From contig NZ_JAENII010000004.1 in NCBI RefSeq assembly GCF_016595525.1, positions 248,001 through 312,000 on the forward strand: 64,000 bases of DNA. The letters are read 5' to 3'. The stretch is from Haloferula rosea (GTDB lineage Bacteria; Verrucomicrobiota; Verrucomicrobiia; Verrucomicrobiales; Akkermansiaceae). How positions within the stretch are numbered: position 1 is the stretch's first letter; each line of letters begins with the position of its first letter. The translations under genes were made by a program, and so were the position numbers. The notes under the pieces were generated by a model that ran no database searches, had not been told where the DNA came from, and saw nothing but the letters and a program-made list of their open reading frames with translations. Positions 1 through 64,000 of the stretch are shown piece by piece.

Positions 1-913
1 CGACGCGGCCGTATTCATCGTAGTCCATGAGCTGGGCGGTGTCGTCGGGGTTGACGATGCGGAGCACGGCGCGCGGCTGCGGGGCGTGATAGGTGAGCGA
101 GTATTCGCCGGGGCCACGCTTCTTGCTGATGGCGAGTCCCATCAGGGTGTTGCCGTAGGTGGGGGCGAAGTTGACTTTGCCTTCGAGAACTTCCTCTTCG
201 ATGAAGCGGACATACTGGGGGGTCATGGTGGTGCCGCCGGCGAAGACGCCACCGATGCCGGCGTCGGCAAGCGACATGCGTTCGGCGAGGGACTCGAGGA
301 GTTTCGGGGTGGTGAAGAGGCAGCCGATGTCGCGGTGGCGGATGATGGTGGCGGCCTGGTCGATGACGTGTTCTTGGTAGGCCTTGGCCATTTTCATTTC
401 GCCCATGCCGATGAGGCGCTTCACCCAGCGTGGGTCGAGGTCGATGAAGTAGCAGGCGCCGCCGCGGATGTTGGCGAGGTGCTCGATGGCCAGGCGCAGG
501 CGGCGCGGGCCGGTCGGGCCGACCATCAGCCAGTTGGCGCCGGCGGGGAAGAAGTCGGGTCCGTAGTGTTCGGAGAACTCGGTATAGTCGGTCTTGTAGT
601 CTTCCCAGCCGATGCGCTGCTTGGGCATGCCGGTGGTGCCGCCGGTTTCGAAGACGTTGTAGGGCCGGCCAGCGAAGGCTTTCGGAATGAAGCGGGCAGG
701 GTCCTCCTTGCGCAGGATTTCGTCGTCGAAGTGGTCGAACTGAAGCAGGTCGGCGAAGCAGGTGACGTCAGTGAGCGGATTGAAATCGAGCGACTTCGCT
801 TTCTCGAGCCAGTACGGGCAGCCGGTTTCCGGGGAGAAGTGCCACTGGACCATCTCGCGGGTGTGGGCATCGAGGGCGGCGGTGGCTTCGTCGGTGGTAA
901 GTGTGGAAGACAT
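1..913 (-). CDS. ANL-superfamily (AMP-binding) acyl/aryl-CoA ligase-like protein, partial
   Basis: The first 304 residues are visible; the gene continues past the left edge of the window, so the C-terminal lid domain is not seen. The ATG is at 913-911 (MSSTLTTDEA). The segment FETGGTTGMPKQ around residue 78 matches the ANL P-loop that binds ATP phosphates, PTYGNTLMG near residue 260 fits the adenine-binding motif, and YDEYGRV near residue 298 fits the ribose-binding region. The layout resembles phenylacetate-CoA ligase-type enzymes that adenylate a carboxylate before thioesterification. It starts 51 nt after the SSF transporter stop on the same strand, so I infer that it activates a carboxylate imported by that transporter. 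The substrate is unknown, and an adenylating enzyme without CoA chemistry is possible. Confidence 0.72.
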   Translation of the reverse strand, partial: MSSTLTTDEATAALDAHTREMVQWHFSPETGCPYWLEKAKSLDFNPLTDVTCFADLLQFDHFDDEILRKEDPARFIPKAFAGRPYNVFETGGTTGMPKQRIGWEDYKTDYTEFSEHYGPDFFPAGANWLMVGPTGPRRLRLAIEHLANIRGGACYFIDLDPRWVKRLIGMGEMKMAKAYQEHVIDQAATIIRHRDIGCLFTTPKLLESLAERMSLADAGIGGVFAGGTTMTPQYVRFIEEEVLEGKVNFAPTYGNTLMGLAISKKRGPGEYSLTYHAPQPRAVLRIVNPDDTAQLMDYDEYGRV

Positions 914-964
914 GGGACGGATGTGGGGAATGGAGGCGCGGAGACGCGAGCGCGCAAATGGAGA

Positions 965-2476
965 TCAGTTCGGGAAGAACTTGGCGACGGTTTCCTCGGC
1001 CGGTGGTTTGGTGGCGAGGGAGACGACGATCATGGCGACGGCACCTGCGAGCCAGCAGATGGCGGCTGGCATCACGCCGCCGAGGACGGTGAATTCGCCG
1101 CCGAAGCCGGACATGACGAAAAAGACGATCCATGTGGCGGTGGTGGCAATTACGCTGGCGTAGGCACCGGCCTTGGTGGCGCGTCGCCAGTAGAGGGCGG
1201 CGAGGACGAGCGGGGTGAGCGCGGCGAAGCCGGAGAAACACCAAACGGCGAGGTCGAAGACGTTCTGCTCGAACAGGACGAGCGACAGGATGTAGGTGAG
1301 GGTGACGATGCCGACGATGAAGGCGCGGGCCATGAAGAGGATCTGCTTGTCGGTGCGCTGTTTCTTCGAGCCATGAAGGACCACGTCGTTGGTGAACATG
1401 GTACCAAGGCAGAGGAATTGCGAGTCGAGCGAGGACATGATGGCGGCGAGGATGCCGGCGGTGACGAGTCCGACGATGATGGGATCACCGATGAGCTTGC
1501 CCACCATGATGGCGAGCACGGCACCGGGGGTGGCGGACTCCGGCAGCACGCCTGAGGCCCAGACGCCGATGAGCACGCAGGGGACCCAGACGATCATGAT
1601 GCACAGCGGGTGGGCGACCACGGTGAGCTTGAAGGACTTCGCGCTGCGGGCGGTGAGCCAGTGCTGGAAGAGGTGGGGAAACATCCCGACGCTCAGGGGG
1701 ATGAACATGTAGGTCAGGAAGGTGACCGGATTGACGCCGGCGTGTTCACTCGGGGTGCGGACGAGGTGGCTTGCCTTGGCTTGCTCGATGGCGGGGCCGA
1801 GTCCGCCGAGCTTGTTCGAGATCAGGGTGAAGGCGAGGACGCCCATGATCATGAAAACAATGGTCTGGAAGGTGTTTGCCCAGGCGGCGGCACGGGAGCC
1901 ACCGGCGAAGACGTAGCCGAGGACGACGAGGCAGATGATGGCGCCGGTGATCCACGGCGGGATGGCGCCGTTGGTGGCTTCAAAGAGCTCGGGAAACATC
2001 CCGGCCTTGGGCCCTTTCGGCCCGGTCAGGCCCATCATGGTCTTGCTTGCTCCGATGACGCCGATGAGGAGGTAGGGGATGACCAGCAGGACGAGGATGG
2101 GGAAAAGCAGGTAGCCGAATGCCGTTGATTCGAAGCGGGCGCGGAAGAATTGAATCTGGGTGACGAAGCCATGGCGCTTGCCGATGGCCCACAGGCGGAT
2201 GCCGATGATCAGGAAGCAGGCGGCGTGGATGAGCCCGGACGATGAGGCCATGAGGCCGTAGGTGCCGACACCCAGCTCGAAGGCCTTGCCGGTCGAGCCG
2301 ACTAGGGCAAAGGCGGTCATGGTGGTGCCGAAGACCGACATCAGGAGCATGAAGGGGCCGATGGAGCGGCTGGCCACGAAGTAGTCGGCGCTGGTGCCGC
2401 GGAAGAATTTCTTCGATCCGAGCGCGAAGGTCAGCAGGGTGCCGAGATAGAGCGCGATGATGATGAGACTGGTCAT
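965..2476 (-). CDS. Sodium:solute symporter (SSF/SLC5) family transporter
   Basis: A 503-residue polytopic inner-membrane protein with about 13 hydrophobic segments spread over its length, as usual for the SSF family (roughly 450-600 residues). The region FAGGSRAAAWANTFQTIVFM near residue 190 matches the conserved SSF segment, here in the AWANTFQ form seen in transporters paired with a small DUF3311 subunit. The upstream gene is such a small protein and the downstream gene is an ANL ligase, so the order DUF3311-SSF-ligase suggests uptake and activation of an organic acid. The family is well known, but the substrate cannot be read from the sequence. The ATG at 2476 has no Shine-Dalgarno sequence. 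Confidence 0.88.
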   Translation of the reverse strand: MTSLIIIALYLGTLLTFALGSKKFFRGTSADYFVASRSIGPFMLLMSVFGTTMTAFALVGSTGKAFELGVGTYGLMASSSGLIHAACFLIIGIRLWAIGKRHGFVTQIQFFRARFESTAFGYLLFPILVLLVIPYLLIGVIGASKTMMGLTGPKGPKAGMFPELFEATNGAIPPWITGAIICLVVLGYVFAGGSRAAAWANTFQTIVFMIMGVLAFTLISNKLGGLGPAIEQAKASHLVRTPSEHAGVNPVTFLTYMFIPLSVGMFPHLFQHWLTARSAKSFKLTVVAHPLCIMIVWVPCVLIGVWASGVLPESATPGAVLAIMVGKLIGDPIIVGLVTAGILAAIMSSLDSQFLCLGTMFTNDVVLHGSKKQRTDKQILFMARAFIVGIVTLTYILSLVLFEQNVFDLAVWCFSGFAALTPLVLAALYWRRATKAGAYASVIATTATWIVFFVMSGFGGEFTVLGGVMPAAICWLAGAVAMIVVSLATKPPAEETVAKFFPN

Positions 2477-2561
2477 GCTTTTGCCGCCTGCGGCGGAGTG
2501 GGAAGTGAGAAGTGGAGAGCGGAATGCGGGAGCGTGCCGGGTGGTGTCGGCGCGCGAGACG

Positions 2562-2786
2562 TCAGTCGTTGGATTCGTCGGCCCATTCTTCGAGGCGAGT
2601 CGGCCAGGCGATCTTCATGACGATGGCCCAGAAGGTGGCGGCGACGATGGAGTAGGCGGCATGGTAGGCCAGCCCGACCGGAAGGAATCCGAAGACGAGG
2701 TTGGCATTGTCCCAGTTCCAGACGTCCTGGTGGAGGACGGCGAGGACGATGAACACGATGGTGGAAACAAGAACGGCGGGTTTCAT
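2562..2786 (-). CDS. Small DUF3311-like membrane protein, SSF transporter partner
   Basis: A 74-residue protein starting MKPAVLVST at 2786. I chose this start because an upstream extension would read through the REP-like repeat. It has two hydrophobic segments (about residues 4-18 and 45-60) separated by a Trp-rich loop (DVWNWDNANLVFGFLPVGLAYH); the FGFLPVGLAYH core is typical of DUF3311 proteins. These are known as small partners of SSF transporters, for example the yhjC/yhjB pair of Bacillus. The gene precedes the SSF gene by 85 nt on the same strand, probably in one operon. The acidic C-terminal tail (EEWADESND) would face the cytoplasm or periplasm. Confidence 0.75.
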   Translation of the reverse strand: MKPAVLVSTIVFIVLAVLHQDVWNWDNANLVFGFLPVGLAYHAAYSIVAATFWAIVMKIAWPTRLEEWADESND

Positions 2787-2807
2787 GGTTTGTTTGGTTA
2801 GCCGGAG

Positions 2808-2838
2808 GCTTTGGAGTGCGGCGGCCTGACGCCGCTTT
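2808..2838 (-). repeat. REP-like element, copy 1
   Basis: This 31-bp element is a perfect inverted copy of 2957-2987. Its core GCGGCGGCCTGACGCCGC can fold into a hairpin with a 6-bp GCGGCG/CGCCGC stem. It lies between the DUF3311-like gene and the RAYT transposase gene, as expected for REP elements tied to such a transposase. Confidence 0.8.
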
Positions 2839-2956
2839 GGTGGACGAGCTTGCGAGTGCGGAGGCTTGGGAATGCGGGGGCTACGAGTGGGGATGGTGCG
2901 GAGGTTTTGGAGTGGATGGAGGTTGGTGGAGAAGGCGGGGTGCTGGGGTGGTTCGA

Positions 2957-2987
2957 AAAGCGGCGTCAGGCCGCCGCACTCCAAAGC
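2957..2987 (+). repeat. REP-like element, copy 2 (inverted relative to copy 1)
   Basis: A 31-bp sequence identical to the reverse complement of 2808-2838, starting 12 nt beyond the stop of the RAYT gene. The 118 bp between the two copies is GT/GGA-rich and looks like degenerate repeat sequence (repeated GTGCGGAGG and GGAGTGGATGG motifs) without coding potential. Together the two copies form a REP-doublet-like (BIME-like) arrangement. Confidence 0.8.
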
Positions 2988-2999
2988 GCGTTGCGCTTC

Positions 3000-3563
3000 C
3001 TAGAGGTCGGTCGGGAGGGGGTCGAAATTGTCTTGGATGTTCAAGTGATCGGTTTTGAAACTTTCGATGGTCCTCACAAATGATGGTTTGGCTTCGCGCG
3101 AGAACCATGAGGCCGAACACCATGGGTAGTCCTCGGGTTTGACCACCAACCCATGGTGGACGGCGTTGTGATGAACATACTTGAGTCGGGCGAAGTAGGA
3201 TCTCTCGAAGCTCAGGATGGTGTCGTGATAGTTGTGCCAAACTTTGCGGCCTGGGGCTTCGTCCAATCGGTTGATCCACGCTGCGGTCCTCGAGTGCAGG
3301 CGAGAGATGATGTTTGAAAGTGAAGCTGCCTGTTCGGAAGGGGGGCTCGCGATGAAGTGGTAGTGGTTTGAGAAGACCGCCCAAGCGGAGAGTTGCCAGC
3401 CATGTTCATGAGTCAGTTTGATGAGACCCCGCTGAAGGACATCAAGACGCTCGTAGGACTGAAAGAAGTGCTGTTTCCGGTGGGTGGCGGCGGTGACGAA
3501 GTAGGGATGGTTGGATCCGAGCCGGTGTGGAGGTGCGTGGGGCCAGTCGATCGATCGTTTCAT
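3000..3563 (-). CDS. REP-associated tyrosine transposase (RAYT, Y1/HUH family)
   Basis: A 187-residue protein of the single-strand-specific HUH/Y1 transposase fold. The HUH motif is seen as NHYHFIA (His67 and His69). The helix FARLKYVHHNAVHHGLV near residue 125 matches the conserved tyrosine-helix region of RAYTs (usually YI..NPV..GLV). The ATG at 3563 is preferred because the open frame further upstream is REP-like repeat sequence. RAYTs are single-copy domesticated relatives of IS200/IS605 transposases that act on REP hairpins, and REP-like elements flank this gene on both sides (2808-2987 and 3627-3673). It therefore looks like an intact RAYT/REP locus and not a mobile IS with its own ends. 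Length is normal for the family. Confidence 0.9.
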   Translation of the reverse strand: MKRSIDWPHAPPHRLGSNHPYFVTAATHRKQHFFQSYERLDVLQRGLIKLTHEHGWQLSAWAVFSNHYHFIASPPSEQAASLSNIISRLHSRTAAWINRLDEAPGRKVWHNYHDTILSFERSYFARLKYVHHNAVHHGLVVKPEDYPWCSASWFSREAKPSFVRTIESFKTDHLNIQDNFDPLPTDL

Positions 3564-3626
3564 GGCGACGGACGCTGACTGATGGTGTCGGCTGCGATGA
3601 GCGATGCCCCTGTTTGTGATGCCTCG

Positions 3627-3673
3627 GAAAGCGGTGTCGCCGCCCTTGCGGGGCTCTGCCACCGCACTCCAAA
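3627..3673 (+). repeat. REP-like element, diverged and longer copy 3
   Basis: This 47-bp sequence starts GAAAGCGGTGTCGCCGC and ends CCACCGCACTCCAAA, so its outer parts resemble the two 31-bp elements while the middle carries an extra GCGGGGC arm. It sits upstream of the RAYT start and directly abuts the stop codon of the PQQ-propeller gene at 3674. Confidence 0.65.
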
Positions 3674-5176
3674 TCACTTTTTCTTGATCGCGTAGAGGTG
3701 GGTCATGGTGGCGATGTAGAGGACGTCGTTGGCGACGACGGGGCTGGAGTAGATGGGCGCTTCAAATTCGTAGAGTCCGAGCTCCTTCTTCTCGGTGCCG
3801 GTCGCGAGGACGTGGACTTCGCCATCTTCGGTGGGAAGGAAGACCTTGCCGTCGGCGACGAGGGTGGAACCCCAGATGCGTGAGAAGGTTTCGTGCTTCC
3901 AGTGGTGCTTGCCGGTCTTGGCATCGAGGCAATGGAGGTCGCCGTCGTATTCGGCAATGTACATCAGGCCGTCGTGGACGCTCGGGGTGGAGATGGTGCG
4001 CCCGACGTCCTTGTAGGTCCACACGGGTTTGCCTTCGGCATCGAGGCAACTGACCATGCCGACTCCGTCACCGTGCTCGGGGTCTTGGCCGATGCCCATG
4101 TAGACGTGGCCATCGACGACGATGGTGGTACCGATGATCTCACTCGGTCCACGGAAGGTGGCGTACTTGATCGGCTCGCCGTCCTTCGTGCGGTATTCGG
4201 GTGGATTGGCGTCGTAGCTCCAGGTTTCCTTGAGGATTTCGATCTCTTCTTCCTCGTCCATGACGGGCTTGGGATCGTAGGCGTAGGCAAAGCCGTCGCC
4301 ACCGCCCCAGACGATCTTGTCCTTGTCGCCGAGTTTGCCGAAGGCGGGGGAGGACCAGGAGGCGTGGAGCACGCGTTCGGAGACACCGGAAATTTCCTCA
4401 CCGAGGAGGGTGCCCTTTTCGGCATCGAGTGCCACGAGTGAGGGCGCGAGCGGGGCGGGGATGTTGGTGTGCGACCAGTCGACGCCGTTGGAGGTGGCGG
4501 TGTAGAGGATGCCGTCGACGACCATGGGTGAGCAGGACGAGACGTTGTGGGGGAAGGCACCGAGTTCTTCGCGCATGTCGTAGATCCAGAGGATGTCGGC
4601 GGACTCGGGGCCGGGCTCGTAGGGGGCTGCGGGGTCGGCGGTGGAATACTTGGCTTCGTCCTTGAACGGGCCGTCGTTGCCGTTGCTCATGCCGGCGGTG
4701 TCGAGGCAGATGACCTCACCGCGGTTGGTGACGAGGTAGGCCTTGTTGCCGACGACGCAGGGTGACGAGCAGAGGCCGACATATTCCCAGTCGCTGACCT
4801 TGCCGGCCCCAAGTTTGGGGATGAGGAGTTGCCACAGGAACTTGCCGGTCTTCTCGTCGAAGGCCATGAGGACGCCGCGGTCGCCTTTCTGTTTGGGATC
4901 GCGTGGCGATTCGTTGTTGGTGCCGACGTAAACCTTGCTGTCGGCCACGGTGGTGTTGCCGTAGGTCTGGGAGCCGAGTTTGGCGGCCCAGAGCACGTTC
5001 TTGGCGGTGGCGAGGTCGACTTCTTCGGTGTCGGGATCGATTTCGCCGGTGGCAATCTCGGTGGGCAGGTCCTTGGCGTTGCCGACCATGTTCCGGGAGG
5101 CATCACGGCCCCACATCGGCCAGTCTTCGGCGAGCAGGGCGGGGGTGAGGGCGAGGAGAAGGAGGTGAGGTTTCAT
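3674..5176 (-). CDS. Secreted PQQ-type beta-propeller (BamB-like) repeat protein
   Basis: A 500-residue protein with signal peptide MKPHLLLLALTPALLAEDWPMWGRD and a mature domain of repeated propeller blades (FDEKTGKFLW, LDAEGKPVWTYKD, LDAKTGKHHWKHET), the W-containing PQQ/pyrrolo-quinoline-type repeats. The start at 5176 gives the clean signal peptide. Such proteins are abundant in Verrucomicrobiota and Planctomycetota. Some are dehydrogenases, but many lack a recognised active site, and the DPDTEE and DEEEEIEI acidic loops here do not identify a catalytic role. The next gene upstream on the same strand (5304-7547) is a longer paralogue, and a TonB-dependent receptor follows, so a periplasmic role linked to nutrient uptake is likely but unproven. 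Confidence 0.85.
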   Translation of the reverse strand: MKPHLLLLALTPALLAEDWPMWGRDASRNMVGNAKDLPTEIATGEIDPDTEEVDLATAKNVLWAAKLGSQTYGNTTVADSKVYVGTNNESPRDPKQKGDRGVLMAFDEKTGKFLWQLLIPKLGAGKVSDWEYVGLCSSPCVVGNKAYLVTNRGEVICLDTAGMSNGNDGPFKDEAKYSTADPAAPYEPGPESADILWIYDMREELGAFPHNVSSCSPMVVDGILYTATSNGVDWSHTNIPAPLAPSLVALDAEKGTLLGEEISGVSERVLHASWSSPAFGKLGDKDKIVWGGGDGFAYAYDPKPVMDEEEEIEILKETWSYDANPPEYRTKDGEPIKYATFRGPSEIIGTTIVVDGHVYMGIGQDPEHGDGVGMVSCLDAEGKPVWTYKDVGRTISTPSVHDGLMYIAEYDGDLHCLDAKTGKHHWKHETFSRIWGSTLVADGKVFLPTEDGEVHVLATGTEKKELGLYEFEAPIYSSPVVANDVLYIATMTHLYAIKKK

Positions 5177-5221
5177 TGGGATGGGTCTCGAGGTTGGTAG
5201 GTAGAGGAAGGTGGAAAGTGT

Positions 5222-5287
5222 CGGTTTTGGGGGCTGAGGCGAGCTGAAGCTCGCGGTCCGGTTTTGGGGGCTGAAGCTCGCGGTCCG
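5222..5287 (+). repeat. Tandem REP-like hairpin repeat
   Basis: Two direct copies of a unit beginning CGGTTTTGGGGGCTGA and ending AGCTCGCGGTC fill most of the spacer between the two PQQ genes (5222-5258 and 5259-5287). The first copy contains the hairpin CGAGC-TGAA-GCTCG; the second lacks the ten bases that complete its left arm. Confidence 0.6.
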
Positions 5288-5303
5288 ATTGTGGCTCGGG
5301 AGC

Positions 5304-7547
5304 TCAGCTGCCGGCTTCGAGTTTGAGGTTGTCGATGTAGACGCGCTTCTGGGATTGGGGAGAGAAGGCGTAAACGGCCGGGGCTCCGTGGGGGTGGCAG
5401 TGCTTGACGGGCACCTCGAGCGTCCATGCTTCGGGCTCGTCTTCGCCGCGCGGCCAGGCTTTGGCGAACACGGTGCCGGTGCCGTCGTCATTGCGCTTCA
5501 CGTTGGTCTTCAGCGTATACCAGGTGTTGGGCTTGATCTTGAACTTCACCGACTGCTTGACGCGCTCGTGGTTGGACGAGACTTCGAGGATCTGTGAGTT
5601 GCCGACGAGGGTGATGAGGTAGCGCTGATTGACCAGTCCGACGGTGGACATGATGCGGCGGTTGCCGTCGGTCATGACATCGGCCTGCAGGGTGTAGTCC
5701 TTGAGGTCGGAATTGCCGAAGAAGTTGGTGGTGCGCTGGAAGAGGACGTTGTCGAGGCGGTTGGCGATGACTTTGGAGCCATCCTTCTCGAGGGTGTACC
5801 ATTTGATGCGGGCACCGAGCCATGGGAGTGGGGGGAAGTTGACCTTTTCGCCTTCGGGGGAATCCATGACGAGGTCGACGTTCTCGAAGTCGGCCTTGTA
5901 TCCCGGTCCTGCGACGACGCGTCCGCGGGTGGTGGCGGAGAGATCGCCGACGGTGGCCTTGAAGGCGCCGGCGGAGAGCTTGGCATCCGGGCCGGCGGTC
6001 AGGGTGTTGCCCTTGAAGGTGGCGTCGACCTTGGCCTTCACCTTGGCGGTGGGCGGGATGAAGGCTTCCCACTGATCGGGGGTGACTTCCTTCACGCGTC
6101 GGCCGAACTCATCGAGCCCGTAAACGGTGAACTCCTGGGATGATCCGGCGGTGAGTGCGAACTCGGCGGGGACGATCTGGAGTTGGGTGATTTCGCCGGG
6201 CTCGGCGGGATCCTGGGCGGCGGGCGCGTCGACGAACTCGCCATCGGTGGTGCCCCAGCAGTGAAGTTTGTTCTTGGTGAAGAGGAAGATCTTCCCCCCC
6301 CAGATGGCGGGTGCGCCGAGGCAGGGCTCACCGAGGTTGACCTTGGTCAGTTCCTTGGCGTCGCCGTCTTCGGGATCGAGCACGTAGAACTCGCCGTCGA
6401 ACATGGGGACGTAGAGCTTGCCGTCTCCGTAGGATGGGGAGGCGTGGATCTGGTCGGGAGCGAGTTTCTTTTTCCAGACGGTCTTGCCGGACTTGGCATC
6501 GACGCAGAGGAGTTCGCCCACGGCGATGGTGGTGAAGACCTTACCCTCGGCGAGGACGGGGGAGGAGGTGAAGGCGACGTGGTCGTCGTTCTTCCATGCG
6601 ACGGAGGACTCATCGAGGACGAGTTGTTCGGCCGGGTATTCCTTGGGCAGGTTCAGGCAGACGAGGCGTCCTTTGGAGGATTGGCCGGGGTTCTCCTTGC
6701 CGTGGACGGCGATGAGCTGGTCGCCGTTGAGCAGGATCTGGGAATTCACGCCGCCGTTGGAAAGTTGGTAGCGCCACAGCGGTTTGCCGGTGCGGGCATC
6801 GACACAGACGACATTGCCGCAGCCGGTGCCGGCGTAGAAGACGTCGTGGCCACCGAGCTTGCCGAAGACGGGCATGCAGAAGGAGGAGTCGACGGGCCGG
6901 ACGCCGGGCGAGGAATACCAGACGAGTTCTCCGCTGATCTTGTCAAAGGCGTAGAAGCGGTCCTGTGCGGGACCGGTGGTGCCCCAGTTGGCGGTGACGC
7001 AGTGGAAGATGACGAGGTGTTCGAACACGGCGGGTCCACCGGAGCGTCCGTTCGGGAAGGTCAGTCGGCCGAGGTCTTCCATGAGGGAGAGTTCCCACAG
7101 GGGTTCCCCATCACGGGTGAAGGCGACGCAGCGGCCGTTGGACAGCTGCAGGTAAACGTTTCCGGTTTCCGGATCCACGGTGGGAGCGCCGATGCCGTAG
7201 CGGTTGTAAACGACGTCCGAGATGTAGTCGGAGAAGCGTTTTTCCCACAGTTTCTTGCCGGTATTGGCGTCGAGACAGATCAGGGCCTCCTGCACGTCCT
7301 CTCCCTTTTTGCCGAAGGCTTCCCCGTAGAAGCCGAAGGCGTAGAGGCGGCCATCGGCAATGGTCGGGGTGCCGGCACCCTGGATGTCATAGGTCCACAG
7401 CTCGTCGCCCGGCTTGAGTTCGGATGGCAGGTTCTTTTCCAGCGAGGCTCCGGTTTGAAGGGGGCCGCGCCAGTTGAGCCAGCCGGTGACGTCGGCGCAG
7501 GCACCGCCGATGAGTGACAGAGTGAGAAGGATGGGCGTGAGTTTCAT
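5304..7547 (-). CDS. Secreted PQQ-type beta-propeller protein with C-terminal beta-sandwich-like domain
   Basis: A 747-residue protein with signal peptide MKLTPILLTLSLIGGACA. The first roughly 430 residues are propeller blades (LDANTGKKLWEKRF, FDKISGELVWYSS, VDARTGKPLWRYQ, VDAKSGKTVWKKKL). A linker near residue 450 (LQIVPAEFALTAGSSQEFTVYGLDEFG) looks like an Ig-like/Big-type strand set. The last 180 residues (YTLQADVMTD ... VYIDNLKLEAGS) have the pattern of a jelly-roll, DUF1080/laminin-G-like domain. The propeller-plus-lectin arrangement suggests binding of a glycan or surface polymer in the periplasm. It precedes a second PQQ gene by 127 bp and follows the TonB receptor on the same strand. 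Substrate and catalytic activity cannot be assigned. Confidence 0.85.
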   Translation of the reverse strand: MKLTPILLTLSLIGGACADVTGWLNWRGPLQTGASLEKNLPSELKPGDELWTYDIQGAGTPTIADGRLYAFGFYGEAFGKKGEDVQEALICLDANTGKKLWEKRFSDYISDVVYNRYGIGAPTVDPETGNVYLQLSNGRCVAFTRDGEPLWELSLMEDLGRLTFPNGRSGGPAVFEHLVIFHCVTANWGTTGPAQDRFYAFDKISGELVWYSSPGVRPVDSSFCMPVFGKLGGHDVFYAGTGCGNVVCVDARTGKPLWRYQLSNGGVNSQILLNGDQLIAVHGKENPGQSSKGRLVCLNLPKEYPAEQLVLDESSVAWKNDDHVAFTSSPVLAEGKVFTTIAVGELLCVDAKSGKTVWKKKLAPDQIHASPSYGDGKLYVPMFDGEFYVLDPEDGDAKELTKVNLGEPCLGAPAIWGGKIFLFTKNKLHCWGTTDGEFVDAPAAQDPAEPGEITQLQIVPAEFALTAGSSQEFTVYGLDEFGRRVKEVTPDQWEAFIPPTAKVKAKVDATFKGNTLTAGPDAKLSAGAFKATVGDLSATTRGRVVAGPGYKADFENVDLVMDSPEGEKVNFPPLPWLGARIKWYTLEKDGSKVIANRLDNVLFQRTTNFFGNSDLKDYTLQADVMTDGNRRIMSTVGLVNQRYLITLVGNSQILEVSSNHERVKQSVKFKIKPNTWYTLKTNVKRNDDGTGTVFAKAWPRGEDEPEAWTLEVPVKHCHPHGAPAVYAFSPQSQKRVYIDNLKLEAGS

Positions 7548-7702
7548 GGTGAGAGGTTGGAACTGGGGTGGGTCTCCACCCGACGTGGATCTGACGATGG
7601 GAAGGAAGATGCGGATCGGGTTCGAGGGACCTGCTGGGTACTTACTGGAAAGTCGGGGTGGTGGGTAGCTTCGATGTCGGCGGCGGGGTGTTGCCCGCCG
7701 GA

Positions 7703-9736
7703 TCAGAACATGGTGCGGACGCGGATTCCGAACTGCTGCGGGTCTCCGGGTGAGCCGGCGAAGATCTGCGGGTTGATGAAGGTGTAGTAGTTTTCATCGA
7801 GGAGGTTGCGGCCGTAGAGGGCTACGCTGAAGTGCTCGGTAATGTATCCGACTTCGGCATCCCAGGTGACGTAGGCATCCTGGGTGAAGGTGGTGTTGTT
7901 GGCCGCATCGAACCGGGTGGTGCCGGCGGCCCGGACGGAGGTCTGCACGTAGAATCCGCTCTGGAAGTCGTAGCGTGCTCCGAAGCTGCCGGTGTATTCG
8001 GGAACGAAGGGGACCTTGCGTCCGTCGTAGATTGCGCCGGTGAAGGGGTCGCTGAAGCGGTCGAACTCGGCATCGACGTAGCCGAAGCTACCGCGGAAGG
8101 TGAGTCCTTCCACCGGGGCCCATGCGCCGTCGATCTCGACGCCGCGTGAGGTGACTTCATCGGCATTCAGCACGACGAAGTCGGTCGAACGGGGAACGCC
8201 CTGGTTGAACTGGTAGTCATCGATCTGGTCCCAGAATCCGCGGACGCCGAAGCGCAGGTTGTAGGCGGGGCAGTCGTATTCAAGGCCGATTTCGTTGGAC
8301 CAATTCGTCTCACGGTCGAACTCGGCGATGAGCGGGTTGTCACTGTAGGCGGAGAATCCGCCGGGTTTGTTGCCGATGGAGCTGCGATAGAACAGGTCGA
8401 CGGCGGGATGGACGCTGTAGGTCACGCCGAGGGCCGGCGAGACGAACCATTCATCGCGGCTGCCGCGCACGATGTCGTCGGTCTGGAAGGGGGCGCGCTG
8501 GATCCGGTCGATTTCGGATTCGTGGTAGTCGACGCGCAGTCCGGCATCGATGGCGAGGGCATCGGTCGCCTGCCAGGTGAGGTTTCCGTAGCCGGCCAGG
8601 TTGAGCTGTTCGATGTCGAATCGGGTGGTTTCGACGAAGCCGGGGAAGAGCTGGCGCTCGGCGGTGCCGCGGTTGTCGATCCACATCTGGAAGAGCCCGG
8701 TGCGCCAGCGGATGTTCGAGTCGTCGGGCGAGCTGAAGCGGAATTCGTTGGAGACGAGGTCCTGCTTCTGCTGGATGGCCGAACGGGCGTCGCTGAATCC
8801 GTTGCCCGGTCCGAAGGGGCTGAGATCCAGATCGACGGTGGAGGGATCGAGGTCCCAGAACTGATAGCCGTGGATGCTCTCAAAGGTGCCTGAGTTGAGT
8901 GTCTTGCGGGTGTGGAGCGAGAGCTGATAGCGCTCGAGGTCGGTGACGCCCGGGTTGTCGGAAAAGACGGTGAAGGGGTCGGGAGAGAAGAGCGAACTCA
9001 GGCGCTGCGAGCCGTCGTCAATTTTCTCGGCAAAGAGTCGGAGGCGCAGTTCGGTGTCGTCGTCAGGGCGCCAGTAGAGGTTGAACAATCCGCCGGTGGC
9101 TCTGCGATCGTCGGTTTCGGTGCCGAGCAGGGGGTTGCGGATGAATCCGTCCCGCTGGTCATGGAAGAGCCGCACGCTGTAGCCGAAGTTCTCGCCAATG
9201 GGGCCGGAGGAGGCGCCGCGCAGGGCGAAGCGGTCGTAGGATCCGTATTCGGCCTCGAGCGAGTTCTGGAAGGTGTCGTTGAACCCCGGGGTGCGCATTT
9301 CGACCATGCCGGCGGGTGCATTCCGCCCGAAGTAGGGTCCGTGAGGGCCGCGGTGGACGCGCACTTCGTCGAGTTGCAGCATCTCGGAGGGGTAGGTGTA
9401 GGCATCGCCGAGCGGGAGGTCGTCGATGGTCATGCCCAGTGCGGGCGGGCCGAAGAAGAGGGTGTTGGTCGAACCACGCATGGCGACGACCTGGCCGTAG
9501 CCCCGGGAGTCGGCGGCGACGACGTGGAAGCCGGGGACAAGACCTGAGAGGTCGGCGAAGGATTCGGTCTGGAAGAGGTCGAGGGAGTCCCTGGAAAGCA
9601 CGCTGACGGCGGCGGGATCATCGTTCACCCGCTCGGCATCGACGATCGTGGGATCGAGCGACTCGAGGTCTTGAGCGAGGAGGGTCGGGGCAGTGAGGCC
9701 GAGGAGCAGCAGGGCGTGTCGGGAGGTCTGTAGCAT
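7703..9736 (-). CDS. TonB-dependent outer-membrane receptor
   Basis: A 677-residue protein. The start at 9736 (MLQTSRHALLLLGLTAPTLLA) gives a signal peptide. A plausible TonB box (PTIVDAERV) follows, then a plug domain with hallmark segments VAMRGSTNTLFFG and DEVRVHRGPHGPYFGRNAPAG, then a roughly 500-residue beta-barrel rich in alternating strands. It ends in Phe (FGIRVRTMF), as expected for BAM recognition. Closest in layout to TonB receptors of the siderophore/vitamin/small-aromatic type and not SusC, because no carboxypeptidase-like N-domain is present. The substrate is not readable. It is separated by 222 bp from the divergent PQQ gene at 9959 and followed by two PQQ propeller genes on its own strand. 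Confidence 0.92.
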   Translation of the reverse strand: MLQTSRHALLLLGLTAPTLLAQDLESLDPTIVDAERVNDDPAAVSVLSRDSLDLFQTESFADLSGLVPGFHVVAADSRGYGQVVAMRGSTNTLFFGPPALGMTIDDLPLGDAYTYPSEMLQLDEVRVHRGPHGPYFGRNAPAGMVEMRTPGFNDTFQNSLEAEYGSYDRFALRGASSGPIGENFGYSVRLFHDQRDGFIRNPLLGTETDDRRATGGLFNLYWRPDDDTELRLRLFAEKIDDGSQRLSSLFSPDPFTVFSDNPGVTDLERYQLSLHTRKTLNSGTFESIHGYQFWDLDPSTVDLDLSPFGPGNGFSDARSAIQQKQDLVSNEFRFSSPDDSNIRWRTGLFQMWIDNRGTAERQLFPGFVETTRFDIEQLNLAGYGNLTWQATDALAIDAGLRVDYHESEIDRIQRAPFQTDDIVRGSRDEWFVSPALGVTYSVHPAVDLFYRSSIGNKPGGFSAYSDNPLIAEFDRETNWSNEIGLEYDCPAYNLRFGVRGFWDQIDDYQFNQGVPRSTDFVVLNADEVTSRGVEIDGAWAPVEGLTFRGSFGYVDAEFDRFSDPFTGAIYDGRKVPFVPEYTGSFGARYDFQSGFYVQTSVRAAGTTRFDAANNTTFTQDAYVTWDAEVGYITEHFSVALYGRNLLDENYYTFINPQIFAGSPGDPQQFGIRVRTMF

Positions 9737-9958
9737 GTTGGGTTGGTTAGAAAAATGGATGCGGCAGTTTGGAGCGGGTCGGCAAGGGGTCAACTCCCTT
9801 GATGTGACGGGTCCACGACGGGTCGCAGCCGATGCGATACTTGAGGGGAGGGGTTTATTCTTTCGAGTTGTGTCATCACGAGGATTCGTGAGGGAACGGG
9901 AGACGGGGGTGGACCGGGGGACTTGCGCGGAGGAGGGAGTGGGCTAGTCTCTCGGATC

Positions 9959-11173
9959 ATGAAAATTTCCGCACTAATTTGCCTGCTTGGAGCTGGAGTG
10001 GTGGCATCGGCGCATGCCGGCGACTGGCCTCGTTACCTCGGGCCGGGTGGGGAGGCCAAGGTGGAGGGTTCGCTAGGTAAGTCATTCGCGCCGAAGGAAG
10101 TCTGGAAGGCGGATATCGGCAAGGGCTGCTCGGGCTTTGCCATCGCGGAGGGCAAGGCGGTGGTGATGGGCAACACGGGCGACAAGGACGTCGTGTGGTG
10201 CTTCGATGCCAGAAGCGGAAAGCTCGAGTGGAAGTATGAGTACGCGGAAGAACTCAACCCGAAGTTCTACGATGGCGGACCGAGTGTGACGCCCACGATT
10301 GATGCGGGCCGGGTTTACACGCTGAGTCGCACCGGAAACCTGTTCTGTCTCTCGCTGAAGGACGGCTCGGTGAAGTGGCACAAGCACTACCAGACGGATT
10401 TCGGGGGCAAGGCGCCGTCATGGGGTTTCGCGGCGGCACCCATCGTCCGGGGTGACGAGCTCTACTGCCTGCCCTGCGCGAAGGATGCGGCGGTCTATGT
10501 GCTGAACAAGGCGACCGGTGAGGTCAGCTGGAAGTTCGGCAAGGGCAAGACGAAGGCGGGATACGCGGCGCCGGTATTCTTCAAGTATCAGGGCAAGCAC
10601 GCGGTGGCGGTCTTCCACGGGCGCGAGTTGGTGACCTACGATTTGGACAACAATGGTGAGCCGCTCTTCAACTTCACATGGCGGACGTCCTATGACGTCA
10701 ATGCGAGCAACCCGCAGTTCCATGACGGCAAGATGTTCCTCGCCTCAGGCTACGGCATGGGCTACGTGGTGATCGATGTGTCGGGTGATAGCCCGGAGGT
10801 GCTTCACAAGGAAGAGGACACGCGCATGATCTTCCAGAACAGCGTGAGGATCGGGGACGACATCGTGGGGGTGTTCGGTGACAAGAACATCGACGCAGAA
10901 TTGATCCGGATGGAGCTGGGTAGTGGCAAGATCCACTGGCGTGAAAAGATGCCGGGAACCCGAGGCAGTTCGTTGATGGTGGGTGACCAGATGGTCATCC
11001 TCGCCGAAACCGGGGATTTGATCGCGGGAACGCCTTCCCTGAAAGGCTGGCAGGAGCTGGGACGGGCGAGGATTCTCCAGGACGGCAAGTGCTGGGCTCC
11101 GGTGGCCTATGCGGATGGCCTTGTCTTTGCCCGCACCAACAAGGGCGAAGCGGTCTGCGTGAAGGTGAAGTAG
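9959..11173 (+). CDS. Secreted PQQ-type beta-propeller protein
   Basis: A 404-residue protein with signal peptide MKISALICLLGAGVVASAHA followed by GDWPRYLGPGG, the N-terminal GDWP.Y.GP signature of this exported propeller subfamily. Blades are seen as FDARSGKLEWKYEY, SLKDGSVKWHKHY and LNKATGEVSWKFG. It is divergent from the TonB receptor, and the two may share the control region 9737-9958. It is the smallest of four related propellers in the window and has no extra domain. Its exact role is unknown; BamB-like scaffolds and quinoprotein-like enzymes share this fold, and I see no motif that decides between them. Confidence 0.85.
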   Translation: MKISALICLLGAGVVASAHAGDWPRYLGPGGEAKVEGSLGKSFAPKEVWKADIGKGCSGFAIAEGKAVVMGNTGDKDVVWCFDARSGKLEWKYEYAEELNPKFYDGGPSVTPTIDAGRVYTLSRTGNLFCLSLKDGSVKWHKHYQTDFGGKAPSWGFAAAPIVRGDELYCLPCAKDAAVYVLNKATGEVSWKFGKGKTKAGYAAPVFFKYQGKHAVAVFHGRELVTYDLDNNGEPLFNFTWRTSYDVNASNPQFHDGKMFLASGYGMGYVVIDVSGDSPEVLHKEEDTRMIFQNSVRIGDDIVGVFGDKNIDAELIRMELGSGKIHWREKMPGTRGSSLMVGDQMVILAETGDLIAGTPSLKGWQELGRARILQDGKCWAPVAYADGLVFARTNKGEAVCVKVK

Positions 11174-11246
11174 CGGGTCGTGCTTCCTTCCCCGGTGAGG
11201 TGCGGGATTCCCTTGCGCCTCGACCGATTGGCTCTTTGTTGCAGGT

Positions 11247-11609
11247 ATGGCAAAAAATGTACTCGGCGGTGATTTGCAGACCTGCTCCGGCAACCCGAAG
11301 ACGGGCTATTTCCGCGACGGCTGCTGCCACACCTCGGCGGAGGATCCGGGCATGCACACCATTTGTGCGGTGATGACCGAGGACTTCCTCGAGTTCACCA
11401 AGATGATGGGCAACGACCTGTCGACTCCGCGCCCCGAGTATGGATTCCCCGGGCTGAAGGCAGGGGACCGCTGGTGTCTGTGCCTGGAGCGCTGGAAGGA
11501 AGCGCTGAAATCAGGCAGTGCGCCGCCCGTCGTGCTGGAAGCGACCCACGCATCGGTGGTCGAATTCCTGGATCTGGAAACGCTGCGTGAGCGGGCGTGG
11601 CAGGGCTGA
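11247..11609 (+). CDS. DUF2237 family protein
   Basis: A 120-residue soluble protein with the full DUF2237 signature: NVLGGDLQTCSGNPKTGYFRDG, then GCCHTSAEDPGMHTICAVMT, then GNDLSTPRPEYGFPGLKAGDRWCLC. The conserved Cys residues (CC, C, WCLC) are present and suggest metal or redox chemistry, but no function is established for the family. Length is typical. It follows the PQQ gene by 73 bp on the same strand, with no visible terminator between. A convergent short peptide gene begins 6 bp beyond its stop. Confidence 0.9.
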   Translation: MAKNVLGGDLQTCSGNPKTGYFRDGCCHTSAEDPGMHTICAVMTEDFLEFTKMMGNDLSTPRPEYGFPGLKAGDRWCLCLERWKEALKSGSAPPVVLEATHASVVEFLDLETLRERAWQG

Positions 11610-11615
11610 GGAATA

Positions 11616-11723
11616 TCAGGCCCAGCCGAGCATGCGCATCACGTGCGTGAACGAGCCGATGAAGGCGATGATCAGGAGCACAATGAAGAGCTTGATGCTC
11701 AGTTCGATTTGCGAGCGGGTCAT
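11616..11723 (-). CDS. 35-residue single-pass membrane peptide
   Basis: The frame reads MTRSQIELSIKLFIVLLII then AFIGSFTHVMRMLGWA and stops. One strongly hydrophobic helix (about residues 9-25) is preceded by a short polar N-terminus. It sits in a 163-bp gap between DUF2237 and the PhoX-like gene, antisense to DUF2237 and in the same direction as PhoX, 49 bp below the PhoX stop. I do not recognise a family. Support comes only from the ATG, the clean TM-like composition and the snug spacing, so it may be a chance frame. Confidence 0.45.
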   Translation of the reverse strand: MTRSQIELSIKLFIVLLIIAFIGSFTHVMRMLGWA

Positions 11724-11772
11724 GGCGGCGGGGTTGTAGGGTGCGGTCGCGGTGGAGCCAAGAAAAATGAGG

Positions 11773-13125
11773 TCAGGTCCACGGGCCGGTGATCGCGAAG
11801 GTCAGGCCCATTCCCTGGAGGTTGACGAACATCCACTTGCCGTCGGGTGAGAAGCAGCAACCGGCGAACTCCGAGTTGTTTTTCGCGTTGCGGGCGAGGG
11901 TGTGGATTTTCCCTTCGGGAGTGACGCAGCGCACGTGCGTATGGCTTGCGAACGAGCTGTCGACGAGGTCTTCGCAAACGACGACACCCCCCCAAGGCGC
12001 GGGGCAAAGGTTGTCGCCATTGGTCAGGATGTCGTCTGCGGTCGACTGCAGGAAGAGCTCGAGGCGGTCGTGGCTTTCGGCAGACCCGGATGGATGAAGG
12101 CGGAACAACTGACCGCGCCGGTCCGGACCGCCATCCGTACAGCAGATGAAGATGCCCTCGTCGCTGAAGTGGATGCCCTCGCCACGGGCAAAGCGTGCTG
12201 CGCCCGCTTCAAAGCCGCGGAAACGGAGGTCGTCGAGGGGGGCTTCGGGATTGTCGACATCGATCCAAGTCACCTTCATCGATTCGCCTTCTTTCGGCCA
12301 AGTGGCCGCCGGGTTGTAGTTGCGCAGGTCCGCGCTGGGTCGATCGATGACCGCCAGCGCCTGCAGTTGCCCGCGCGTGAAGTCCCTGGGGGTTTCGGGG
12401 ACAAAGCGGTAGAGCAGGCCGTCCGTCCGGTCTTCGGTCAGGTAGAGGATCCCGGTGGCGGGATCGAGGGCAACGGCTTCATGGCGGAATCGTCCCAGCG
12501 CCTTGAGCGCGACCGCCTTCTGCAATCCGGGCGTCTCGGTCGCCTCCACCTCGAAACACCAGCCGTGCTTGCGTCCGCGCGGCGTATTCAGATCCGCGGG
12601 TTCCTCACAGGTGATCCAGGAGCCCCATGGCATCGGCCCGCCCGCGCAGTTGCGATCGGTGCCGGTAAGCGAGAGGAATTCGGCCACCGTCTCGCCGGTC
12701 GCGGGGTCGAAGACGAGGTTGGTGGTGCCGCCGAGGTGGGGCTGACGACCGCCCTCGCCCGGGTCGTGGCTGAGTGTGGGGTCGATCGATGACGGCAGCT
12801 TCAGGTTGTTCTCGAAGGGACCGAGGCGGGTCATGGCCAGGGCTAGCTCGTGGTTGCGCACCAGCACGACCTTGCCGTCCTTGCCGGCGAATGCAGCCAT
12901 CCCATCCGGTTTGCCCGGGGTCTTCAAACCGTCGGTCATGGTCTGGCCAGCGCGCGAGATCACGCGGTAGGTGAATCCTTCCGGCAGGTCGAGCAGGCCG
13001 GCGGGATCCGGCTTCAGCGGCCCGAGCGGCGAGATCACCCGGTCGGTCCCGGCAGCTCGGGAGTACTGCTGGAGGCTGGCAAAGGCGAGGCTGGTGGTAG
13101 CAAGGAAGCGGCGACGGCTGATCAT
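11773..13125 (-). CDS. PhoX-like phosphatase family protein (DUF839), Tat-exported
   Basis: A 450-residue protein with a twin-arginine signal (MISRRRFLATTSLAFASL). The DUF839/PhoX core is clear: GTDRNCAGGPMPWGSWITCEE around residue 155 carries the Cys and acidic residues conserved in PhoX, and FRHEAVALDPATGILYLTED follows. PhoX enzymes are monomeric periplasmic alkaline phosphatases using Ca and Fe cofactors. This protein is shorter than classical PhoX (about 600 residues), so it belongs to the compact DUF839 branch, whose activity is less certain. No Pho box is evident upstream. It is divergent from the Pro/Ala-rich gene, with repeats in the shared 231-bp gap. Confidence 0.82.
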   Translation of the reverse strand: MISRRRFLATTSLAFASLQQYSRAAGTDRVISPLGPLKPDPAGLLDLPEGFTYRVISRAGQTMTDGLKTPGKPDGMAAFAGKDGKVVLVRNHELALAMTRLGPFENNLKLPSSIDPTLSHDPGEGGRQPHLGGTTNLVFDPATGETVAEFLSLTGTDRNCAGGPMPWGSWITCEEPADLNTPRGRKHGWCFEVEATETPGLQKAVALKALGRFRHEAVALDPATGILYLTEDRTDGLLYRFVPETPRDFTRGQLQALAVIDRPSADLRNYNPAATWPKEGESMKVTWIDVDNPEAPLDDLRFRGFEAGAARFARGEGIHFSDEGIFICCTDGGPDRRGQLFRLHPSGSAESHDRLELFLQSTADDILTNGDNLCPAPWGGVVVCEDLVDSSFASHTHVRCVTPEGKIHTLARNAKNNSEFAGCCFSPDGKWMFVNLQGMGLTFAITGPWT

Positions 13126-13155
13126 GGTGACGGGCGAGAAGATGTTGTTTTGAAC

Positions 13156-13215
13156 GAGGGGAGTCGACCCCTCCTATCGGGCGAAATCGCCAGACTGGCT
13201 CACGAAATCGTCAGA
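13156..13215. repeat. Inverted and direct repeats in the divergent PhoX/Pro-Ala control region
   Basis: An inverted repeat GAGGGG-AGTCGA-CCCCTC occupies 13156-13173. Two 13-nt direct repeats, CGAAATCG(C/T)CAGA, lie at 13182-13194 and 13203-13215, 21 bp apart start to start, which is two helical turns. The first overlaps a near-palindrome GGCGAAATCGCC. The layout fits an operator, but the protein that would bind it is unknown. Confidence 0.35.
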
Positions 13216-13356
13216 GAGGCATGAATTTCCCGTGGTCAGCATGTGAGCACCTTGTGATTACGTGTTTTTCCCTTGTGAGATGGAGGTTTGACACGCCCCC
13301 GGCGCCAGTGTTTTTTCCTCCCTACACAAAATCCCTACTCCCTTCTTCCTGTCAGT

Positions 13357-14043
13357 ATGAGCGATAACGAAAACCCGCCCTCGAAGCAGACTTCGAGCGT
13401 GCCACTTAAAAAAGAAACCGTCCGTGTGACCCTCAAGGCCGCTGACGCTCCCGCCGCATCGCCTGCAGGCGCTCCTCCGGCTCCTGCCGCGCCGAAGCCA
13501 ACCGTGGCTGGCCCGCCGAAACCGCCGACTCCGAGCGCTCCGGCTGCACCAAGTGCACCCAAGCCTCCGACCCCTACGGCCCCTGTAGCGACGGTGGGTC
13601 CACCAAAGGCGCCGGCACCCGCTCCTACCATTCCTCTCAAGACCGCTGCGGGCACCACGACCGGTGCTCCTGCTCCGGCTCCGACAATCAAGCTGAATGC
13701 TCCGGCGACCGCTCCTGCAAAGCCCGGTGCACCAACCGCCCCGGCTCCAGGTGGCGCCCCAGCTCCCGGTCCGACCATCGCGCTTCCCAAAGCGACCGTG
13801 CAGCTGAATCCTCCGACTCAGCCACTCGGCACCCAAGCGCCTGCGGCTTCGCAAATGGCGACCATGCCGGTGAGCGAGGAAGAAGACGAAAGCGGCGCCA
13901 GCCCATTGGTCAGCGCCCTCGCCGTGCTCGGCTTCCTCGGCGCTGCTGCGGTGATCGCCATCCAGCTCATGACCGCCAACGTCTGGCTCACCAAGGATGA
14001 TCAAGGTGCGCCGCGCGACGCCGATTGGGGCCGCTTGTTCTAA
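13357..14043 (+). CDS. Pro/Ala-rich single-pass membrane protein
   Basis: A 228-residue protein. Residues 1-165 are almost entirely Pro, Ala, Thr and Lys (APPAPAAPKPTVAGPPKPP-like runs), forming an extended low-complexity domain. Near residue 185 there is one TM helix (SPLVSALAVLGFLGAAAVIAIQLM), followed by a short tail. The start MSDNENPPSKQTSS at 13357 is chosen because an upstream extension adds only an atypical stretch. A similar Pro-rich cytoplasmic arm is seen in TonB-like and periplasm-spanning proteins, but there is no TonB C-terminal fold here. The next gene, 21 bp on, is a 55-residue partner and the pair ends at a terminator, so they form a two-gene operon. Function unknown. Confidence 0.72.
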   Translation: MSDNENPPSKQTSSVPLKKETVRVTLKAADAPAASPAGAPPAPAAPKPTVAGPPKPPTPSAPAAPSAPKPPTPTAPVATVGPPKAPAPAPTIPLKTAAGTTTGAPAPAPTIKLNAPATAPAKPGAPTAPAPGGAPAPGPTIALPKATVQLNPPTQPLGTQAPAASQMATMPVSEEEDESGASPLVSALAVLGFLGAAAVIAIQLMTANVWLTKDDQGAPRDADWGRLF

Positions 14044-14064
14044 ACCATCCAACTGAATTTCATC

Positions 14065-14232
14065 ATGGTTGCACCTATCATTACCCTTCTGCTCGCTGGA
14101 GCCGTTGCGTTCCTTGCCTTCAAGACCAGCACGGTCCCGACCGGCATGGAAGATGCCGGAGCCCCGGCACCCGTCGAAGCCCCAGCCGCGGATGAACCCG
14201 TGGATGAGGAGCCCGCTGAAGAAAGCGAGTAA
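14065..14232 (+). CDS. 55-residue membrane-anchored acidic peptide
   Basis: The frame begins MVAPIITLLLAGAVAFLAFK, a TM helix, then has a short linker and a strongly acidic Pro/Ala/Glu tail ending in EEPAEESE. It follows the Pro/Ala-rich protein by 21 bp and is directly followed by a rho-independent terminator, so it is probably translated from the same transcript. The basic/Pro-rich upstream partner and this acidic tail could bind each other by charge. That is inference. Confidence 0.65.
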   Translation: MVAPIITLLLAGAVAFLAFKTSTVPTGMEDAGAPAPVEAPAADEPVDEEPAEESE

Positions 14233-14252
14233 ATCGACCCGATTGATCTCTC

Positions 14253-14289
14253 AGCGTCCGATCCCTCTCAGGGTCGGGCGCTCTTTTTT
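14253..14289 (+). terminator. Rho-independent terminator
   Basis: The stem AGCGtCCGAtCCC pairs with GGGtCGGgCGCT around a short TCTCA loop, followed by a run of seven T. It ends the two-gene operon above it. Confidence 0.85.
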
Positions 14290-14363
14290 TGCCCGGACAT
14301 CCCATCATCCGACGAATCACCAGTTGCAAATGAGATGCTGTCGCAATAAAGAGCGGCAGCGAC

Positions 14364-15230
14364 ATGATTTGGGAGCGATGGATGGGCATGGGAGGACTGG
14401 ACTGCTGGCGGATGCGCGGGCGGGTGACGAAGGGAGCGAGCCAGTGGCAGGCCCGGGTGGATGGGGAGGTGTGGCTGTGGCTCAATCGTAGTGGGGAGGG
14501 GATCATCTGGGGGAAGGAGGACCGGATGTTCCTACGCCCGGGCATGTATGCGATCTTTGGCGAGGACCAGTCCGAGCGCTGGCGCTGGACGCGCCTCCCG
14601 GGAGAACACGAGGTGGAAGTGGTTGTCATTTCGAGGGCTTGGCTGGCCCGTCGCATCGGAGATGGGATCTCACGCATCCACCCGGATTTCGCCAGCTGGT
14701 TGACCGGCGGTGGTAGGATGGCCTTCGCAGGTCTGATGACGGGGCCGGAGAAGAATCTGGCGGATCGTCTCAGCATCCTGAAGCCCGACGACGAAGGGGG
14801 GCCCTTGCTGGTCGAATCGCGCGTCCTTGAATGGGCGGCGCTCCGTCTATTCCGGCGCCAGCGCTGGGATCCGGGAGCCGGCTTCTGCCAGCGCGTCGGG
14901 CGGGCGAAGGGGGTGGAGCGGGCGCTTCTCGTGCTCCGCCAGCAGCTCGATCAGAGCCTCGATCTGAAGGCCCTGGGCAAGCAGTGCGGCGTGTCACCCA
15001 CCCACCTCAGTCGGCTGGTGAAGAAGGAAACCGGGATGACCTTGCGCGAGCATCAGCGTCGCCTCCGGATCTCGCATGCCTGCGACCGCCTGAGGGCGGG
15101 GGAGAGCGTGACCGATGCTGCTTTGGAAGTCGGCTATCAGAGCCTGAGCCACTTCGCCAAGGCCTTCCGCGAGGTGACCGGGAAGAGCCCGCGCGAGTGG
15201 CGGGGCGATCCGCGTCCGGGTGGGGATTGA
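14364..15230 (+). CDS. AraC-family transcriptional regulator
   Basis: A 288-residue protein. The C-terminal 100 residues hold the two helix-turn-helix motifs of AraC/XylS: LDLKALGKQCGVSPTHLSRL (first HTH) and VTDAALEVGYQSLSHFAKAF followed by REVTGKSPREWR (second HTH and family signature). The first 170 residues are a sensor domain with cupin-like character (VWLWLNRSGEGIIWG ... GMYAIFGEDQSERWRW). The ligand is unknown. It stands alone, 131 bp after the Pro/Ala operon, with its stop four bases from the end of the opposite-strand pseudopilin gene. Probable targets are neighbouring divergent genes or itself. Confidence 0.9.
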   Translation: MIWERWMGMGGLDCWRMRGRVTKGASQWQARVDGEVWLWLNRSGEGIIWGKEDRMFLRPGMYAIFGEDQSERWRWTRLPGEHEVEVVVISRAWLARRIGDGISRIHPDFASWLTGGGRMAFAGLMTGPEKNLADRLSILKPDDEGGPLLVESRVLEWAALRLFRRQRWDPGAGFCQRVGRAKGVERALLVLRQQLDQSLDLKALGKQCGVSPTHLSRLVKKETGMTLREHQRRLRISHACDRLRAGESVTDAALEVGYQSLSHFAKAFREVTGKSPREWRGDPRPGGD

Positions 15231-15234
15231 CGCT

Positions 15235-16047
15235 TCAGCGGTCCACGCTGACGACGAAGTCCGGGTCGTTCGCCCGGGCCGCCTGGTTGGACCAGCGTCG
15301 CATGTCCCGGAGTTCTTCCTCATCGAGCAGCTCGACGTTGCCCCCCAGCATGGCGACCACCGCCTTGCCGTCCCATCGGAAGTCGACGAATCCGTGGTCG
15401 GATGCCGCCAGCTTGGGGTCGAACCCGGCCGATGACCAATCGGGTGCCAGGGTGTTGGGTGCGCGCACCTCGAAGTTTCCGACTCCGTCGTCTCCCCCGC
15501 CATGGCGCGCGGAAGCGAACACGACCAGCTTGGCTGGCTCGACGGCCTGGGATATACGTGAAACATAGTATTTCCCAAGGGCGGCTTCGAGTCTGGGGGA
15601 TGGGCGCAGGGGTGAACCCGATCCGTAGTGACCCCCCACGTAAACGGCGTTGATGCCGAGATTCGGGCGAACGCTGACGAGGTAGTCGCTGTTGTCGGCT
15701 TCGAGGAATCGCTCGTGCCCATTGCAGAGCAGGATGCCTTCGGGCTGCGGCATGTAGGGTGTGAGGCGCCAGGGGTACCTCGCGTTGATGGGGTGGTGGA
15801 GGATTTCCCCGTCGAGGTTGGTCGCCTCCGGGTCACTCCGGTATCCGGGCATGAGGCGACCGGAATGGTCCGAAGCATGGGTGAGGTAGGCGGTGGCGAG
15901 ATTCCGAGCGGCGTTCAGCTCGGTCGTCATGCGCGCCTTGTCCATGACCTTGGTGTAGCCGGCGAAGCCGAGGGAGCTCAGGGTGATCACCAGCACGATG
16001 ACGATCATGAGTTCGACGAGGGTGAAGCCCTTGAGTGAGTGTTTCAT
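15235..16047 (-). CDS. Type II secretion/type IV pilin-like pseudopilin (H-X9-DG type)
   Basis: A 270-residue protein with prepilin leader MKHSLKGFTLVELMIVIVLV; Gly7-Phe8 is the peptidase/methylation site and Glu12 is the conserved +5 Glu. The C-terminal region has HGFVDFRWDGKAVVAMLGG, a variant of the H-X9-DG-like element found in large families of Verrucomicrobia/Planctomycete pseudopilins. The start at 16047 overlaps the previous gene's stop (ATGA), so it is translationally coupled. It is the last gene of a four-gene operon with DUF6607, PEP-CTERM and a secreted protein. No pilus assembly ATPase is present in the window. Confidence 0.85.
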   Translation of the reverse strand: MKHSLKGFTLVELMIVIVLVITLSSLGFAGYTKVMDKARMTTELNAARNLATAYLTHASDHSGRLMPGYRSDPEATNLDGEILHHPINARYPWRLTPYMPQPEGILLCNGHERFLEADNSDYLVSVRPNLGINAVYVGGHYGSGSPLRPSPRLEAALGKYYVSRISQAVEPAKLVVFASARHGGGDDGVGNFEVRAPNTLAPDWSSAGFDPKLAASDHGFVDFRWDGKAVVAMLGGNVELLDEEELRDMRRWSNQAARANDPDFVVSVDR

Positions 16048-17063
16048 GGAGTGGATGGGAGAATCTGGATGCGGTAGAAGCGTTTGGATGCGGCGGTGGT
16101 TTCCGTCGCGGAACCATCGCCGTGTGGAATCGGTGTCCACGAGTCGAGGTCGGGGCTTGCCTGGAGTTCGGCATCGAAGCCGTCGAAGGTCGGCCAGGTG
16201 AGGTGGTTGGTGGTGCCGCTGCGGCTCAGGGTGAGCGGCACCCGCAGATCGACTTCGAGGGTGAGGCTTGGCGCGTAGCCGCCGAAGATCTGGTGCAGGG
16301 CGTCGTCCCGGGTCAACCAGGCGGCCAATTCACCGCCTTCCTGAATGGCCGGGTGGAGCGAGGAGATCGTCAACCACAGCGCACCCTCGGACAGCGCTTG
16401 CTGGAGGTAGGGCGTGACGCCGGGGAGGGAGGTGTCGATCTGGAAATCGAAGACCGTATCGATGGGCACCAGATCGCCGGGCTCCACGTCGGAGGTGGTG
16501 CCGGTGGCCCAAGGCGTGGGCTCGAAGCCATCGGTGACATTCCAGCTGACGTCGCGTGGGGTGCCGTCGCCGGAGAATCCGAGGGGGTAGGCATTCCGCT
16601 CGGGCACCCCGTAGGGACTGGTCTCGAGAAAGGTGCCGGCAGCGAAGCCATTGCGGAATCCCGCACCGTGGAGTTCGACGGGGCGTCCGATGTCGGCATC
16701 CGGTGTCGATGCAATACTACTGGGAGTGCCGTAGCTAGTGAGTGGATCAGGGGTCGGGTCGTAGTCGAAGGTTTCGTCCTGACCGATGGTGGCGGTCAGG
16801 GTGATCGACCGGATCCGGTAGCTCTCCGGTGACAGGCCAGCGGGAATGGTCGAGGAGGTGTCGAACTGAATGAGGAAGAACCCCCAGCGGTCCTCCACGC
16901 CGCCCGAGGAGGGCAGGGCACTGAAGGTCGAGGCCTGGGCCCGGGTTCCCGGCGTACCGTTGGATGGATACATCCAGCGGTCGGCCGAGGGCTCGGGGAT
17001 GGTCTGGGGTGCGGCTGCTGCCAGGGAGGAGGCAGCGGCACTGACGAGACATGGAAGTCGCAT
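16044..17063 (-). CDS. Secreted protein with FYRI-type C-terminal domain
   Basis: A 339-residue protein with signal peptide MRLPCLVSAAASSLAAAAP. The middle contains a repeated beta-strand pattern, and the last 60 residues (LTWPTFDGFDAELQASPDLD then SWTPIPHGDG ... KRFYRIQIL) match a C-terminal module common on exported Verrucomicrobiota proteins, also seen in the giant protein ending at 41033 (KFFRLASSS). Function unknown. Its four-base overlap with the pseudopilin and 18-bp gap to the upstream PEP-CTERM gene place it in one operon. Confidence 0.7.
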   Translation of the reverse strand: MRLPCLVSAAASSLAAAAPQTIPEPSADRWMYPSNGTPGTRAQASTFSALPSSGGVEDRWGFFLIQFDTSSTIPAGLSPESYRIRSITLTATIGQDETFDYDPTPDPLTSYGTPSSIASTPDADIGRPVELHGAGFRNGFAAGTFLETSPYGVPERNAYPLGFSGDGTPRDVSWNVTDGFEPTPWATGTTSDVEPGDLVPIDTVFDFQIDTSLPGVTPYLQQALSEGALWLTISSLHPAIQEGGELAAWLTRDDALHQIFGGYAPSLTLEVDLRVPLTLSRSGTTNHLTWPTFDGFDAELQASPDLDSWTPIPHGDGSATETTAASKRFYRIQILPSTP

Positions 17064-17081
17064 GGTTCCGAATCGGGATGG

Positions 17082-17771
17082 TCAGTTCCTGCGCCGACGG
17101 AAGCTAAGGAACAGACCGGCGAGGGAGAGCAGGGCGACCGAGGGCTCGGGCACGACCTGGGCAAAGCTGTCTCCGGTGGTCAGGTTGACTTCGTACTGGG
17201 TCAGGTGGTTGTTGGTGTTGCTGCCCCACACGATTTCGTAGGAACTCACTGCCAGGCCGGTAAGGTCCCATTGCCACGCATAATTCGAGGTGGGAAATGA
17301 CTGTCCGGTGGTGAAGTTGATGGTGGAGTAACCCCCTGCAACCATCGTGCTGAAATCGGCGGCGAGTGCTTGGGATCCTCCATTGAAGTTCAGCACGGGT
17401 GTGACGCCGACAGGGGTCCCGACGTCCAACTGGAAAACAACGGTGGCCAGACCGGCGAGGGGGGAGGCGTCCGACAGCGAGTAGGTGCCCGCGCCGCCTC
17501 CGTCGTAGATCGAGGAGCCGGCGAAGTAGCCGTTGCCCGAGAGCTTGGCGAAGGTCGCGCTGCCGATCGAGCCGGTCATGTTTGCGGCGATGGATCCTGG
17601 CCACGGGGTGGCTCCGGGGTAGCTGGTGGTGTAGCCGTTGTCGGCCCAGTAGGTGTTGGTGTTGTTCAGCTGGTCCCAGCCGGAGCTCTCCTGGTTTCCC
17701 GGAAGGCTGACGGTGATGGCGGCGTGACTCAGGGTGGCGGTGGCGATCAATGCCACGGTGCTTCGGATCAT
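17082..17771 (-). CDS. PEP-CTERM sorting-domain protein
   Basis: A 229-residue protein with signal peptide MIRSTVALIATATLSHAA and a beta-rich domain (TYSLSDASPLAGLATVVFQL). It ends with the PEP-CTERM signal VPEPSVALLSLAGLFLSFRR: VPEP, TM helix, Arg-rich tail. Such proteins are exported, cut by exosortase and attached at the surface or released with exopolysaccharide. No exosortase gene is present here. The start at 17771 excludes an atypical upstream stretch. It is the second gene of the operon, 19 bp from the DUF6607 stop. Confidence 0.88.
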   Translation of the reverse strand: MIRSTVALIATATLSHAAITVSLPGNQESSGWDQLNNTNTYWADNGYTTSYPGATPWPGSIAANMTGSIGSATFAKLSGNGYFAGSSIYDGGGAGTYSLSDASPLAGLATVVFQLDVGTPVGVTPVLNFNGGSQALAADFSTMVAGGYSTINFTTGQSFPTSNYAWQWDLTGLAVSSYEIVWGSNTNNHLTQYEVNLTTGDSFAQVVPEPSVALLSLAGLFLSFRRRRN

Positions 17772-17790
17772 GATGTCGGGAGGTCGGGTG

Positions 17791-18711
17791 TTACTTGCTG
17801 ATGACGTAGGGCTGGAGGGCGGCACTGATTTCCTCCGGGGCAGGGGGCTTCTCTTGCATGCGTTTCAGCAATTTTGAGAGGGACTCGCCGTTCTTGCTCG
17901 TCGTGTAGGCGAATGACTGCGGTGCCTGTTCGCCGGAGGTTTCCCAGAACTCGCGGACTTCACCCCAGAACTCGCCGTGTTCGTTCCACCATGATCGGGC
18001 GAGCTCGGCCTTCGGGTCTTCCTCGCGGACGTAGCGGTTCAAGCCGGTCTCAAAGCACAGCACGGTGCGAGGTTCGCCGTCGCGATCGACCACCTTCCGG
18101 TTGTCCTGAAAGTGGACCCAGCCGCGATTGGTCAGCGTGTGGCGGTTGGTGACGAGCAGGTAGTCATAGTCGTCGCGCTTGGTGTATTCGCGGCGGGGGA
18201 GCGGACGTCGGGTCGGTTCACTCTGCCATGAGGACTCGCCGGCATCGTGGGTCCAGCGGCCGAAGCTCTCGTAGCGCGGGGTGTCGTCGACCTGGGTGAC
18301 CAACTGGCTCCAGGTGCCTTCCACCTCCGCTGATTTGAGGGTCACCTTGTTCCACTCGTGGATGTCATCGCTGCCGCAGTAGTCGAGGATCTCGGTGTCC
18401 TGCCAGGTCCAGATCTGGGCCCAGTGCTTGATCACGGTGGGTTCCTTGTCTTCTCCGCCGACCACCAGCAGGTGCTGCAGGGTGATCCGGGTCGGGGTGT
18501 CTTCGACCACCTCGACCACCTCCGTGGCGTCGGCCTCATAGAAGCCGTTCTTCAGTGTGTAGTCCGGGGCGACCTGGGCGGTTTCTTCAAAGCGAAAGGT
18601 GACTTTGTGGGTGCCGGCCATGGCAAGGATGGCTTCCCGGTCTTGTGCCGGTGGGTTGGCGGCGACGGCGGGCAGGGCGAGTCCGAGGAGGATCAGGGAT
18701 GTGGCATTCAT
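17791..18711 (-). CDS. DUF6607-like secreted protein
   Basis: A 306-residue protein with signal peptide MNATSLILLGLALPAVAANP. The segment ILAMAGTHKVTFRFEETAQV followed by VVEDTPTRITLQHLLVVGGE resembles the DUF6607 family, known from Bacteroidota and Gammaproteobacteria as an exported protein of unknown function. It contains several Trp and conserved acidic residues (WTWQDTEILDYCGSDDIHEWN). It is the first gene of the operon, divergent from trxA with 129 bp between. The family call is from memory of the motif pattern and could be wrong in detail. Confidence 0.65.
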   Translation of the reverse strand: MNATSLILLGLALPAVAANPPAQDREAILAMAGTHKVTFRFEETAQVAPDYTLKNGFYEADATEVVEVVEDTPTRITLQHLLVVGGEDKEPTVIKHWAQIWTWQDTEILDYCGSDDIHEWNKVTLKSAEVEGTWSQLVTQVDDTPRYESFGRWTHDAGESSWQSEPTRRPLPRREYTKRDDYDYLLVTNRHTLTNRGWVHFQDNRKVVDRDGEPRTVLCFETGLNRYVREEDPKAELARSWWNEHGEFWGEVREFWETSGEQAPQSFAYTTSKNGESLSKLLKRMQEKPPAPEEISAALQPYVISK

Positions 18712-18840
18712 GAGGGCGGGAATCTCGCAGAGGGCCGCCGCCCGCGACTAACGCCCGCTTGCGAGATATGAGCGCCGGATTGCGCAAGGGCCCGGCGGGC
18801 TGCCACTTGACAAACGGTTCGGGCTCTCCATCGTCGGCCC

Positions 18841-19161
18841 ATGGCTCTGCAACTCAACGAAGCAAATTTTCAAAGCGAAGTGATCGATTCCGACGTCCCT
18901 GTCCTGGTGGACTTCTGGGCGGAATGGTGTGGCCCGTGCAAGATGATCGGCCCAGTCATCGATCAGGTCGCCGAGGAAATCGGAGACGCCGCCAAGGTCG
19001 GCAAGGTGAACGTGGATGAAGCCCGCGACCTCGCCGTGAAGTACAACGTGAAGTCCATCCCGCTCCTCCTCTTCTTCAAGGGGGGCGAAGTGAAGGACCA
19101 GATCGTCGGGGCCGCCGTGACCAAGGAGCAGCTCGCCGAGAAATTGAAGTCCCTCGCCTGA
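18841..19161 (+). CDS. trxA: Thioredoxin
   Basis: A 106-residue cytosolic thioredoxin with the classical active site WCGPC (Trp29-Cys30-Gly-Pro-Cys33), the buried Asp of VLVDFWAEWCGPC, and the cis-Pro loop VKSIPLLLFFKGG. Full length for the family with no signal peptide. It reduces disulfides in ribonucleotide reductase and other targets using NADPH via thioredoxin reductase. It is monocistronic, ending at a good terminator. It contrasts with the two secreted thioredoxin-like proteins at 34151-35088. Confidence 0.97.
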   Translation: MALQLNEANFQSEVIDSDVPVLVDFWAEWCGPCKMIGPVIDQVAEEIGDAAKVGKVNVDEARDLAVKYNVKSIPLLLFFKGGEVKDQIVGAAVTKEQLAEKLKSLA

Positions 19162-19184
19162 GTCGAACCCTCAGGATTTTTCAC

Positions 19185-19218
19185 AGGCCGGTCATCCTTC
19201 GGGGTGATCGGCCTTTTT
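19185..19218 (+). terminator. Rho-independent terminator of trxA
   Basis: The stem AGGCCGGTCATCC pairs (with two G-T wobbles) with GGGTGATCGGCCT around a short loop, followed by TTTTT. It sits between trxA and the convergent marC gene; on the other strand no good T-run follows. Confidence 0.8.
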
Positions 19219-19226
19219 CGTAAATC

Positions 19227-19895
19227 TCAGTCGAGGGCGGCCGGATCGATCCAACCGGTGGTCACGTCGCCGAGCCCGGCGAGCATGAACTGCACGCCAA
19301 TGGCGGCAAGGATCAGGCCCATCAGCCGCGCGGCGATTTCCAGTCCCATGGGTCCGAGCAGCTTGCCGATCCGCTCGCTCGCGAGCAGGAGGATGAAGGT
19401 GAGCAGGCACATGCCAAGGATCACCGCGGACATGCCGAGGCGCTCGGTCGGGTTGCTCGCCTGTCCGGCGAACAGGATGACCGTGCCGATGGATCCGGGG
19501 CCGACGAAGAGCGGGACTCCCACGGGGATGAGAAGGTTGCGGAAGCGATGTTCCGCGGCTTCGAGGTCGCTTTCCTCGGTGACCTTTTCCGCCAGTTGCT
19601 CGACCCGTTTGCCATCCTGCCCACGCACCATGCCGATGCCGGTCAGCAGGAGAAGGATGCCGCCGGCGATGCGGAAGGCGGGGAGCGACACGCCGAAGAA
19701 GTGAAGCAACCCGCTTCCCGACCAAAAGAAGACGAGCAGGGCCACCGCAATGAACACGCTGAGGAACAGGGCGAGGTAGCGCTGGGCGCCAAGCCGCTCG
19801 CCCGCGACTGCATTGATGTAGACCGGCAGGTTCCCCAAGGGGTTCATGATCGCGAACAGGGCACCCGCGAAGTGGGAGATGAGGGCGAGGTCCAT
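19227..19895 (-). CDS. MarC-family integral membrane protein
   Basis: A 222-residue protein with six hydrophobic helices and the MarC signature near the N-terminus (HFAGALFAIMNPLGNLPVYI) and VPLFVGPGSIGTVILFAG in the middle. MarC proteins (UPF0056) sit in the inner membrane; despite the name they have no proven role in antibiotic resistance. The start at 19895 lies one base from the stop of the DUF1287 gene upstream, so they are co-transcribed. Length is normal. Confidence 0.9.
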   Translation of the reverse strand: MDLALISHFAGALFAIMNPLGNLPVYINAVAGERLGAQRYLALFLSVFIAVALLVFFWSGSGLLHFFGVSLPAFRIAGGILLLLTGIGMVRGQDGKRVEQLAEKVTEESDLEAAEHRFRNLLIPVGVPLFVGPGSIGTVILFAGQASNPTERLGMSAVILGMCLLTFILLLASERIGKLLGPMGLEIAARLMGLILAAIGVQFMLAGLGDVTTGWIDPAALD

Positions 19896-19896
19896 G

Positions 19897-20460
19897 CTAT
19901 TTCCAACGGTAGTGTCCGGTAATGGGGAAGTCGAACAAGCGGTCTTCCTCGCGGGTCCCGCGGCCGATGTTGTGGATGACCAGCGGGGTGCCGTCCTCCG
20001 ACTTCTTGTCACTCACGACCATGATGTGAGGTCGGTTGGGTGGCACCGTGCAGGTGACGAGGTCGCCCGGAAGGTAGTCGCCGGGCTTCTTGGTGACCGG
20101 CAGTGACAGACCGCGCCGCTTGAAATAGGTCCCCAGGTTGGGCACCCGGCGGTGGTCGATGTTGCGGTCGGTCCTCGTCAGCCCCCAGATCTTCGGGAAT
20201 TTGGCGAAGTTCGAGCGCATGTCCTCGTGGACCAGTTTCTGCAGGTCCTGGGACAGCCCGTTGCGCAGAGCGCGAACCACCACGTCGGTGCACACGCCGC
20301 GGTCGTTCTCCACATCGCCTCCCGGATACTTCAGGCTGACGTAGGCGGGGTCGTAGCTCGTCGTCACTCCGACCCGTGCCCGTGCCGCGTCCACGATCTT
20401 CGTGCCGGTGTCAGCGAAGACCGACAGGCTGAGGGAAAGGATGACCAGCAGGGTACGCAT
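19897..20460 (-). CDS. DUF1287 family exported protein
   Basis: A 187-residue protein with signal peptide MRTLLVILSLSLSVFADT. The family hallmark GGDVENDRGVCTDVVVRAL contains a conserved Cys that probably acts as a nucleophile in an NlpC/P60-like fold. PGDLVTCTVPPNRPHIMVVSD and DGTPLVIHNIGRGT follow with the His expected of such hydrolases. DUF1287 is uncharacterised; peptidoglycan hydrolysis is a plausible guess. It starts four bases after the hemL stop and is followed one base on by marC, so the order hemL-DUF1287-marC is one operon. Confidence 0.88.
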   Translation of the reverse strand: MRTLLVILSLSLSVFADTGTKIVDAARARVGVTTSYDPAYVSLKYPGGDVENDRGVCTDVVVRALRNGLSQDLQKLVHEDMRSNFAKFPKIWGLTRTDRNIDHRRVPNLGTYFKRRGLSLPVTKKPGDYLPGDLVTCTVPPNRPHIMVVSDKKSEDGTPLVIHNIGRGTREEDRLFDFPITGHYRWK

Positions 20461-20464
20461 CGAT

Positions 20465-21766
20465 CTAGATGTCCTTCAGCACCTCATCGATCACCTGCAC
20501 GGTGTCGTCGAGGTCGGCTTCGGTGTGGGCCAAGGAGAGGAAGCCGGTTTCGTACGGGCTCGGTGCGAGGTAGATCCCTTTGTCGAGGCAGCCCCAGAAG
20601 AGCTTTTTGAAGAGCTCGAGGTCCTGCTTCATGACGTCGTCGACATTGACGATCTCGCGGTCGGTGAAGAAGAGGCAGAACATCGACCCGACCCGGTTGA
20701 TGCGGTGGGGGATGCCGCGCGCTTCCATCACGCCGCGCAGGCCTTTTTCGAAATGTGCGCCGAGCACGTCGAGCCGGTCGTAGCCGTTGGGCAGGCCGTC
20801 GGTGCCGCCGAGCTGTTTCAGCTGGGCGAGCCCGGCGGCCATGGCCAGCGGGTTCCCCGACAAGGTGCCGGCCTGATAGACCGGGCCGTCGGGAGCGAGC
20901 ATGTCCATGACGTCGGCGCGCCCGCCAAAGGCGCCGACCGGCAGGCCGCCGCCGATGACCTTGCCGAAGCAGGAGAGGTCGGGCGTGAGGTTTTCGAGGC
21001 CCTGCACACCGGCCTTGCCGAGGCGGAAGCCGGTCATGACTTCATCGAAGATCAACAAGGACCCGTGAGCCTCGCAGGTGCTCTTGAGCAGGTCGAGGTA
21101 GCCGGGCTTGGGCAGGACGAAGCCGGCGTTGGCCGGGTAGGACTCGACGATGATGGCGGCGATCAGCTCGCCCTTCTCCTTGAAGACGGCCTCGAGGGCT
21201 TCGGGGTCGTTGTAGGGGAGGACGATGGTGTTGCGTGCGAAGTCGGACGGGACGCCAGCGGAGTCCGGCTCACCGTGTGTGAGTGCCCCGGATCCGGCGG
21301 CGACGAGAAGGGAATCACTATGACCATGGTAGCAACCGTCGAACTTGACGATCAGGTCGCGCTTGGTGAAGCCGCGTGCCAGACGGATGGCGGACATGGT
21401 GGCCTCGGTGCCGGAGTTGCACATGCGGACCTTTTGCACCGAGGGCACCCAGTCGGTGACCTTGCGGGCCATCTCGACCTCGAAGGGATTCGGGATGCCG
21501 AAGGAAACGCCGCTCTTGGCGACTTCGTGGATGGTGTTGGTGACCACCGTCGGGGCATGCCCGAGGATGTTCGGCCCCCAGGAGCCGATGTAGTCGATGT
21601 AGGTCTTGCCATCGACATCCTCGATGCGGCTGCCCTTGGCCTTGCGGACAAAGAAAGGCTCGCCGCCGACATTGCGGAAGGCGCGGACGGGAGAGTTCAC
21701 GCCGCCGGGAATGACTTCCTTGGCGGCGGCGAAGAGTTTGCGGGAAAGAGGGCCGTTTTCGGTCAC
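20465..21766 (-). CDS. hemL: Glutamate-1-semialdehyde 2,1-aminomutase
   Basis: A 433-residue class III PLP aminotransferase-fold enzyme that converts glutamate-1-semialdehyde to 5-aminolevulinate in the C5 tetrapyrrole pathway. Motifs: [13 protein letters not shown] (residues 142-154), [12 protein letters not shown], the PLP lysine Lys269 in [16 protein letters not shown], and [16 protein letters not shown]. The start codon is GTG at 21766. Full length. It is the first gene of the operon with DUF1287 and MarC. Confidence 0.96.
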
Positions 21767-21844
21767 GCGGCGACGATGCGCCGGTCGGCACCGCGATGCA
21801 AGCCAGTGGAAACTCCAGCGAGGGATCCCGGATGGGGAGGGGGA

Positions 21845-23542
21845 TCAGTCCCGCCCCTTGGGGCCACGATCGTGATCGAGGATGAAGCGCTTGCCGCGCA
21901 GGGTGGTTCCGCGGACGGACTCGATGATCTGATCGGCGACCTCTGCCTTCACTTCGATGCGGCAGTTGCGTGGGAAGAGACGGACGTGGCCGATGCTCCC
22001 TTGGGGCACACCGGACTCGTTGTAGAGCATGCCGATGACTTCGCCGACCTTCACGCCCTGTTGTTTCCCGACGGAGAGGAAGAGGGGGACCATGCCGGTA
22101 TTGTCGTGCGGGGTGTCGTGATCGCGGCGCGGTCCACGTTCCCGTGGTGCGCGATCGCCACGGCCTCCACGGTCACGGGGTTCATGCTCACGGCGCTGAC
22201 GGCGTTGGCCGGGTTCCTCGTGATCCTCCTGGATCTTGCTGAACTCCCGGCCACCTTCTTCGCCGAGTGCGGTGAAGAGCACGCTGACGACGTCGGTCGG
22301 CGTGTAGCCCTGCTCGAGCAGACGGTCGAGCTGCGCCTCGTGCGACTTGAAGTCTCCCTTGGCGAGGCGTTCCTTGAGTTGTTCGAAAAGTCGGTCGGCG
22401 ACCTTGCCTTCGACTTGTTCCTGGGACGGTACCCGCTCGCGCTTCACCGGCTGGCGGGTGTAGCGCTCGATGGTCTCCATGCGGTGGAGGTCGCGACCGA
22501 AGGCGAAGCTGACGGCGCGGCCACTGCGACCCGCACGTCCCGTACGGCCGATCCGGTGGACGTAGTCTTCAGGGTCCTGTGGAAGGTCGTAGTTGATGAC
22601 CAGATCGATGTCGTCCACGTCGAGCCCGCGTCCAGCGACGTCGGTGGCGACGAGAACCTCGACGATGCCATCGCGGAAGCGGCGCAGCACGCGTTCGCGC
22701 ATCTGCTGGGTGATATCGCCGTGCAGGCGGTCCACGGCGTAGCCGCGTGCGAGCAGGGCTTCGGTGCATTCGTCGACCGAGCGCTTGGTGTTGCAGAAGA
22801 TGATGCTCAGACGCGCCGGCTCGATGTCGAGGATGCGGGATACCACTTCCACCTTCGAGCGCTGGCGGACTTCGTAGCACGACTGGTCGATGGAGCTGAC
22901 CGTCATCGCCTTCTGCTTGACCTGGATGGTTTCCGGGCTGTTGCCGAAGCGTTCGATGAAGTGGGTCACCTGGCGGTTCATGGTCGCCGAGAAGAACAGC
23001 GTCTGCCGATCTTGGGGCATGTCGGCGAGCAGGGTTTCCATTTCATCCCGGAATCCCATGTCGAGCATGCGGTCGGCTTCGTCGAGCACGACGGTGCGGA
23101 TCGTGCTTGGGTTGAGCGAGCCCCGCTTGAGGTGGTCGAGGACGCGGCCGGGTGTGCCGACGACGACGTGGGCTCCCTTGCGCAAGGCGCGCAGCTGGCG
23201 GTCGATCGGGGCACCGCCGTAGACGGGCACGGCGCTGAGGCGGTCGAGCTTGGCTCCGAGGCGGTGGATTTCCTCACACACCTGGTTGGCGAGCTCGCGG
23301 GTCGGGCAGAGGATGATGGCCTGCGTTTCGTGGCGCTTCAGATCGATCTTGGCGAGAAGGGGGATGCCGAAGGCCGCGGTCTTGCCGGAGCCGGTTTCGG
23401 AGAGTCCGATGATGTCCTTTCCCTCGAGAGCGACGGGGATGGACATGGCTTGAATGGGAGAGGGGCGTTCGTAGCCGAGGGCTTCGACGGAGGCCAGAAG
23501 GTCGTCGGGAAGTCCCAGTTCGGCGAAAGGAGGCGTGTCCAT
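21845..23542 (-). CDS. DEAD-box ATP-dependent RNA helicase, DeaD/CsdA-like
   Basis: A 565-residue protein with all DEAD-box motifs in order: Q-motif region, SETGSGKT (motif I), [26 protein letters not shown] (motif II), FFSATM, and [13 protein letters not shown] (motif VI). After an Arg/Glu/Asp-rich linker ([20 protein letters not shown]) there is a DbpA-type RNA-binding domain at the end ([20 protein letters not shown] ... RFILDHDRG), as in DeaD/CsdA. Likely role: RNA unwinding in ribosome assembly or cold response. The ATG at 23542 is chosen; a further 12 residues are open upstream. Confidence 0.95.
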
Positions 23543-23738
23543 GATACAAAGGGCCGGGCGGATGGGGTTGAGAACCAAGGGCCAGCGGCGGAGGCGGAAG
23601 GTGATGGATTCCGGCGGTCTGGCAAGCAGCGAATTCCAGCCGGGTCGGCGGAATCCTGGGTTTTGAGGGGATCAAGCCCCCGCCGGACCCCGCGGGAATT
23701 CGTCGTCGACGGCCCGGGAGTTCGCGGCCTACGCGACA

Positions 23739-23770
23739 GGACCCCCTGCCGGACAAGCCGACGGGGGGCC
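23739..23770. repeat. GC-rich hairpin repeat downstream of the pseudopilin gene
   Basis: GGACCCCCTGCCGG and CCGACGGGGGGCC form a long imperfect stem with a five-base loop. No T-run follows on either strand, so it does not look like a rho-independent terminator. More imperfect GC-rich inverted sequence lies at 23650-23735. The 249-bp gap between the helicase start and the pseudopilin stop otherwise holds nothing coding. Confidence 0.45.
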
Positions 23771-23791
23771 GATGACGCCAGATTTGGGCGA

Positions 23792-24241
23792 TTACCAGTC
23801 CCGATCGTTCGGAAGCTGGTGCTGCTGCCTGGTTTCCAGCGAGCAGGTCACGTAGAGCTCACCCGGTGTGGGGAAGACATCCTCGTGGGCAAGCTCATAG
23901 AGCCCGCCTCCTGGACAGGGCTGAATGCCCTTGAGCATCTCATGGGTCGTGCTGTCGATGTAGCCCTTGTGAAGCAGGTGGTCGGCGATCGACTGACTGC
24001 CTCGCTCGGCACGGGGGATGGTTCCGGACGCAAAACCGTAGAGGTTTTGGTAGGAACGCACGCTCATCTGCACATTGCGGATGTTCATGATGCAGGCGGC
24101 ACGGTCGGAGCCACGGCTCCAGGCGCGGGCGCCAATCAGTAGTACGGTCGTCATGGCAAGCAGCACGGCAAGAACGACTGTAATCTCCAGTAGCGTCAGG
24201 CCGGGCCGATCCATGCGCCGCCGGGGGGATGCGGTTTTCAT
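23792..24241 (-). CDS. Type II/IV pseudopilin-like protein
   Basis: A 149-residue protein with leader MKTASPRRRMDRPGLTLLEITVVL: Gly14 before Leu15, with Glu at the +5 position, then a long hydrophobic helix (VLAVLLAMTTVLLIGARAW). The rest has three Cys residues (ACIMN, QPCPGG, TCSLE) that may form a disulfide. The positively charged leader is typical. It is a monocistronic pseudopilin-like gene; no assembly genes are near. The start is set at 24241 by the leader. Confidence 0.82.
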   Translation of the reverse strand: MKTASPRRRMDRPGLTLLEITVVLAVLLAMTTVLLIGARAWSRGSDRAACIMNIRNVQMSVRSYQNLYGFASGTIPRAERGSQSIADHLLHKGYIDSTTHEMLKGIQPCPGGGLYELAHEDVFPTPGELYVTCSLETRQQHQLPNDRDW

Positions 24242-24460
24242 GTTCGGGGGGTGTGGGGGGGTGAGCTGCGAAAGTAGCACGAAAGCGTGGGTCGCCCATC
24301 ACGCGATCGTGGAGGGTGGAGCGGATGGCGTTCGCCGGGCGTCGGGGAAGGGAAGTGATTGCCTGACCGGAGTGGGGAGACCAGCATGCCCCAGAAAACG
24401 ATAGAAACTTGCCTGTAGGCGAAATAAACCGTCTTCTTTCGCCGTTTTCCCGCCCTAATC

Positions 24461-25537
24461 ATGAGCAATAGTATCCGAGTCCTCTGCGTTGGTGCCGGCC
24501 ATATGGGTCGTTCCCACGCCCTTGCCTACCACCAGATCCCCGAGTTTGAGATCTGTGGCATTGTCACCCGCTCGCCTGAGAGCCGGGGTGCATTGAATTC
24601 CGAGCTGGGTGGCGGATATGACGAGTTCGGCGATTTTTACGAGGCGCTGGCCGCGACCCAGCCCGATGTGGTGAGCATTTCCACCTACCCGGACACCCAC
24701 GCCGACTACGCCGAGGCGGCGTTCGACGCCGGTTGCCACGTCTTCATCGAGAAGCCCCTCGCGGAAACCGTCGCCGAGGCGGAAAGGATCGTCGCCAAGG
24801 CCCGCGCCACCGGGCGCAAGCTGGTGATCGGCTACATCCTCCGCCATCACCCGAGCTGGATCAAATTCATCGAGATGTCGCAGGACCTCGGCAAGCCGCT
24901 GGTCATGCGGATGAATCTCAATCAGCAGTCCTTCGGCGCCAATTGGGAGACCCACAAGAACCTCATGTCCTCGATTTCACCCATCGTCGACTGCGGCGTG
25001 CACTATGTCGACGTCATGTGCCAGATGACCCGCTCGAAGCCTGTGCGGGTATCGGGTCTCGGAGCCCGGCTCACTGACGAACTTCCGGAAGGCCGGATCA
25101 ATTACGGTCACCTCCAGGTGACCTTCGAGGACGGTTCGGTCGGTTGGTATGAGGCGGGATGGGGACCGATGATGTCCGAGACCGCCTTCTTCGTGAAGGA
25201 CGTGGTCGGGCCGAAGGGCTGTGTCACCATCGAAGCACGGGAAGCCGCCGGCGAAGGGGCGTCGTCCGACGTCGACGCCCACACCAAGACGAACACGCTG
25301 CGCCGCCATTTCTCCGAACTCGACGCGGACGGGCAGTTTGCGAAAAAGGACACGTGGACCGAGACCGGCGATGAGCCCGACCACGATGAACTGTGCAAGC
25401 GCGAGCAGGAGTATCTGCTCAAGGCCATCACCGAAGACATGGACCTCGGGGATCACATGGATGATGCGATCAATTCGATGCGCATCGTCGCGGCCGCCGA
25501 CGAAAGTTTCCGCACCGGCAAAACCATCGAACTCTAA
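24461..25537 (+). CDS. Gfo/Idh/MocA-family NAD(P)-dependent oxidoreductase
   Basis: A 358-residue cytosolic oxidoreductase with N-terminal Rossmann motif VLCVGAGHMGRSHALAYH (GxGxxG), the conserved EKP segment FIEKPLAETVAEAER, and a C-terminal substrate domain with CGVHYVDVM. Such enzymes oxidise or reduce cyclic sugars, inositols and 3-keto-glycosides. No Tat or Sec signal is seen. The next gene (7 bp gap) is a tandem DUF1080 protein, so I infer a role in 3-keto sugar metabolism. Divergent from the pseudopilin with 219 bp between. Confidence 0.92.
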   Translation: MSNSIRVLCVGAGHMGRSHALAYHQIPEFEICGIVTRSPESRGALNSELGGGYDEFGDFYEALAATQPDVVSISTYPDTHADYAEAAFDAGCHVFIEKPLAETVAEAERIVAKARATGRKLVIGYILRHHPSWIKFIEMSQDLGKPLVMRMNLNQQSFGANWETHKNLMSSISPIVDCGVHYVDVMCQMTRSKPVRVSGLGARLTDELPEGRINYGHLQVTFEDGSVGWYEAGWGPMMSETAFFVKDVVGPKGCVTIEAREAAGEGASSDVDAHTKTNTLRRHFSELDADGQFAKKDTWTETGDEPDHDELCKREQEYLLKAITEDMDLGDHMDDAINSMRIVAAADESFRTGKTIEL

Positions 25538-25544
25538 CACTACT

Positions 25545-26780
25545 ATGAAATCCGTAATCACAATCGCACTTCTTCTGTGCGTCGGCTCGCTCGGCGCGGC
25601 GGAGAAGCTGAAATTCGTTCCACTCTTCAATGGCAAGGACCTGACCGGCTGGACCGGTGAGGGCTACGAAGTGAAGGATGGTGCCATCGTCTGCACTCCC
25701 CAGGGCAAGAACCTGATGACGGAGGCGATCTACGCCAACTACGTCCTCGATTTTGAGTTCAAGCTGCCGCCGGGTGGCAACAATGGCCTCGGCATCCATT
25801 ACTCCGGCACCGGCAATCCCGCCTATACCGGCATGGAGATCCAGGTATTGGACGACACCGCTGAGAAGTACAAGGACCTCAAGGACTACCAGTTCCACGG
25901 TTCCATCTACACCATGGTCCCGGCGAAGAAGGGCCACCTCAAGCCGGTGGGCGAATGGAACCTGCAACGTGTCACCGTGAACGGCGATGAGATCAAGGTG
26001 GAGCTGAACGGCACCGTGATCACCGAGGCCAAGCTCTCGGAACTGCGGAAGAAATTTCCCAAGCACGAAGGAGCCAAGCGCAACAGCGGACACATCACCT
26101 TCTGCGGTCATGGCGATGCCGTGGCGTATCGCGCGCTGAAAATCTGCGAGCTCTCGCCCCATGCGAATGTGACCGGAGCGGTTGAAGCCGGATTCCGGCC
26201 GCTCTTTGACGGGCGCACACTGAAGGGCTTCAAGGTGCCCGAAGGTGGCGAAGAGCACTGGATTCCGATCAACGGCATCCTCAAGTACGACGGCAAGAAC
26301 AAGGACCTGTGGACGGAGAAGAACTACAAGGACTTCACTCTCGCCTTCGACTGGCGCTGGACGATGCCCGGCCCGATCAAGAAGCGCCCCATCCTCGGCG
26401 CCGATGGCAACCCGACGGGAGAGCAGGTCGACGTGCAGGAGCTCGACAGCGGTATTTACGTGCGCGGCTCCAGCAAGAGCCAGGTCAACCTGTGGAACTG
26501 GCCGGTCGGTTCCGGCGAGGTCTATGGCTACCGCACCGATGGCAAACAGAGCGCTGAAGTGCGTGCCGGCGTGACCCCGAAGGTGAAGGCCGACCATCCG
26601 ATCGGCGACTGGAACCGCATGCTCATCTCGGTGAAGGGTGAAACCCTCAACGTCAGCCTGAACGGCAAGGAAGTGATCATCGACGCCAAGCTTCCCGGCA
26701 TGAATGCCGAGGGTCCGATCGGCTTCCAGCATCACCATGCCGCGATCGACTTCGCGAATGTCTACATCCGCGAAGACTGA
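25545..26780 (+). CDS. Tandem DUF1080 (3-keto-disaccharide hydrolase-type) secreted protein
   Basis: A 411-residue protein with signal peptide MKSVITIALLLCVGSLGAA. Two DUF1080 domains follow: one at about residues 22-205 (FVPLFNGKDLTGWTGEGYEV ... ALKICELSP) and a second at about 215-411 (FRPLFDGRTLKGFKVPEGGE ... FANVYIRED). Each is a jelly-roll sandwich. Recent work on this family shows cleavage of 3-keto-glycosides by elimination; whether both domains here are catalytic is unknown. It is in an operon with a Gfo/Idh/MocA enzyme 7 bp upstream and ends at a strong terminator. Typical Verrucomicrobiota expansion family. Confidence 0.92.
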   Translation: MKSVITIALLLCVGSLGAAEKLKFVPLFNGKDLTGWTGEGYEVKDGAIVCTPQGKNLMTEAIYANYVLDFEFKLPPGGNNGLGIHYSGTGNPAYTGMEIQVLDDTAEKYKDLKDYQFHGSIYTMVPAKKGHLKPVGEWNLQRVTVNGDEIKVELNGTVITEAKLSELRKKFPKHEGAKRNSGHITFCGHGDAVAYRALKICELSPHANVTGAVEAGFRPLFDGRTLKGFKVPEGGEEHWIPINGILKYDGKNKDLWTEKNYKDFTLAFDWRWTMPGPIKKRPILGADGNPTGEQVDVQELDSGIYVRGSSKSQVNLWNWPVGSGEVYGYRTDGKQSAEVRAGVTPKVKADHPIGDWNRMLISVKGETLNVSLNGKEVIIDAKLPGMNAEGPIGFQHHHAAIDFANVYIRED

Positions 26781-26807
26781 TCACTGCGATTGGTCAGTCT
26801 CTCTATC

Positions 26808-26843
26808 AGCGCCGTGTCCGGGAAACCGGGCACGGCGCTTTTC
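26808..26843 (+). terminator. Rho-independent terminator after the DUF1080 gene
   Basis: AGCGCCGTGTCCGG and CCGGGCACGGCGCT form a long stem with a GAAA tetraloop and one G-T pair, followed by TTTTC. The remaining sequence from here to 27077 shows no convincing gene. Confidence 0.88.
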
Positions 26844-27077
26844 TGTCCACAACATGGCTCCGTCCGTCACGGGTTGGAACGACTCATCCGACGGAAAATG
26901 GGGCGCGTAGGACGGGCTCGGGTGAAGTGGACGGAATTCCGGAAGCAGGATCGAAGAGATCGGCTGCCTGTCCTCCGGCCTTGCCGGTAACAGGCATGGC
27001 TGGCTACCATCGAGGAAAGGAGAAGTGGAGCGCTGCCATGAGGGTGGATGCCGCTGATCTTGATGCCTGCAGTGAAC

Positions 27078-27542
27078 ATGACGAAGCCGATCGACAAGCT
27101 GGAACCGAGAATCAGCATCGTCGGGCTTTGTGTCCGCGATATCCACCGGTCGTATCGGTTCTATGCGGAGGGTCTGGGTTTCCCGACCACTCGCAAGCCG
27201 GAGGATGCATGGGTCGGGTTCAAACTGAATGGGCTCTGTTTCTGCATTTACCCATACGAGAACCTGAAGGCGGAAAATCTGAAGAGGGAGATCGATGCGG
27301 GTCGAGCCCTTGACCGAAGCCTCATGCCGAGTGTGGGTCTTGCCTATAACACCCGCGAGAAACATCAGGTGAGGGAGGTGCTGGCTCTAGCGGAACGAGC
27401 GGGTGGCACGATCGAGAAGGAACCGGAAGATACGTTCTGGGGTGGATTCAGCGGCGACTTTGCGGATCCGGACGGTCACCTCTGGGAGGTGGCCTGGGCC
27501 GAGAGTTGGGAGTTCAATCCGGATGGAAGCCTTGTCGTTTGA
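27078..27542 (+). CDS. VOC/glyoxalase-superfamily protein
   Basis: A 154-residue cytosolic protein. The VOC repeat signature is seen at the start (ISIVGLCVRDIHRSYRFYAE then GLGFPT) and the end (GGFSGDFADPDGHLWEVAW). The first-strand metal-ligand His typical of glyoxalase I is replaced by a hydrophobic residue, so it is not a canonical GloA, and the substrate is unknown. The start is put at 27078 (MTKPIDKLEPR), since an upstream extension adds only non-family residues. Confidence 0.85.
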   Translation: MTKPIDKLEPRISIVGLCVRDIHRSYRFYAEGLGFPTTRKPEDAWVGFKLNGLCFCIYPYENLKAENLKREIDAGRALDRSLMPSVGLAYNTREKHQVREVLALAERAGGTIEKEPEDTFWGGFSGDFADPDGHLWEVAWAESWEFNPDGSLVV

Positions 27543-27675
27543 ACCCTGCACCCGATCCAATGATCCGCTCGGAGCGAAGTTCTCGGACGACGCAAACCCA
27601 CAACCCACTGTCCTTGCACGGCTGCCTTCCGGCGGTTGACGAGTGACGCGGGCGTAGCCCCCCAGACCAACCACC

Positions 27676-27906
27676 ATGGAGATTCCCAAGAGAACGCAGA
27701 AATGTCCGGATTGCGGCGCGGATTTGAAGAGAGTGAGGATATTGGATTCCACGACTCCGGGAGGGGCCCATGTGACACTGGGCTATGCACATCCCGCAGC
27801 CAAGGCATCAATGACTCGCAGGAATGTAGCCCGCAGTGGAAATGTCTGCGCGTACATGTGCGATGGTTGCAGCCGCATCTTTCTCTACGGAGAGAGGAGT
27901 CGTTAG
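27676..27906 (+). CDS. Small zinc-ribbon-like protein
   Basis: A 76-residue protein with CPDCG (residues 10-14) and CDGC (near residue 62), a treble-clef/zinc-ribbon spacing, and a basic character. It is probably a nucleic acid or protein binder. I do not recognise a family. It follows the VOC gene by 133 bp, and its stop at 27904-27906 is 58 bp from the convergent HEAT-protein gene. Confidence 0.55.
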   Translation: MEIPKRTQKCPDCGADLKRVRILDSTTPGGAHVTLGYAHPAAKASMTRRNVARSGNVCAYMCDGCSRIFLYGERSR

Positions 27907-27964
27907 ATCCGGATCGGAACCTGGCTGACCTGATCGCCAGTCGGGCTGGCTTCTTCAGGAGTGC

Positions 27965-29458
27965 TCAGCCGGTCGGTGCCCAGTTCACACCGGGATTGGC
28001 AGCCTGAAGCAACTCGGCTCCCAGCGATGGATCATCCTTCCGTCCCTCGATTCGGGGGTCGTTTTCATGTTCGAGTTCCCAGACGCAATGCCGTCCGTAA
28101 ATGGGAAGCGGGTCGCGGGTTTCCGGGAGCGACATGAAGAAGCACCAAGTGACGGAGCCGACCATCATGATGCCCTCGTCTTCCTTGAGCGTCCACTTCA
28201 GCAGAGTCACCGGGATCCTCTCGTTGGTGGGTGGCCAGAGGATTTCCCGATGATCGTGGATCTCCAGAGTGTCGGGGAGCTCGGCCAACTCGTTCGGATG
28301 GGAGAGCCAGCGCGCTGCAACACCGAGAGCCATCTCCCTTGGGTCGCGGACGGCCTCCGGGATGGCGTCGGGCCGCTCAAGTTCCCTCAGGTAGTCGCTG
28401 GCGTCGGCTCGGGTCCTCCAGTCCTCGCAGTAGGATGCCAATTGGCGGATCCCTTCTTCCCGTCCTTGCTTGGCCAGCGCCCACGCGGCCTCGATGCGGA
28501 CGCTTTTATCCCGGTGGGCGGAGGCCAGCTCCAGTAGGGCCGCTGAATCACTGAGGAAGGGCAGGGCGGCAGTGGCGCTGACTGCATAGCTGGCTCGCTC
28601 CGGATCCTCATCCTGCAGATACCCGCGAAGCAGGGCGATGCCCTGCGCGTGATCGAATGGATGCGTCCTGATCTTGCCTTGGATCCTCTGTTGGTTGGCC
28701 CAGTCGAGGAACGAAACCGCGGCGAACCCCGTGGGAAGATGCTGGCTCAGGCGCGTGATCAACTTGGGAATGTCCTCGTCGTCCGGGTCGATGGAGCGGA
28801 ACACCGATTCCCACATGAACGATTCGTTCAAGCGTGGATCCTGCGCGGCTTTTTCCACCACCGGAAAGGAGTTCGCGTGGCCATAGGCAACCAGATGGCG
28901 AACCATCATCACGGCTTCGAGGTCGCCGAGATCCTCCTCGTTCGAGGCAAGTGCCGCTTCCAACCGGTGTTTCACCAGTGGCATGCCCAGTTCATGAAAC
29001 ACCGCATAGGCTTCCTGGGATCCTGGCTTCTGGAAGGATGAACCGATCTGGTAGGCGGCATCGGGTGTGGTGGCATCGCGATAGGCGGCACACAGGGCGA
29101 GGGCGTCCTCCATGGAGGCGATCTTTGGATCCGTATCCAGTTCCTCGACCTCGTCATCATGGCGGGAGCCACCTTCAAGCAGGTGGGATAGGAGGAGCTT
29201 CAGGTTCGGAGAGACCTTCGCCTTGAGGCAGTATTGATGAAAATCCGCAGGAACTTCCGGTGGCGCATCCTCGTCCATCCAAGCGGTCAGCTTTCCCTTG
29301 AGGAGGATGTTGGTGATGACGAACAGGGTCCAGATGACCGCGTAGGCTAGGGTGAACTTGTAGAAGGTGCTTTCCCATCGACCCTCGAGGCGAAGCAAAA
29401 GGATGGTCAGCAGGATGCCGGGCCAAAGGAGTTTCTTCCAAGGGTTGCCTTCGTTCAT
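27965..29458 (-). CDS. Membrane-anchored HEAT-like repeat protein
   Basis: A 497-residue protein. Two TM helices lie near the N-terminus (KKLLWPGILLTILLL and FTLAYAVIWTLFVITNILL), followed by a long alpha-helical region with repeated Leu/Ala-rich pairs and Pro kinks as in HEAT/Armadillo-like arrays (SLEDAL-like helices; HRDKSVRIEAAWALAKQGRE). No catalytic motif. It may scaffold other proteins at the membrane. It lies next to an ankyrin/kelch protein on the same strand, 84 bp away. Function unknown. Confidence 0.6.
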   Translation of the reverse strand: MNEGNPWKKLLWPGILLTILLLRLEGRWESTFYKFTLAYAVIWTLFVITNILLKGKLTAWMDEDAPPEVPADFHQYCLKAKVSPNLKLLLSHLLEGGSRHDDEVEELDTDPKIASMEDALALCAAYRDATTPDAAYQIGSSFQKPGSQEAYAVFHELGMPLVKHRLEAALASNEEDLGDLEAVMMVRHLVAYGHANSFPVVEKAAQDPRLNESFMWESVFRSIDPDDEDIPKLITRLSQHLPTGFAAVSFLDWANQQRIQGKIRTHPFDHAQGIALLRGYLQDEDPERASYAVSATAALPFLSDSAALLELASAHRDKSVRIEAAWALAKQGREEGIRQLASYCEDWRTRADASDYLRELERPDAIPEAVRDPREMALGVAARWLSHPNELAELPDTLEIHDHREILWPPTNERIPVTLLKWTLKEDEGIMMVGSVTWCFFMSLPETRDPLPIYGRHCVWELEHENDPRIEGRKDDPSLGAELLQAANPGVNWAPTG

Positions 29459-29542
29459 GGATCATATCGTTAGGCCGGCTTCGTGGACCGGGGAAGGAAA
29501 ACCCGGCAATTCAGGGCGGAGAGGGTTTGATGGCCCGGTATG

Positions 29543-31378
29543 TTAGATCCGGCGCCACGATCCATCTCCGGGGTCGAGTTCGTAAACTCGTGGATTTGCC
29601 ACGAACTCACTGCTCTCCTCGCACCGGACCTTGCCGCCACGGATGCGGATCCTGCCATCGATGAGTTGAGCCTGATGATTGTGGATCCAGCCGGGGTCGT
29701 CACCCTGAGTTTCGACGGACTCGATCTTCCAGGACTCGATGTGGAGGCGCTTCACCTGGGCGGTCGACTTACGATGTTCGGGGTAGCTCAAGTTTCCGAC
29801 CAGGTAGATCCATGAGCCGACGAGGGTGGCGGTGTGGAAGTCTGTCGGGGGAAAGACCTTTTCCGGATAGGCATGGATCTGAAAGTCGCCCTGGCCGTCA
29901 TGGACGATCACATCGTTGTAGATGCAGAAGTCGGGGTCATAGCCATCCTCGTGTTCGCCGGCGATCTGGACGAAGCGTCCGTCGGGGAGGCAGGTCAACG
30001 ACATGCAGGAACGATCGTGGCACCAGGTGGCTTCTCCGCTGTCAAATGAGGAGAGTCCGAACTGGTCGTTGGCCTGATACGCGTTCCAGCCGCAGCGCAC
30101 CATCGCGTCCCAGAAGGGGATGTCCATGGGCTCGGGGTTCTTCTTCCCGAAGCGCCGTTTGCGGCCCTTCTTGAACTCGCGGGGGGTGACATCGAGTTCC
30201 TCGGAGGTGCCCAGCCCGATGAAGTTGCGAAGCACCTCGGTTTCCAGTTGAGCCGCATCTTCTCCTCCGTCGATCAGGATGCGAACGATCTCAGGGTGGG
30301 TGGCTTTCTGAATGACCGACTCGTCGACATGGTCTTTGGCTTTCCAATCCGCACCGGCTTCGGTGAGGAGGCGAAAGCATCGGGTCGCTCCGTAGTCGGC
30401 CGCCGTCATCAGGGGCGTGCCGGCAAAGTCGTCGCACTCGTTCGGATCAAACCCGCGGTCGAGCAGCCACTGGAGCGCCTCCTCCTGATCTACTTCGACG
30501 ACGAGATGAAGGATGGATCTTCCGGTGTTGCTCCGATGGTTGAGCTCGGCGCCCTGGCTGATGAGCCACTCGGCTTTCTCGAAGTCTCCCTTCGAGATGG
30601 CGAGGACGAGAGCACTACGATTGCCTCGGTCGACGGCTTCCAGATCGGCCCCGGCATCGACGTGGGTCTTCATCTCGTCGAGGGATCCGAAGACGGTGGC
30701 CCGCATCAAGGGCGTCCAGTCGAGAAGTGCGGGGTCCGCACCGTGATCGAGGAGTCGCTTGACCAGGTCGAAACGACTGCTCCCCGACACGCGCGACAGG
30801 GCGGACTCCCCGTAGTCGCTGACGACATCGGTGGGAGCTCCGGCTTCGAGGAGAAGTGTCATGGCATCTTCCCGGCAGCTGCAAGCGGCCTTGATCAAGG
30901 CGGTGTAGCCGTTCGCGGATCGGAAGGACGCATCGGCCCCGGCCCGGAGGAGAAGCTTGAGTTTCTCGATGGATGCCTTCTGAGCGACGACGGAAAGAAC
31001 GGGTTCCGGGGTGGGACGAAAGCGCGAAGCGGACGGGTCCTTGAGCAGGTCCATCATGTCCGGATCGATGTCCATCGATTCACCCATTTCCTGCAGGGTT
31101 TCCGCCATGGATTCCTGCATTTCCTTCTGCAGGTCCTCGCCCAGTTGCTCCATGGGGTCGGGCGGAGGTGTGGTCAGCGCGTTCACATCCGCTCCATGAT
31201 CGATGAGCCACTGCACGGCATCGAGCCCGGCCTCCGCACTGAGACAGGCATGCATGAGGGGCGTGTGACCCTCAACTCCATCGGGAAGGTCGATGGCGGT
31301 GCCAGCCCGGAGACATTGCTCGAGTTTCGAGAGATCGCCGCGTCGGGCCGCACGATGGATGTCTTCGAGTCGGGGCAT
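29543..31378 (-). CDS. Ankyrin-repeat protein with kelch-like C-terminal domain
   Basis: A 611-residue protein without a signal peptide. Ankyrin repeats run from the N-terminus to about residue 400 (MPRLEDIHRAARRGDLSKLE, GHTPLMHACLSAEAG, GYTALIKAACSCREDAMTLL and LLEAGA...). The C-terminal 180 residues (DFHTATLVGSWIYLVGNLSY ... RIRGGKVRCEESS) look like a beta-propeller/kelch-like module, with a Trp-rich linker (FWDAMVRCGWNAYQANDQFG). The combination suggests protein-protein recognition. Start MPRLEDIHRA at 31378. No partner gene can be named. Confidence 0.78.
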   Translation of the reverse strand: MPRLEDIHRAARRGDLSKLEQCLRAGTAIDLPDGVEGHTPLMHACLSAEAGLDAVQWLIDHGADVNALTTPPPDPMEQLGEDLQKEMQESMAETLQEMGESMDIDPDMMDLLKDPSASRFRPTPEPVLSVVAQKASIEKLKLLLRAGADASFRSANGYTALIKAACSCREDAMTLLLEAGAPTDVVSDYGESALSRVSGSSRFDLVKRLLDHGADPALLDWTPLMRATVFGSLDEMKTHVDAGADLEAVDRGNRSALVLAISKGDFEKAEWLISQGAELNHRSNTGRSILHLVVEVDQEEALQWLLDRGFDPNECDDFAGTPLMTAADYGATRCFRLLTEAGADWKAKDHVDESVIQKATHPEIVRILIDGGEDAAQLETEVLRNFIGLGTSEELDVTPREFKKGRKRRFGKKNPEPMDIPFWDAMVRCGWNAYQANDQFGLSSFDSGEATWCHDRSCMSLTCLPDGRFVQIAGEHEDGYDPDFCIYNDVIVHDGQGDFQIHAYPEKVFPPTDFHTATLVGSWIYLVGNLSYPEHRKSTAQVKRLHIESWKIESVETQGDDPGWIHNHQAQLIDGRIRIRGGKVRCEESSEFVANPRVYELDPGDGSWRRI

Positions 31379-31622
31379 GGGGGAATTTTTTCCACGATCC
31401 GGGCGACCCTGCAGCAAAAACCCACGGAGGTTTGTGATCTTCGGGGAGCAGTTCCCGGATTCGGAGTTTGATCAGGTGTTCTGGGAAATCCCTGGAAGAT
31501 AGAGGCAGTCGGGTCCCGCCCACTTGTTTGTCAAAAGATGCCAAGGGCCGGAAACACTCGGGGCGGGCCGTGAGTATAACCGTTTCCGCAAGCCAACCTC
31601 CCCGGTCCGACTCCATCCCGAC

Positions 31623-33410
31623 ATGATACGTATCCATTCGTTTCTCGCCTCGATTTTGCTGCCCATGCCACTCGCGTGGGCCGGGGATTTTCCGGAGCCA
31701 CCTGAGGGTTTCGGGCAACTGGAGAAAGAGCCGGCGATGGTGGATGGTGGTCGTGACGAGCAAGGCAGGGAGTTCAGCTATCTGGCCCAGCCGGCCGTGA
31801 ATGGGAAGCTGGTGCTTACGGCGAGCAATGGTTTCTTCAGCGGTCGTGTGGCGACGGCGCGGGGAGTGTCCGATCTGCCGAAGGTGGGGGATGCCAAGTT
31901 GATTGCGCCGAATTTTGCCTCACTGGATTGGCGGGGGGGTGGTCATTCCCTTCGCTGGCATGTTCTGATCAAGAAGCCCGGTGAGGTTTTCCTCAGCGCC
32001 CACCTCGGGGTGACCCAGGCAGGGTCGATCGTGAAGGCCAGTCTGGGGTCCGAGCACAAGATGGTGACTACGGCGGTTTCCGATGCGGGTGAGGGCCAGC
32101 CATGGGAGCTGCGTTTCCAGGTGGATGAACCGGGCGCATACCTGCTGTCCCTGCAGGCGAAGGAAGTTGCGGGAAGGAAAGTGGGTGATCTGCATCGCAT
32201 CGAGGTCTTCGGTCCGGCGGTGGAGGGGGCGTCGCTGTTGAGGGCGCGTTGGCGCCCGGCGGCGGCGCATGGGAACTACGATACGAGCGAGGGGAGTGAT
32301 ACGAAATTGCTGGTCTTCTCGACGCGCAGTGAGATCCCGGCTTCGAGCTACTCACCCATCACGACGCCTTTCGGCTACTATGGGACTAGTTTCGACGATC
32401 AAGGGCGCAGCACGGGGTCCTTCAATTTCTCGATGTGGGGGAAGCCGAACGCGGCGGGTGACCTGAAGATCATGCCGCATTTGCTCGGGGTGGGCTCCCC
32501 GGATGGTGAGTTCAGCGGTTTCGGGCATGAGGGAAGCGGTGTGAAGCCCCGGGGATGGCAGCCGATGCCTGATCGGCCGGAAGAGGTGGTCCAGGCGCTC
32601 CGGGTCGAGAGTGGCAAGGAATACGACACTTACTACGGTTACTACTACGACCATCCGAGCGAGGAATGGAAGTTCTTCGCGGCAGGCAACAAGTGGCATG
32701 GCGGGAAGCCGATGAAGCGGCTTCGTCTGGGGTCTTTCTGTGAGGTTCCGGGGCCACCCCAGCTCCAGCGTTCGGGCGATGTCTATCGCGAGGTCCGGCG
32801 CCGGGGATGGGCGTGGGACGGAAAGAAGTGGATCGCGCTCGATGAGTATCGCCCCGGAGGTGCCGGGAGGTCGGGTGACGTGGCGGTGAACAAACGGTGG
32901 TACACCACCGAGGACGGTGAGTTCGCCATGGGATGCGGAGGCATCCGGTTCTACCGGCACGATGCTTCGCACGTGCGTGCCCCCGAGCCGCGGGAGCTTC
33001 CTGGCTTTCTAACGGACGAGAGCACGGATCTCCTCTTCCGGATGCCCATCGAGGTGGAGGTCGTGAAGGTCGATGAGGTGGGTACCGATCGGGTGACGGT
33101 TGGGTTCACCGTGAAGTCGGAGGACGAGCTGACGGGTGGCACCGTGTTCTTCGGGGAAAGCGATGCGCTCACCTTCGCGCCACGCAAGCTTCATGGGACC
33201 GAGCGGAAGTCCGAGCTGAGTCATGCGGTCAATGCCGCCACCTGGTCGAACGCGGTCGAGTTGTCTTCCGTGAAGCAGGGTGCCAACCAGGTGGTTCTCG
33301 AGGGCCTCGAACCGGACCGCACTTACTTCGTCCGAATCCTCGTCGACAGCCGGGTGAGTCGCGTGTGGAGTTCCCGGACTTTCCGGTTCAAGACGGCGGC
33401 GGCGGATTGA
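31623..33410 (+). CDS. Secreted DUF3472-like protein with fibronectin-like C-terminus
   Basis: A 595-residue protein with signal peptide MIRIHSFLASILLPMPLAWAG. The region from about residue 225 to 375 (FGYYGTSFDDQGRSTGSFNF, DLKIMPHLLGVGSPDGEFSG then FGHEGSG) resembles the DUF3472 family of exported proteins. The C-terminal part (AATWSNAVELSSVKQGANQV ... GLEPDRTYFVRILVD) has a fibronectin-III-type ending. A preceding beta-rich N-domain is of unknown family. Polysaccharide binding is a guess. Monocistronic; a pair of hairpins follows. Confidence 0.6.
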   Translation: MIRIHSFLASILLPMPLAWAGDFPEPPEGFGQLEKEPAMVDGGRDEQGREFSYLAQPAVNGKLVLTASNGFFSGRVATARGVSDLPKVGDAKLIAPNFASLDWRGGGHSLRWHVLIKKPGEVFLSAHLGVTQAGSIVKASLGSEHKMVTTAVSDAGEGQPWELRFQVDEPGAYLLSLQAKEVAGRKVGDLHRIEVFGPAVEGASLLRARWRPAAAHGNYDTSEGSDTKLLVFSTRSEIPASSYSPITTPFGYYGTSFDDQGRSTGSFNFSMWGKPNAAGDLKIMPHLLGVGSPDGEFSGFGHEGSGVKPRGWQPMPDRPEEVVQALRVESGKEYDTYYGYYYDHPSEEWKFFAAGNKWHGGKPMKRLRLGSFCEVPGPPQLQRSGDVYREVRRRGWAWDGKKWIALDEYRPGGAGRSGDVAVNKRWYTTEDGEFAMGCGGIRFYRHDASHVRAPEPRELPGFLTDESTDLLFRMPIEVEVVKVDEVGTDRVTVGFTVKSEDELTGGTVFFGESDALTFAPRKLHGTERKSELSHAVNAATWSNAVELSSVKQGANQVVLEGLEPDRTYFVRILVDSRVSRVWSSRTFRFKTAAAD

Positions 33411-33428
33411 GGAGGAGAGGTTTGCTAC

Positions 33429-33462
33429 GCGGACAGGATGGTCCGCCCTCCTTACGGGAGGG
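33429..33462 (+). repeat. Double hairpin element downstream of the DUF3472-like gene
   Basis: The first stem is GCGGAC-AGGATG-GTCCGC (33429-33446) and the second is CCCTCC-TTACG-GGAGGG (33446-33462), back to back. No T-run follows. It resembles the compact tandem hairpins of bacterial REP elements and may act as a transcript-end stabiliser. Confidence 0.5.
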
Positions 33463-33512
33463 ATTCTGCGTGTGACGCTTGCCAACGGTCTGTGGCGGAT
33501 CATGGTAGCCTC

Positions 33513-34061
33513 GTGTCGCGCCAGCCTCTCCTTGATCAACTCGAAAGCTATCTTTGCCGGTATCCGGCTGAGGGCCCGACGATCCATCGGTTCGTGGATT
33601 TCGTGAAGGCGGAGCCCGGCTGCTTCGAGCGGACCACTCCGTCGGGCCACATCACGGGGTCGGCCTGGATCGTGGCGCCGGACGGGAGGGGGGTGCTGCT
33701 GACGCACCACCGCAAGCTCGACTGCTGGCTCCAGCTGGGTGGCCATGCCGATGGGGATCCGGATGTGGTCGCGGTCGCGCACAAGGAGGCGCAGGAGGAG
33801 TCGGGGATGGAGGAGTTCGAACAAGTGGTTCCGGGGATCTTCGATCTGGACATCCATCCGATCCCGGCGCGCAAGGGTGAACCGGAGCACCTGCACTACG
33901 ATGTCCGCTACCTGCTGCGTCCGCTCGGCAGCACGGTTTACACGGTCAGCGAGGAGTCCCACGATCTTCGCTGGGTGGATGTGGACGAGGTGGCGTCGCT
34001 GACGACTGAGGCCTCGATGCTGCGGATGGTGGCGAAGCATCGCGAGGTCCTCGGTCTCTGA
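33513..34061 (+). CDS. Nudix hydrolase
   Basis: A 182-residue protein from a GTG at 33513 (VSRQPLLDQLESYLCRYPAE); an ATG at 33438 is also possible but lies inside the hairpin element. The Nudix box is GGHADGDPDVVAVAHKEAQE followed by ESGM (about residues 77-100), with the catalytic RE.xEE core replaced by KEAQEE, a known functional variation. It hydrolyses nucleoside diphosphates linked to another moiety; the exact substrate is unknown. It is convergent with the thioredoxin-like genes at a shared terminator. Confidence 0.85.
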   Translation: MSRQPLLDQLESYLCRYPAEGPTIHRFVDFVKAEPGCFERTTPSGHITGSAWIVAPDGRGVLLTHHRKLDCWLQLGGHADGDPDVVAVAHKEAQEESGMEEFEQVVPGIFDLDIHPIPARKGEPEHLHYDVRYLLRPLGSTVYTVSEESHDLRWVDVDEVASLTTEASMLRMVAKHREVLGL

Positions 34062-34088
34062 GTGGCCCCGCTGTCCGGGCGCGGGCCC

Positions 34089-34122
34089 AAAAAACCCCGC
34101 CGCGGAATGAACCGGGGCGGGG
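34089..34122 (-). terminator. Rho-independent terminator (reads toward lower coordinates)
   Basis: On the minus strand CCCCGCCCCGG and CCGCGGCGGGG pair around a TTCATT loop and are followed by six T. It terminates the thioredoxin-like operon that ends at 34151. Confidence 0.85.
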
Positions 34123-34150
34123 TGGTTGAATGGTTTCCTCGAGTCCGGGA

Positions 34151-34597
34151 TCAGGCGTCCTTGTCCTTGATCAGGCTCTTGAGGTGTTCGACGTATTTTT
34201 CGGGGCCGCCCTCGCGGTAGCCGATGTCGTCGGAGATCTTCTTACCGTCGGAGTCGAGAAGGTAGATCGTGGGATAGCCTTCGACGCCGAATTCCTTGTC
34301 GAGCTTCTTGTTCTGGGCCTTCACTTCGTCGGACTGCTTCTTCTTCCGTGGGAAGTCGACTTCCATGAGGACGAGGTTGTCCTTGGCGTAGTCCTTGAAC
34401 TCCTTTCTGGAGAAGACTTCCTTTTCGAGGCGGATGCACCAGCCGCACCAGTCGGTGCCGGTGAAGTTGATGAGGATGGGCTTGTCCTCTTTCTTGGCCT
34501 GAGCCTTGGCGGCTTCCCAATCGGTGCTCCATTCACCTGCGGCGGCGAAGGAGAGGCTGGCGGCGAGAACGGCGAATGCTTTGAGGATGGTTTTCAT
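34151..34597 (-). CDS. Secreted thioredoxin-like protein
   Basis: A 148-residue protein with signal peptide MKTILKAFAVLAASLSFAAA and the thioredoxin-fold motif GTDWCGWCIRLEKEVF (active site WCGWC). The cis-Pro loop VEGYPTIYLLD follows. It is exported and a likely periplasmic or surface disulfide reductase or sensor. It is a tandem paralogue of the gene 32 bp upstream (34630-35088), probably by duplication, and ends the operon at a terminator. Confidence 0.9.
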   Translation of the reverse strand: MKTILKAFAVLAASLSFAAAGEWSTDWEAAKAQAKKEDKPILINFTGTDWCGWCIRLEKEVFSRKEFKDYAKDNLVLMEVDFPRKKKQSDEVKAQNKKLDKEFGVEGYPTIYLLDSDGKKISDDIGYREGGPEKYVEHLKSLIKDKDA

Positions 34598-34629
34598 CAG
34601 GTATCAGTTGGTTTGAGGTTCCGCTCAAT

Positions 34630-35088
34630 TTAGTCGAGATCCTTGTTCTCCAAAGATTTCTTCAGGTGACCGAGGAATTTTTCGGTGCTCGGGTACTGGG
34701 AGGCGAAGAAGCGGGTGAATTCCTTGCCGTCGGAATCGAAGAGGATGACGGTGGGAAATCCTTCGATCTTGTATTTCTTGGCGTAGGGTTGGTTCTTCTC
34801 CTTCACTTCCTTGTCGCCCTTCGGGAAATCAAGCTCGACGAGGATGAAGTCCTTGGAGGCGGCATCGACGAATTCCTTCTTGGAGAAGACGTTCTTGCGC
34901 ATGGCGATGCATGGAGGGCACCAGTCGGAGCCGGTGAATTCAACGAGAACGGGCTTGTCCTGCTTCTTGGCGTCTTCGAAGGCCTTTTCGAGATCGGTGC
35001 TCCAGCCTTCGAGCGTGCTGGCGAAGGCGGTGCTGATCAGTGCGGTGCCGGCCAGAGCAAAGGCGGCGAGGTGAGTGATTGCTTTCAT
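34630..35088 (-). CDS. Secreted thioredoxin-like protein (paralogue)
   Basis: A 152-residue protein with signal peptide MKAITHLAAFALAGTALIST and active site SDWCPPCIAMRKNVF (WCPPC), then IEGFPTVILFDSDG. It shares clear similarity with the next gene (same GW.TD..KAF.DAKK, F.G.DWC, F..KEF and LVE.DFPK patterns), so the two arose by tandem duplication. The active-site dipeptide differs (PP versus GW), which tunes redox potential. The first gene of the two, divergent from rdgB. Confidence 0.9.
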   Translation of the reverse strand: MKAITHLAAFALAGTALISTAFASTLEGWSTDLEKAFEDAKKQDKPVLVEFTGSDWCPPCIAMRKNVFSKKEFVDAASKDFILVELDFPKGDKEVKEKNQPYAKKYKIEGFPTVILFDSDGKEFTRFFASQYPSTEKFLGHLKKSLENKDLD

Positions 35089-35166
35089 CGAGGGTTAGGC
35101 GTTCCGGGGGCGTGTTTTATTTCAAATTTCTTGGATGTAGTCGTGTGAGTGGTTAGCAATAAGGGC

Positions 35167-35778
35167 ATGAATGCGAAAAAACCGCGTTTGGTGATTGCGA
35201 CCCGGAATCCCCATAAAACCGAGGAGATTCGGGTGATGATCGGGGATAAGTACGAGGTGCTCGATGCGACGGATTTCCCGGATTTGAAGCCGGTGGAGGA
35301 GACGGGCACGACCTTTCTGGAGAATGCGACACTCAAGGCGGTGGCGGTGAGCAAGGAGATCGACGGTCTGGTGCTCTCGGATGATTCGGGGCTGGAGGTG
35401 GATGCGCTCGGCGGTGCGCCGGGGGTGTACTCGAGCAGCTACGGGGGCGAGGAGGGCAACCACGCGAAGAACAACGAACGGCTGCTCAAGGAAATGGTGG
35501 GTCGGCGGGGGCAATCCGCTCGATTCCGCTGCATCATGGTCCTCGCGGAGGGCGGGGAGGTGCTGGAGACTTTCCAGGGAAAGGTGGAGGGGAAGATCCT
35601 CAAGGAGCCGCACGGCGACGGCGGATTCGGCTATGACCCGCTGTTCATGCCGACGGGTCACCATGTGTCCTTCGCCGAGCTGGCGATCGAGCGGAAGAAT
35701 GAATTGAGCCACCGTGCGCGGGCGCTGCGCAAGGTGGTGGACTGGCTGGAGCAACACACGGCTGCGGCGGAGTCGTGA
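35167..35778 (+). CDS. rdgB: RdgB/HAM1-family XTP/dITP diphosphatase
   Basis: A 203-residue protein with the RdgB signature ATRNPHKTEEIRVM (residues 11-24), SDDSGLEVDALGGAPGVYSS and GFGYDPLFMP. It hydrolyses non-canonical purine NTPs (ITP, dITP, XTP) to monophosphates and keeps them out of DNA and RNA. The start MNAKKPRLVIATR at 35167 is chosen. It is convergent with dinB, so the two nucleotide-damage genes are close but not in one operon. Confidence 0.95.
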   Translation: MNAKKPRLVIATRNPHKTEEIRVMIGDKYEVLDATDFPDLKPVEETGTTFLENATLKAVAVSKEIDGLVLSDDSGLEVDALGGAPGVYSSSYGGEEGNHAKNNERLLKEMVGRRGQSARFRCIMVLAEGGEVLETFQGKVEGKILKEPHGDGGFGYDPLFMPTGHHVSFAELAIERKNELSHRARALRKVVDWLEQHTAAAES

Positions 35779-35814
35779 GACTGCCGCTGGTGGTCCGCAT
35801 GACGGAGTTTTCTG

Positions 35815-36891
35815 TTAGAACAGGTCGAGCTGTTGTTTCTCCTCCGGGTCCCTGAAGCGGACGCCGACGCCGAGGAGGCGGACGGGTTTGTTCTCGCCGC
35901 GGTGCCAGGCTTCTTCGAGGAGCTGATCGTAGATCGTGGGTTCGAGCGAGGGGTGGCTGCGCTCGGCGGTGGTGCGGCTGAAGTCGGCGAACTTGAGTTT
36001 GACGACGAGTGAGCGGATGGCGCGATCGGAGTGCTTGCGGCCGAGGCTTTCGCGGACGCCTTCCAGCATGGCGTGCATGACGGGCCGCAGGGAGGGGAGG
36101 GTGACGACGTTCTCGGAAAAGGTCTTTTCGCTGGAGAGGGACTTGCGCACGCGCTCGGTGCGGACTTCGCGGACGTCCTCGCCGCGGGAGAGTTGATGGA
36201 GCTCGAGCCCCCACGAGCCGAAGCGTCGGGCGAGCTCGATCTTGCTGAACTGTTGGAGGTCGCCGCAGGTGTGGATGTTCAGGGCGGCGAGTTTGGCGCG
36301 CATTTTCGGGCCGATCCCCCAGAGTTTGCCAACGGGGAGTCCGTGCATGAAGGAGGCGATGTCCTGGGGGCGGACTTCATGCTGGCCGTTGGGCTTGTTC
36401 CAGTCGCTGGCGATCTTGGCGAGCAGCTTGTTCGGGGCGATGCCGGCGGAGGCGGTGAGTCGGGTTTCTTCGTGGATCTGGGCGCGGACTTCGCGGGCGA
36501 TGGCGGCGGCGGAGGAGTTCAGGTGGGAGACGTCGAGGTAGGCTTCGTCGAGTGAGAGGGGTTCGATCTTTTCCGTGAAGCGACCGAAGATGGCGCGGAT
36601 GCGTGCGGACTCGGACCGGTAGAGGTCGAAGCGGACGGGCACGAGGACGAGGTGGGGGCAGGCTTCGAGGGCCTTGAAGACGGGCATGGCCGAGCGGCAG
36701 CCGAAGCGGCGGGCTTCGTAGTTGGCGGTGGTGAGCACACCGCGGCGCGATGAGCCGCCGACGCCGACGGGCTTGCCGCGGAGTTCGGGATTCTCGCGCT
36801 CCTCGATGGCGGCGTAGAAGCAATCCATGTCGATGTGGATGATCTTCCGCGGGGGGGCATCGGTGGCCCCGGATGGTGGGTCGTGGCTCAA
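35815..36891 (-). CDS. dinB: DNA polymerase IV (Y-family, translesion)
   Basis: A 358-residue Y-family polymerase. Motifs: RKIIHIDMDCFYAAIEE (catalytic Asp), SLDEAYLDVSH (catalytic Asp-Glu), RLTASAGIAPNKLLAKIASD, and the little-finger domain near SEKTFSENVV. No ATG exists upstream of the HIDMD core in this frame; the nearest plausible start is TTG at 36891, which overlaps the stop of the Nudix gene (TTGA), giving translational coupling. Ends QQLDLF, a sliding-clamp-binding motif (QxxLxLF type), as in E. coli Pol IV. Confidence 0.93.
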   Translation of the reverse strand: MSHDPPSGATDAPPRKIIHIDMDCFYAAIEERENPELRGKPVGVGGSSRRGVLTTANYEARRFGCRSAMPVFKALEACPHLVLVPVRFDLYRSESARIRAIFGRFTEKIEPLSLDEAYLDVSHLNSSAAAIAREVRAQIHEETRLTASAGIAPNKLLAKIASDWNKPNGQHEVRPQDIASFMHGLPVGKLWGIGPKMRAKLAALNIHTCGDLQQFSKIELARRFGSWGLELHQLSRGEDVREVRTERVRKSLSSEKTFSENVVTLPSLRPVMHAMLEGVRESLGRKHSDRAIRSLVVKLKFADFSRTTAERSHPSLEPTIYDQLLEEAWHRGENKPVRLLGVGVRFRDPEEKQQLDLF

Positions 36892-37484
36892 TCGAACTCG
36901 GTCGGCAGGGTGGGGTCGGCGAGGTGGCGGAAGGCGAGGGCGACGTATTCGGGCGAGGCGCGATGGGGGCACATGTCGGGCAGTGCGTCGGGCGCGAACC
37001 AGTCGATGGCTTCGGTCTCGTGGGAGGGGGTGGCTTCGCCCCCTAGGAGGGTGCATGCGAAGATGAGCTTGTAGGCGTATTCGGGCTCGGGTGGGTGGCC
37101 GTGGCGGGTCTTGTCCCAGCAGGCGATGAGTTTGGTGGCTTGGACGCGGTAGCCACTCTCTTCAAAGGTCTCGCGGACGGCGTTTTCGGCTGGGGTGTGT
37201 CCGGCATCGGTCCAGCCGCCGGGGAGGGTCCAGAGGTGGTTGGCGGTTTCCTTCACGAGCAGGATTTTCCCCTGGTGAATGACGGCGGCACGGGCGTCGA
37301 GCTTGGGGGTGGGGTAGCCGATCTCGAGCGGCCAGCGGAAGTCGGGGAGCTGGCTCTGGAGGAGTTCGCTGGCGATCTCGTGCAGGCGTTCGTAGCGCTC
37401 CCGGTCGTAGATGCTGTCGCCGTAGCGCAGTCCGGTCTCGGCGAGGCCCTTGATTTCCCGGCTGAGGGCGAGGAGGTCGTGCAT
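36888..37484 (-). CDS. Nudix hydrolase with N-terminal Nudix_N_2 domain
   Basis: A 198-residue protein. The N-terminal 60 residues (MHDLLALSREIKGLAETGLR ... ERLHEIASELL) form the small helical domain of the Nudix_N_2 type. The Nudix box GWTDAGHTPAENAVRETFEE plus SGY has the catalytic REx2EE intact, although the first variable Glu position is His. The substrate is unknown; an ADP-ribose/coenzyme-type diphosphate or an oxidised nucleotide is likely. It is translationally coupled to dinB (stop TGA overlaps the TTG start). The start MHDLLALS at 37484 is chosen; a much longer upstream frame is non-family sequence. Confidence 0.88.
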   Translation of the reverse strand: MHDLLALSREIKGLAETGLRYGDSIYDRERYERLHEIASELLQSQLPDFRWPLEIGYPTPKLDARAAVIHQGKILLVKETANHLWTLPGGWTDAGHTPAENAVRETFEESGYRVQATKLIACWDKTRHGHPPEPEYAYKLIFACTLLGGEATPSHETEAIDWFAPDALPDMCPHRASPEYVALAFRHLADPTLPTEFD

Positions 37485-37549
37485 GGTGGGACTTTGGCCG
37501 AGCTTGCTGGGTCTGAAAAGGCCGGGGCGGTGGAGTTCGTCCGGAATGG

Positions 37550-38908
37550 ATGGCGGACCGGGCTTGCCAGACCGCGGAGGATGCAGAGAGTCGGGACGTG
37601 CCCGGCAGGAAGGAAAGATGGTCGCTCGCGGAGTTGATCGACTTTGAAACGGCGATGGCGTCGTGGGACGGCAAGGTGACGCGCCGTCGGGTCGACTCAT
37701 CGGCGCGTGCGGCGGTGATGCGGGAGTGGCTGGAGGCGCGGAATGTCGAGGGGCCGGGCCGGCGCTGGGTGTCGGCGATGGGGCTGGCGGGGATGCTGCT
37801 GGGTCTGCTCGCGGGCGTGGCGGGTGCGGGTGCGGTGTGGGGGACGCTGGACCGGTCGAGCGGCGGGGTGAATGTGATCTGGCTGATGGCGGTGACGCTG
37901 TGGGTGCCGTGGGCGCTGATGCTGCTCGGGGTGATCGGCTGGTTGTTCCGCGGGCGGCTGCCGGGAATCGGTCTGCTGGGCAAGGCCGTGGAGCATCTGT
38001 CGATGAAGTTCGTGGGCCATGAGGCGCGTGAGGTGGTCGACAAGATCCGGCGCAGCGGCGAGCTGGGGCGGGTGATCGGCTGGCACATCGCGAAGTTGTC
38101 GCAGCGGGTCGCGGCGGATTTCCATGGCGGAGCATTTGTCGGCCTGGGAGCGATGGTGCTTTTCAAGCAGGTCGGGTTTTTCTGGGAAACGACGACGGAG
38201 CAGGCGATGGAAGGTGCGCTGGTGAAGGGCGTGGAGGTGATGGCGCTGCCGTGGTCGTGGCGGTTGGGGCTTCCGGATGTGGCTGGATCGAGGTCGTCCT
38301 CGGACTGGATGGAGACCGGTCTGGGCTGGTGGCCGTTCCTGCTGATGGCGCTGCTCGTCTGGGGTTTTCTTCCTCGCGTGATCCTATCGATCTGGGCGGG
38401 ATTCAAGGAGCGGCAGTTGCTCGGCAATCTGGCCTTTCAGGCTCCGCACCACCGCAAACTCTGGCGGGGTCTCACCGAGGTGCGCCGCGGCGATGAGCCG
38501 AAGGGACCGGTCGATGGTGCGCTGGTGCTCAGTGTGGGCAGTGGGGAGCCGGATCAGGAGTCGCTACGTCCATTCCTGCTCCGTCGCCTGCGCATGAACC
38601 CGACGGCGTGGGAAAGCATCGGTGTACTGGATGCCGACCGCGAGGAAGCAGCCAAGGGTGCGCTGGCGAAGTCACCTGCGGGCATCGTGGTGCTGGCGGA
38701 GGGCTGGTCGCTCGCGCCGCGGCAGATGGAGCGCGCGCTGGCGGAAGTGGCGTCCCGCGCGGAAGGCCGGCGGGTGGTGCTGCTGGTGGGAAATCCATCC
38801 GACAAGGGCATGCAGCCGGTCACCGATGAGGAGCGGGCGCAGTGGGAGCGCTTCGTGGATGAGCGCAAGGCGGAGGAACTCGAACTGATCTTTTACGCAG
38901 CATCATGA
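37550..38908 (+). CDS. DUF2868 membrane protein
   Basis: A 452-residue protein with five or so TM segments (WVSAMGLAGMLLGLLAGVAG, VNVIWLMAVTLWVPWALMLL, GAFVGLGAMVLFKQVGFFW, WPFLLMALLVWGFLPRVILS) and a soluble C-terminal half (LVLSVGSGEPDQESLRPFLL ... AEGRRVVLLVG) that reads like a Rossmann-type domain. DUF2868 proteins co-occur with DUF3482 GTPases, as here (four-base ATGA overlap at 38905). Function is unknown; a membrane sensor driven by the GTPase is plausible. Divergent from the Nudix-dinB operon with 65 bp between. Confidence 0.85.
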   Translation: MADRACQTAEDAESRDVPGRKERWSLAELIDFETAMASWDGKVTRRRVDSSARAAVMREWLEARNVEGPGRRWVSAMGLAGMLLGLLAGVAGAGAVWGTLDRSSGGVNVIWLMAVTLWVPWALMLLGVIGWLFRGRLPGIGLLGKAVEHLSMKFVGHEAREVVDKIRRSGELGRVIGWHIAKLSQRVAADFHGGAFVGLGAMVLFKQVGFFWETTTEQAMEGALVKGVEVMALPWSWRLGLPDVAGSRSSSDWMETGLGWWPFLLMALLVWGFLPRVILSIWAGFKERQLLGNLAFQAPHHRKLWRGLTEVRRGDEPKGPVDGALVLSVGSGEPDQESLRPFLLRRLRMNPTAWESIGVLDADREEAAKGALAKSPAGIVVLAEGWSLAPRQMERALAEVASRAEGRRVVLLVGNPSDKGMQPVTDEERAQWERFVDERKAEELELIFYAAS

Positions 38909-40356
38909 GCGACTGGTGGAGTGATCAGGTGCCGTCCTTTGTGGTGGTCGGGCGTGTGAATGCGGGCAAGTCGTCGACTCTGGCGACGCTGCTGGAGGTG
39001 GATGATGATGACGTCCTGCGCGTTTCCGCGACGCCGGGTGAAACCACCTCGGTGCAGGCGCTTCCTGTCATCTATGATGACGAGGAGTGGATCCGGTTCT
39101 TTGATTCGCCCGGATTCCAGCAGCCGGTCGAGGCGGTCAAGGTCATCGAGGAGATGGCGGGTGACCGGGTGCCGGGGCCGGACGAGATTCGCCGCTTCGT
39201 CGAGGAATGCGGTGATGATTTTCCTGATGAGGTGCGCCTGCTGGAGCCGGTGGCCCGGGGGGCGGGCATCCTGTATGTCGTGGACCCCTCGAAGCCGGTC
39301 CGCGATTCCTTCCTGGCGGAGATCGAGATCCTGCGCTGGAGCGGCCGACCCCGGCTGGCGCTGCTGAACGCGCAGAGCGACGATACGACTCACGAGGAGG
39401 AATGGCGCGAGCGACTCGGCACGGCTTTCAACCTGGTCCGCACCTTCGATGCGCATGAGGCGAGGTACGATGAACGCCGTCGATTGCTGGAAGCCCTGCT
39501 GCAGATCGAGGAACGTCACGGCGACCGCATCGAGCACGTGCTGAAGGCGATGGAGGTGGAGTGGGGTCAGCGTCAGGAAGAGGCGGTCGAGGCGCTCATG
39601 GATTTCCTCGAGGACTCGCTGAAGCTCCGGGTGACCGATGGTCTCGATGAGCGCGATCTTGGCGTGCCCGCCCGCCGTGAGCGGAAGGAGTCCGCGCTGA
39701 TGGAGGAGTATTACGACAAGCTGGCCAAGCTGGAGTCGAAGTGTCTCGACCGCTGGTTGAAGACCTACCGGCACCATTTGCTGGAGGCGGACGTGGACCC
39801 GGTGAACCACCGGGGGCTCGATCTGGCGACGGCGGAAACGTGGAAGAAGTGGGGGCTGAACCGCTGGCAGCTGACGGCGGCCGGAGCGGCGGCGGGAGGT
39901 CTTGCGGGCGCTGCCTTCGATCTGGGGGTCGGAGTGCACAGTCTTGGCGCGGGCACGGTCCTCGGCGCGCTTGGCGGTGGCACGGCGGCCTTCCTGAAGG
40001 GCGGGCAGTTGCCGGAGTTGAAGGTGAAGCTGGATGGCGGCATGAAGTGGAGGAGTGGCGGTGGGCGCACGCTCATTGTCGGTCCGCCTGCCAGCCCGAA
40101 TTTCCCCTGGGTGCTGCTCGATTCCATGCTCGTCCGCTACCGTGGCATCATCACCCGTGCGCATGGCCGGCGCGATGCGGCTCCACTCGAAGGTGGGGAT
40201 GATGACAGCCTGGTCCGACAGTTTCCGTCCGAGCGCCGCACCTTGTTGCAGAAGTGGTTCAACTCCTGCCTGAAAGGCAAACCCGACCGCGGAAAGGAGA
40301 CGGAGGTTTACGCGGCTCTGGTGGAAGCGCTCGAGGAGGTCGAGGACGGTGTCTGA
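38905..40356 (+). CDS. DUF3482-containing GTPase
   Basis: A 483-residue protein with an Era/EngA-like G domain: P-loop GRVNAGKSSTLATLL (residues 16-30), Thr in switch I (PGETTS), and G3 FDSPGFQQ. The G4 NKxD is not canonical (LLNAQSDD). The C-terminal half is the DUF3482 domain, with a Gly/Ala-rich hydrophobic stretch (LTAAGAAAGGLAGAAFDLGV ... GTVLGALGGG) that may insert into a membrane. It overlaps the DUF2868 gene by four bases and the Cys-cluster gene by eight, so the three are co-translated. Role unknown. Confidence 0.9.
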   Translation: MSDWWSDQVPSFVVVGRVNAGKSSTLATLLEVDDDDVLRVSATPGETTSVQALPVIYDDEEWIRFFDSPGFQQPVEAVKVIEEMAGDRVPGPDEIRRFVEECGDDFPDEVRLLEPVARGAGILYVVDPSKPVRDSFLAEIEILRWSGRPRLALLNAQSDDTTHEEEWRERLGTAFNLVRTFDAHEARYDERRRLLEALLQIEERHGDRIEHVLKAMEVEWGQRQEEAVEALMDFLEDSLKLRVTDGLDERDLGVPARRERKESALMEEYYDKLAKLESKCLDRWLKTYRHHLLEADVDPVNHRGLDLATAETWKKWGLNRWQLTAAGAAAGGLAGAAFDLGVGVHSLGAGTVLGALGGGTAAFLKGGQLPELKVKLDGGMKWRSGGGRTLIVGPPASPNFPWVLLDSMLVRYRGIITRAHGRRDAAPLEGGDDDSLVRQFPSERRTLLQKWFNSCLKGKPDRGKETEVYAALVEALEEVEDGV

Positions 40357-41011
40357 TTCCTCCTCCACCGCCTTTCCACGTCTCGAACTGGAACTCGGCC
40401 GACAGGTCCGGGAAGCCCGGTTGGATCACGAAGTGTTCCAGCGTCCGCTGAAGGTCTGCGACCTCACCCGCTGCCGTGCCACCTGCTGCCACGACGGCGT
40501 GTATCTCTGTGATGAGGAGCGTGAGGGGATCGATGGTGCCCTGACGGGGAATGCCGATCTGCTCAGTAAGTACGGCTGGTCACGTAGTTCGTGGGAGGAG
40601 TCCCGTGATGGCCGGATGAAGACCCGGACGATCGACGCCGACGACTCGGAACTGGGTGAGGGCTTTCCCGCCCACTTTCCGAAGACCCGCTGTGTCTTTC
40701 TCGATGGGGAACATCGATGTGTCCTGCAGCGCCTGAGCGTCGATCGGGGTCATCACCCGTGGTGGTGGAAGCCGGTCTCGTGCTGGCTCCATCCGCTGCT
40801 GATCCGTCGTCAACCGGACGGACGCCCCGTCATCACGCTCGCACAGCCGGAGCGTGACCCAGCCTCTCGTCCCGGCTATCCGGGGTTTGGTTCGTTCACC
40901 CCCTGTGGGGTATCCCCTGAGGAGGGTCCGCCCGCCTGGCAGGCGCTGCGTGGTGAGCTGGATCTGCTCGGCAAGCTGGGAGACCGGGACCTGGTCGCCG
41001 AACTCAGCTAG
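40349..41011 (+). CDS. Cys-cluster protein (YkgJ/DUF3109-like)
   Basis: A 220-residue soluble protein starting at GTG 40349, overlapping the GTPase stop by eight bases. The N-terminal cluster CDLTRCRATCCHDGVYLC (Cys37, 42, 46, 47, 54) is followed by C...C spacing further on (RCVFLDGEHRCVLQ and VSCWLHP), as in the iron/zinc-chelating YkgJ and DUF3109 families. It probably binds zinc or an Fe-S cluster. Position suggests it acts with the GTPase/membrane pair. Third gene of the operon; the convergent giant gene ends 21 bp away. Confidence 0.72.
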   Translation: MSDSSSTAFPRLELELGRQVREARLDHEVFQRPLKVCDLTRCRATCCHDGVYLCDEEREGIDGALTGNADLLSKYGWSRSSWEESRDGRMKTRTIDADDSELGEGFPAHFPKTRCVFLDGEHRCVLQRLSVDRGHHPWWWKPVSCWLHPLLIRRQPDGRPVITLAQPERDPASRPGYPGFGSFTPCGVSPEEGPPAWQALRGELDLLGKLGDRDLVAELS

Positions 41012-41032
41012 CCGGCGACCGGATCGCTCTGG

Positions 41033-44000
41033 TCAGGAGGACGAGGCAAGGCGGAAGAATTTCGGGTCACTCGGGCTGCTTGGTGGTGCCGAGACGGTGA
41101 TCTCCCAGACACCGGGTTCGACTTCCACGCGGCTTACCTCATTGGCGCTGATGTCCTGCCAGTCACCAGCCTGAAGCGTGGAACTGAACTGGGGAATAAG
41201 CCGACGGGCGGTGTCGGCGCGTTGTCGGAAGGTGACCGTCACGTCGCCGTTGATCGCTCGCTGAGTGAGAAGTGCCGGCCCTGGCTGGCTTGCCGCCGTC
41301 CGTCCACTCAGCCACGCGATCACGTTCGGCACGCCATCGCCGTCGGCATCATCATCCTCGCCACGGAGGTTCGCCGGGAAGCTGGCCAACTCTGTGGCTG
41401 CCCAGTCGCTGAAGCTTGGGCCGCCTGAGGCGAAACCGGACAAGTACATCAGGTTGGCTTCGTTCAGTTCCCCTCCCGATCCCGTGCTGTACTGTGGGGT
41501 CTGGAGGGACCAGAGGAGGGTGACGAAGATGAAGGAGCTCCCGTCGTCGCTCATCTGAAGGTCGGCGGTGTTTCCGCTCGGCATTGGGGGCGAGATCAGG
41601 AGTTTGGTGGCCCATGGACCGCCAGCGGTCGCGCATGAGGACACATAGGGTTTTAGCGAGGGGGCATGGATGAATGATACGGTCCTGCCATCGTTGCTCA
41701 CCGTCAGGTCGGTCATGTATTCGGATCCGAACGGGGTATCCACGAAGCTGAGTTCGTCATCCTGACGATCATAGACGTACAGCCAGTGACGAGGAGCGCC
41801 ACTGTCGATGGGTTCGCCCGGACGCAAAGCCTGGAGGGCAGGATTCCATCCAAAAAGAATGAAGCGGCCGTTGCTGCTCGCATCACGGAACGTGGCATAC
41901 GGACCTTTGCCCTGCAGGGGTGATGGAACGGACAGCGAGCTAGTTCCGATGTCGTAGACATAGAGGTTGGCGTTCTCGGCCGGGATCAGCGGATCGGTGG
42001 CGAAGTGACTGAAGAAGACCGATTGTTCATTGGCATCGATCTCCGCGCCACCCGCTGTGGCATTGATGGATTGGTTGCCGGATCCATCGGGGAAGCGAGT
42101 CAGTCCGACGACGTCGCCGTTGCTGCGGTCGTGCAGGAACAAGTCGATCCGGCCGTTGTTGTCGTTGGCTATCAGGTTGCTGTCCGAACTTGAGAAGAGG
42201 AGATACCTTCCCGTGCTGCTGATCTGCCACGCCTGTGAGTTGGAGAAGTCCCCGCCCCCGGTGGTGTTGAATGCCGGGCTCGACGATTGGGTGTTCATGT
42301 CGTGGACCCACTCCCGACTGAAGAGGAGGTAGCGTCCGTCGTTGCTGATGTCGTCCGCGTTCCCAAAACCAAACTGCCCACCTAGCGTCTCATCGATGAA
42401 CTCAGGAGCGACATAGGGCAGTGGATGCCTCGAGTTCCCCTCGCCCGGGTCATTGGATCCGAAGAATGCGAATTGACCGTCCTCGGACAGGTGGGAGTTC
42501 GCGGCTTCATCCCAAGTTCGGCCGTTGGGGTCCCGGCTGATGAGGTCCAGGACTCCGGAGAACTGCTCGATTGGGATGAAGGTGGCGGCGGCGGAATCGA
42601 CGGTGCCGCTCGCAGCCGTGGCGCGGAGCCAGACCTGCGCTCCTGCTGGAATCAGCGAGGCGTTGATCTTTGCCGTGGTGGCTCCTGCAATGGGTTTGGA
42701 GGTGTCTCCCGAGGGGCCTTCATACCACTGATAGGTGGTGTCGACTGGCGTGAGTAGCGAGAAGGTCGGCCCGAACTCCGGGCTGGTCCCGACGAAATAG
42801 GCCCCATTCTTGAGATCGTTCACGATGGCTGGAGGAGGCACCACCGTCACGGTCACTCCGTCACTGATCACGGGGTCACCGAAGCCGTTGGTGACGGACA
42901 CGAAATAGGTGGTGGTGTAGTCGATGGACGGATCGGTGACATAGGTCGGGCTGTTGCTCCCGACCGGGATGGCTGCGCCGATCTGTCCGCGATACCACTG
43001 ATAGGTGACCGGGCCGTCACCCTGAACGACCACCGAGAGGGTCGCGCCGGCACCGACGGATGCGGTGGCGTCCTGAGGTTGGGTCACGATGGTGACCTGC
43101 TCACCGGAAGCTGCGGCCACGCGGAGGCGGAACAATCGGGTGTTGGTTGCCAGATAGGCAAACTCGCCGTCGTTGGTCAGTTTGCCGGGGTCCACTCCCT
43201 CCAGACCGGTATTGGTGAGTGCTCCGAAAGTGGCGCCGCCGTCTTCCGAGACATGAAGCACGGGCGGAGTGGACTTCGTTGAAACGATGAGCTTGTCGTC
43301 CACGACGGTCACCGATTCCAACTCGGTGTTGGGGAAGGCGACTTGGCTCCAGGTCGTGCCATGGTCGGTGCTCTTCCAGAGTCCGCGCCCGACAGTACTG
43401 CTGAAGGCGCGGTCAAGAGTGGCGTAGATCACGCCATTGTGCAGATGAAGGTCGGAGGGGTTCGAAAACGCGTCGGAACCGACGAAGTAGCGTTGGGTCC
43501 ATGTGGTTCCATTGTCGGTGGAAGTTGATACGGCCCGGTTGTAGGTCGACATGACCAGAGTCCCGTTGCTGGTCTTGATGATTTCGCGGCTTCCGTAGTG
43601 GGCCAGTCCGCTGGCGGGTGCGGTAAAGGTCAGGCCTCCATCGGTGGACCGGAAGAATCCGCCGGAGTTGCTCGACTGATCGGCGATGTAGATGTTGTTG
43701 CCGTCCTTGAGGATATCGGCCGGGTTCGAGCTGACGGGGAAATTGGCGGTTTCGGTCCAGTTGATCCCGTCCGTGGATGTGGCAAAGCTAGAGGGTGTGG
43801 GGGTTCCGGACGATGAAATCGCCGTTAGATACTGCCCGTCCGAGTAAACGATGGGAGCAGTGGCGTTGTTGGTGAACAGGGTCGACATGCCGAGCGGGCC
43901 TTCGGTGGCCGTCCAGCTGTCGCCGGAATCGGTCGACTTGTGGACCTGATTGGGGTTGCCGTAGCGCTGGATGACGGTGAGTCCCTGCGGCGTGATCAAA

Positions 44001-45325
44001 GGACCGCGGAAGTTGGTGGTCTGCAGACTGATGAAGTCGGTCAGCTCCGTCCAGATTTCCAGTGCGGTCACCGTGGCTGTGGCGCTGTCTGTCGAACTCG
44101 ACGGGCCGGTCACGCGCACCCAGAAATCGGTGGGCTCGGTCAGGGGGTCGGTCTGGTAGATGAATTGGGTGGCTCCGCTGATGGGCAGGGAGGTGTCGCC
44201 ACTGGCTCCTTGATACCATTGGTAGGTGAGTGGGCCTTGTCCCGTGGCGAAGACCGACAAGGTTTGGCTGGTGCCGACACCGATGACGGAACTCTGGGGT
44301 TCGGTGATGAAGACAGGCGGGCCGGTTTCATTGCGGGCGTCGAGGTAGCGGACGGTGCCGAATTCCCGGTTCACGATATGGTCGCCTGCCACGAAGGTCT
44401 CGTCGAAGCCGGCTGGTCCTGAAGGAACATCAAGCACTGCCCATGTCTGGGCGTCCTCGGTGAAAAGAACGAGAGGGGGTTCGCCGGAGAACTGGTGGGT
44501 GATGGTGGCGACCAGCCGACCGTCGTAGATGAAGAGGCTGGAAATCCGGTAGTCCGGGTATCCGGGGATGGTTGCGACGGTGCTCCAGTTCAGTCCATTG
44601 TCGGCAGAAACGTAGAGCGCTTTGTCATTGATGAAGTGGGTGTAGAGGGAACCACCGAATTCCACGAACTCGCCGTTCGGGCTATAGCTCGGAAGTACGA
44701 GTGTTTGCGTGGTGCCTTGGTCGTCCGAGTATTTCAGACCTTGGGTGGTCCGGTAGAATCGCCGAGATCCCACTTCCGCATAGTCCGGGAAGTTGCTGTT
44801 GTTTCCCGTGTTGGTCCAGGTGACACCGCCGTCGGTGGAGGTGTAGCTCGCCTGCTGCCCCAGCGCGAAAATCGTGCCGCCGTCCTTCTGGATCCGGGTG
44901 CAGCGGAGATTGTCGCCACCGCTGCCACTGAGTGTCCAGGTCGCCCCGGAATCCGAGGATGAAGCGAACCATGCGGGCACTGGGCTTGCCCCGAACTGAG
45001 TCTCATGGGTGATGAATACCGTGCCGTCGAACTCCCAGATCTTTGGGGTGGAGAAGAGCCCCGTAAAGAGGGCTTCGGAAATCCGTGTGAAGCTGGCTCC
45101 GTCATCGGTCGACCTGTAGACGTCCGTGAAGTAGTCGATGCGGAAGCTGGGGGTGAAGACGAACTCGGAACGTGTGCTGGTCCCGAGGATATCACCATTG
45201 GTCAGGCGCTTGATGTCGGCGAATCCGCTGGCGGGTCCATTGCCTGCGGTTTGCCATGACTGGCTGAGGGCGATGTTGGAGTGGAGACCAAGAAGGGCGA
45301 CAACAAGGATACGGAAGTGGCGCAT
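41033..45325 (-). CDS. Giant secreted Asp-box/Ig-like repeat protein
   Basis: A 1430-residue protein with signal peptide MRHFRILVVALLGLHSNIAL. Asp-box/BNR repeats (S.D.G.TW: SSDSGATWT, STDGGVTWT, STDSGDSWT, STDNGTTWT, STDHGTTWS) cover much of residues 30-740, broken by an Ig-like domain; two more Ig-like domains follow (TYQWYRG, TYQWYEG) at about 740-920. A PD40-like section (ISNDGRYLLFSREW, ISSTGRYLLFSSSD) runs to about 1290, then a Ca-binding loop (DDDADGDGVPN) and the Verrucomicrobiota C-terminal module (KFFRLASSS). A sortilin/sialidase-like propeller with adhesion domains is likely; no enzyme motif is clear. Confidence 0.82.
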   Translation of the reverse strand: MRHFRILVVALLGLHSNIALSQSWQTAGNGPASGFADIKRLTNGDILGTSTRSEFVFTPSFRIDYFTDVYRSTDDGASFTRISEALFTGLFSTPKIWEFDGTVFITHETQFGASPVPAWFASSSDSGATWTLSGSGGDNLRCTRIQKDGGTIFALGQQASYTSTDGGVTWTNTGNNSNFPDYAEVGSRRFYRTTQGLKYSDDQGTTQTLVLPSYSPNGEFVEFGGSLYTHFINDKALYVSADNGLNWSTVATIPGYPDYRISSLFIYDGRLVATITHQFSGEPPLVLFTEDAQTWAVLDVPSGPAGFDETFVAGDHIVNREFGTVRYLDARNETGPPVFITEPQSSVIGVGTSQTLSVFATGQGPLTYQWYQGASGDTSLPISGATQFIYQTDPLTEPTDFWVRVTGPSSSTDSATATVTALEIWTELTDFISLQTTNFRGPLITPQGLTVIQRYGNPNQVHKSTDSGDSWTATEGPLGMSTLFTNNATAPIVYSDGQYLTAISSSGTPTPSSFATSTDGINWTETANFPVSSNPADILKDGNNIYIADQSSNSGGFFRSTDGGLTFTAPASGLAHYGSREIIKTSNGTLVMSTYNRAVSTSTDNGTTWTQRYFVGSDAFSNPSDLHLHNGVIYATLDRAFSSTVGRGLWKSTDHGTTWSQVAFPNTELESVTVVDDKLIVSTKSTPPVLHVSEDGGATFGALTNTGLEGVDPGKLTNDGEFAYLATNTRLFRLRVAAASGEQVTIVTQPQDATASVGAGATLSVVVQGDGPVTYQWYRGQIGAAIPVGSNSPTYVTDPSIDYTTTYFVSVTNGFGDPVISDGVTVTVVPPPAIVNDLKNGAYFVGTSPEFGPTFSLLTPVDTTYQWYEGPSGDTSKPIAGATTAKINASLIPAGAQVWLRATAASGTVDSAAATFIPIEQFSGVLDLISRDPNGRTWDEAANSHLSEDGQFAFFGSNDPGEGNSRHPLPYVAPEFIDETLGGQFGFGNADDISNDGRYLLFSREWVHDMNTQSSSPAFNTTGGGDFSNSQAWQISSTGRYLLFSSSDSNLIANDNNGRIDLFLHDRSNGDVVGLTRFPDGSGNQSINATAGGAEIDANEQSVFFSHFATDPLIPAENANLYVYDIGTSSLSVPSPLQGKGPYATFRDASSNGRFILFGWNPALQALRPGEPIDSGAPRHWLYVYDRQDDELSFVDTPFGSEYMTDLTVSNDGRTVSFIHAPSLKPYVSSCATAGGPWATKLLISPPMPSGNTADLQMSDDGSSFIFVTLLWSLQTPQYSTGSGGELNEANLMYLSGFASGGPSFSDWAATELASFPANLRGEDDDADGDGVPNVIAWLSGRTAASQPGPALLTQRAINGDVTVTFRQRADTARRLIPQFSSTLQAGDWQDISANEVSRVEVEPGVWEITVSAPPSSPSDPKFFRLASSS

Positions 45326-45823
45326 TTGTGTTAGGGGGAGAAGAGGCCCGATGAGTGAATCGAATCGCATGCTCCATGCATGGGTCGCATCGGCCTATGG
45401 GCCCTTTTCTCGATTTCGAACAGATCTGGTCAAGCGCTGTTTTTGCTCCGGAAAATCTTCGCAGCGCGGAGGTTTCCCAAGCCGTTTTCGGGCAGTCTCA
45501 TGTTGCACTGGTGTGCTCATGCAAGTTGCACTGAAGGAAGAGGAGGGTTGATGCGGGTTGGATGCGAAATGCCCTTTTGGGTCGGGCATCAACAGGCGTT
45601 CTGCCGGTTGTTAGTATCGCATAGGTCCCCGTCGGCTTCTCTCGCGACGTCCGCCACTCCCAGCGGCGGAGAGAGGTCGCTATCGGACTATCTTGACGGT
45701 GCTTCCAGTGTGACGAATTCGTCACGCTCAATCTAACCGAGATGTATGATCCCTGCGGATAACTGGAGCGGGCAGTCGTTCGTGTGGGGTGAATCGAGCC
45801 CGGTCACCCCCGGCTTCGCGCTC
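45326..45823. other. Intergenic stretch without a recognised gene
   Basis: This 498-bp gap holds the control region of the giant gene, with its start at 45325, and ends at the stop of the glycosyltransferase gene (45824). I see no coding signature. Features: a 16-bp palindrome at 45710-45725, a direct repeat of TTGCACTG (near 45503 and 45526), and ATGCGGGTTGGATGCGAAATG with internal repetition near 45551. No terminator for the upstream genes is convincing. Confidence 0.6.
45710..45725. promoter_or_regulatory. 16-bp perfect palindrome, candidate operator
   Basis: The sequence GTGACGAATTCGTCAC is a perfect inverted repeat. With a G-T wobble the symmetry extends to 22 bp. It lies about 385 bp upstream of the giant gene and 98 bp from the glycosyltransferase stop. 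The symmetry is right for a dimeric DNA-binding protein; none is identified. Confidence 0.4.
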
Positions 45824-46996
45824 TCACACCAGCCTGTGCAGGGTGTGGCGGAAGGACTCCTGGAAGGCCTCGAGGCTCATTTCTCGACGCACGCGATCGC
45901 TCAGCTCGGCAGGCGGCTCGGACATGCCGGCATCGATCCACTGACGTAGGAAACCGGCGACGGCGGCGGATGATCCGGCATCGAAGCGGCAGTCGTCGGG
46001 AAGTATCTCGCGCATGCCATCGGTGTCGCTGCCGAGCACGGTGGTGCCGCAGGCGAGGGCTTCCAGCATGACCAGCGGGACTCCTTCGTAGCGGGACGGG
46101 ATGACCACGGCATTGGCGGCGGGATAGAGGACGGCGGTTTCTGCCCACGGGATCCGGCGGATGCGGTGAGCCACCTTGCGCGACTGGATCAGGGAGTCGA
46201 GCGTCGGGGCGTCCGGGCCGTCGCCACCGAATACGAGGTGGCATTCCTCAAGGGCGGGTCGTGCCAGGGCGCGGAGCAGGCGGTCCTGCTGCTTCTGCTG
46301 GAAATCGATGCGGCCGACGCAGGCGAAAACGGGAACATCCTGGGGCAGGTCGAGCTTTTCACGGCAGGTGTGGCGCGATGCGGGCTGGTAGTAGTCGGTA
46401 TCGACCCCGGGGAAGACGACTTCGACGGGCACCTTGGCGCCGCGCGCCCTGAGGTGGGTGGCCATTTCCTCGCTGATGGTGATGAAGGCATCGGGACGCT
46501 CGATGAGGCTGGGGGTGCCCCAGTCGAGCAGGCGGCCGAGCTTGGCACCCATGGTCTGGTAGGAGTGGGGCATCGCGAGGTAGCTGATCGCCTTGATGCC
46601 GCATTTCCGCGCGGCGAGGATGCCGAGGGACGAAGGTTCGAGGCCGCCTTGGACGGAAATCACGGCATCCGGATTGATGCGCCGGATCTCGGCGGCGAGG
46701 TCGGCGATGCGTCCACGAAAGAGGAAGTGGCGCAGCGCCTCGAAGTTCGAAACGCTCTCCTCGGTTGGCTCGATCTTGAGATTCGGATAGATCGCTTTGA
46801 GTTCGGCGAGCTTCTTCAGCAGGGTGGTGTTCTCGTCGCAGGCGATGAAGTGAATGGTGAGATCGGGGTCCTTCAGCAGGGCCGCGAGACCCAGCAGGGT
46901 CATCGCCTCGTGCCCTCCGAAGAGCGGTCGATCGTCATAAAAAAGGAGGGTCACGCTGGAGCATGGATGGAGCAAATCGCCCGATCGGACAATCAC
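45824..46996 (-). CDS. Group 1 (GT4-type) glycosyltransferase
   Basis: A 390-residue GT-B fold glycosyltransferase. The N-domain begins VTLLFYDDRPLFGGHEAMTL (Gly-rich loop). The C-domain carries VFACVGRIDFQQKQQDRLLR and the E-x7-E nucleotide-sugar motif EGVPLVMLEALACGT, then GSDTDGMREIL. It transfers a sugar from an NDP donor to an acceptor such as a cell-surface glycan or lipid. The GTG at 46996 is the start used; no ATG lies nearer. It is divergent from a PQQ-propeller gene with 146 bp between. No glycan operon surrounds it. Confidence 0.92.
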   Translation of the reverse strand: MIVRSGDLLHPCSSVTLLFYDDRPLFGGHEAMTLLGLAALLKDPDLTIHFIACDENTTLLKKLAELKAIYPNLKIEPTEESVSNFEALRHFLFRGRIADLAAEIRRINPDAVISVQGGLEPSSLGILAARKCGIKAISYLAMPHSYQTMGAKLGRLLDWGTPSLIERPDAFITISEEMATHLRARGAKVPVEVVFPGVDTDYYQPASRHTCREKLDLPQDVPVFACVGRIDFQQKQQDRLLRALARPALEECHLVFGGDGPDAPTLDSLIQSRKVAHRIRRIPWAETAVLYPAANAVVIPSRYEGVPLVMLEALACGTTVLGSDTDGMREILPDDCRFDAGSSAAVAGFLRQWIDAGMSEPPAELSDRVRREMSLEAFQESFRHTLHRLV

Positions 46997-47142
46997 CGAG
47001 TTGGTGGGATCGGCATCCGCATTCCGGGCCTTGCCGGGTCACTTGGGGTTGGCCGGAAGGAGTTGAGGCAGGAGATGGGCGGCTGTCGACCCGCTGCCTG
47101 CCTGACTTGACAGAGTGTTCCCGGTGGAGCCTAGGGTGTTGG

Positions 47143-48525
47143 ATGACGAAAGGGGATCGGAAGCGCATTCGCCCATGGAAGATGGTTCTCGGGGCATGGG
47201 TCATGCTGGCGGCCGCTGGGGATGCGGCCGACCACTGGCCGCAGTTCCGTGGGCCGGCGGCGAGCGGGCTGGTGGAGGGCGCTCCGACGGTGACAAGGTG
47301 GAACGTGGAGACCGGCGAGAATATCCTCTGGAAGGTGCCTGTTGCCGGGCTGGCTCACTCGGCCCCGATCATCTGGGAGGACCGAATCTATCTCACGACG
47401 GTGGTGGCGCCGGGCGACCCTGAGCTCAAGATCGGGCTGTATGGGGACATTTCCTCGACCGAGGACAAGGGAGTGCACCATTGGCGATTGATCGCCCTGG
47501 ATCGGGCCACGGGTCAGGTGGTCTTCGACAAGGAAGGTCACCAGGCGGTGCCGAGAAGCCAACGGCACAGGAAGGCGACGCAGTGCAACTCAACCCCGGC
47601 GACGAATGGCGAATACATCGTGGCCTACTTCGGTTCGGAAGGTCTGTTCTGCTTCGATATGGAGGGTGAGTTGGTGTGGAAGAAGGACCTCGGTGCGATG
47701 GATGCGGGTTATTTCAAGGTTCCGACCTCGCAGTGGGGATTTGCGAGTTCTCCGATCATTCACGAGGGCAAGGTGATCGTGCAATGCGATGTGCAGAAGG
47801 ATGCCTTTTTGGCGGTGTATGATCTGAAGACGGGCGAGGAGCTCTGGAAGACGGCTCGTCACGACGTGCCGACATGGAGCACGCCCGCCATTGCCCCCTC
47901 GCCCGGGGGCACCCAGATTGTGGTGAATGGATGGCGGCACACGGGCGGCTACGATTTCAAGACGGGTGAGGAGATCTGGAAGCTCAATGGGGGCGGAGAC
48001 ATTCCTGTGCCGACTCCGATCGTGGGTGAGGGTCTGGTTTATCTGACCAGCGCGCACGGCATCTATCGGCCGATGCGTGCGGTTCGCTTGTCCGCCAAGG
48101 GCGACATCACCCCACCGGACATCAAAGAGACGAACGACGGGATTGCCTGGGTGCATCACCGGCGGGGCAACTACATGCAGACACCCATCCTGATCGACGG
48201 GCGGTTGTTTGCGTGCAGTGATCGTGGCGTCCTGACCTGTTTCAACGCGAAGGATGGTTCCATTGTCTTCAGCGAGCGACTGCAGGGGAATGGTTTCACC
48301 GCGTCTCCGGTATCGGATGGCAAGCACCTCTACATTGTCGGGGAATTCGGAGAGATCTGGGTGGTGAAGGTGGCGGACGAGTATGAGCGGGTGGCCCTCA
48401 ATGAGATGGGCGAAAGCTGCCTCGCAACGCCTGCGATTCGTGAAGGCGTGCTCTATTTCCGGACGAGGGGATCGATGATGGCCATCGGGAAAGCGGACCC
48501 GGGTGCCCAAGGGGCCGGTGATTGA
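47143..48525 (+). CDS. Secreted PQQ-type beta-propeller protein
   Basis: A 460-residue protein. A signal segment (MVLGAWVMLAAAGDAADHWP) follows a basic extension (MTKGDRKRIRPWK) from ATG 47143; an alternative start is 47182. HWPQFRGPAASGLVEG is the typical N-terminal signature. Blades: LDRATGQVVFDKEGH, YDLKTGEELWKTARH, YDFKTGEEIWKLNGG, FNAKDGSIVFSERL. It is the fourth member of its family in the window. It may be co-regulated with the divergent glycosyltransferase. Function unknown. Confidence 0.87.
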   Translation: MTKGDRKRIRPWKMVLGAWVMLAAAGDAADHWPQFRGPAASGLVEGAPTVTRWNVETGENILWKVPVAGLAHSAPIIWEDRIYLTTVVAPGDPELKIGLYGDISSTEDKGVHHWRLIALDRATGQVVFDKEGHQAVPRSQRHRKATQCNSTPATNGEYIVAYFGSEGLFCFDMEGELVWKKDLGAMDAGYFKVPTSQWGFASSPIIHEGKVIVQCDVQKDAFLAVYDLKTGEELWKTARHDVPTWSTPAIAPSPGGTQIVVNGWRHTGGYDFKTGEEIWKLNGGGDIPVPTPIVGEGLVYLTSAHGIYRPMRAVRLSAKGDITPPDIKETNDGIAWVHHRRGNYMQTPILIDGRLFACSDRGVLTCFNAKDGSIVFSERLQGNGFTASPVSDGKHLYIVGEFGEIWVVKVADEYERVALNEMGESCLATPAIREGVLYFRTRGSMMAIGKADPGAQGAGD

Positions 48526-48607
48526 ATGGTGAGGCGGTGGCAGCCCGGGTGGGGCGGGCCACGGTGCCACTTGCGGGTTGGGGCATCCGCGGCTACAAGC
48601 GGGGTGG

Positions 48608-50761
48608 ATGGCATTTGAACTGGTCAGTGACTACCGGCCCCAGGGGGATCAGGAGCAGGCGATTGAGAAGTTGGTGAGATCGGTTGAGGCCGGAAACAAC
48701 CACCAGACGCTGCTGGGTGTCACGGGATCGGGGAAAACCTTCACGATGGCGAACGTGATCGAGCGGATCGGCCGACCGACGCTGATCATGAGCCACAACA
48801 AGACGCTCGCGGCGCAGCTGTATTCGGAGTTCAAGAATTTCTTCCCCAACAACGCGGTCGAGTACTTCGTCAGCTACTTCGATTACTACCAGCCGGAAGC
48901 ATACATCCCGCGCACGGACACGTACATCGAGAAGGACTCGTCGATCAACGATGAGATCGAACGCCTGAGGTTGTCGTCGATGGGCTCGCTGCTGACGCGG
49001 GAGGATACGATCGTCATCGCCTCGGTGAGCTGCATCTACGGTCTGGGTTCTCCGGAGGACTACGAGGGCATGATGGTGCCGGTGTGGGTGGGTCAGCAGA
49101 TTGGTCGCGACGAGTTGTTGGAAAGCCTGGTGGGCCTGTTGTTCGAGCGCAACGACATCGCCTTCGGGCGTGGCAAGTTCCGGGTGCGCGGTGATGTGGT
49201 GGAGGTGCATCCGGCGTATCTGGACGAGACCGCGGTGCGTGTGGAGTTCTTCGGGGATGAGGTGGACCGCATTTCGACCGTCGACACGCTGACCGGCACG
49301 GTGATCGAGCGGGTCGACCGGCACACGTTCTTCCCCGCCAAGCAGTTCGTCACCTCGAAGGACAAGATGAAGAAGGCGATCGTCGAGATCCGGAAGGAGG
49401 CGGATCAGCGGGTCGCCGAGTTCGAGTCGCAGGGGAAGTTGATCGAAGCCCAGCGTCTGCGGATGCGGACGGACTACGACATCGAGATGATGCGCGAGAT
49501 GGGTTTCTGCCAGGGGATCGAGAACTATTCACGGCATCTGACAGGGCGTCCTCCGGGTGCGCGCCCCTACACCTTGCTGGATTTCTTTCCGGACGGGTTC
49601 CTGACGATGCTCGACGAGAGCCATGTGACGATTCCCCAGATCGGCGGGATGTACGAGGGAGATCGTAGCCGGAAGACGGTGCTGGTGGATCATGGGTTCC
49701 GGCTGCCGAGTGCGCTGGACAACCGTCCGCTGAGATTTGACGAGTTCATGAAGATGACCGGGCAGAGGGTGTATGTGTCGGCCACGCCGAGCGCCTTCGA
49801 GCTGGTGAATTCCCGTCCGGACAACAACCGTTTCATCCCGGTGAAGCGGAATGGGGAGAAGTTGTTCGATCCGCGGAAGATGAACCTTCATCCGAGCGGC
49901 AGTGCGGAGCCTGTGGAAGCCTTCGATGCGGGCGAGCCCGGCAGACCGATGATCGTCGAGCAGATCATCCGCCCTACGGGACTGCTCGACCCGGTGGTGA
50001 CCATGCGGCCGCTGAGGGGTCAGATCGATGAGACCATCGAGCTGTGCCGCCAGCGGGTGGAGGAGGGGGAGCGGGTGCTGGTGACGACCCTGACCAAGAA
50101 GACCGCGGAGGATCTGAGTGAGTATCTCAAGGGTGTGGGGCTGAAGGTGCGCTACATTCACGCCGATGTGGATGCGGTCGAACGGGTGGAGATCCTGCGC
50201 CAGCTGCGTGCGGCCGAGTTCGACATCCTGGTAGGCATCAACCTGCTGCGTGAAGGGCTCGACCTGCCCGAAGTGTCGCTGGTGTGCATTCTGGATGCGG
50301 ACAAGGAGGGGTTCCTTCGAAACGAGACTAGCCTGATCCAGACGGCGGGGCGGGCGGCGCGCCACGTGCGTGGGGAGTGCGTGTTGTTCTGTGATGAGGT
50401 CACGGATTCCATCCAGCGGCTGCTCGACGTGACGGACTACCGTCGCGAACGCCAGATGGCGCACAACGAGGAACACGGCATCACACCGCAGAGCGTGAAG
50501 CGTGCGGTGCAGGAGAGCCTTCAGCTTTACTCGAATCAGCGCGAGGAGGCCGACAAGATGAGTCGTTCACTGGTGGCTGATGACGAGGAGGTCTATGACA
50601 AGATCCGGGTGATCGCGGACCTCGAGCGTGAGATGCGCGATGCGGCGGGCAAGCTGGAGTTTGAGCGGGCGGCGCATCTGCGCGACCAGATCGCCCAGCT
50701 CAAGGATGGCGACGACGCTCCGAAGAAAAAGAAGGTCAAGTATGGCAGGTCCCGTAAGTGA
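48608..50761 (+). CDS. uvrB: Excinuclease ABC subunit B
   Basis: A 717-residue UvrB. Walker A GVTGSGKT (residues 37-44); the beta-hairpin region is FVSYFDYYQPEAYIPRTDTY, and further motifs include TMLDESHVTIPQIGGMY, YVSATPSAFEL and GINLLREGLDLPEVSLV. The C-terminal UVR motif (VIADLEREMRDAAGKLEFER) is present. It loads DNA damage in nucleotide excision repair with UvrA and UvrC. The start MAFELVSDYRPQGDQEQAI at 48608 is standard. No uvrA or uvrC is near. Confidence 0.97.
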   Translation: MAFELVSDYRPQGDQEQAIEKLVRSVEAGNNHQTLLGVTGSGKTFTMANVIERIGRPTLIMSHNKTLAAQLYSEFKNFFPNNAVEYFVSYFDYYQPEAYIPRTDTYIEKDSSINDEIERLRLSSMGSLLTREDTIVIASVSCIYGLGSPEDYEGMMVPVWVGQQIGRDELLESLVGLLFERNDIAFGRGKFRVRGDVVEVHPAYLDETAVRVEFFGDEVDRISTVDTLTGTVIERVDRHTFFPAKQFVTSKDKMKKAIVEIRKEADQRVAEFESQGKLIEAQRLRMRTDYDIEMMREMGFCQGIENYSRHLTGRPPGARPYTLLDFFPDGFLTMLDESHVTIPQIGGMYEGDRSRKTVLVDHGFRLPSALDNRPLRFDEFMKMTGQRVYVSATPSAFELVNSRPDNNRFIPVKRNGEKLFDPRKMNLHPSGSAEPVEAFDAGEPGRPMIVEQIIRPTGLLDPVVTMRPLRGQIDETIELCRQRVEEGERVLVTTLTKKTAEDLSEYLKGVGLKVRYIHADVDAVERVEILRQLRAAEFDILVGINLLREGLDLPEVSLVCILDADKEGFLRNETSLIQTAGRAARHVRGECVLFCDEVTDSIQRLLDVTDYRRERQMAHNEEHGITPQSVKRAVQESLQLYSNQREEADKMSRSLVADDEEVYDKIRVIADLEREMRDAAGKLEFERAAHLRDQIAQLKDGDDAPKKKKVKYGRSRK

Positions 50762-50780
50762 CGCGGAGGCCACGAAGGGA

Positions 50781-50806
50781 CCGCGCTGCACTGCCGCGCT
50801 GCACTG
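50781..50806. repeat. 13-bp tandem duplication
   Basis: CCGCGCTGCACTG occurs twice in direct succession just after uvrB. A further hairpin GCGCGGC-AGC-GCCGCGC follows at about 50933-50949. No T-run follows, so neither looks like a standard terminator. Confidence 0.5.
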
Positions 50807-50975
50807 CCGTGCGGTGAAGCCGGGCTGGCGGTCGGCTTCCCGGAGCGGTTGGGAGTGGCCGATGTTTTCTGGCTCGCGGCTTTCCGGGTGGGGGTTGCTT
50901 GGTGTGCCAGTGGAGTACGTTCTTGGGTCGGGCGCGGCAGCGCCGCGCGGTCCTTTGTCTCTTTTCCCGGAGCGC

Positions 50976-53900
50976 CTATTTCTCCTCAGTTCGGAGCGAT
51001 CCGAGGTAGTCGATGAGTGAGGTGAATTCCTCGACGGTCAGGGTGCCGGCGAGGCCGGGTGGCATCATCGACTGGGGCAGGTGTTCGTCCTTCTTCACGT
51101 CCGCACGGTTCAGGGTGGTGGCCTGGCCGGCGATGTTGCGGACTTCGATCTTTCCGTCCGCTTCATTGGTGACGAAGCCCATGTGCACGGAGTCATCCTT
51201 CATGGTGAAGACGCTGGTCTGGAAGCCTTGGGCGACGACTTTGTTCGGATCGAGGACGGACTCGATGAGGTAGTCCCGGGTGAACTTGGAACCGGCGGTG
51301 CCGAGGTAGGGGCCCTTCTGCTCGGCGGTGAGGTCGACAGCATGGCAGGCGATGCAGCCTTGGGAGGTGTAGAGGCGTTCGCCTTCGGAGACGTCGCCCT
51401 TGGTCTTCATCACGGTGGCGAGGACTTCCTCCGCCGGAAGCTCGGCGACCTTCTTGCCTCCCTTGGCGCCGCCGGTGGTGGCGTCGCGGGCGGCGGTGGC
51501 GGCGGCGATGAGTTCATCGTTGTCGAAGCCGAGGCCAACCTCGATCTGCTTCTCGAATCCGCTCAACTTGAGATCGGCGATGGCGAGGAAGAAGCCGACT
51601 TCACGTGGGTTCTCATCGACGAGTTTGCGCACGCTTTCCTTCCAGCGGTCCTTTGCCAGCGGGCTGTTCATGACGGTGAGAAGTGCCTTCCAGGCGATGC
51701 GGCTGACGGCGTCGTTCTGCTTGGCAGCGATCTTGCGCAGGGCATTCACTTCTTCGCCACGCTGCGTTTCATTGATGAAGTCATTGATGAGCTCGGCGGC
51801 TTCGCCGGGGGCGTTGTCATCCTCCGACCATGTGGCGAGGACGGCGAGGCGCGATGGCATGGCCTCGGTCTCACCGGCGCGGTTGAGCGCCTTGTATGCG
51901 GCGACGCGTTGCTCGGCCTTGCGCTTGGGGTCCTTGGCGGCTTCGGTCAGGAGTTGGAGCTCCTTCTTGCCGAGTTCGCTCATGCCGAGGGCAGCGAGGA
52001 TGGGGTCGAGCCCGGCAAGCTTGAGTTCCGACACGGGAATGCGATTGCGGGCGAGGGCATCGAGATACCCCGTCTGGCGCTCGGCCGGGATCATGCCAAA
52101 GCCTTTTTCCAGAGCGGCGCGGATGCGCTCGGAGGAGTCCCAGGTGACGAGCTCGAAGTAAGGACCGCGGTCGTCCGGGCGGGTCCCCCACCATGATTTC
52201 AGGTCCCATGGTTTCTCTTCGAAATGGAGTCGCGCGAGGGCGATGAGCGTGTCGAAGCGCAGTTCGAGGTCGGTGGTGGAGCCGGCGAGTTCGAGCAGGC
52301 CGTTGACGGCCTCAGGCTGGTGGATGCGCTGCAGGGCGCGCAGGGCGACAAGCCGCTGGCTGGTGTCGGTGGCGGCCTCGAGCATGGCGGGGATGTTCTG
52401 CAGTGATGCCAGCGTGGCGATGGCGGTGTGGCGGAGGCGGGGGGAAACGCCTTTTTCCTGCCAGTCGGCGGAGGCGGCGAGGATGGCGGGAGCGGCTTGT
52501 TTCGCTCCGAGCTTCTCGAGGCCGATCAGGCCCTGGATGACGACGCGCGGGTTCTTGTCGGTGAGGGCATCGACGTAGGGTTTCAGCGGCACGCCATCAA
52601 GCTGGCTGCGGCGGTCGGTCATGGCGCGCAGGGCGAACTCGCGGACACTCTCATCCTCGATCAGCTCGGCAAGGTAGCGGGTACTATCCGCACCGTAGAG
52701 TTGCTTGAAGGTGAAGATGGCGCAAACGCGTGCGGCGGCATCCTTGGAGCGGTCCTTGGCCAGCTCGAAGACCTTTTCGGCAAAGAGTGGTTTCTGGCCG
52801 CGTCCGAGCATCTCCTGCTGGGCTTCGAGGCGCTGGACGCCGCTGGGTGAGGCGAGGAGTTCAATGAGTCGTTCGTCGCTCGCCTTGGTGACGTCTTCGT
52901 ATTTCGCGGGCGTGCCTCCTTTCGGAGTGACGATCTGGATCATGCCGACCTCGGCCTTGGCATTGTAGTTGAAGCGGCCGTTCCGCCAGTCGGCGAGGTA
53001 GAGTCTGGAAAAACCATCGACATCGATATCGACGGCGCGGGGGAGCTTGTGGAAGACCTCCTGCTTGATCTTGAAGGATGCTCCTTCGCGCTCGAAGGGG
53101 TGGTGGTAGATATTGCCGGTGGTCCAGTCGCAGGAGAATAGCATGTCGCCGAACTCACCGGGGAATCCCGGTTCGCTGAGCCACAGGGCGCCGGTGCCGG
53201 AACCGCCCCCGTAGTCGGCGAGGGGAGCGATGGCTTCGTCGGCGAAATTCTTGTAGAGGCGCGGGTAGCCGTGGTCGGCCAGGGCGGTGTAGTGGTGGAA
53301 GCGGGTGTTCCAGCCCTTGCCGTCGTTGGTATTGTCGCGGCTGAACAGATCGAGCTGGGGGGAAATGGCGGTGTCGCAGGTATTCCGCGTCATCAGTGCG
53401 TAGGGCTCCATTTCGGACCCGTCCGGGCGCAGCCTGACCACGCCGCCGCCGTGCAGGGTGTATCGGGTCCCATCGGCCGCGACGGCATCGGCCATGCCGA
53501 AGTCGCCGACGGAGACGTAGAGCCATCCATCGATTCCCATGCGCACGCCATTGGTCGTGTGATCGGCTCCCCGCGGGTGTTCGATGCCGCCGCCGAAGCC
53601 CTTGACGAGCTGCTTCTTCTCGTCGGCCACGCCGTCGCCATCGGTATCCCGGAAGGTGGAGAGGTAGGGTGGGTGGATGAGAAACAGGGTGTCTCCGACG
53701 AGGTGGCCGCCGCGGGGGCTGTCGACATCGGGCACGAAATGGATGAAGTCATCGGCCTTGCCGTCGCCATCGGTATCCCGGCAGCGGATGATGCGCCCCA
53801 TGCCTTCCTTCTTCCCGAGGGAGCCGTTCTGGTCGGAGGACACGTAGACATCGCCATTCGGAGCGACGGTGATCGCAGCGGGGTAGTCGGCATTCGGCGG

Positions 53901-53987
53901 GCCGGCAAATTCCTGAATCTCAAAGCCTTCGGGGAGGGCGAAGGCGGCGGAGACGGTCGAAAGGGTGGCAAAAAGTCGTCGGGTCAT
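50976..53987 (-). CDS. PVC-type haem c protein: propeller, HEAT repeats, C-terminal cytochrome c
   Basis: A 1003-residue exported protein with a signal segment at MTRRLFATLSTVSAAFALPE. The N-terminal 400 residues (EIQEFAGPPNADYPAAITVA, Ca-type loops DTDGDGKADD and DTDGDGVADE) form a propeller of the PVC membrane-bound dehydrogenase type. The middle (about 430-850) is HEAT-like. The last 120 residues hold the haem motif CIACHAVD and the axial Met candidate SMMPPG. Such proteins are a PVC-group hallmark, probably with electron-transfer roles; no substrate is known. The start at 53987 fits the export signal. Confidence 0.92.
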   Translation of the reverse strand: MTRRLFATLSTVSAAFALPEGFEIQEFAGPPNADYPAAITVAPNGDVYVSSDQNGSLGKKEGMGRIIRCRDTDGDGKADDFIHFVPDVDSPRGGHLVGDTLFLIHPPYLSTFRDTDGDGVADEKKQLVKGFGGGIEHPRGADHTTNGVRMGIDGWLYVSVGDFGMADAVAADGTRYTLHGGGVVRLRPDGSEMEPYALMTRNTCDTAISPQLDLFSRDNTNDGKGWNTRFHHYTALADHGYPRLYKNFADEAIAPLADYGGGSGTGALWLSEPGFPGEFGDMLFSCDWTTGNIYHHPFEREGASFKIKQEVFHKLPRAVDIDVDGFSRLYLADWRNGRFNYNAKAEVGMIQIVTPKGGTPAKYEDVTKASDERLIELLASPSGVQRLEAQQEMLGRGQKPLFAEKVFELAKDRSKDAAARVCAIFTFKQLYGADSTRYLAELIEDESVREFALRAMTDRRSQLDGVPLKPYVDALTDKNPRVVIQGLIGLEKLGAKQAAPAILAASADWQEKGVSPRLRHTAIATLASLQNIPAMLEAATDTSQRLVALRALQRIHQPEAVNGLLELAGSTTDLELRFDTLIALARLHFEEKPWDLKSWWGTRPDDRGPYFELVTWDSSERIRAALEKGFGMIPAERQTGYLDALARNRIPVSELKLAGLDPILAALGMSELGKKELQLLTEAAKDPKRKAEQRVAAYKALNRAGETEAMPSRLAVLATWSEDDNAPGEAAELINDFINETQRGEEVNALRKIAAKQNDAVSRIAWKALLTVMNSPLAKDRWKESVRKLVDENPREVGFFLAIADLKLSGFEKQIEVGLGFDNDELIAAATAARDATTGGAKGGKKVAELPAEEVLATVMKTKGDVSEGERLYTSQGCIACHAVDLTAEQKGPYLGTAGSKFTRDYLIESVLDPNKVVAQGFQTSVFTMKDDSVHMGFVTNEADGKIEVRNIAGQATTLNRADVKKDEHLPQSMMPPGLAGTLTVEEFTSLIDYLGSLRTEEK

Positions 53988-54204
53988 GGCGGAAGAGCGG
54001 GGGAAATACGTCGGAAAATGCCGAATATCTCGGAAAATTTCCGGGCGAGGCGGGCTGGGGAGGCGCAGATCCGGCGGGGGCGGTCGATGAGCCGGGGCCG
54101 CAATCACGCTGGGCATGGGGATTGCGGGATCCGGCAATTCGCAGGGAAGGCCGGTGAGGTGGGTGGTGATTTCCCTTGTCGGTCTGGCTGGATGGCCAGA
54201 AACC

Positions 54205-55131
54205 ATGCGCGTGATTCAAAAGGCCTTCATGCTTGGCGCGGGACTGGGAACGCGCCTCCGACCGCTCACCGAACGTTTGCCCAAGCCCTTGGTGCCTCTC
54301 TTTCACCGCCCGCTGGTGGAGTGGGGAATGGTGGCGTGCAGGGAGCTGGGAGTCCGTGAATTCGCGATCAACACCCATCACCTGCCCGAGGCGTGGCAGG
54401 CGAAGGATCGAGGATTGGGGATCGGGGATTGGCGGGAGAGCGAGCTCGTGGGGGCCAATGGGGAGCGCGGGATGGTGGGATCCTGGGAGGACTGCCCGGT
54501 TCATCTTTTCCACGAAGCGGAGCTGTTGGAGACCGGCGGGGGGATCAAGAACATCGCCTCGTGGATTGGTGACGACGATGTGCTGGTGCACAATGGTGAC
54601 ATCTATTCGTCGATGCCGCTGGGTCGGCTGATCGAAGCGCATGAGGCGTCGGATCACATCGCGACCCTGGCCCTCCGTTCCGAGGGGGTGGCGAAGCACA
54701 TCGCGCATGTGGACGGGCGCGTGACGGACATCCGCAGGATGCTCGGGCATGCGGACGGCTCTCATGTGTTCAGCGGGCTCTACTGCTTTTCGCCCGAGCT
54801 GCTCGAGTTCCTGCCTGAAGGGGAAAAGGTCTCGGTGATTCCTGCGTTTCTCGAACTGATCAAGCTGGGCAAGCTGGGGTGTGTTGTGATCGACGATGGT
54901 ATCTGGTTCGACCTCGGGGATCCGGCGAGCTACCTGACGGCTCATCGGGAACTGGGCTTGGCAGATCCCGTGCATGTCGATGCGGTGATCGCCGCGGGCG
55001 CGCAGGTCGAGCGGAGCGTGATTGGTCCGCGGGCGACGATTGCTGACGGCGCGGTGGTGCGGGATTCCGTCGTGTGGCCGGGTGCCGATGTCGGCGCGGA
55101 TGAGTCGCTGGTGGGTGAGGTGAGGATGTGA
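54205..55131 (+). CDS. Sugar-phosphate nucleotidyltransferase (MurU-like)
   Basis: A 308-residue protein. The nucleotidyltransferase signature LGAGLGTRLRPLTERLPKPL (residues 10-29) and VHNGDIYSS (metal-binding Asp) are present, followed by VIDDGIWFDLGDPASYL and a short left-handed beta-helix-like tail (VIGPRATIADGAVVRDSVVW). A low-complexity insertion is found at residues 67-94. The downstream kinase-like gene at 56208 resembles AmgK; together they recall the AmgK-MurU peptidoglycan recycling pair, which makes UDP-MurNAc from MurNAc-1-phosphate. The assignment to MurU is inference. Confidence 0.82.
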   Translation: MRVIQKAFMLGAGLGTRLRPLTERLPKPLVPLFHRPLVEWGMVACRELGVREFAINTHHLPEAWQAKDRGLGIGDWRESELVGANGERGMVGSWEDCPVHLFHEAELLETGGGIKNIASWIGDDDVLVHNGDIYSSMPLGRLIEAHEASDHIATLALRSEGVAKHIAHVDGRVTDIRRMLGHADGSHVFSGLYCFSPELLEFLPEGEKVSVIPAFLELIKLGKLGCVVIDDGIWFDLGDPASYLTAHRELGLADPVHVDAVIAAGAQVERSVIGPRATIADGAVVRDSVVWPGADVGADESLVGEVRM

Positions 55132-55210
55132 GGTGGCGATGGGATTGATGACTCGGGTTGGCGCGCTTGATGCTTGCCAGTCCACAGCTCTCCCAAGAGT
55201 TTTCCCGGCC

Positions 55211-56098
55211 ATGATTTCCTCCCACTGTTCCAACATGCTGCCCATCGTCTCCTGTTCCTTCCTTTTTGGATCGTTCTCCCCGGCCGCTGTGGTCTTTGAG
55301 GATGACTTCAGTTCGGGGGCGATCGACGGAACCAAGTGGGATCTCGGTTCCCTGTCTGAAGAGGATTCCGGATCATTCGAAACCACGGCGGACGGAGCCT
55401 TGGGCTTCGTGACGGCTGGATCGGTAACGGGAGTTCGTCCGATAGCCCGTTTGCAGGCAATCAGCACGCTCCCACAAACCAGCGATTGGACGCTCACGGT
55501 TACGATGAACATCGGGGATCTGAGCGACCTGTCTTCGGGATTTGGGGATGGTGATGGTGCTGCCCTGACCGTGCAGATCGCGAGTGCATACGACAATGGA
55601 GACCGTCTGGAGGTAAATTTGGCGGCGATCAATTTTGGCGGTGCCACGCAGGCCGTGCGCTCTGCGGACCGTCTCGACCCGGGCGCCCCCGGTGGTGAGG
55701 ATTCTGGTGGGAACATCAACGATCCGATCGTTCCGGTGGGAGATGGCACCGCCTCCACTGCGACGATTATCCTGAGCTACGATGCGACGACTCAGAAGAC
55801 GAACTCGGCCTATCGATTCAATGGTGGGCCCCTGACCACGTTCGGCTTTGAATCGGATTTGAGCGAGTGGACTACCGGTGTGGGTGATCTCTTCGTGTTC
55901 AAGATCGAGGGATCCGCAGGAAATTTCGGGGGCGGAGGAGGGCTGGTAGGCCCTGTCGATCTGGATGAGGGCGAGTTGGCTTTCGACAACGTCCGGCTCG
56001 AGGACACGGCCACTGCTTTGCCTGCCGTGCCTGAGCCATCGGTGACCCTGCTCGGAGCGCTCGGTGTTCTGGGGTTGATTCGCCGGCGGGTGCGCTGA
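55211..56098 (+). CDS. PEP-CTERM sorting-domain protein
   Basis: A 295-residue protein starting at ATG 55211 (MISSHCSNMLPIVSCSFLFG) or at 55235 (MLPIVSC). A beta-rich lectin-like domain (FEDDFSSGAIDGTKWDLGSL ... FKIEGSAGNFGGGGG) is followed by the sorting tail VPEPSVTLLGALGVLGLIRR, with an Arg-rich end. It lies between the nucleotidyltransferase and the kinase genes. Exosortase is not in the window. Its surface display would go with extracellular polysaccharide. Confidence 0.85.
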   Translation: MISSHCSNMLPIVSCSFLFGSFSPAAVVFEDDFSSGAIDGTKWDLGSLSEEDSGSFETTADGALGFVTAGSVTGVRPIARLQAISTLPQTSDWTLTVTMNIGDLSDLSSGFGDGDGAALTVQIASAYDNGDRLEVNLAAINFGGATQAVRSADRLDPGAPGGEDSGGNINDPIVPVGDGTASTATIILSYDATTQKTNSAYRFNGGPLTTFGFESDLSEWTTGVGDLFVFKIEGSAGNFGGGGGLVGPVDLDEGELAFDNVRLEDTATALPAVPEPSVTLLGALGVLGLIRRRVR

Positions 56099-56207
56099 GG
56101 AGGAATCCTGCCAAGGGGGCCGCGAGCCGACTTGCTATCTCGAGGGGCTTGGTGCGAGGTAGTTTCCCCTTGCCCCTGAGGGGGTGCGGCTGGATTCTCC
56201 CGCCGCG

Positions 56208-57167
56208 ATGTCGGCCGATTCGATTCTCACTACCGTTCGCCAGTATCTGGAGTTCGATCCGATGGAAAAGGTCACGCTGGAGCCGATCCAACGTGGGGCC
56301 TCGGGGCGGACCATCGTCCGGGTGACGACGGAGGAGTATGAGCCCTTCATCGGCATCCACTGGACGGATGAGCGCCCGGACAATGATTTTTACCCGCCGG
56401 TGTCCCATTTCCTCGAGAAGGTGGGTATCAAGGTGGCGGGCATCCTTCACGAGAACCTGAAGTGGCGGGTGGTGCTGGTGGAGGATCTGGGCGATGAGAA
56501 CCTGCTCTCGCTGAAGGATGAGCCATGGGAGGTGCGCGAGCCGTACTACCGCTCGATTTTCCAACAGCTCGACAAGCTCTACTACTCGCGGCTCGGCCGG
56601 GATGCGGAGTTCAACCCGAACTTCGATGCGGCGATGTATCGCTGGGAGCAGGAGTATTTCTGCGACCACCTCGCCGGGGATCTCCTCAATATGGACGCCT
56701 CGGCGATCCGGCAGTCGCCGGAGTTCAGGGATCTGGCGGAGCGGCTCGGCGGGGCGACGAAGCATCTCGTCCATCGTGATTTCCAGTCCCAGAATTTCAT
56801 GCTGGTGGAGGGGGATGCCTACTGGATCGATTTCCAGGGGATGCGCCGCGGGCGTCAGGAGTATGACCTCGCTTCGCTGATCTATGATCCCTACATGGAT
56901 CACTCGAAGGAGGATCGGGAAAAACTGCTGGCGCTGTGGGAGGACGTGTCGGAAGAGCGGCCGGTGGAGAAGTTGTTCCAAGAGGTGGCGATCCAGCGGC
57001 TGATGCAGGCGATGGGAGCCTTCGGCAACATCATCTGGAATCGTGAGGACGAGTGGTACAAGCCCCACGTGCCGGTGGCGGCCAAGCTACTGGCGGAGGT
57101 GTCCGAAGGCACGGCTTACGGGGAGCTTCTCGAGCCATTCCTGGAAAAGGCGGCGGCCTACCGATGA
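56208..57167 (+). CDS. Aminoglycoside/choline-type phosphotransferase (AmgK-like)
   Basis: A 319-residue kinase-like protein. Brenner motif LVHRDFQSQNFML (catalytic Asp) and YWIDFQGMRRGRQEYDLAS (Mg-binding Asp) are typical of APH-type kinases, close to AmgK, which phosphorylates MurNAc/GlcNAc at C1. RGASGRTIVRVT near the N-terminus holds a phosphate-binding loop. The start MSADSILTTV at 56208 is chosen over a GTG further up. It is 110 bp downstream of the PEP-CTERM gene. The match to MurNAc kinase is inferred; a homoserine or choline substrate is possible. Confidence 0.82.
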   Translation: MSADSILTTVRQYLEFDPMEKVTLEPIQRGASGRTIVRVTTEEYEPFIGIHWTDERPDNDFYPPVSHFLEKVGIKVAGILHENLKWRVVLVEDLGDENLLSLKDEPWEVREPYYRSIFQQLDKLYYSRLGRDAEFNPNFDAAMYRWEQEYFCDHLAGDLLNMDASAIRQSPEFRDLAERLGGATKHLVHRDFQSQNFMLVEGDAYWIDFQGMRRGRQEYDLASLIYDPYMDHSKEDREKLLALWEDVSEERPVEKLFQEVAIQRLMQAMGAFGNIIWNREDEWYKPHVPVAAKLLAEVSEGTAYGELLEPFLEKAAAYR

Positions 57168-57231
57168 GCTGCGTGGAGCGTGGCGTGCGCTTTGACTTTT
57201 CACAGCGCGCTCGCTGGGTTTCGCTGCGCGG

Positions 57232-58605
57232 GTGACTGCGGAGCGCAAGACCCGGCTGGCTTCCTTCCTCGCCTCGATGATGGCGCTGGCGGTGGGGCTG
57301 GCTGTGTTCATGGCTGTGTCGTTCAAGGTGGAGATCCTGCAGCGTCTGGATCTGGCTTTGTTCGGGTGGCTGTCCGGTCATCCGGGTGAAGTCGCGGGGA
57401 CCGGCAGTGCGGATGACCCGCGGATGATCGAGCGGTTCGAGGTCGCGGCGGAGGTGGCTCCGCTGCAGGCCTTGTTTCTCGATGACGAGGAGGATGGGTT
57501 TTTCGAGCAGGTGCCGCCGCCCCCGGCGGATGTGATGGTGCTGATGGCGCGCCTGCAGGAGCGTGGGGTGAAGGCGATGGGCGTGGGATACCCGCTGCAG
57601 TGGGATGATCCGGACACGCTGGCGGTCGAGGCGATGAGGCGGGTGATGGATCGGATGGATGGGCTGGTGCTCGGGTATCGGTTGAAGGACAGCACGGCGC
57701 CGGCGCCGGTCGCCGCTCCGTTCCAACGGGCGTCGCTGGCCTATTCGGAGGTGATCGGCGATGGCACGAAGCTGCCGGTGGTCAACGGGATCCGCGGGGT
57801 GGCTCCGGAGATGGGTGGCGACAGGAGCCTGGCGGGGTTCACGGGGATCGAGACCGAGGAGCCGGATGCGGAGCGCGAGTATCTGCTGGCGCGCTGGTCG
57901 GACCGTGTGGTGTTCGCGCTTCCGTTGGCGGTGGAGGTGGCGAGGCGGGGGTTGAGCTTCGATGAGGTCCACGTCCACATGGGGCGCTTCATCCGTTTGG
58001 GAACCGATGGGCCGCGCATCCCGATTGATTTCCGCGGTCGGCTGGATCTCCCGGAGGTGGCGCCGGAGCGCGAGGCCTTGAAGGCGACGGCGGTGATTGC
58101 CGATACGCTGCCGGAGGATTTCGCCCGCGAGGGGGCCACATTGATTCTAACGGACGAACGTCTTCTCGGAGGGAAGGCCGACCGCGAGTGGGCCGAGCGG
58201 CTGGGACGGGTCGATGCGGCGATTCGTGGAGCCCCGGTGCGCACGGAGAGTCATCAGATGAAGGTGGTGGATCGCCGGATTCTGGTTGGAATCCTTTCGC
58301 TGCTCGCGCTGGCGATCGGCGCGACGATGTCGCGGCATGTCGTGAAGCGCTCCGTGGTGGTCGCGCTCTGTTGGACGGTTGGTCTGGCCGTGGTGCTGGC
58401 GGTGCTGATTCATTTCGCGCAGATCGGACCGATGCCACTGGTGTGGTTGTCGATGCCGATCGGGGCGGTGGTGGCTTCGGTGTGGTTGGCCGCGCGCGAG
58501 CGGGTGGAGGTGGTGGATTCCAGCCAGCAGGCGAGCATGGCGACGAAGGTGGCCAAGCCGGATGAGTCCAAGCGTCCGAAGAAGCGGCGCAAGAAGCGTC
58601 GGTGA
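57232..58605 (+). CDS. CHASE2-like sensor membrane protein without output domain
   Basis: A 457-residue protein from GTG 57232. One TM helix near the N-terminus (MALAVGLAVFMAVSFKVEIL) is followed by an extracytoplasmic domain of about 260 residues (VMVLMARLQERGVKAMGVGY, ALPLAVEVARRGL, GTDGPRIPIDFRGRLDLPE) in the CHASE2 pattern. Three C-terminal TM helices (ILVGILSLLALAIGAT, SVVVALCWTVGLAVVLAVLI, MPLVWLSMPIGAVVASVWLA) lead to a highly basic tail (KRPKKRRKKRR). CHASE2 normally carries a kinase, cyclase or phosphatase output; here none is visible. Upstream of argB. Confidence 0.65.
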   Translation: MTAERKTRLASFLASMMALAVGLAVFMAVSFKVEILQRLDLALFGWLSGHPGEVAGTGSADDPRMIERFEVAAEVAPLQALFLDDEEDGFFEQVPPPPADVMVLMARLQERGVKAMGVGYPLQWDDPDTLAVEAMRRVMDRMDGLVLGYRLKDSTAPAPVAAPFQRASLAYSEVIGDGTKLPVVNGIRGVAPEMGGDRSLAGFTGIETEEPDAEREYLLARWSDRVVFALPLAVEVARRGLSFDEVHVHMGRFIRLGTDGPRIPIDFRGRLDLPEVAPEREALKATAVIADTLPEDFAREGATLILTDERLLGGKADREWAERLGRVDAAIRGAPVRTESHQMKVVDRRILVGILSLLALAIGATMSRHVVKRSVVVALCWTVGLAVVLAVLIHFAQIGPMPLVWLSMPIGAVVASVWLAARERVEVVDSSQQASMATKVAKPDESKRPKKRRKKRR

Positions 58606-58657
58606 GGCCGAGGCTTCCCAGCGGCGGGTGGGGACCGTATGATGTCGCCCGTCCGCC

Positions 58658-59536
58658 ATGAGTCTCCAACAACCGATCGACAAAGCCGAAGCCCTGATTG
58701 AAGCCCTGCCCTATCTCCAGGCGTTTCGCGGGAAAACCTTCCTCATCAAGATGGGGGGCTCGGCCATGGAGGATCCCGATCTGGTGCGCAAGGTGATGCG
58801 CGACATCGTTTTCCTCGAAGTGGCTGGCATCAACCCGATCGTGGTGCATGGCGGCGGCAAGGCGATCTCGGCCGCGATGAAAGAGGCGGGCCTGGAGGCC
58901 GAGTTTGTCGGTGGCTTCCGGCGCACCACGGACGAGGCGATCTCGATCGTGGAAAAAGTGCTGTCGAACGAGATCAATCCGGGCTTGGTCCAGATGATCC
59001 GCGAGTTCGGTGGCAAGGCGACGGGAATTCCGGGGACGGATGTGTTTCTGGGTGAGAAGATGAGGGTCAAGGATGACCAGGGCAACCCGGCGGATATCGG
59101 CCGCGTGGGAGAAGTGCTGGGCTGTCGCGTTGAGCATATGGCGGCGGCCCACGATGCGGCGATCGTTCCGGTGATCTCGCCACTGGCGGCCGAGCTGGCG
59201 ACCGGTCGCCCGCTGAACATCAATGCCGACCTCGCAGCGGCCGCGTTGGCCAAGGAACTGCGTGTGACCAAGCTGGTCTATCTCTCCGATGTCCCGGGCC
59301 TGATGAAGGATCCGAGCAATCCGGACACCCTGATCAAATCGGTGAACCGCGAGCAGGCCGATGGCTTGCTGGAGGATGGCACGATCTCAGGTGGGATGAT
59401 TCCCAAGATCAAGAGTGCGCTGGATGCGCTGAATGCCGGAGTCCGGAAGGTCCACTTCGTCGATGGGCGGCTGCCTCACGCCCTGTTGTTGGAGATTTTC
59501 ACCGACTACGGGATCGGCACGGAAGTGACGAGATGA
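58658..59536 (+). CDS. argB: Acetylglutamate kinase
   Basis: A 292-residue protein of the amino acid kinase family. It phosphorylates N-acetyl-L-glutamate in arginine biosynthesis. Motifs: FLIKMGGSAMEDPDLV (Lys in the nucleotide loop), INPIVVHGGGKAISAAM (Gly-rich substrate/ATP loop), NINADLAAAALAKEL, LVYLSDVPGLMKD. Full length. The sulfatase frame overlaps its stop in ATGA form (59533), but the sulfatase signal peptide starts later. Other arg genes are not in view. Confidence 0.96.
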   Translation: MSLQQPIDKAEALIEALPYLQAFRGKTFLIKMGGSAMEDPDLVRKVMRDIVFLEVAGINPIVVHGGGKAISAAMKEAGLEAEFVGGFRRTTDEAISIVEKVLSNEINPGLVQMIREFGGKATGIPGTDVFLGEKMRVKDDQGNPADIGRVGEVLGCRVEHMAAAHDAAIVPVISPLAAELATGRPLNINADLAAAALAKELRVTKLVYLSDVPGLMKDPSNPDTLIKSVNREQADGLLEDGTISGGMIPKIKSALDALNAGVRKVHFVDGRLPHALLLEIFTDYGIGTEVTR

Positions 59537-59595
59537 GTCTCGCGGATCCGGCGTGGGTGACAGGCCCGGCCGGGCGTGGACGTTTGATCAGCCAG

Positions 59596-61005
59596 ATGAA
59601 ATTTCTCCTGACGATTCTCCTCGGAGCTGCGCTTGCGCAGGCGAAGCCGAATATCGTGGTGATCCTCGCCGATGACCTCGGCGTGGGTGATGTCTCCTGC
59701 TACTATGACAAGGGTAAGATCAAGACACCGAATCTCGATGCGCTGGCGGCGGCGGGGATGAGGTTCACGGACGGGCACAGCAATGCCTCGGTATGCACGC
59801 CGACGCGCTACGGGGTGCTCACCGGGCGTTACTGTTGGCGCAGCCGGCTGAAGCGTGGGGTTCTGAATGGCTACAGTCAGGCCTTGATCGAGGAGGACCG
59901 GGCGACGGTTGCCTCGGTCTTGCAGGAAGCGGGATACCGGACGGCATGCATCGGCAAGTGGCACCTCGGGATGAACATCGCGAAGTCGGGGGGCAAGTGG
60001 GACTACGATGGGAAGATCGAGCGGGGGCCGACGACGGTGGGCTTTGATACCTTTCTCGGGATCACGGCGTCGCTCGACATGCCGCCGTATGCCTTGGTGA
60101 AGGATGACCGCTTCATTCAGAAGCCGGACGAGGAGTTCGAGGCGGTGAAGAAGCAACTCGATTACATCCGTGGTGGCGCGATTTCGTCGGAGTTCAAGCA
60201 CATCGACTATCTGCCGCTGGTCGCGGAGCAGGCCGAGGAATTCATCGTGAAGGAGGCGGGAAAGGACGCTCCGTTCTTTCTCTACCTGCCGCTGCCTTCA
60301 CCTCACAAGCCGGTCATTCCGAACGAGGACTTTCAGGGGAGTTCCGGGATCGGACAGTACGGCGACTACGTGGTGGAAACCGACTGGGCGGTCGGGCGCG
60401 TGATGGCGGCCTTGAAGAAGGCGGGTGTGGAGCGGAACACGATGGTGGTCTTTACCAGTGACAACGCATCATTCGCCGTGCCGGAGGCCTATGAGACGAT
60501 TCAGAAGGGACATCGGGTGAACGGGGACTTTCGTGGTCAGAAGACGGACGTGCTGGAAGGCGGACACCGTGTGCCCTTCATGATCTCGTGGCCGGAGAAG
60601 ATTGGGGGTGGTCAGGTCTCGGATCAGGTGATCTGCACCACCGACATCATGGCGACCTGTGTGGCTGCCGCCGGCCTTTCCCTGCCGGAGGGTTCTGCCG
60701 AGGACAGCGTGGATTTCATGCCCGTGCTCGAAGGAAAACACCAGAGCGGGGCGCTGCGGGAGTTCACCATCCACCATTCGGGCAGTGGCATGTTTGCACT
60801 GCGGAAGGGGGGCTGGAAGTTGATTGTGGGCAAGGGCTCGGGAGGGCGCACGAGGATGCCGAAGAGCGCGGCCCGGATCCAACTCTACAACTTGAAGGAC
60901 GATCCGGGCGAGACGACGAATCTACAGGCGAAGCACCCGGAGGTAGTTCAGGAACTCACCGCCCTGCTCGAGGCTTGCAGGGCATCGGGCGGTGGTCGGA
61001 AGTGA
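59596..61005 (+). CDS. Sulfatase, CxPxR type
   Basis: A 469-residue protein with signal peptide MKFLLTILLGAALAQAKPN, then NIVVILADDLGVGDVSCY (the metal-binding Asp-Asp) and the formylglycine site NASVCTPTRYGVLTGRYC (C-T-P-T-R). The Cys is converted to formylglycine by a maturation enzyme. GKWHLG and the C-terminal LYNLKDDPGETTNLQAKHPE are typical. It hydrolyses sulfate esters on glycans or other molecules in the periplasm. The start at 59596 gives the signal; a frame extension to 59533 exists and overlaps argB. Confidence 0.94.
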   Translation: MKFLLTILLGAALAQAKPNIVVILADDLGVGDVSCYYDKGKIKTPNLDALAAAGMRFTDGHSNASVCTPTRYGVLTGRYCWRSRLKRGVLNGYSQALIEEDRATVASVLQEAGYRTACIGKWHLGMNIAKSGGKWDYDGKIERGPTTVGFDTFLGITASLDMPPYALVKDDRFIQKPDEEFEAVKKQLDYIRGGAISSEFKHIDYLPLVAEQAEEFIVKEAGKDAPFFLYLPLPSPHKPVIPNEDFQGSSGIGQYGDYVVETDWAVGRVMAALKKAGVERNTMVVFTSDNASFAVPEAYETIQKGHRVNGDFRGQKTDVLEGGHRVPFMISWPEKIGGGQVSDQVICTTDIMATCVAAAGLSLPEGSAEDSVDFMPVLEGKHQSGALREFTIHHSGSGMFALRKGGWKLIVGKGSGGRTRMPKSAARIQLYNLKDDPGETTNLQAKHPEVVQELTALLEACRASGGGRK

Positions 61006-61054
61006 AGCCCGGCCGGCGTGGTCTGCTGCGTGGGCGCCTGGAGGCCCGCGTGCC

Positions 61055-62245
61055 TTACTCCGGTGTCCAGCTGCTCTTGGCGTATTCGGCCGCCAGTGCC
61101 TCAAGGGACTTGCCGGTGATATCCTGCCAGATGCCCGGCTGGTAATTTTCGGCGATGATGCTCTGCGACACCGCCTTCACAATCGGCTTCTGATAGGTCG
61201 CTTCGAGGTAGAGCAGGAAGGCCGTGGACGGCCAGTAACTGCCGAAAGGGTTGTCGCGCTGGATGTTCCGCCGGCAGTGACGGGCCCAGGCGTCGTCGGG
61301 GTTCAGCTTGAAACGGACGTAGTCGGCGGAGCCTTCGGTGAACCATCCCGGCCCCCGACCCCGGTAGTCCTGAAGGACGTGGCTGAGCTCATGGATGAAG
61401 ACACCGATGGTGTCTTCGGGGTTGCGGCGGAGATGGGCGGTGGAAATCGTGATGTTGCGCCCTTCGGCGTAGGCGGGGGCCTTGATGCCGGGCTTGAAGG
61501 TCACATGGACCACCTTGGAGGCTGCGTCGCTGTGCTGGCCGAGCAGGTCCAGAGTCGGCGCCCAACTGGAGGTGAAGGCCTCATGGATGCGACCGATCAG
61601 CGGCTCGAGGTCGCGGGCCGCACTGAAGTCGACCTTCAGCCTGAGCAGGTAGGGTTCCTTGTGGTGAACGACTTCGGATTGGAGGGTTTTTTCGCCGGCC
61701 GAGAAGGCGCGGTCGGCGGGATGCAGCAGCAACTGGGGAGGGATGGGGCCGCGGCGGCCGTCGGGAAAAGTCACGTTGAGCTCAAGCTTCTCACTGACCG
61801 TTGCCTCGAAGTAGCTCAGCTCGAAAGGATAGAATCCCTGCTTGAGATCAACGGTCGCGGATTTCGCCGTCGCGCTGTGAAGGCCGTCGAGATCGATGAT
61901 GGTTTCCCCTGCGATCCGGAGTTTGGAGCCATCATCGCTGGTGAGGGTGAATTGGTGGGTGCCCGCATCGGTGACGTGAAGGATGCCGTGGAAGCGGCAG
62001 GCGAAATGGTCGTCGCGCTTTCGGATGGAGAGGTCGGGTGAACTCACCACTCCATGGCTCATGCCGTCCAGCGTGTGGAAACGCGGCAGCCTGCTCCATG
62101 TTCCCTCGGCGTAGTCGCTGTGCAGTCCGGGAGTGAGCGCGGGGAGCGGGCCGGACTTCGACCCGTCGAGCGTGTACAACAGGGCATCGGCGCTGAGCCC
62201 AAGTCCCAGACCCGCGAGGCAGAGCAGCGTGAGGAGTCGGAGCAT
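61055..62245 (-). CDS. PA14 domain plus basic secretory-type zinc protease
   Basis: A 396-residue protein with signal peptide MLRLLTLLCLAGLGLGLSAD. The N-terminal half has the PA14 lectin-like fold (CRFHGILHVTDAGTHQFTLT SDDG, GETIIDLDGLHS, KQGFYPFELSYFEA). The C-terminal half carries the zinc-protease motif HELSHVLQDYRGRGPGWFTE (HExxH) found in plant-type basic secretory proteins (PF04450 type). Such domains act on proteins at the surface. The start at 62245 excludes an 11-residue upstream frame. Convergent with the sulfatase, with 49 bp between. Confidence 0.85.
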   Translation of the reverse strand: MLRLLTLLCLAGLGLGLSADALLYTLDGSKSGPLPALTPGLHSDYAEGTWSRLPRFHTLDGMSHGVVSSPDLSIRKRDDHFACRFHGILHVTDAGTHQFTLTSDDGSKLRIAGETIIDLDGLHSATAKSATVDLKQGFYPFELSYFEATVSEKLELNVTFPDGRRGPIPPQLLLHPADRAFSAGEKTLQSEVVHHKEPYLLRLKVDFSAARDLEPLIGRIHEAFTSSWAPTLDLLGQHSDAASKVVHVTFKPGIKAPAYAEGRNITISTAHLRRNPEDTIGVFIHELSHVLQDYRGRGPGWFTEGSADYVRFKLNPDDAWARHCRRNIQRDNPFGSYWPSTAFLLYLEATYQKPIVKAVSQSIIAENYQPGIWQDITGKSLEALAAEYAKSSWTPE

Positions 62246-62277
62246 GGGAGGTCGACTCACGGGCCCGGTGGCTCCCA

Positions 62278-62652
62278 TCAGCGTTCGAGGATCTCGACCT
62301 CGTAGCCGTCGGGGTCGGTGACGAAGGCCATCTTGCGCTCGCCGGAGCTGAATTTTTCGCGCCAGCCGTCGGGCCAGATCTCGATGCCGGATTTCTCGAC
62401 CTTGTCGCAGTAGTCGATGATGTCCGGCACGCCGAGGGCGATGTGCATAAGGTCTTCCGGGCAGGTCGTCTTGTAGTCGGCGGACCAGGTCAGTTCGAGG
62501 AAGCAGTCGTTGCCGGGGAGTTCGAGGAAGGCGAGTTGGTTCCCTTGTGGCGAGGTCTTCCTTTCCTTTTCCTGATATCCGAGCTTTTCGTAAAAGGCGA
62601 TGGTGGCATCGAGGTCCTGGACGCGGATGCGGGTGTGGAGAAACTTGATCAT
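62278..62652 (-). CDS. gloA: Lactoylglutathione lyase (glyoxalase I)-like
   Basis: A 124-residue VOC protein. The four metal ligands of glyoxalase I are all present: His6 in FLHTRIRV, Glu in CFLELTW, His in LMHIALGV, and Glu in DGYEVEILER. It would convert the hemithioacetal of methylglyoxal and glutathione (or another thiol) to a lactoyl thioester. The ATG at 62652 fits; no earlier residues belong to the family. Divergent from the universal stress gene. Confidence 0.82.
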   Translation of the reverse strand: MIKFLHTRIRVQDLDATIAFYEKLGYQEKERKTSPQGNQLAFLELPGNDCFLELTWSADYKTTCPEDLMHIALGVPDIIDYCDKVEKSGIEIWPDGWREKFSSGERKMAFVTDPDGYEVEILER

Positions 62653-62776
62653 GTCGGGCGTAGTCTGGAGTGGGTTTCGGCGCCTGTCATGGGCGAATCG
62701 CGCATGATTTGCGATTGCACGCGCATGCCTTTTCGAAGGGTCGTCAAACCGTGAATCGGGTGCTAGGGTTTCCATC

Positions 62777-63214
62777 ATGAAGAAAATTATCGCTGCAGTG
62801 GACTTTTCGGACTCGACCCAAGGGGTCGTGGAGATGGCTTCGGCGCAGGCACAAGCCTTCGGTGCGGAGCTTCATTTGGTGCATGTGCTCGAACCTGAGC
62901 CGGCCTACACGGCTTATGGTTTCACGCCGGACGAGTTCCCGGCCATGCATGTGTTTCAGGAGGAGGCGCGGAAGCGTGCAACCAAGCGTTTGGAAGAGCT
63001 GGCGGCTGGAACGCCCGGCGCTTCTTCGCGGTTGGCGGAGGGCAGCCCCATGGCGGCGATCTCCGACTACGTGAAGGAAACGGATGCGGATCTCGTGGTG
63101 CTGGGTTCCCACGGCCATGGCATGGTCGCTTCGCTGCTGCTCGGTTCGGTGGCTGAAGGCATGGTCCGCAAGGCGCTGGTGCCCACGCTGGTCGTTCCCG
63201 CGCCTGAGAAGTAG
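62777..63214 (+). CDS. Universal stress protein, UspA family
   Basis: A 145-residue protein with IIAAVDFSDSTQGVVEMAS at the N-terminus and the G-2x-G-9x-G(S/T) ATP-binding motif GSHGHGMVASLLLGSVAEGM near the C-terminus, so it is an ATP-binding type UspA. It is induced by diverse stress in other bacteria. It follows the glyoxalase by 124 bp in divergent orientation. Confidence 0.95.
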   Translation: MKKIIAAVDFSDSTQGVVEMASAQAQAFGAELHLVHVLEPEPAYTAYGFTPDEFPAMHVFQEEARKRATKRLEELAAGTPGASSRLAEGSPMAAISDYVKETDADLVVLGSHGHGMVASLLLGSVAEGMVRKALVPTLVVPAPEK

Positions 63215-63315
63215 CAGAGCCCGATCGCACGACGGTTCGGAAGGGGACTGCGAGCATGTCGCAGACCTCCGTGGATTCGTGTAGGAAACGTTCTGGGAAC
63301 GAAGTATGGAGAGGC

Positions 63316-64000
63316 ATGCTTCGACCTCTGCTGCTGCTTGGTATTTCGCTGAATCTGACCCTACTCGGTGCGGACAAGCCCGAGAGACCGAACATCCTCT
63401 GGATCACGAGTGAGGACAACTCGGCCCACTGGATCGGCTGCTATGGAAACGAGCAGGCGAAGACGCCACGGATCGATGCGCTTGCGGACGAAGGCCACCT
63501 GTTCCTGCACGCCTACTCGAATGCTCCGGTCTGCGCGGTGGCTCGCTCGACCATCCTCAATGGCGCCTATGCCGTGACCCAGGGGACGCAGCACATGCGC
63601 AGCCGGCATCCGATTCCGGAGCGCTTCAAGTCGTATGTGTCCTACCTCCGGGGGCAGGGATACTACTGCACCAACCGCTCGAAGACCGATTTCAACTTCA
63701 AGGGCGATGACCGCGCGATCTGGGATGAGTGCAGCGGGAAGGCACACTACAAGAATCGTGCGGAAGGGCAGCCATTCATGGCGGTGTTCAATCTAACGGT
63801 GAGCCATGAGAGTTCGCTGTTCCCCAACAAGCGGGGCAAGGAGCCGAGGCGGCTGGCGGCATCCGAGGTCGATGTGCCGCCGTATCTTCCGGACCTGCCG
63901 GAAGTGCGGAAGGACATCGCGGCGTATCATGACAAGATCACGACCATGGATGGCCAGGTGGGTGAACTGCTCGACGAGTTGGAGAAGGCGGGTTTGGCTG
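63316..64000 (+). CDS. Sulfatase, CxAxR type, 3' truncated by window end
   Basis: The first 228 residues are seen, then the window stops. Signal peptide MLRPLLLLGISLNLTLLGAD, then NILWITSEDNSAHWIGCYGN (metal-binding acidic pair as SED, not DDL) and the active site SNAPVCAVARSTILNG. The Cys-x-Ala-x-Arg core replaces the canonical Cys-x-Pro-x-Arg. A GGAGAGG purine stretch ends two bases before the ATG at 63316, a rare Shine-Dalgarno-like match in this window. Family known from marine PVC sulfatase expansions. Confidence 0.9.
   Translation, partial: MLRPLLLLGISLNLTLLGADKPERPNILWITSEDNSAHWIGCYGNEQAKTPRIDALADEGHLFLHAYSNAPVCAVARSTILNGAYAVTQGTQHMRSRHPIPERFKSYVSYLRGQGYYCTNRSKTDFNFKGDDRAIWDECSGKAHYKNRAEGQPFMAVFNLTVSHESSLFPNKRGKEPRRLAASEVDVPPYLPDLPEVRKDIAAYHDKITTMDGQVGELLDELEKAGLA

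Follow-up and report, generated by a model that had tools for sequence, protein, structure and literature searches.

A gene for a DUF2868 membrane protein (A) and a gene for a GTPase with a C-terminal DUF3482 domain (B) form a widely conserved, near-obligate couple. Both were examined in a 64,000-nucleotide stretch of the Haloferula rosea genome (the window), where a third, Cys-rich gene (C) follows them. We give about an even chance to a membrane-anchored, GTP-driven switch of which A and B would be the two obligate components, with C as a passenger. The pairing of DUF2868 with DUF3482 extends over distant phyla, but no functional study of either turned up in the open-access literature, nor did the topics of HSR1-related proteins, glycine-zipper GTPases and pseudo-GTPases yield functional data on them.

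Pairing of the two genes

The sequence-only reading had placed three genes on one strand, overlapping by 4 and 8 bp, and the open reading frame coordinates agree with it on the positions and on both overlaps.

37550..38908, + strand: gene A, DUF2868 membrane protein, 452 aa (PF11067, 99.2 bits)
38905..40356, + strand: gene B, GTPase with C-terminal DUF3482, 483 aa (PF11981 and PF01926)
40349..41011, + strand: gene C, DUF3109-like Cys-rich protein, 220 aa, GTG start (PF11307, 33.0 bits)

The start of B lies on the stop codon of A (4-bp overlap, ATGA), and B and C overlap by 8 bp. The A/B overlap exceeds chance expectation, because B starts no more than 20 bp from the A stop in 49 of the 55 adjacent A-B pairs that were examined; the identical 4-bp overlap is present in 25 of these 49 close pairs. 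The B/C overlap does not have such cross-genome support. Coupling by overlap, which had been proposed for all three genes, is supported for A and B and not for B and C.

Pfam cut-offs for A and B were applied to 387 genomes of the phylum Verrucomicrobiota. Each protein was above its cut-off in 28 genomes, and both were in 27. In the remaining genome with B (G234), A was recovered by a purpose-built profile, which raises the pairing to 28/28. The co-occurrence of the two families, also stated in the sequence-only reading, was thereby confirmed (Fisher p ~3e-39 across the 387 genomes, with shared ancestry ignored). Eight genomes (G215, G243, G254, G157, G066, G187, G190 and G199) have both genes though the two are unlinked.

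A was near B and on the same strand in 56/65 loci from Verrucomicrobiota, Desulfobacterota, and Gamma- and Betaproteobacteria. ORF clustering around the 65 B loci gave no recurrent third gene; the clusters reflected synteny local to a lineage or were generic families, ABC transporters among them. Where A is unlinked from B, no neighbours of A were shared beyond close relatives.

The GTPase and its hydrophobic segment

38905..39519, + strand: G domain of B, residues ~1-205 (P-loop GRVNAGKSS, switch I Thr47, DSPGF as G3, Asn155)
39403-39405, + strand: family-specific invariant W167 of B (65/65 homologues)
39862..40002, + strand: glycine-zipper hydrophobic segment of B, residues 320-366 (Gly335 and Asp339 invariant)
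39919-39921, + strand: Asp339 of B (65/65 homologues)

B scored above both of its cut-offs (PF11981, DUF3482, 171.6 vs 29.2 bits; PF01926, MMR_HSR1, 37.2 vs 21.9 bits), and its predicted model has a mean pLDDT of 81.5. The nucleotide-binding motifs GxxxxGK[ST], the switch Thr and DxPG are intact, with key residues invariant in 65 homologues. The canonical NKxD is absent, as had been noticed earlier: the G4 region reads N-A-Q-S-D, Asn155 is invariant in 65/65 homologues, and no conserved Lys or Asp follows it. This absence is a family trait of DUF3482 GTPases, not decay.

By sequence and predicted fold the G domain is of the Era/EngA/EngB kind, with E values of 1e-22 to 1e-7 against the Era, EngA and EngB profiles and fold matches to Era (Z 16.5) and YsxC (Z 15.9). 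It shares the G fold, P-loop, switch I Thr and DxPG with Era, EngA (Der) and EngB (YsxC), which are MMR_HSR1 GTPases of the TRAFAC class. Unlike Era, EngA and EngB, B has no NKxD and no KH or ribosome-binding domain; it carries instead the DUF3482 helical domain with its glycine zipper, and it has an obligate membrane partner.

Beyond the G domain, the model predicts the order helix, hydrophobic hairpin, helix. In 50-residue stretches, Gly plus Ala content reaches 52% in the 320-366 region, whereas the median for B is 14%. Conservation of the zipper among the 65 homologues is high (G335 and D339 in 65/65, G331 and G348 in 64/65, G354 in 62/65), and pLDDT in the model falls below 50 here. The Gly/Ala-rich membrane-insertion segment proposed earlier thus stands as a hydrophobic element conserved across the family, whereas insertion is only putative, given the low pLDDT and a KD hydropathy of 1.34 in the window, below the usual TM threshold.

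The membrane protein and its C-terminal domain

37763..38404, + strand: membrane part of A (TM1 72-100, TM2 105-133, TM3 187-205, TM4 256-285)
38375..38377, + strand: Arg276 in TM4 of A, motif PR (invariant, 56/56 homologues)
38504..38905, + strand: Rossmann-like C-terminal domain of A, residues 319-452 (fold matches, and profile match to the G domain of B)
38843-38845, + strand: invariant W432 of A, within the C-terminal domain

A is a DUF2868 protein (99.2 bits against a PF11067 cut-off of 26.8) with four predicted TM helices; linkage to DUF3482 was also seen, and no Pfam family other than DUF2868 was matched. Four hydrophobic segments were found in nearly all of 34 homologues. The mean pLDDT of the predicted model is 83, and the start codon is uncertain, the first 20 residues having low pLDDT. 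As K+R density is low (0.08) in the loop of residues 206-255 only, A is predicted to be N-in/C-in, with its N-terminus and C-terminal domain cytosolic; the loop, which would be periplasmic, holds W[EQ][ST]T. Like Arg276, W212 and W260 are invariant in 56/56 homologues, and these three invariant positions of the membrane part include no acidic or Cys ligand. The full A profile gave a single, non-significant receiver match against PDB sequences (E 0.41), and Foldseek with A alone returned no match below E 1e-3. One proteome recorded a DUF2868 protein of a purple sulfur bacterium as more abundant at night, an observation too thin for use.

The C-terminal domain of A is without P-loop, DxxG or NKxD. 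Small GTPases were its top fold matches (Z 8.4-9.3, VIA-align), with receiver and ketoreductase folds also matching at Z 7.8-8.0, within ~1 of most GTPases. Against the profile of the B G domain it scored 28.5, a value reached by 0/150 block shuffles, and the controls scored 12.6 (receiver), 12.9 (SDR) and 16.5 (generic GTPases). The corresponding score in the proteobacterial subfamily was 33.0. Controls reached at most 19 across these comparisons; in one subfamily the receiver control, at 18.8, came near the weaker A/B scores of 20.4-21.6. Comparison of the two domains by hhalign gave P values of 1.5e-4 to 7e-3 with HH-suite probabilities of only 5-51%. Full-length profiles of A and B aligned in the same register, which sets W432 of A on W167 of B. 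Suggestive rather than proven, the domain may be a degenerate G domain from the lineage of the G domain of B. A generic Rossmann fold is a possible alternative to such a pseudo-G domain, because of those HH-suite probabilities and the Z scores of the receiver and ketoreductase folds.

We tentatively propose a further step, to which we give somewhat less than an even chance. DUF2868 would be a membrane-bound pseudo-GTPase born from the G domain of its partner, and the couple a hetero-G switch with one member active and soluble and the other dead and membrane-anchored. An intramembrane Arg276-Asp339 pair would couple GTP turnover to the membrane part.

A possible switch and competing readings

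In the switch that we favor, B combines a P-loop GTPase domain of Era/EngA type with a downstream helical domain bearing the glycine-zipper segment, and A is predicted to span the inner membrane with four helices and to carry a cytosolic C-terminal domain that is probably pseudo-G. A would hold B at the membrane by docking of the B G domain on the pseudo-G domain, and the zipper, lying on the membrane or inserted in it, would pack against A. Asp339 of B might then lie opposite Arg276 in TM4, a guess from the invariance of both residues. GTP binding and hydrolysis would shift the zipper segment and so switch the membrane part of A, with an output that may be envelope-related. The sequence-only reading had spoken of a membrane sensor or a transport/repair machine that cycles with GTP; a GTP-cycling membrane device is the most reasonable reading, and a repair or metal role is unsupported. 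Together with the pseudo-G hypothesis, Arg276, Trp212, Trp260 and Trp432 of A and Asp339, Asn155 and Trp167 of B reduce a vague GTPase pair to a few testable mutants and a single prediction of the complex.

B might alternatively be a small dynamin-like membrane remodeller (as LeoA/LeoBC, IniA or IRG), consisting of a G domain, a helical stalk and a glycine-rich membrane paddle, with A as its membrane receptor. The helix-hairpin-helix order fits this, IniA, Irgb6 and Irga6 were among the Foldseek matches of B with long alignments, and the PADLOC defence library, which gave no match to A or C, gave weak profile matches to B (LeoA 3.3e-5, LeoBC 1e-3; B 164-362) that were stronger in a Stutzerimonas homologue. 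The best structural alignments of B, however, were to ribosome-type G domains over residues 2-208 only, with the stalk barely covered, and Pfam Dynamin_N was under its cut-off in B homologues. B is like LeoABC, IniA and BDLP in having paired genes and a G domain followed by long helices round a hydrophobic glycine-rich tip, but its profile matches are weak and its G domain is nearer Era. The partner differs as well, since A is a polytopic membrane protein rather than the second active GTPase of bacterial dynamin-like pairs. We consider this reading unlikely.

Less probable again is a GTP-gated transporter resembling a split FeoB, with the B G domain gating a pore in A. As in FeoB, an Era-like G domain is tied to a protein with several membrane spans. 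The G domains of FeoB align with B at Z 14.4-14.9, and the invariant Arg276 in TM4 also speaks for this reading. The couple consists of two proteins vs one, however, A has four TM helices only and no conserved acidic or Cys metal ligands in the membrane, and no transport or metal gene recurred near A-B in the 65 loci. FeoB_N was not matched by the window B and was below cut-off in its homologues, and A matched DUF2868 only.

It is very improbable that B acts on the ribosome, as Era, EngA and EngB do, with A as a mere membrane tether. Ribosome-assembly GTPases are the nearest relatives of the B G domain in sequence and fold, but Pfam found no KH or other RNA-binding domain in B, its spread is patchy (28/387 genomes) unlike that of the universal assembly GTPases, and the glycine zipper is its most strongly conserved part after the G domain.

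Among known couples, the functionally uncharacterized YcjX-YcjF resembles A-B in linking a P-loop stress GTPase with a membrane protein, but its members belong to other families (DUF463 and DUF697). Arc3A-Arc3B of Pseudomonas aeruginosa (PA5114-PA5113) are likewise a widespread two-gene envelope couple (PMC8926400). We rejected identity with Arc3, as Arc3A is a DUF2339 protein with 35 predicted TM segments and no GTPase (PMC8926400), whereas A is DUF2868.

A three-component machine in which C supplies a metal or Fe-S center, as first suggested, is scarcely credible: the 8-bp overlap, the position of C directly behind B in a congener (G316) and eight invariant cysteines speak for it, but C adjoins A-B in just two genomes, that of the window and that of the congener, lies elsewhere in the genome in G237 and G240, is present without A-B in G351 and G375, and is missing from 24/28 genomes with B, and no other Cys gene recurred beside B across the loci examined. 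C is thus not a regular third partner, its linkage being all but confined to this genome, and its distribution across the six of 387 genomes with an orthologue largely refutes it as a machine component. It is a lineage-specific passenger gene. No evidence was found to support a metal, Fe-S, acid or repair role, and discarding C removes a misleading metal/Fe-S lead. By its sequence, C resembles DUF3109 and is not a clear YkgJ protein: it scored 33.0 bits against PF11307, 0.5 below the cut-off of 33.5, which the orthologues in G237 and G240 exceed (36.2 and 34.5 bits). It has the Cys-x4-Cys-x3-Cys-Cys arrangement and further conserved Cys/His of DUF3109/YkgJ-like Cys-cluster proteins, and differs from others in being of an Akkermansiaceae-type clade that is not tied to A-B. 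The cysteines invariant across the six orthologues are Cys37, 42, 46, 47, 115, 124, 145 and 186.

Pairing of the DUF2868 and GTPase-DUF3482 genes

Three genes of the window lie head to tail on the same strand of a 4.68-Mb genome:

37550-38908, + strand: gene A, DUF2868 membrane protein (Pfam)
38905-40356, + strand: gene B, MMR_HSR1 GTPase with DUF3482 (Pfam)
40349-41011, + strand: gene C, Cys-rich, DUF3109-like, GTG start (Pfam, 33.0 bits, under the 33.5 cut-off)

The overlaps from which the sequence-only reading had deduced coupling are both present in the ORF coordinates, at 4 bp (ATGA) between A and B and 8 bp between B and C. Convergent with the operon is a gene (41033-45370, - strand) whose 1445-aa product combines Ig-like domains with propeller repeats of the BNR/sortilin-like type; its stop is about 22 bp from that of C. 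The window also holds a tandem pair of small exported thioredoxin-like proteins (34151-35088, - strand; Thioredoxin_7), one with WCGWC and the other with WCPPC, and a Ham1/RdgB-type NTP pyrophosphatase (35149-35778, + strand; Ham1p_like, 213.7 bits).

The occurrence of A and B was surveyed in 387 genomes of the Verrucomicrobiota, with each Pfam family searched separately. B scored above cut-off in 28 genomes and A was matched in 28, with 27 common to both (Fisher p ~3e-39, shared ancestry being ignored), bearing out the co-occurrence claimed earlier. The only B genome without a Pfam match for A (G234) has A directly upstream of B when searched with our own profile (locus L058), and the only match for A without B (G104) was weak (E 6.7e-4) and interrupted by a stop. 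Genomes having both genes belong to at least 7 families. In 8 of them A and B are both kept although far apart or on separate contigs (G215, G243, G254, G157, G066, G187, G190, G199), and this retention supports a joint function better than linkage does. Among 65 B loci, including Desulfobacterota, Gamma- and Betaproteobacteria, A was near B on the same strand at 56. Of the 55 pairs that could be measured, 49 had the B start no more than 20 bp from the A stop, and 25 had the 4-bp overlap seen in the window. A and B are thus an obligate pair, and the overlap of their genes is conserved.

In three genomes of one genus (loci L041, L043 and L044, in G243, G254 and G215) A has been relocated away from B. 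Directly upstream of B at L043 and L044 lies a long ORF that has a hydrophobic helix and is kinase-like in its N-terminal part; the L044 copy gave no Pfam match at 0.001.

Within their two Pfam families, neither of which has an assigned function, A and B of the window are ordinary members, and no function was reported in the open-access literature examined that names either DUF2868 or DUF3482. Identification of A-B as Arc3 was rejected, as Arc3A is DUF2339 (PMC8926400) whereas A is DUF2868. New here are the quantitative case for the obligate pair, the exclusion of C from it, the list of invariant residues in A and B, and the pseudo-G hypothesis for the A C-terminal domain.

Gene C as a candidate third partner

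The Cys-cluster gene had been proposed as a metal or Fe-S component of a three-part machine, a role that its distribution largely contradicts. Orthologues of C (42-64% identity) were found in only 6 genomes, and C adjoins A-B in just two of these, the window genome and its congener G316. C lies elsewhere in two A-B genomes (G237, G240), is present without A-B in two others (G351, G375), and is missing from 24 of the 28 A-B genomes. Its neighbours disagree among the four other genomes (L113-L116), the G351 copy being near genes for a ribosomal protein and elongation factor G, and clustering of ORFs around the B loci found no recurrent third family. C is therefore not a regular partner of A-B, and its linkage is a local event. 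C is nonetheless a real, conserved protein, and a metal or Fe-S site in C itself is plausible because eight Cys are invariant in the 6 orthologues (window positions 37, 42, 46, 47, 115, 124, 145 and 186).

Predicted anatomy of proteins A and B

The folds and topology of both proteins are predictions. The B model had a mean pLDDT of 81.5, with the G domain and distal helices confident. Residues 2-208 match Era (Z 16.5), YsxC (Z 15.9), Nog1 and NFeoB by fold, and the G domain resembles EngA/Era by sequence. As read from the alignment, B carries GTPase motifs and residues invariant in 65 homologues (G21, K22, T28, T47, D67, P69, G70, E139, N155, W167, G335, D339). Because N155 is among these, the absence of a canonical NKxD, correctly noted by the sequence-only reading, is a family trait, the base-recognising Asn being kept and the remainder lost. 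The Gly/Ala-rich segment noted with it is also present: residues 320-366 interrupt the helical domain that follows the G domain, and GxxxG spacing (G331, G335, D339, then positions 344, 348, 354, 358) occurred in every homologue examined. Peak hydropathy was 1.34 in the window, below the usual TM threshold, and up to 2.2 in relatives; most of the segment had pLDDT <50. We read it as a putative membrane-associating glycine-zipper element, which may insert into the membrane.

A has four hydrophobic helices (72-100, 105-133, 187-205, 256-285), both termini inside by the positive-inside rule, a predicted periplasmic loop (206-255) containing W212-[EQ]-[ST]-T, and, at its C terminus, a domain (319-452) in which strands alternate with helices. 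W212, W260, R276 (within TM4) and W432 are invariant among all homologues with a residue at the site. Residues 372-407 (window 38663-38770) gave a DUF6203 match below threshold (22.0 bits against a cut-off of 26.7, E 1.5e-4).

The C-terminal domain of A contains no P-loop, DxxG or NKxD, and Foldseek of A gave no match under E 1e-3. Its top VIA-align matches were small GTPases (Gtr chain, Z 9.3; FeoB G domain, 8.8; Rab-type, 8.8; Sar1, 8.4; YsxC, 8.4). Most of these score no more than about 1 Z unit above a ketoreductase (8.0) and the NarL receiver (7.8), so fold alone is indecisive. Profile-profile comparison with the B G domain scored 28.5 (P 6e-4, 72 columns), a score reached by 0 of 150 block-shuffled profiles, against 12.6 for receivers, 12.9 for short-chain dehydrogenases and 16.5 for other GTPases of the same genome. 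In the proteobacterial subfamily the score was 33.0 (probability 51%). Full-length profiles, without preselected domains, aligned in the same register, and W432 of A falls on W167 of B, both invariant and both in the helix following the fifth strand. Together these results indicate that the B lineage matches this domain better than GTPases generally do. With HH-suite probabilities of 5-51%, and one receiver control as high as 18.8, we lean slightly towards its being a dead G domain derived from the B lineage.

A proposed switch and a divergent B subfamily

We infer that B would dock onto the A C-terminal domain, G to pseudo-G, and that its glycine zipper would contact A inside the membrane, the invariant Asp339 of B and Arg276 of A being natural partners there. 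GTP turnover would then shift the zipper and switch A; an envelope-related output is a natural guess. Rivals to this switch are a dynamin-like remodeller, for which there is weak similarity to LeoA/LeoBC and IniA/IRG, a gated transporter of the FeoB type, and a ribosome-associated factor.

A divergent B subfamily has the P-loop SHTNAGKTT in place of GxxNxGKSS (L053-L058, L096, L098 and L106, from family f2 and Verrucomicrobiaceae-type contigs). The same form occurs in Burkholderiales and Steroidobacteraceae contigs, which suggests either an early divergence or a transfer from one phylum to another.
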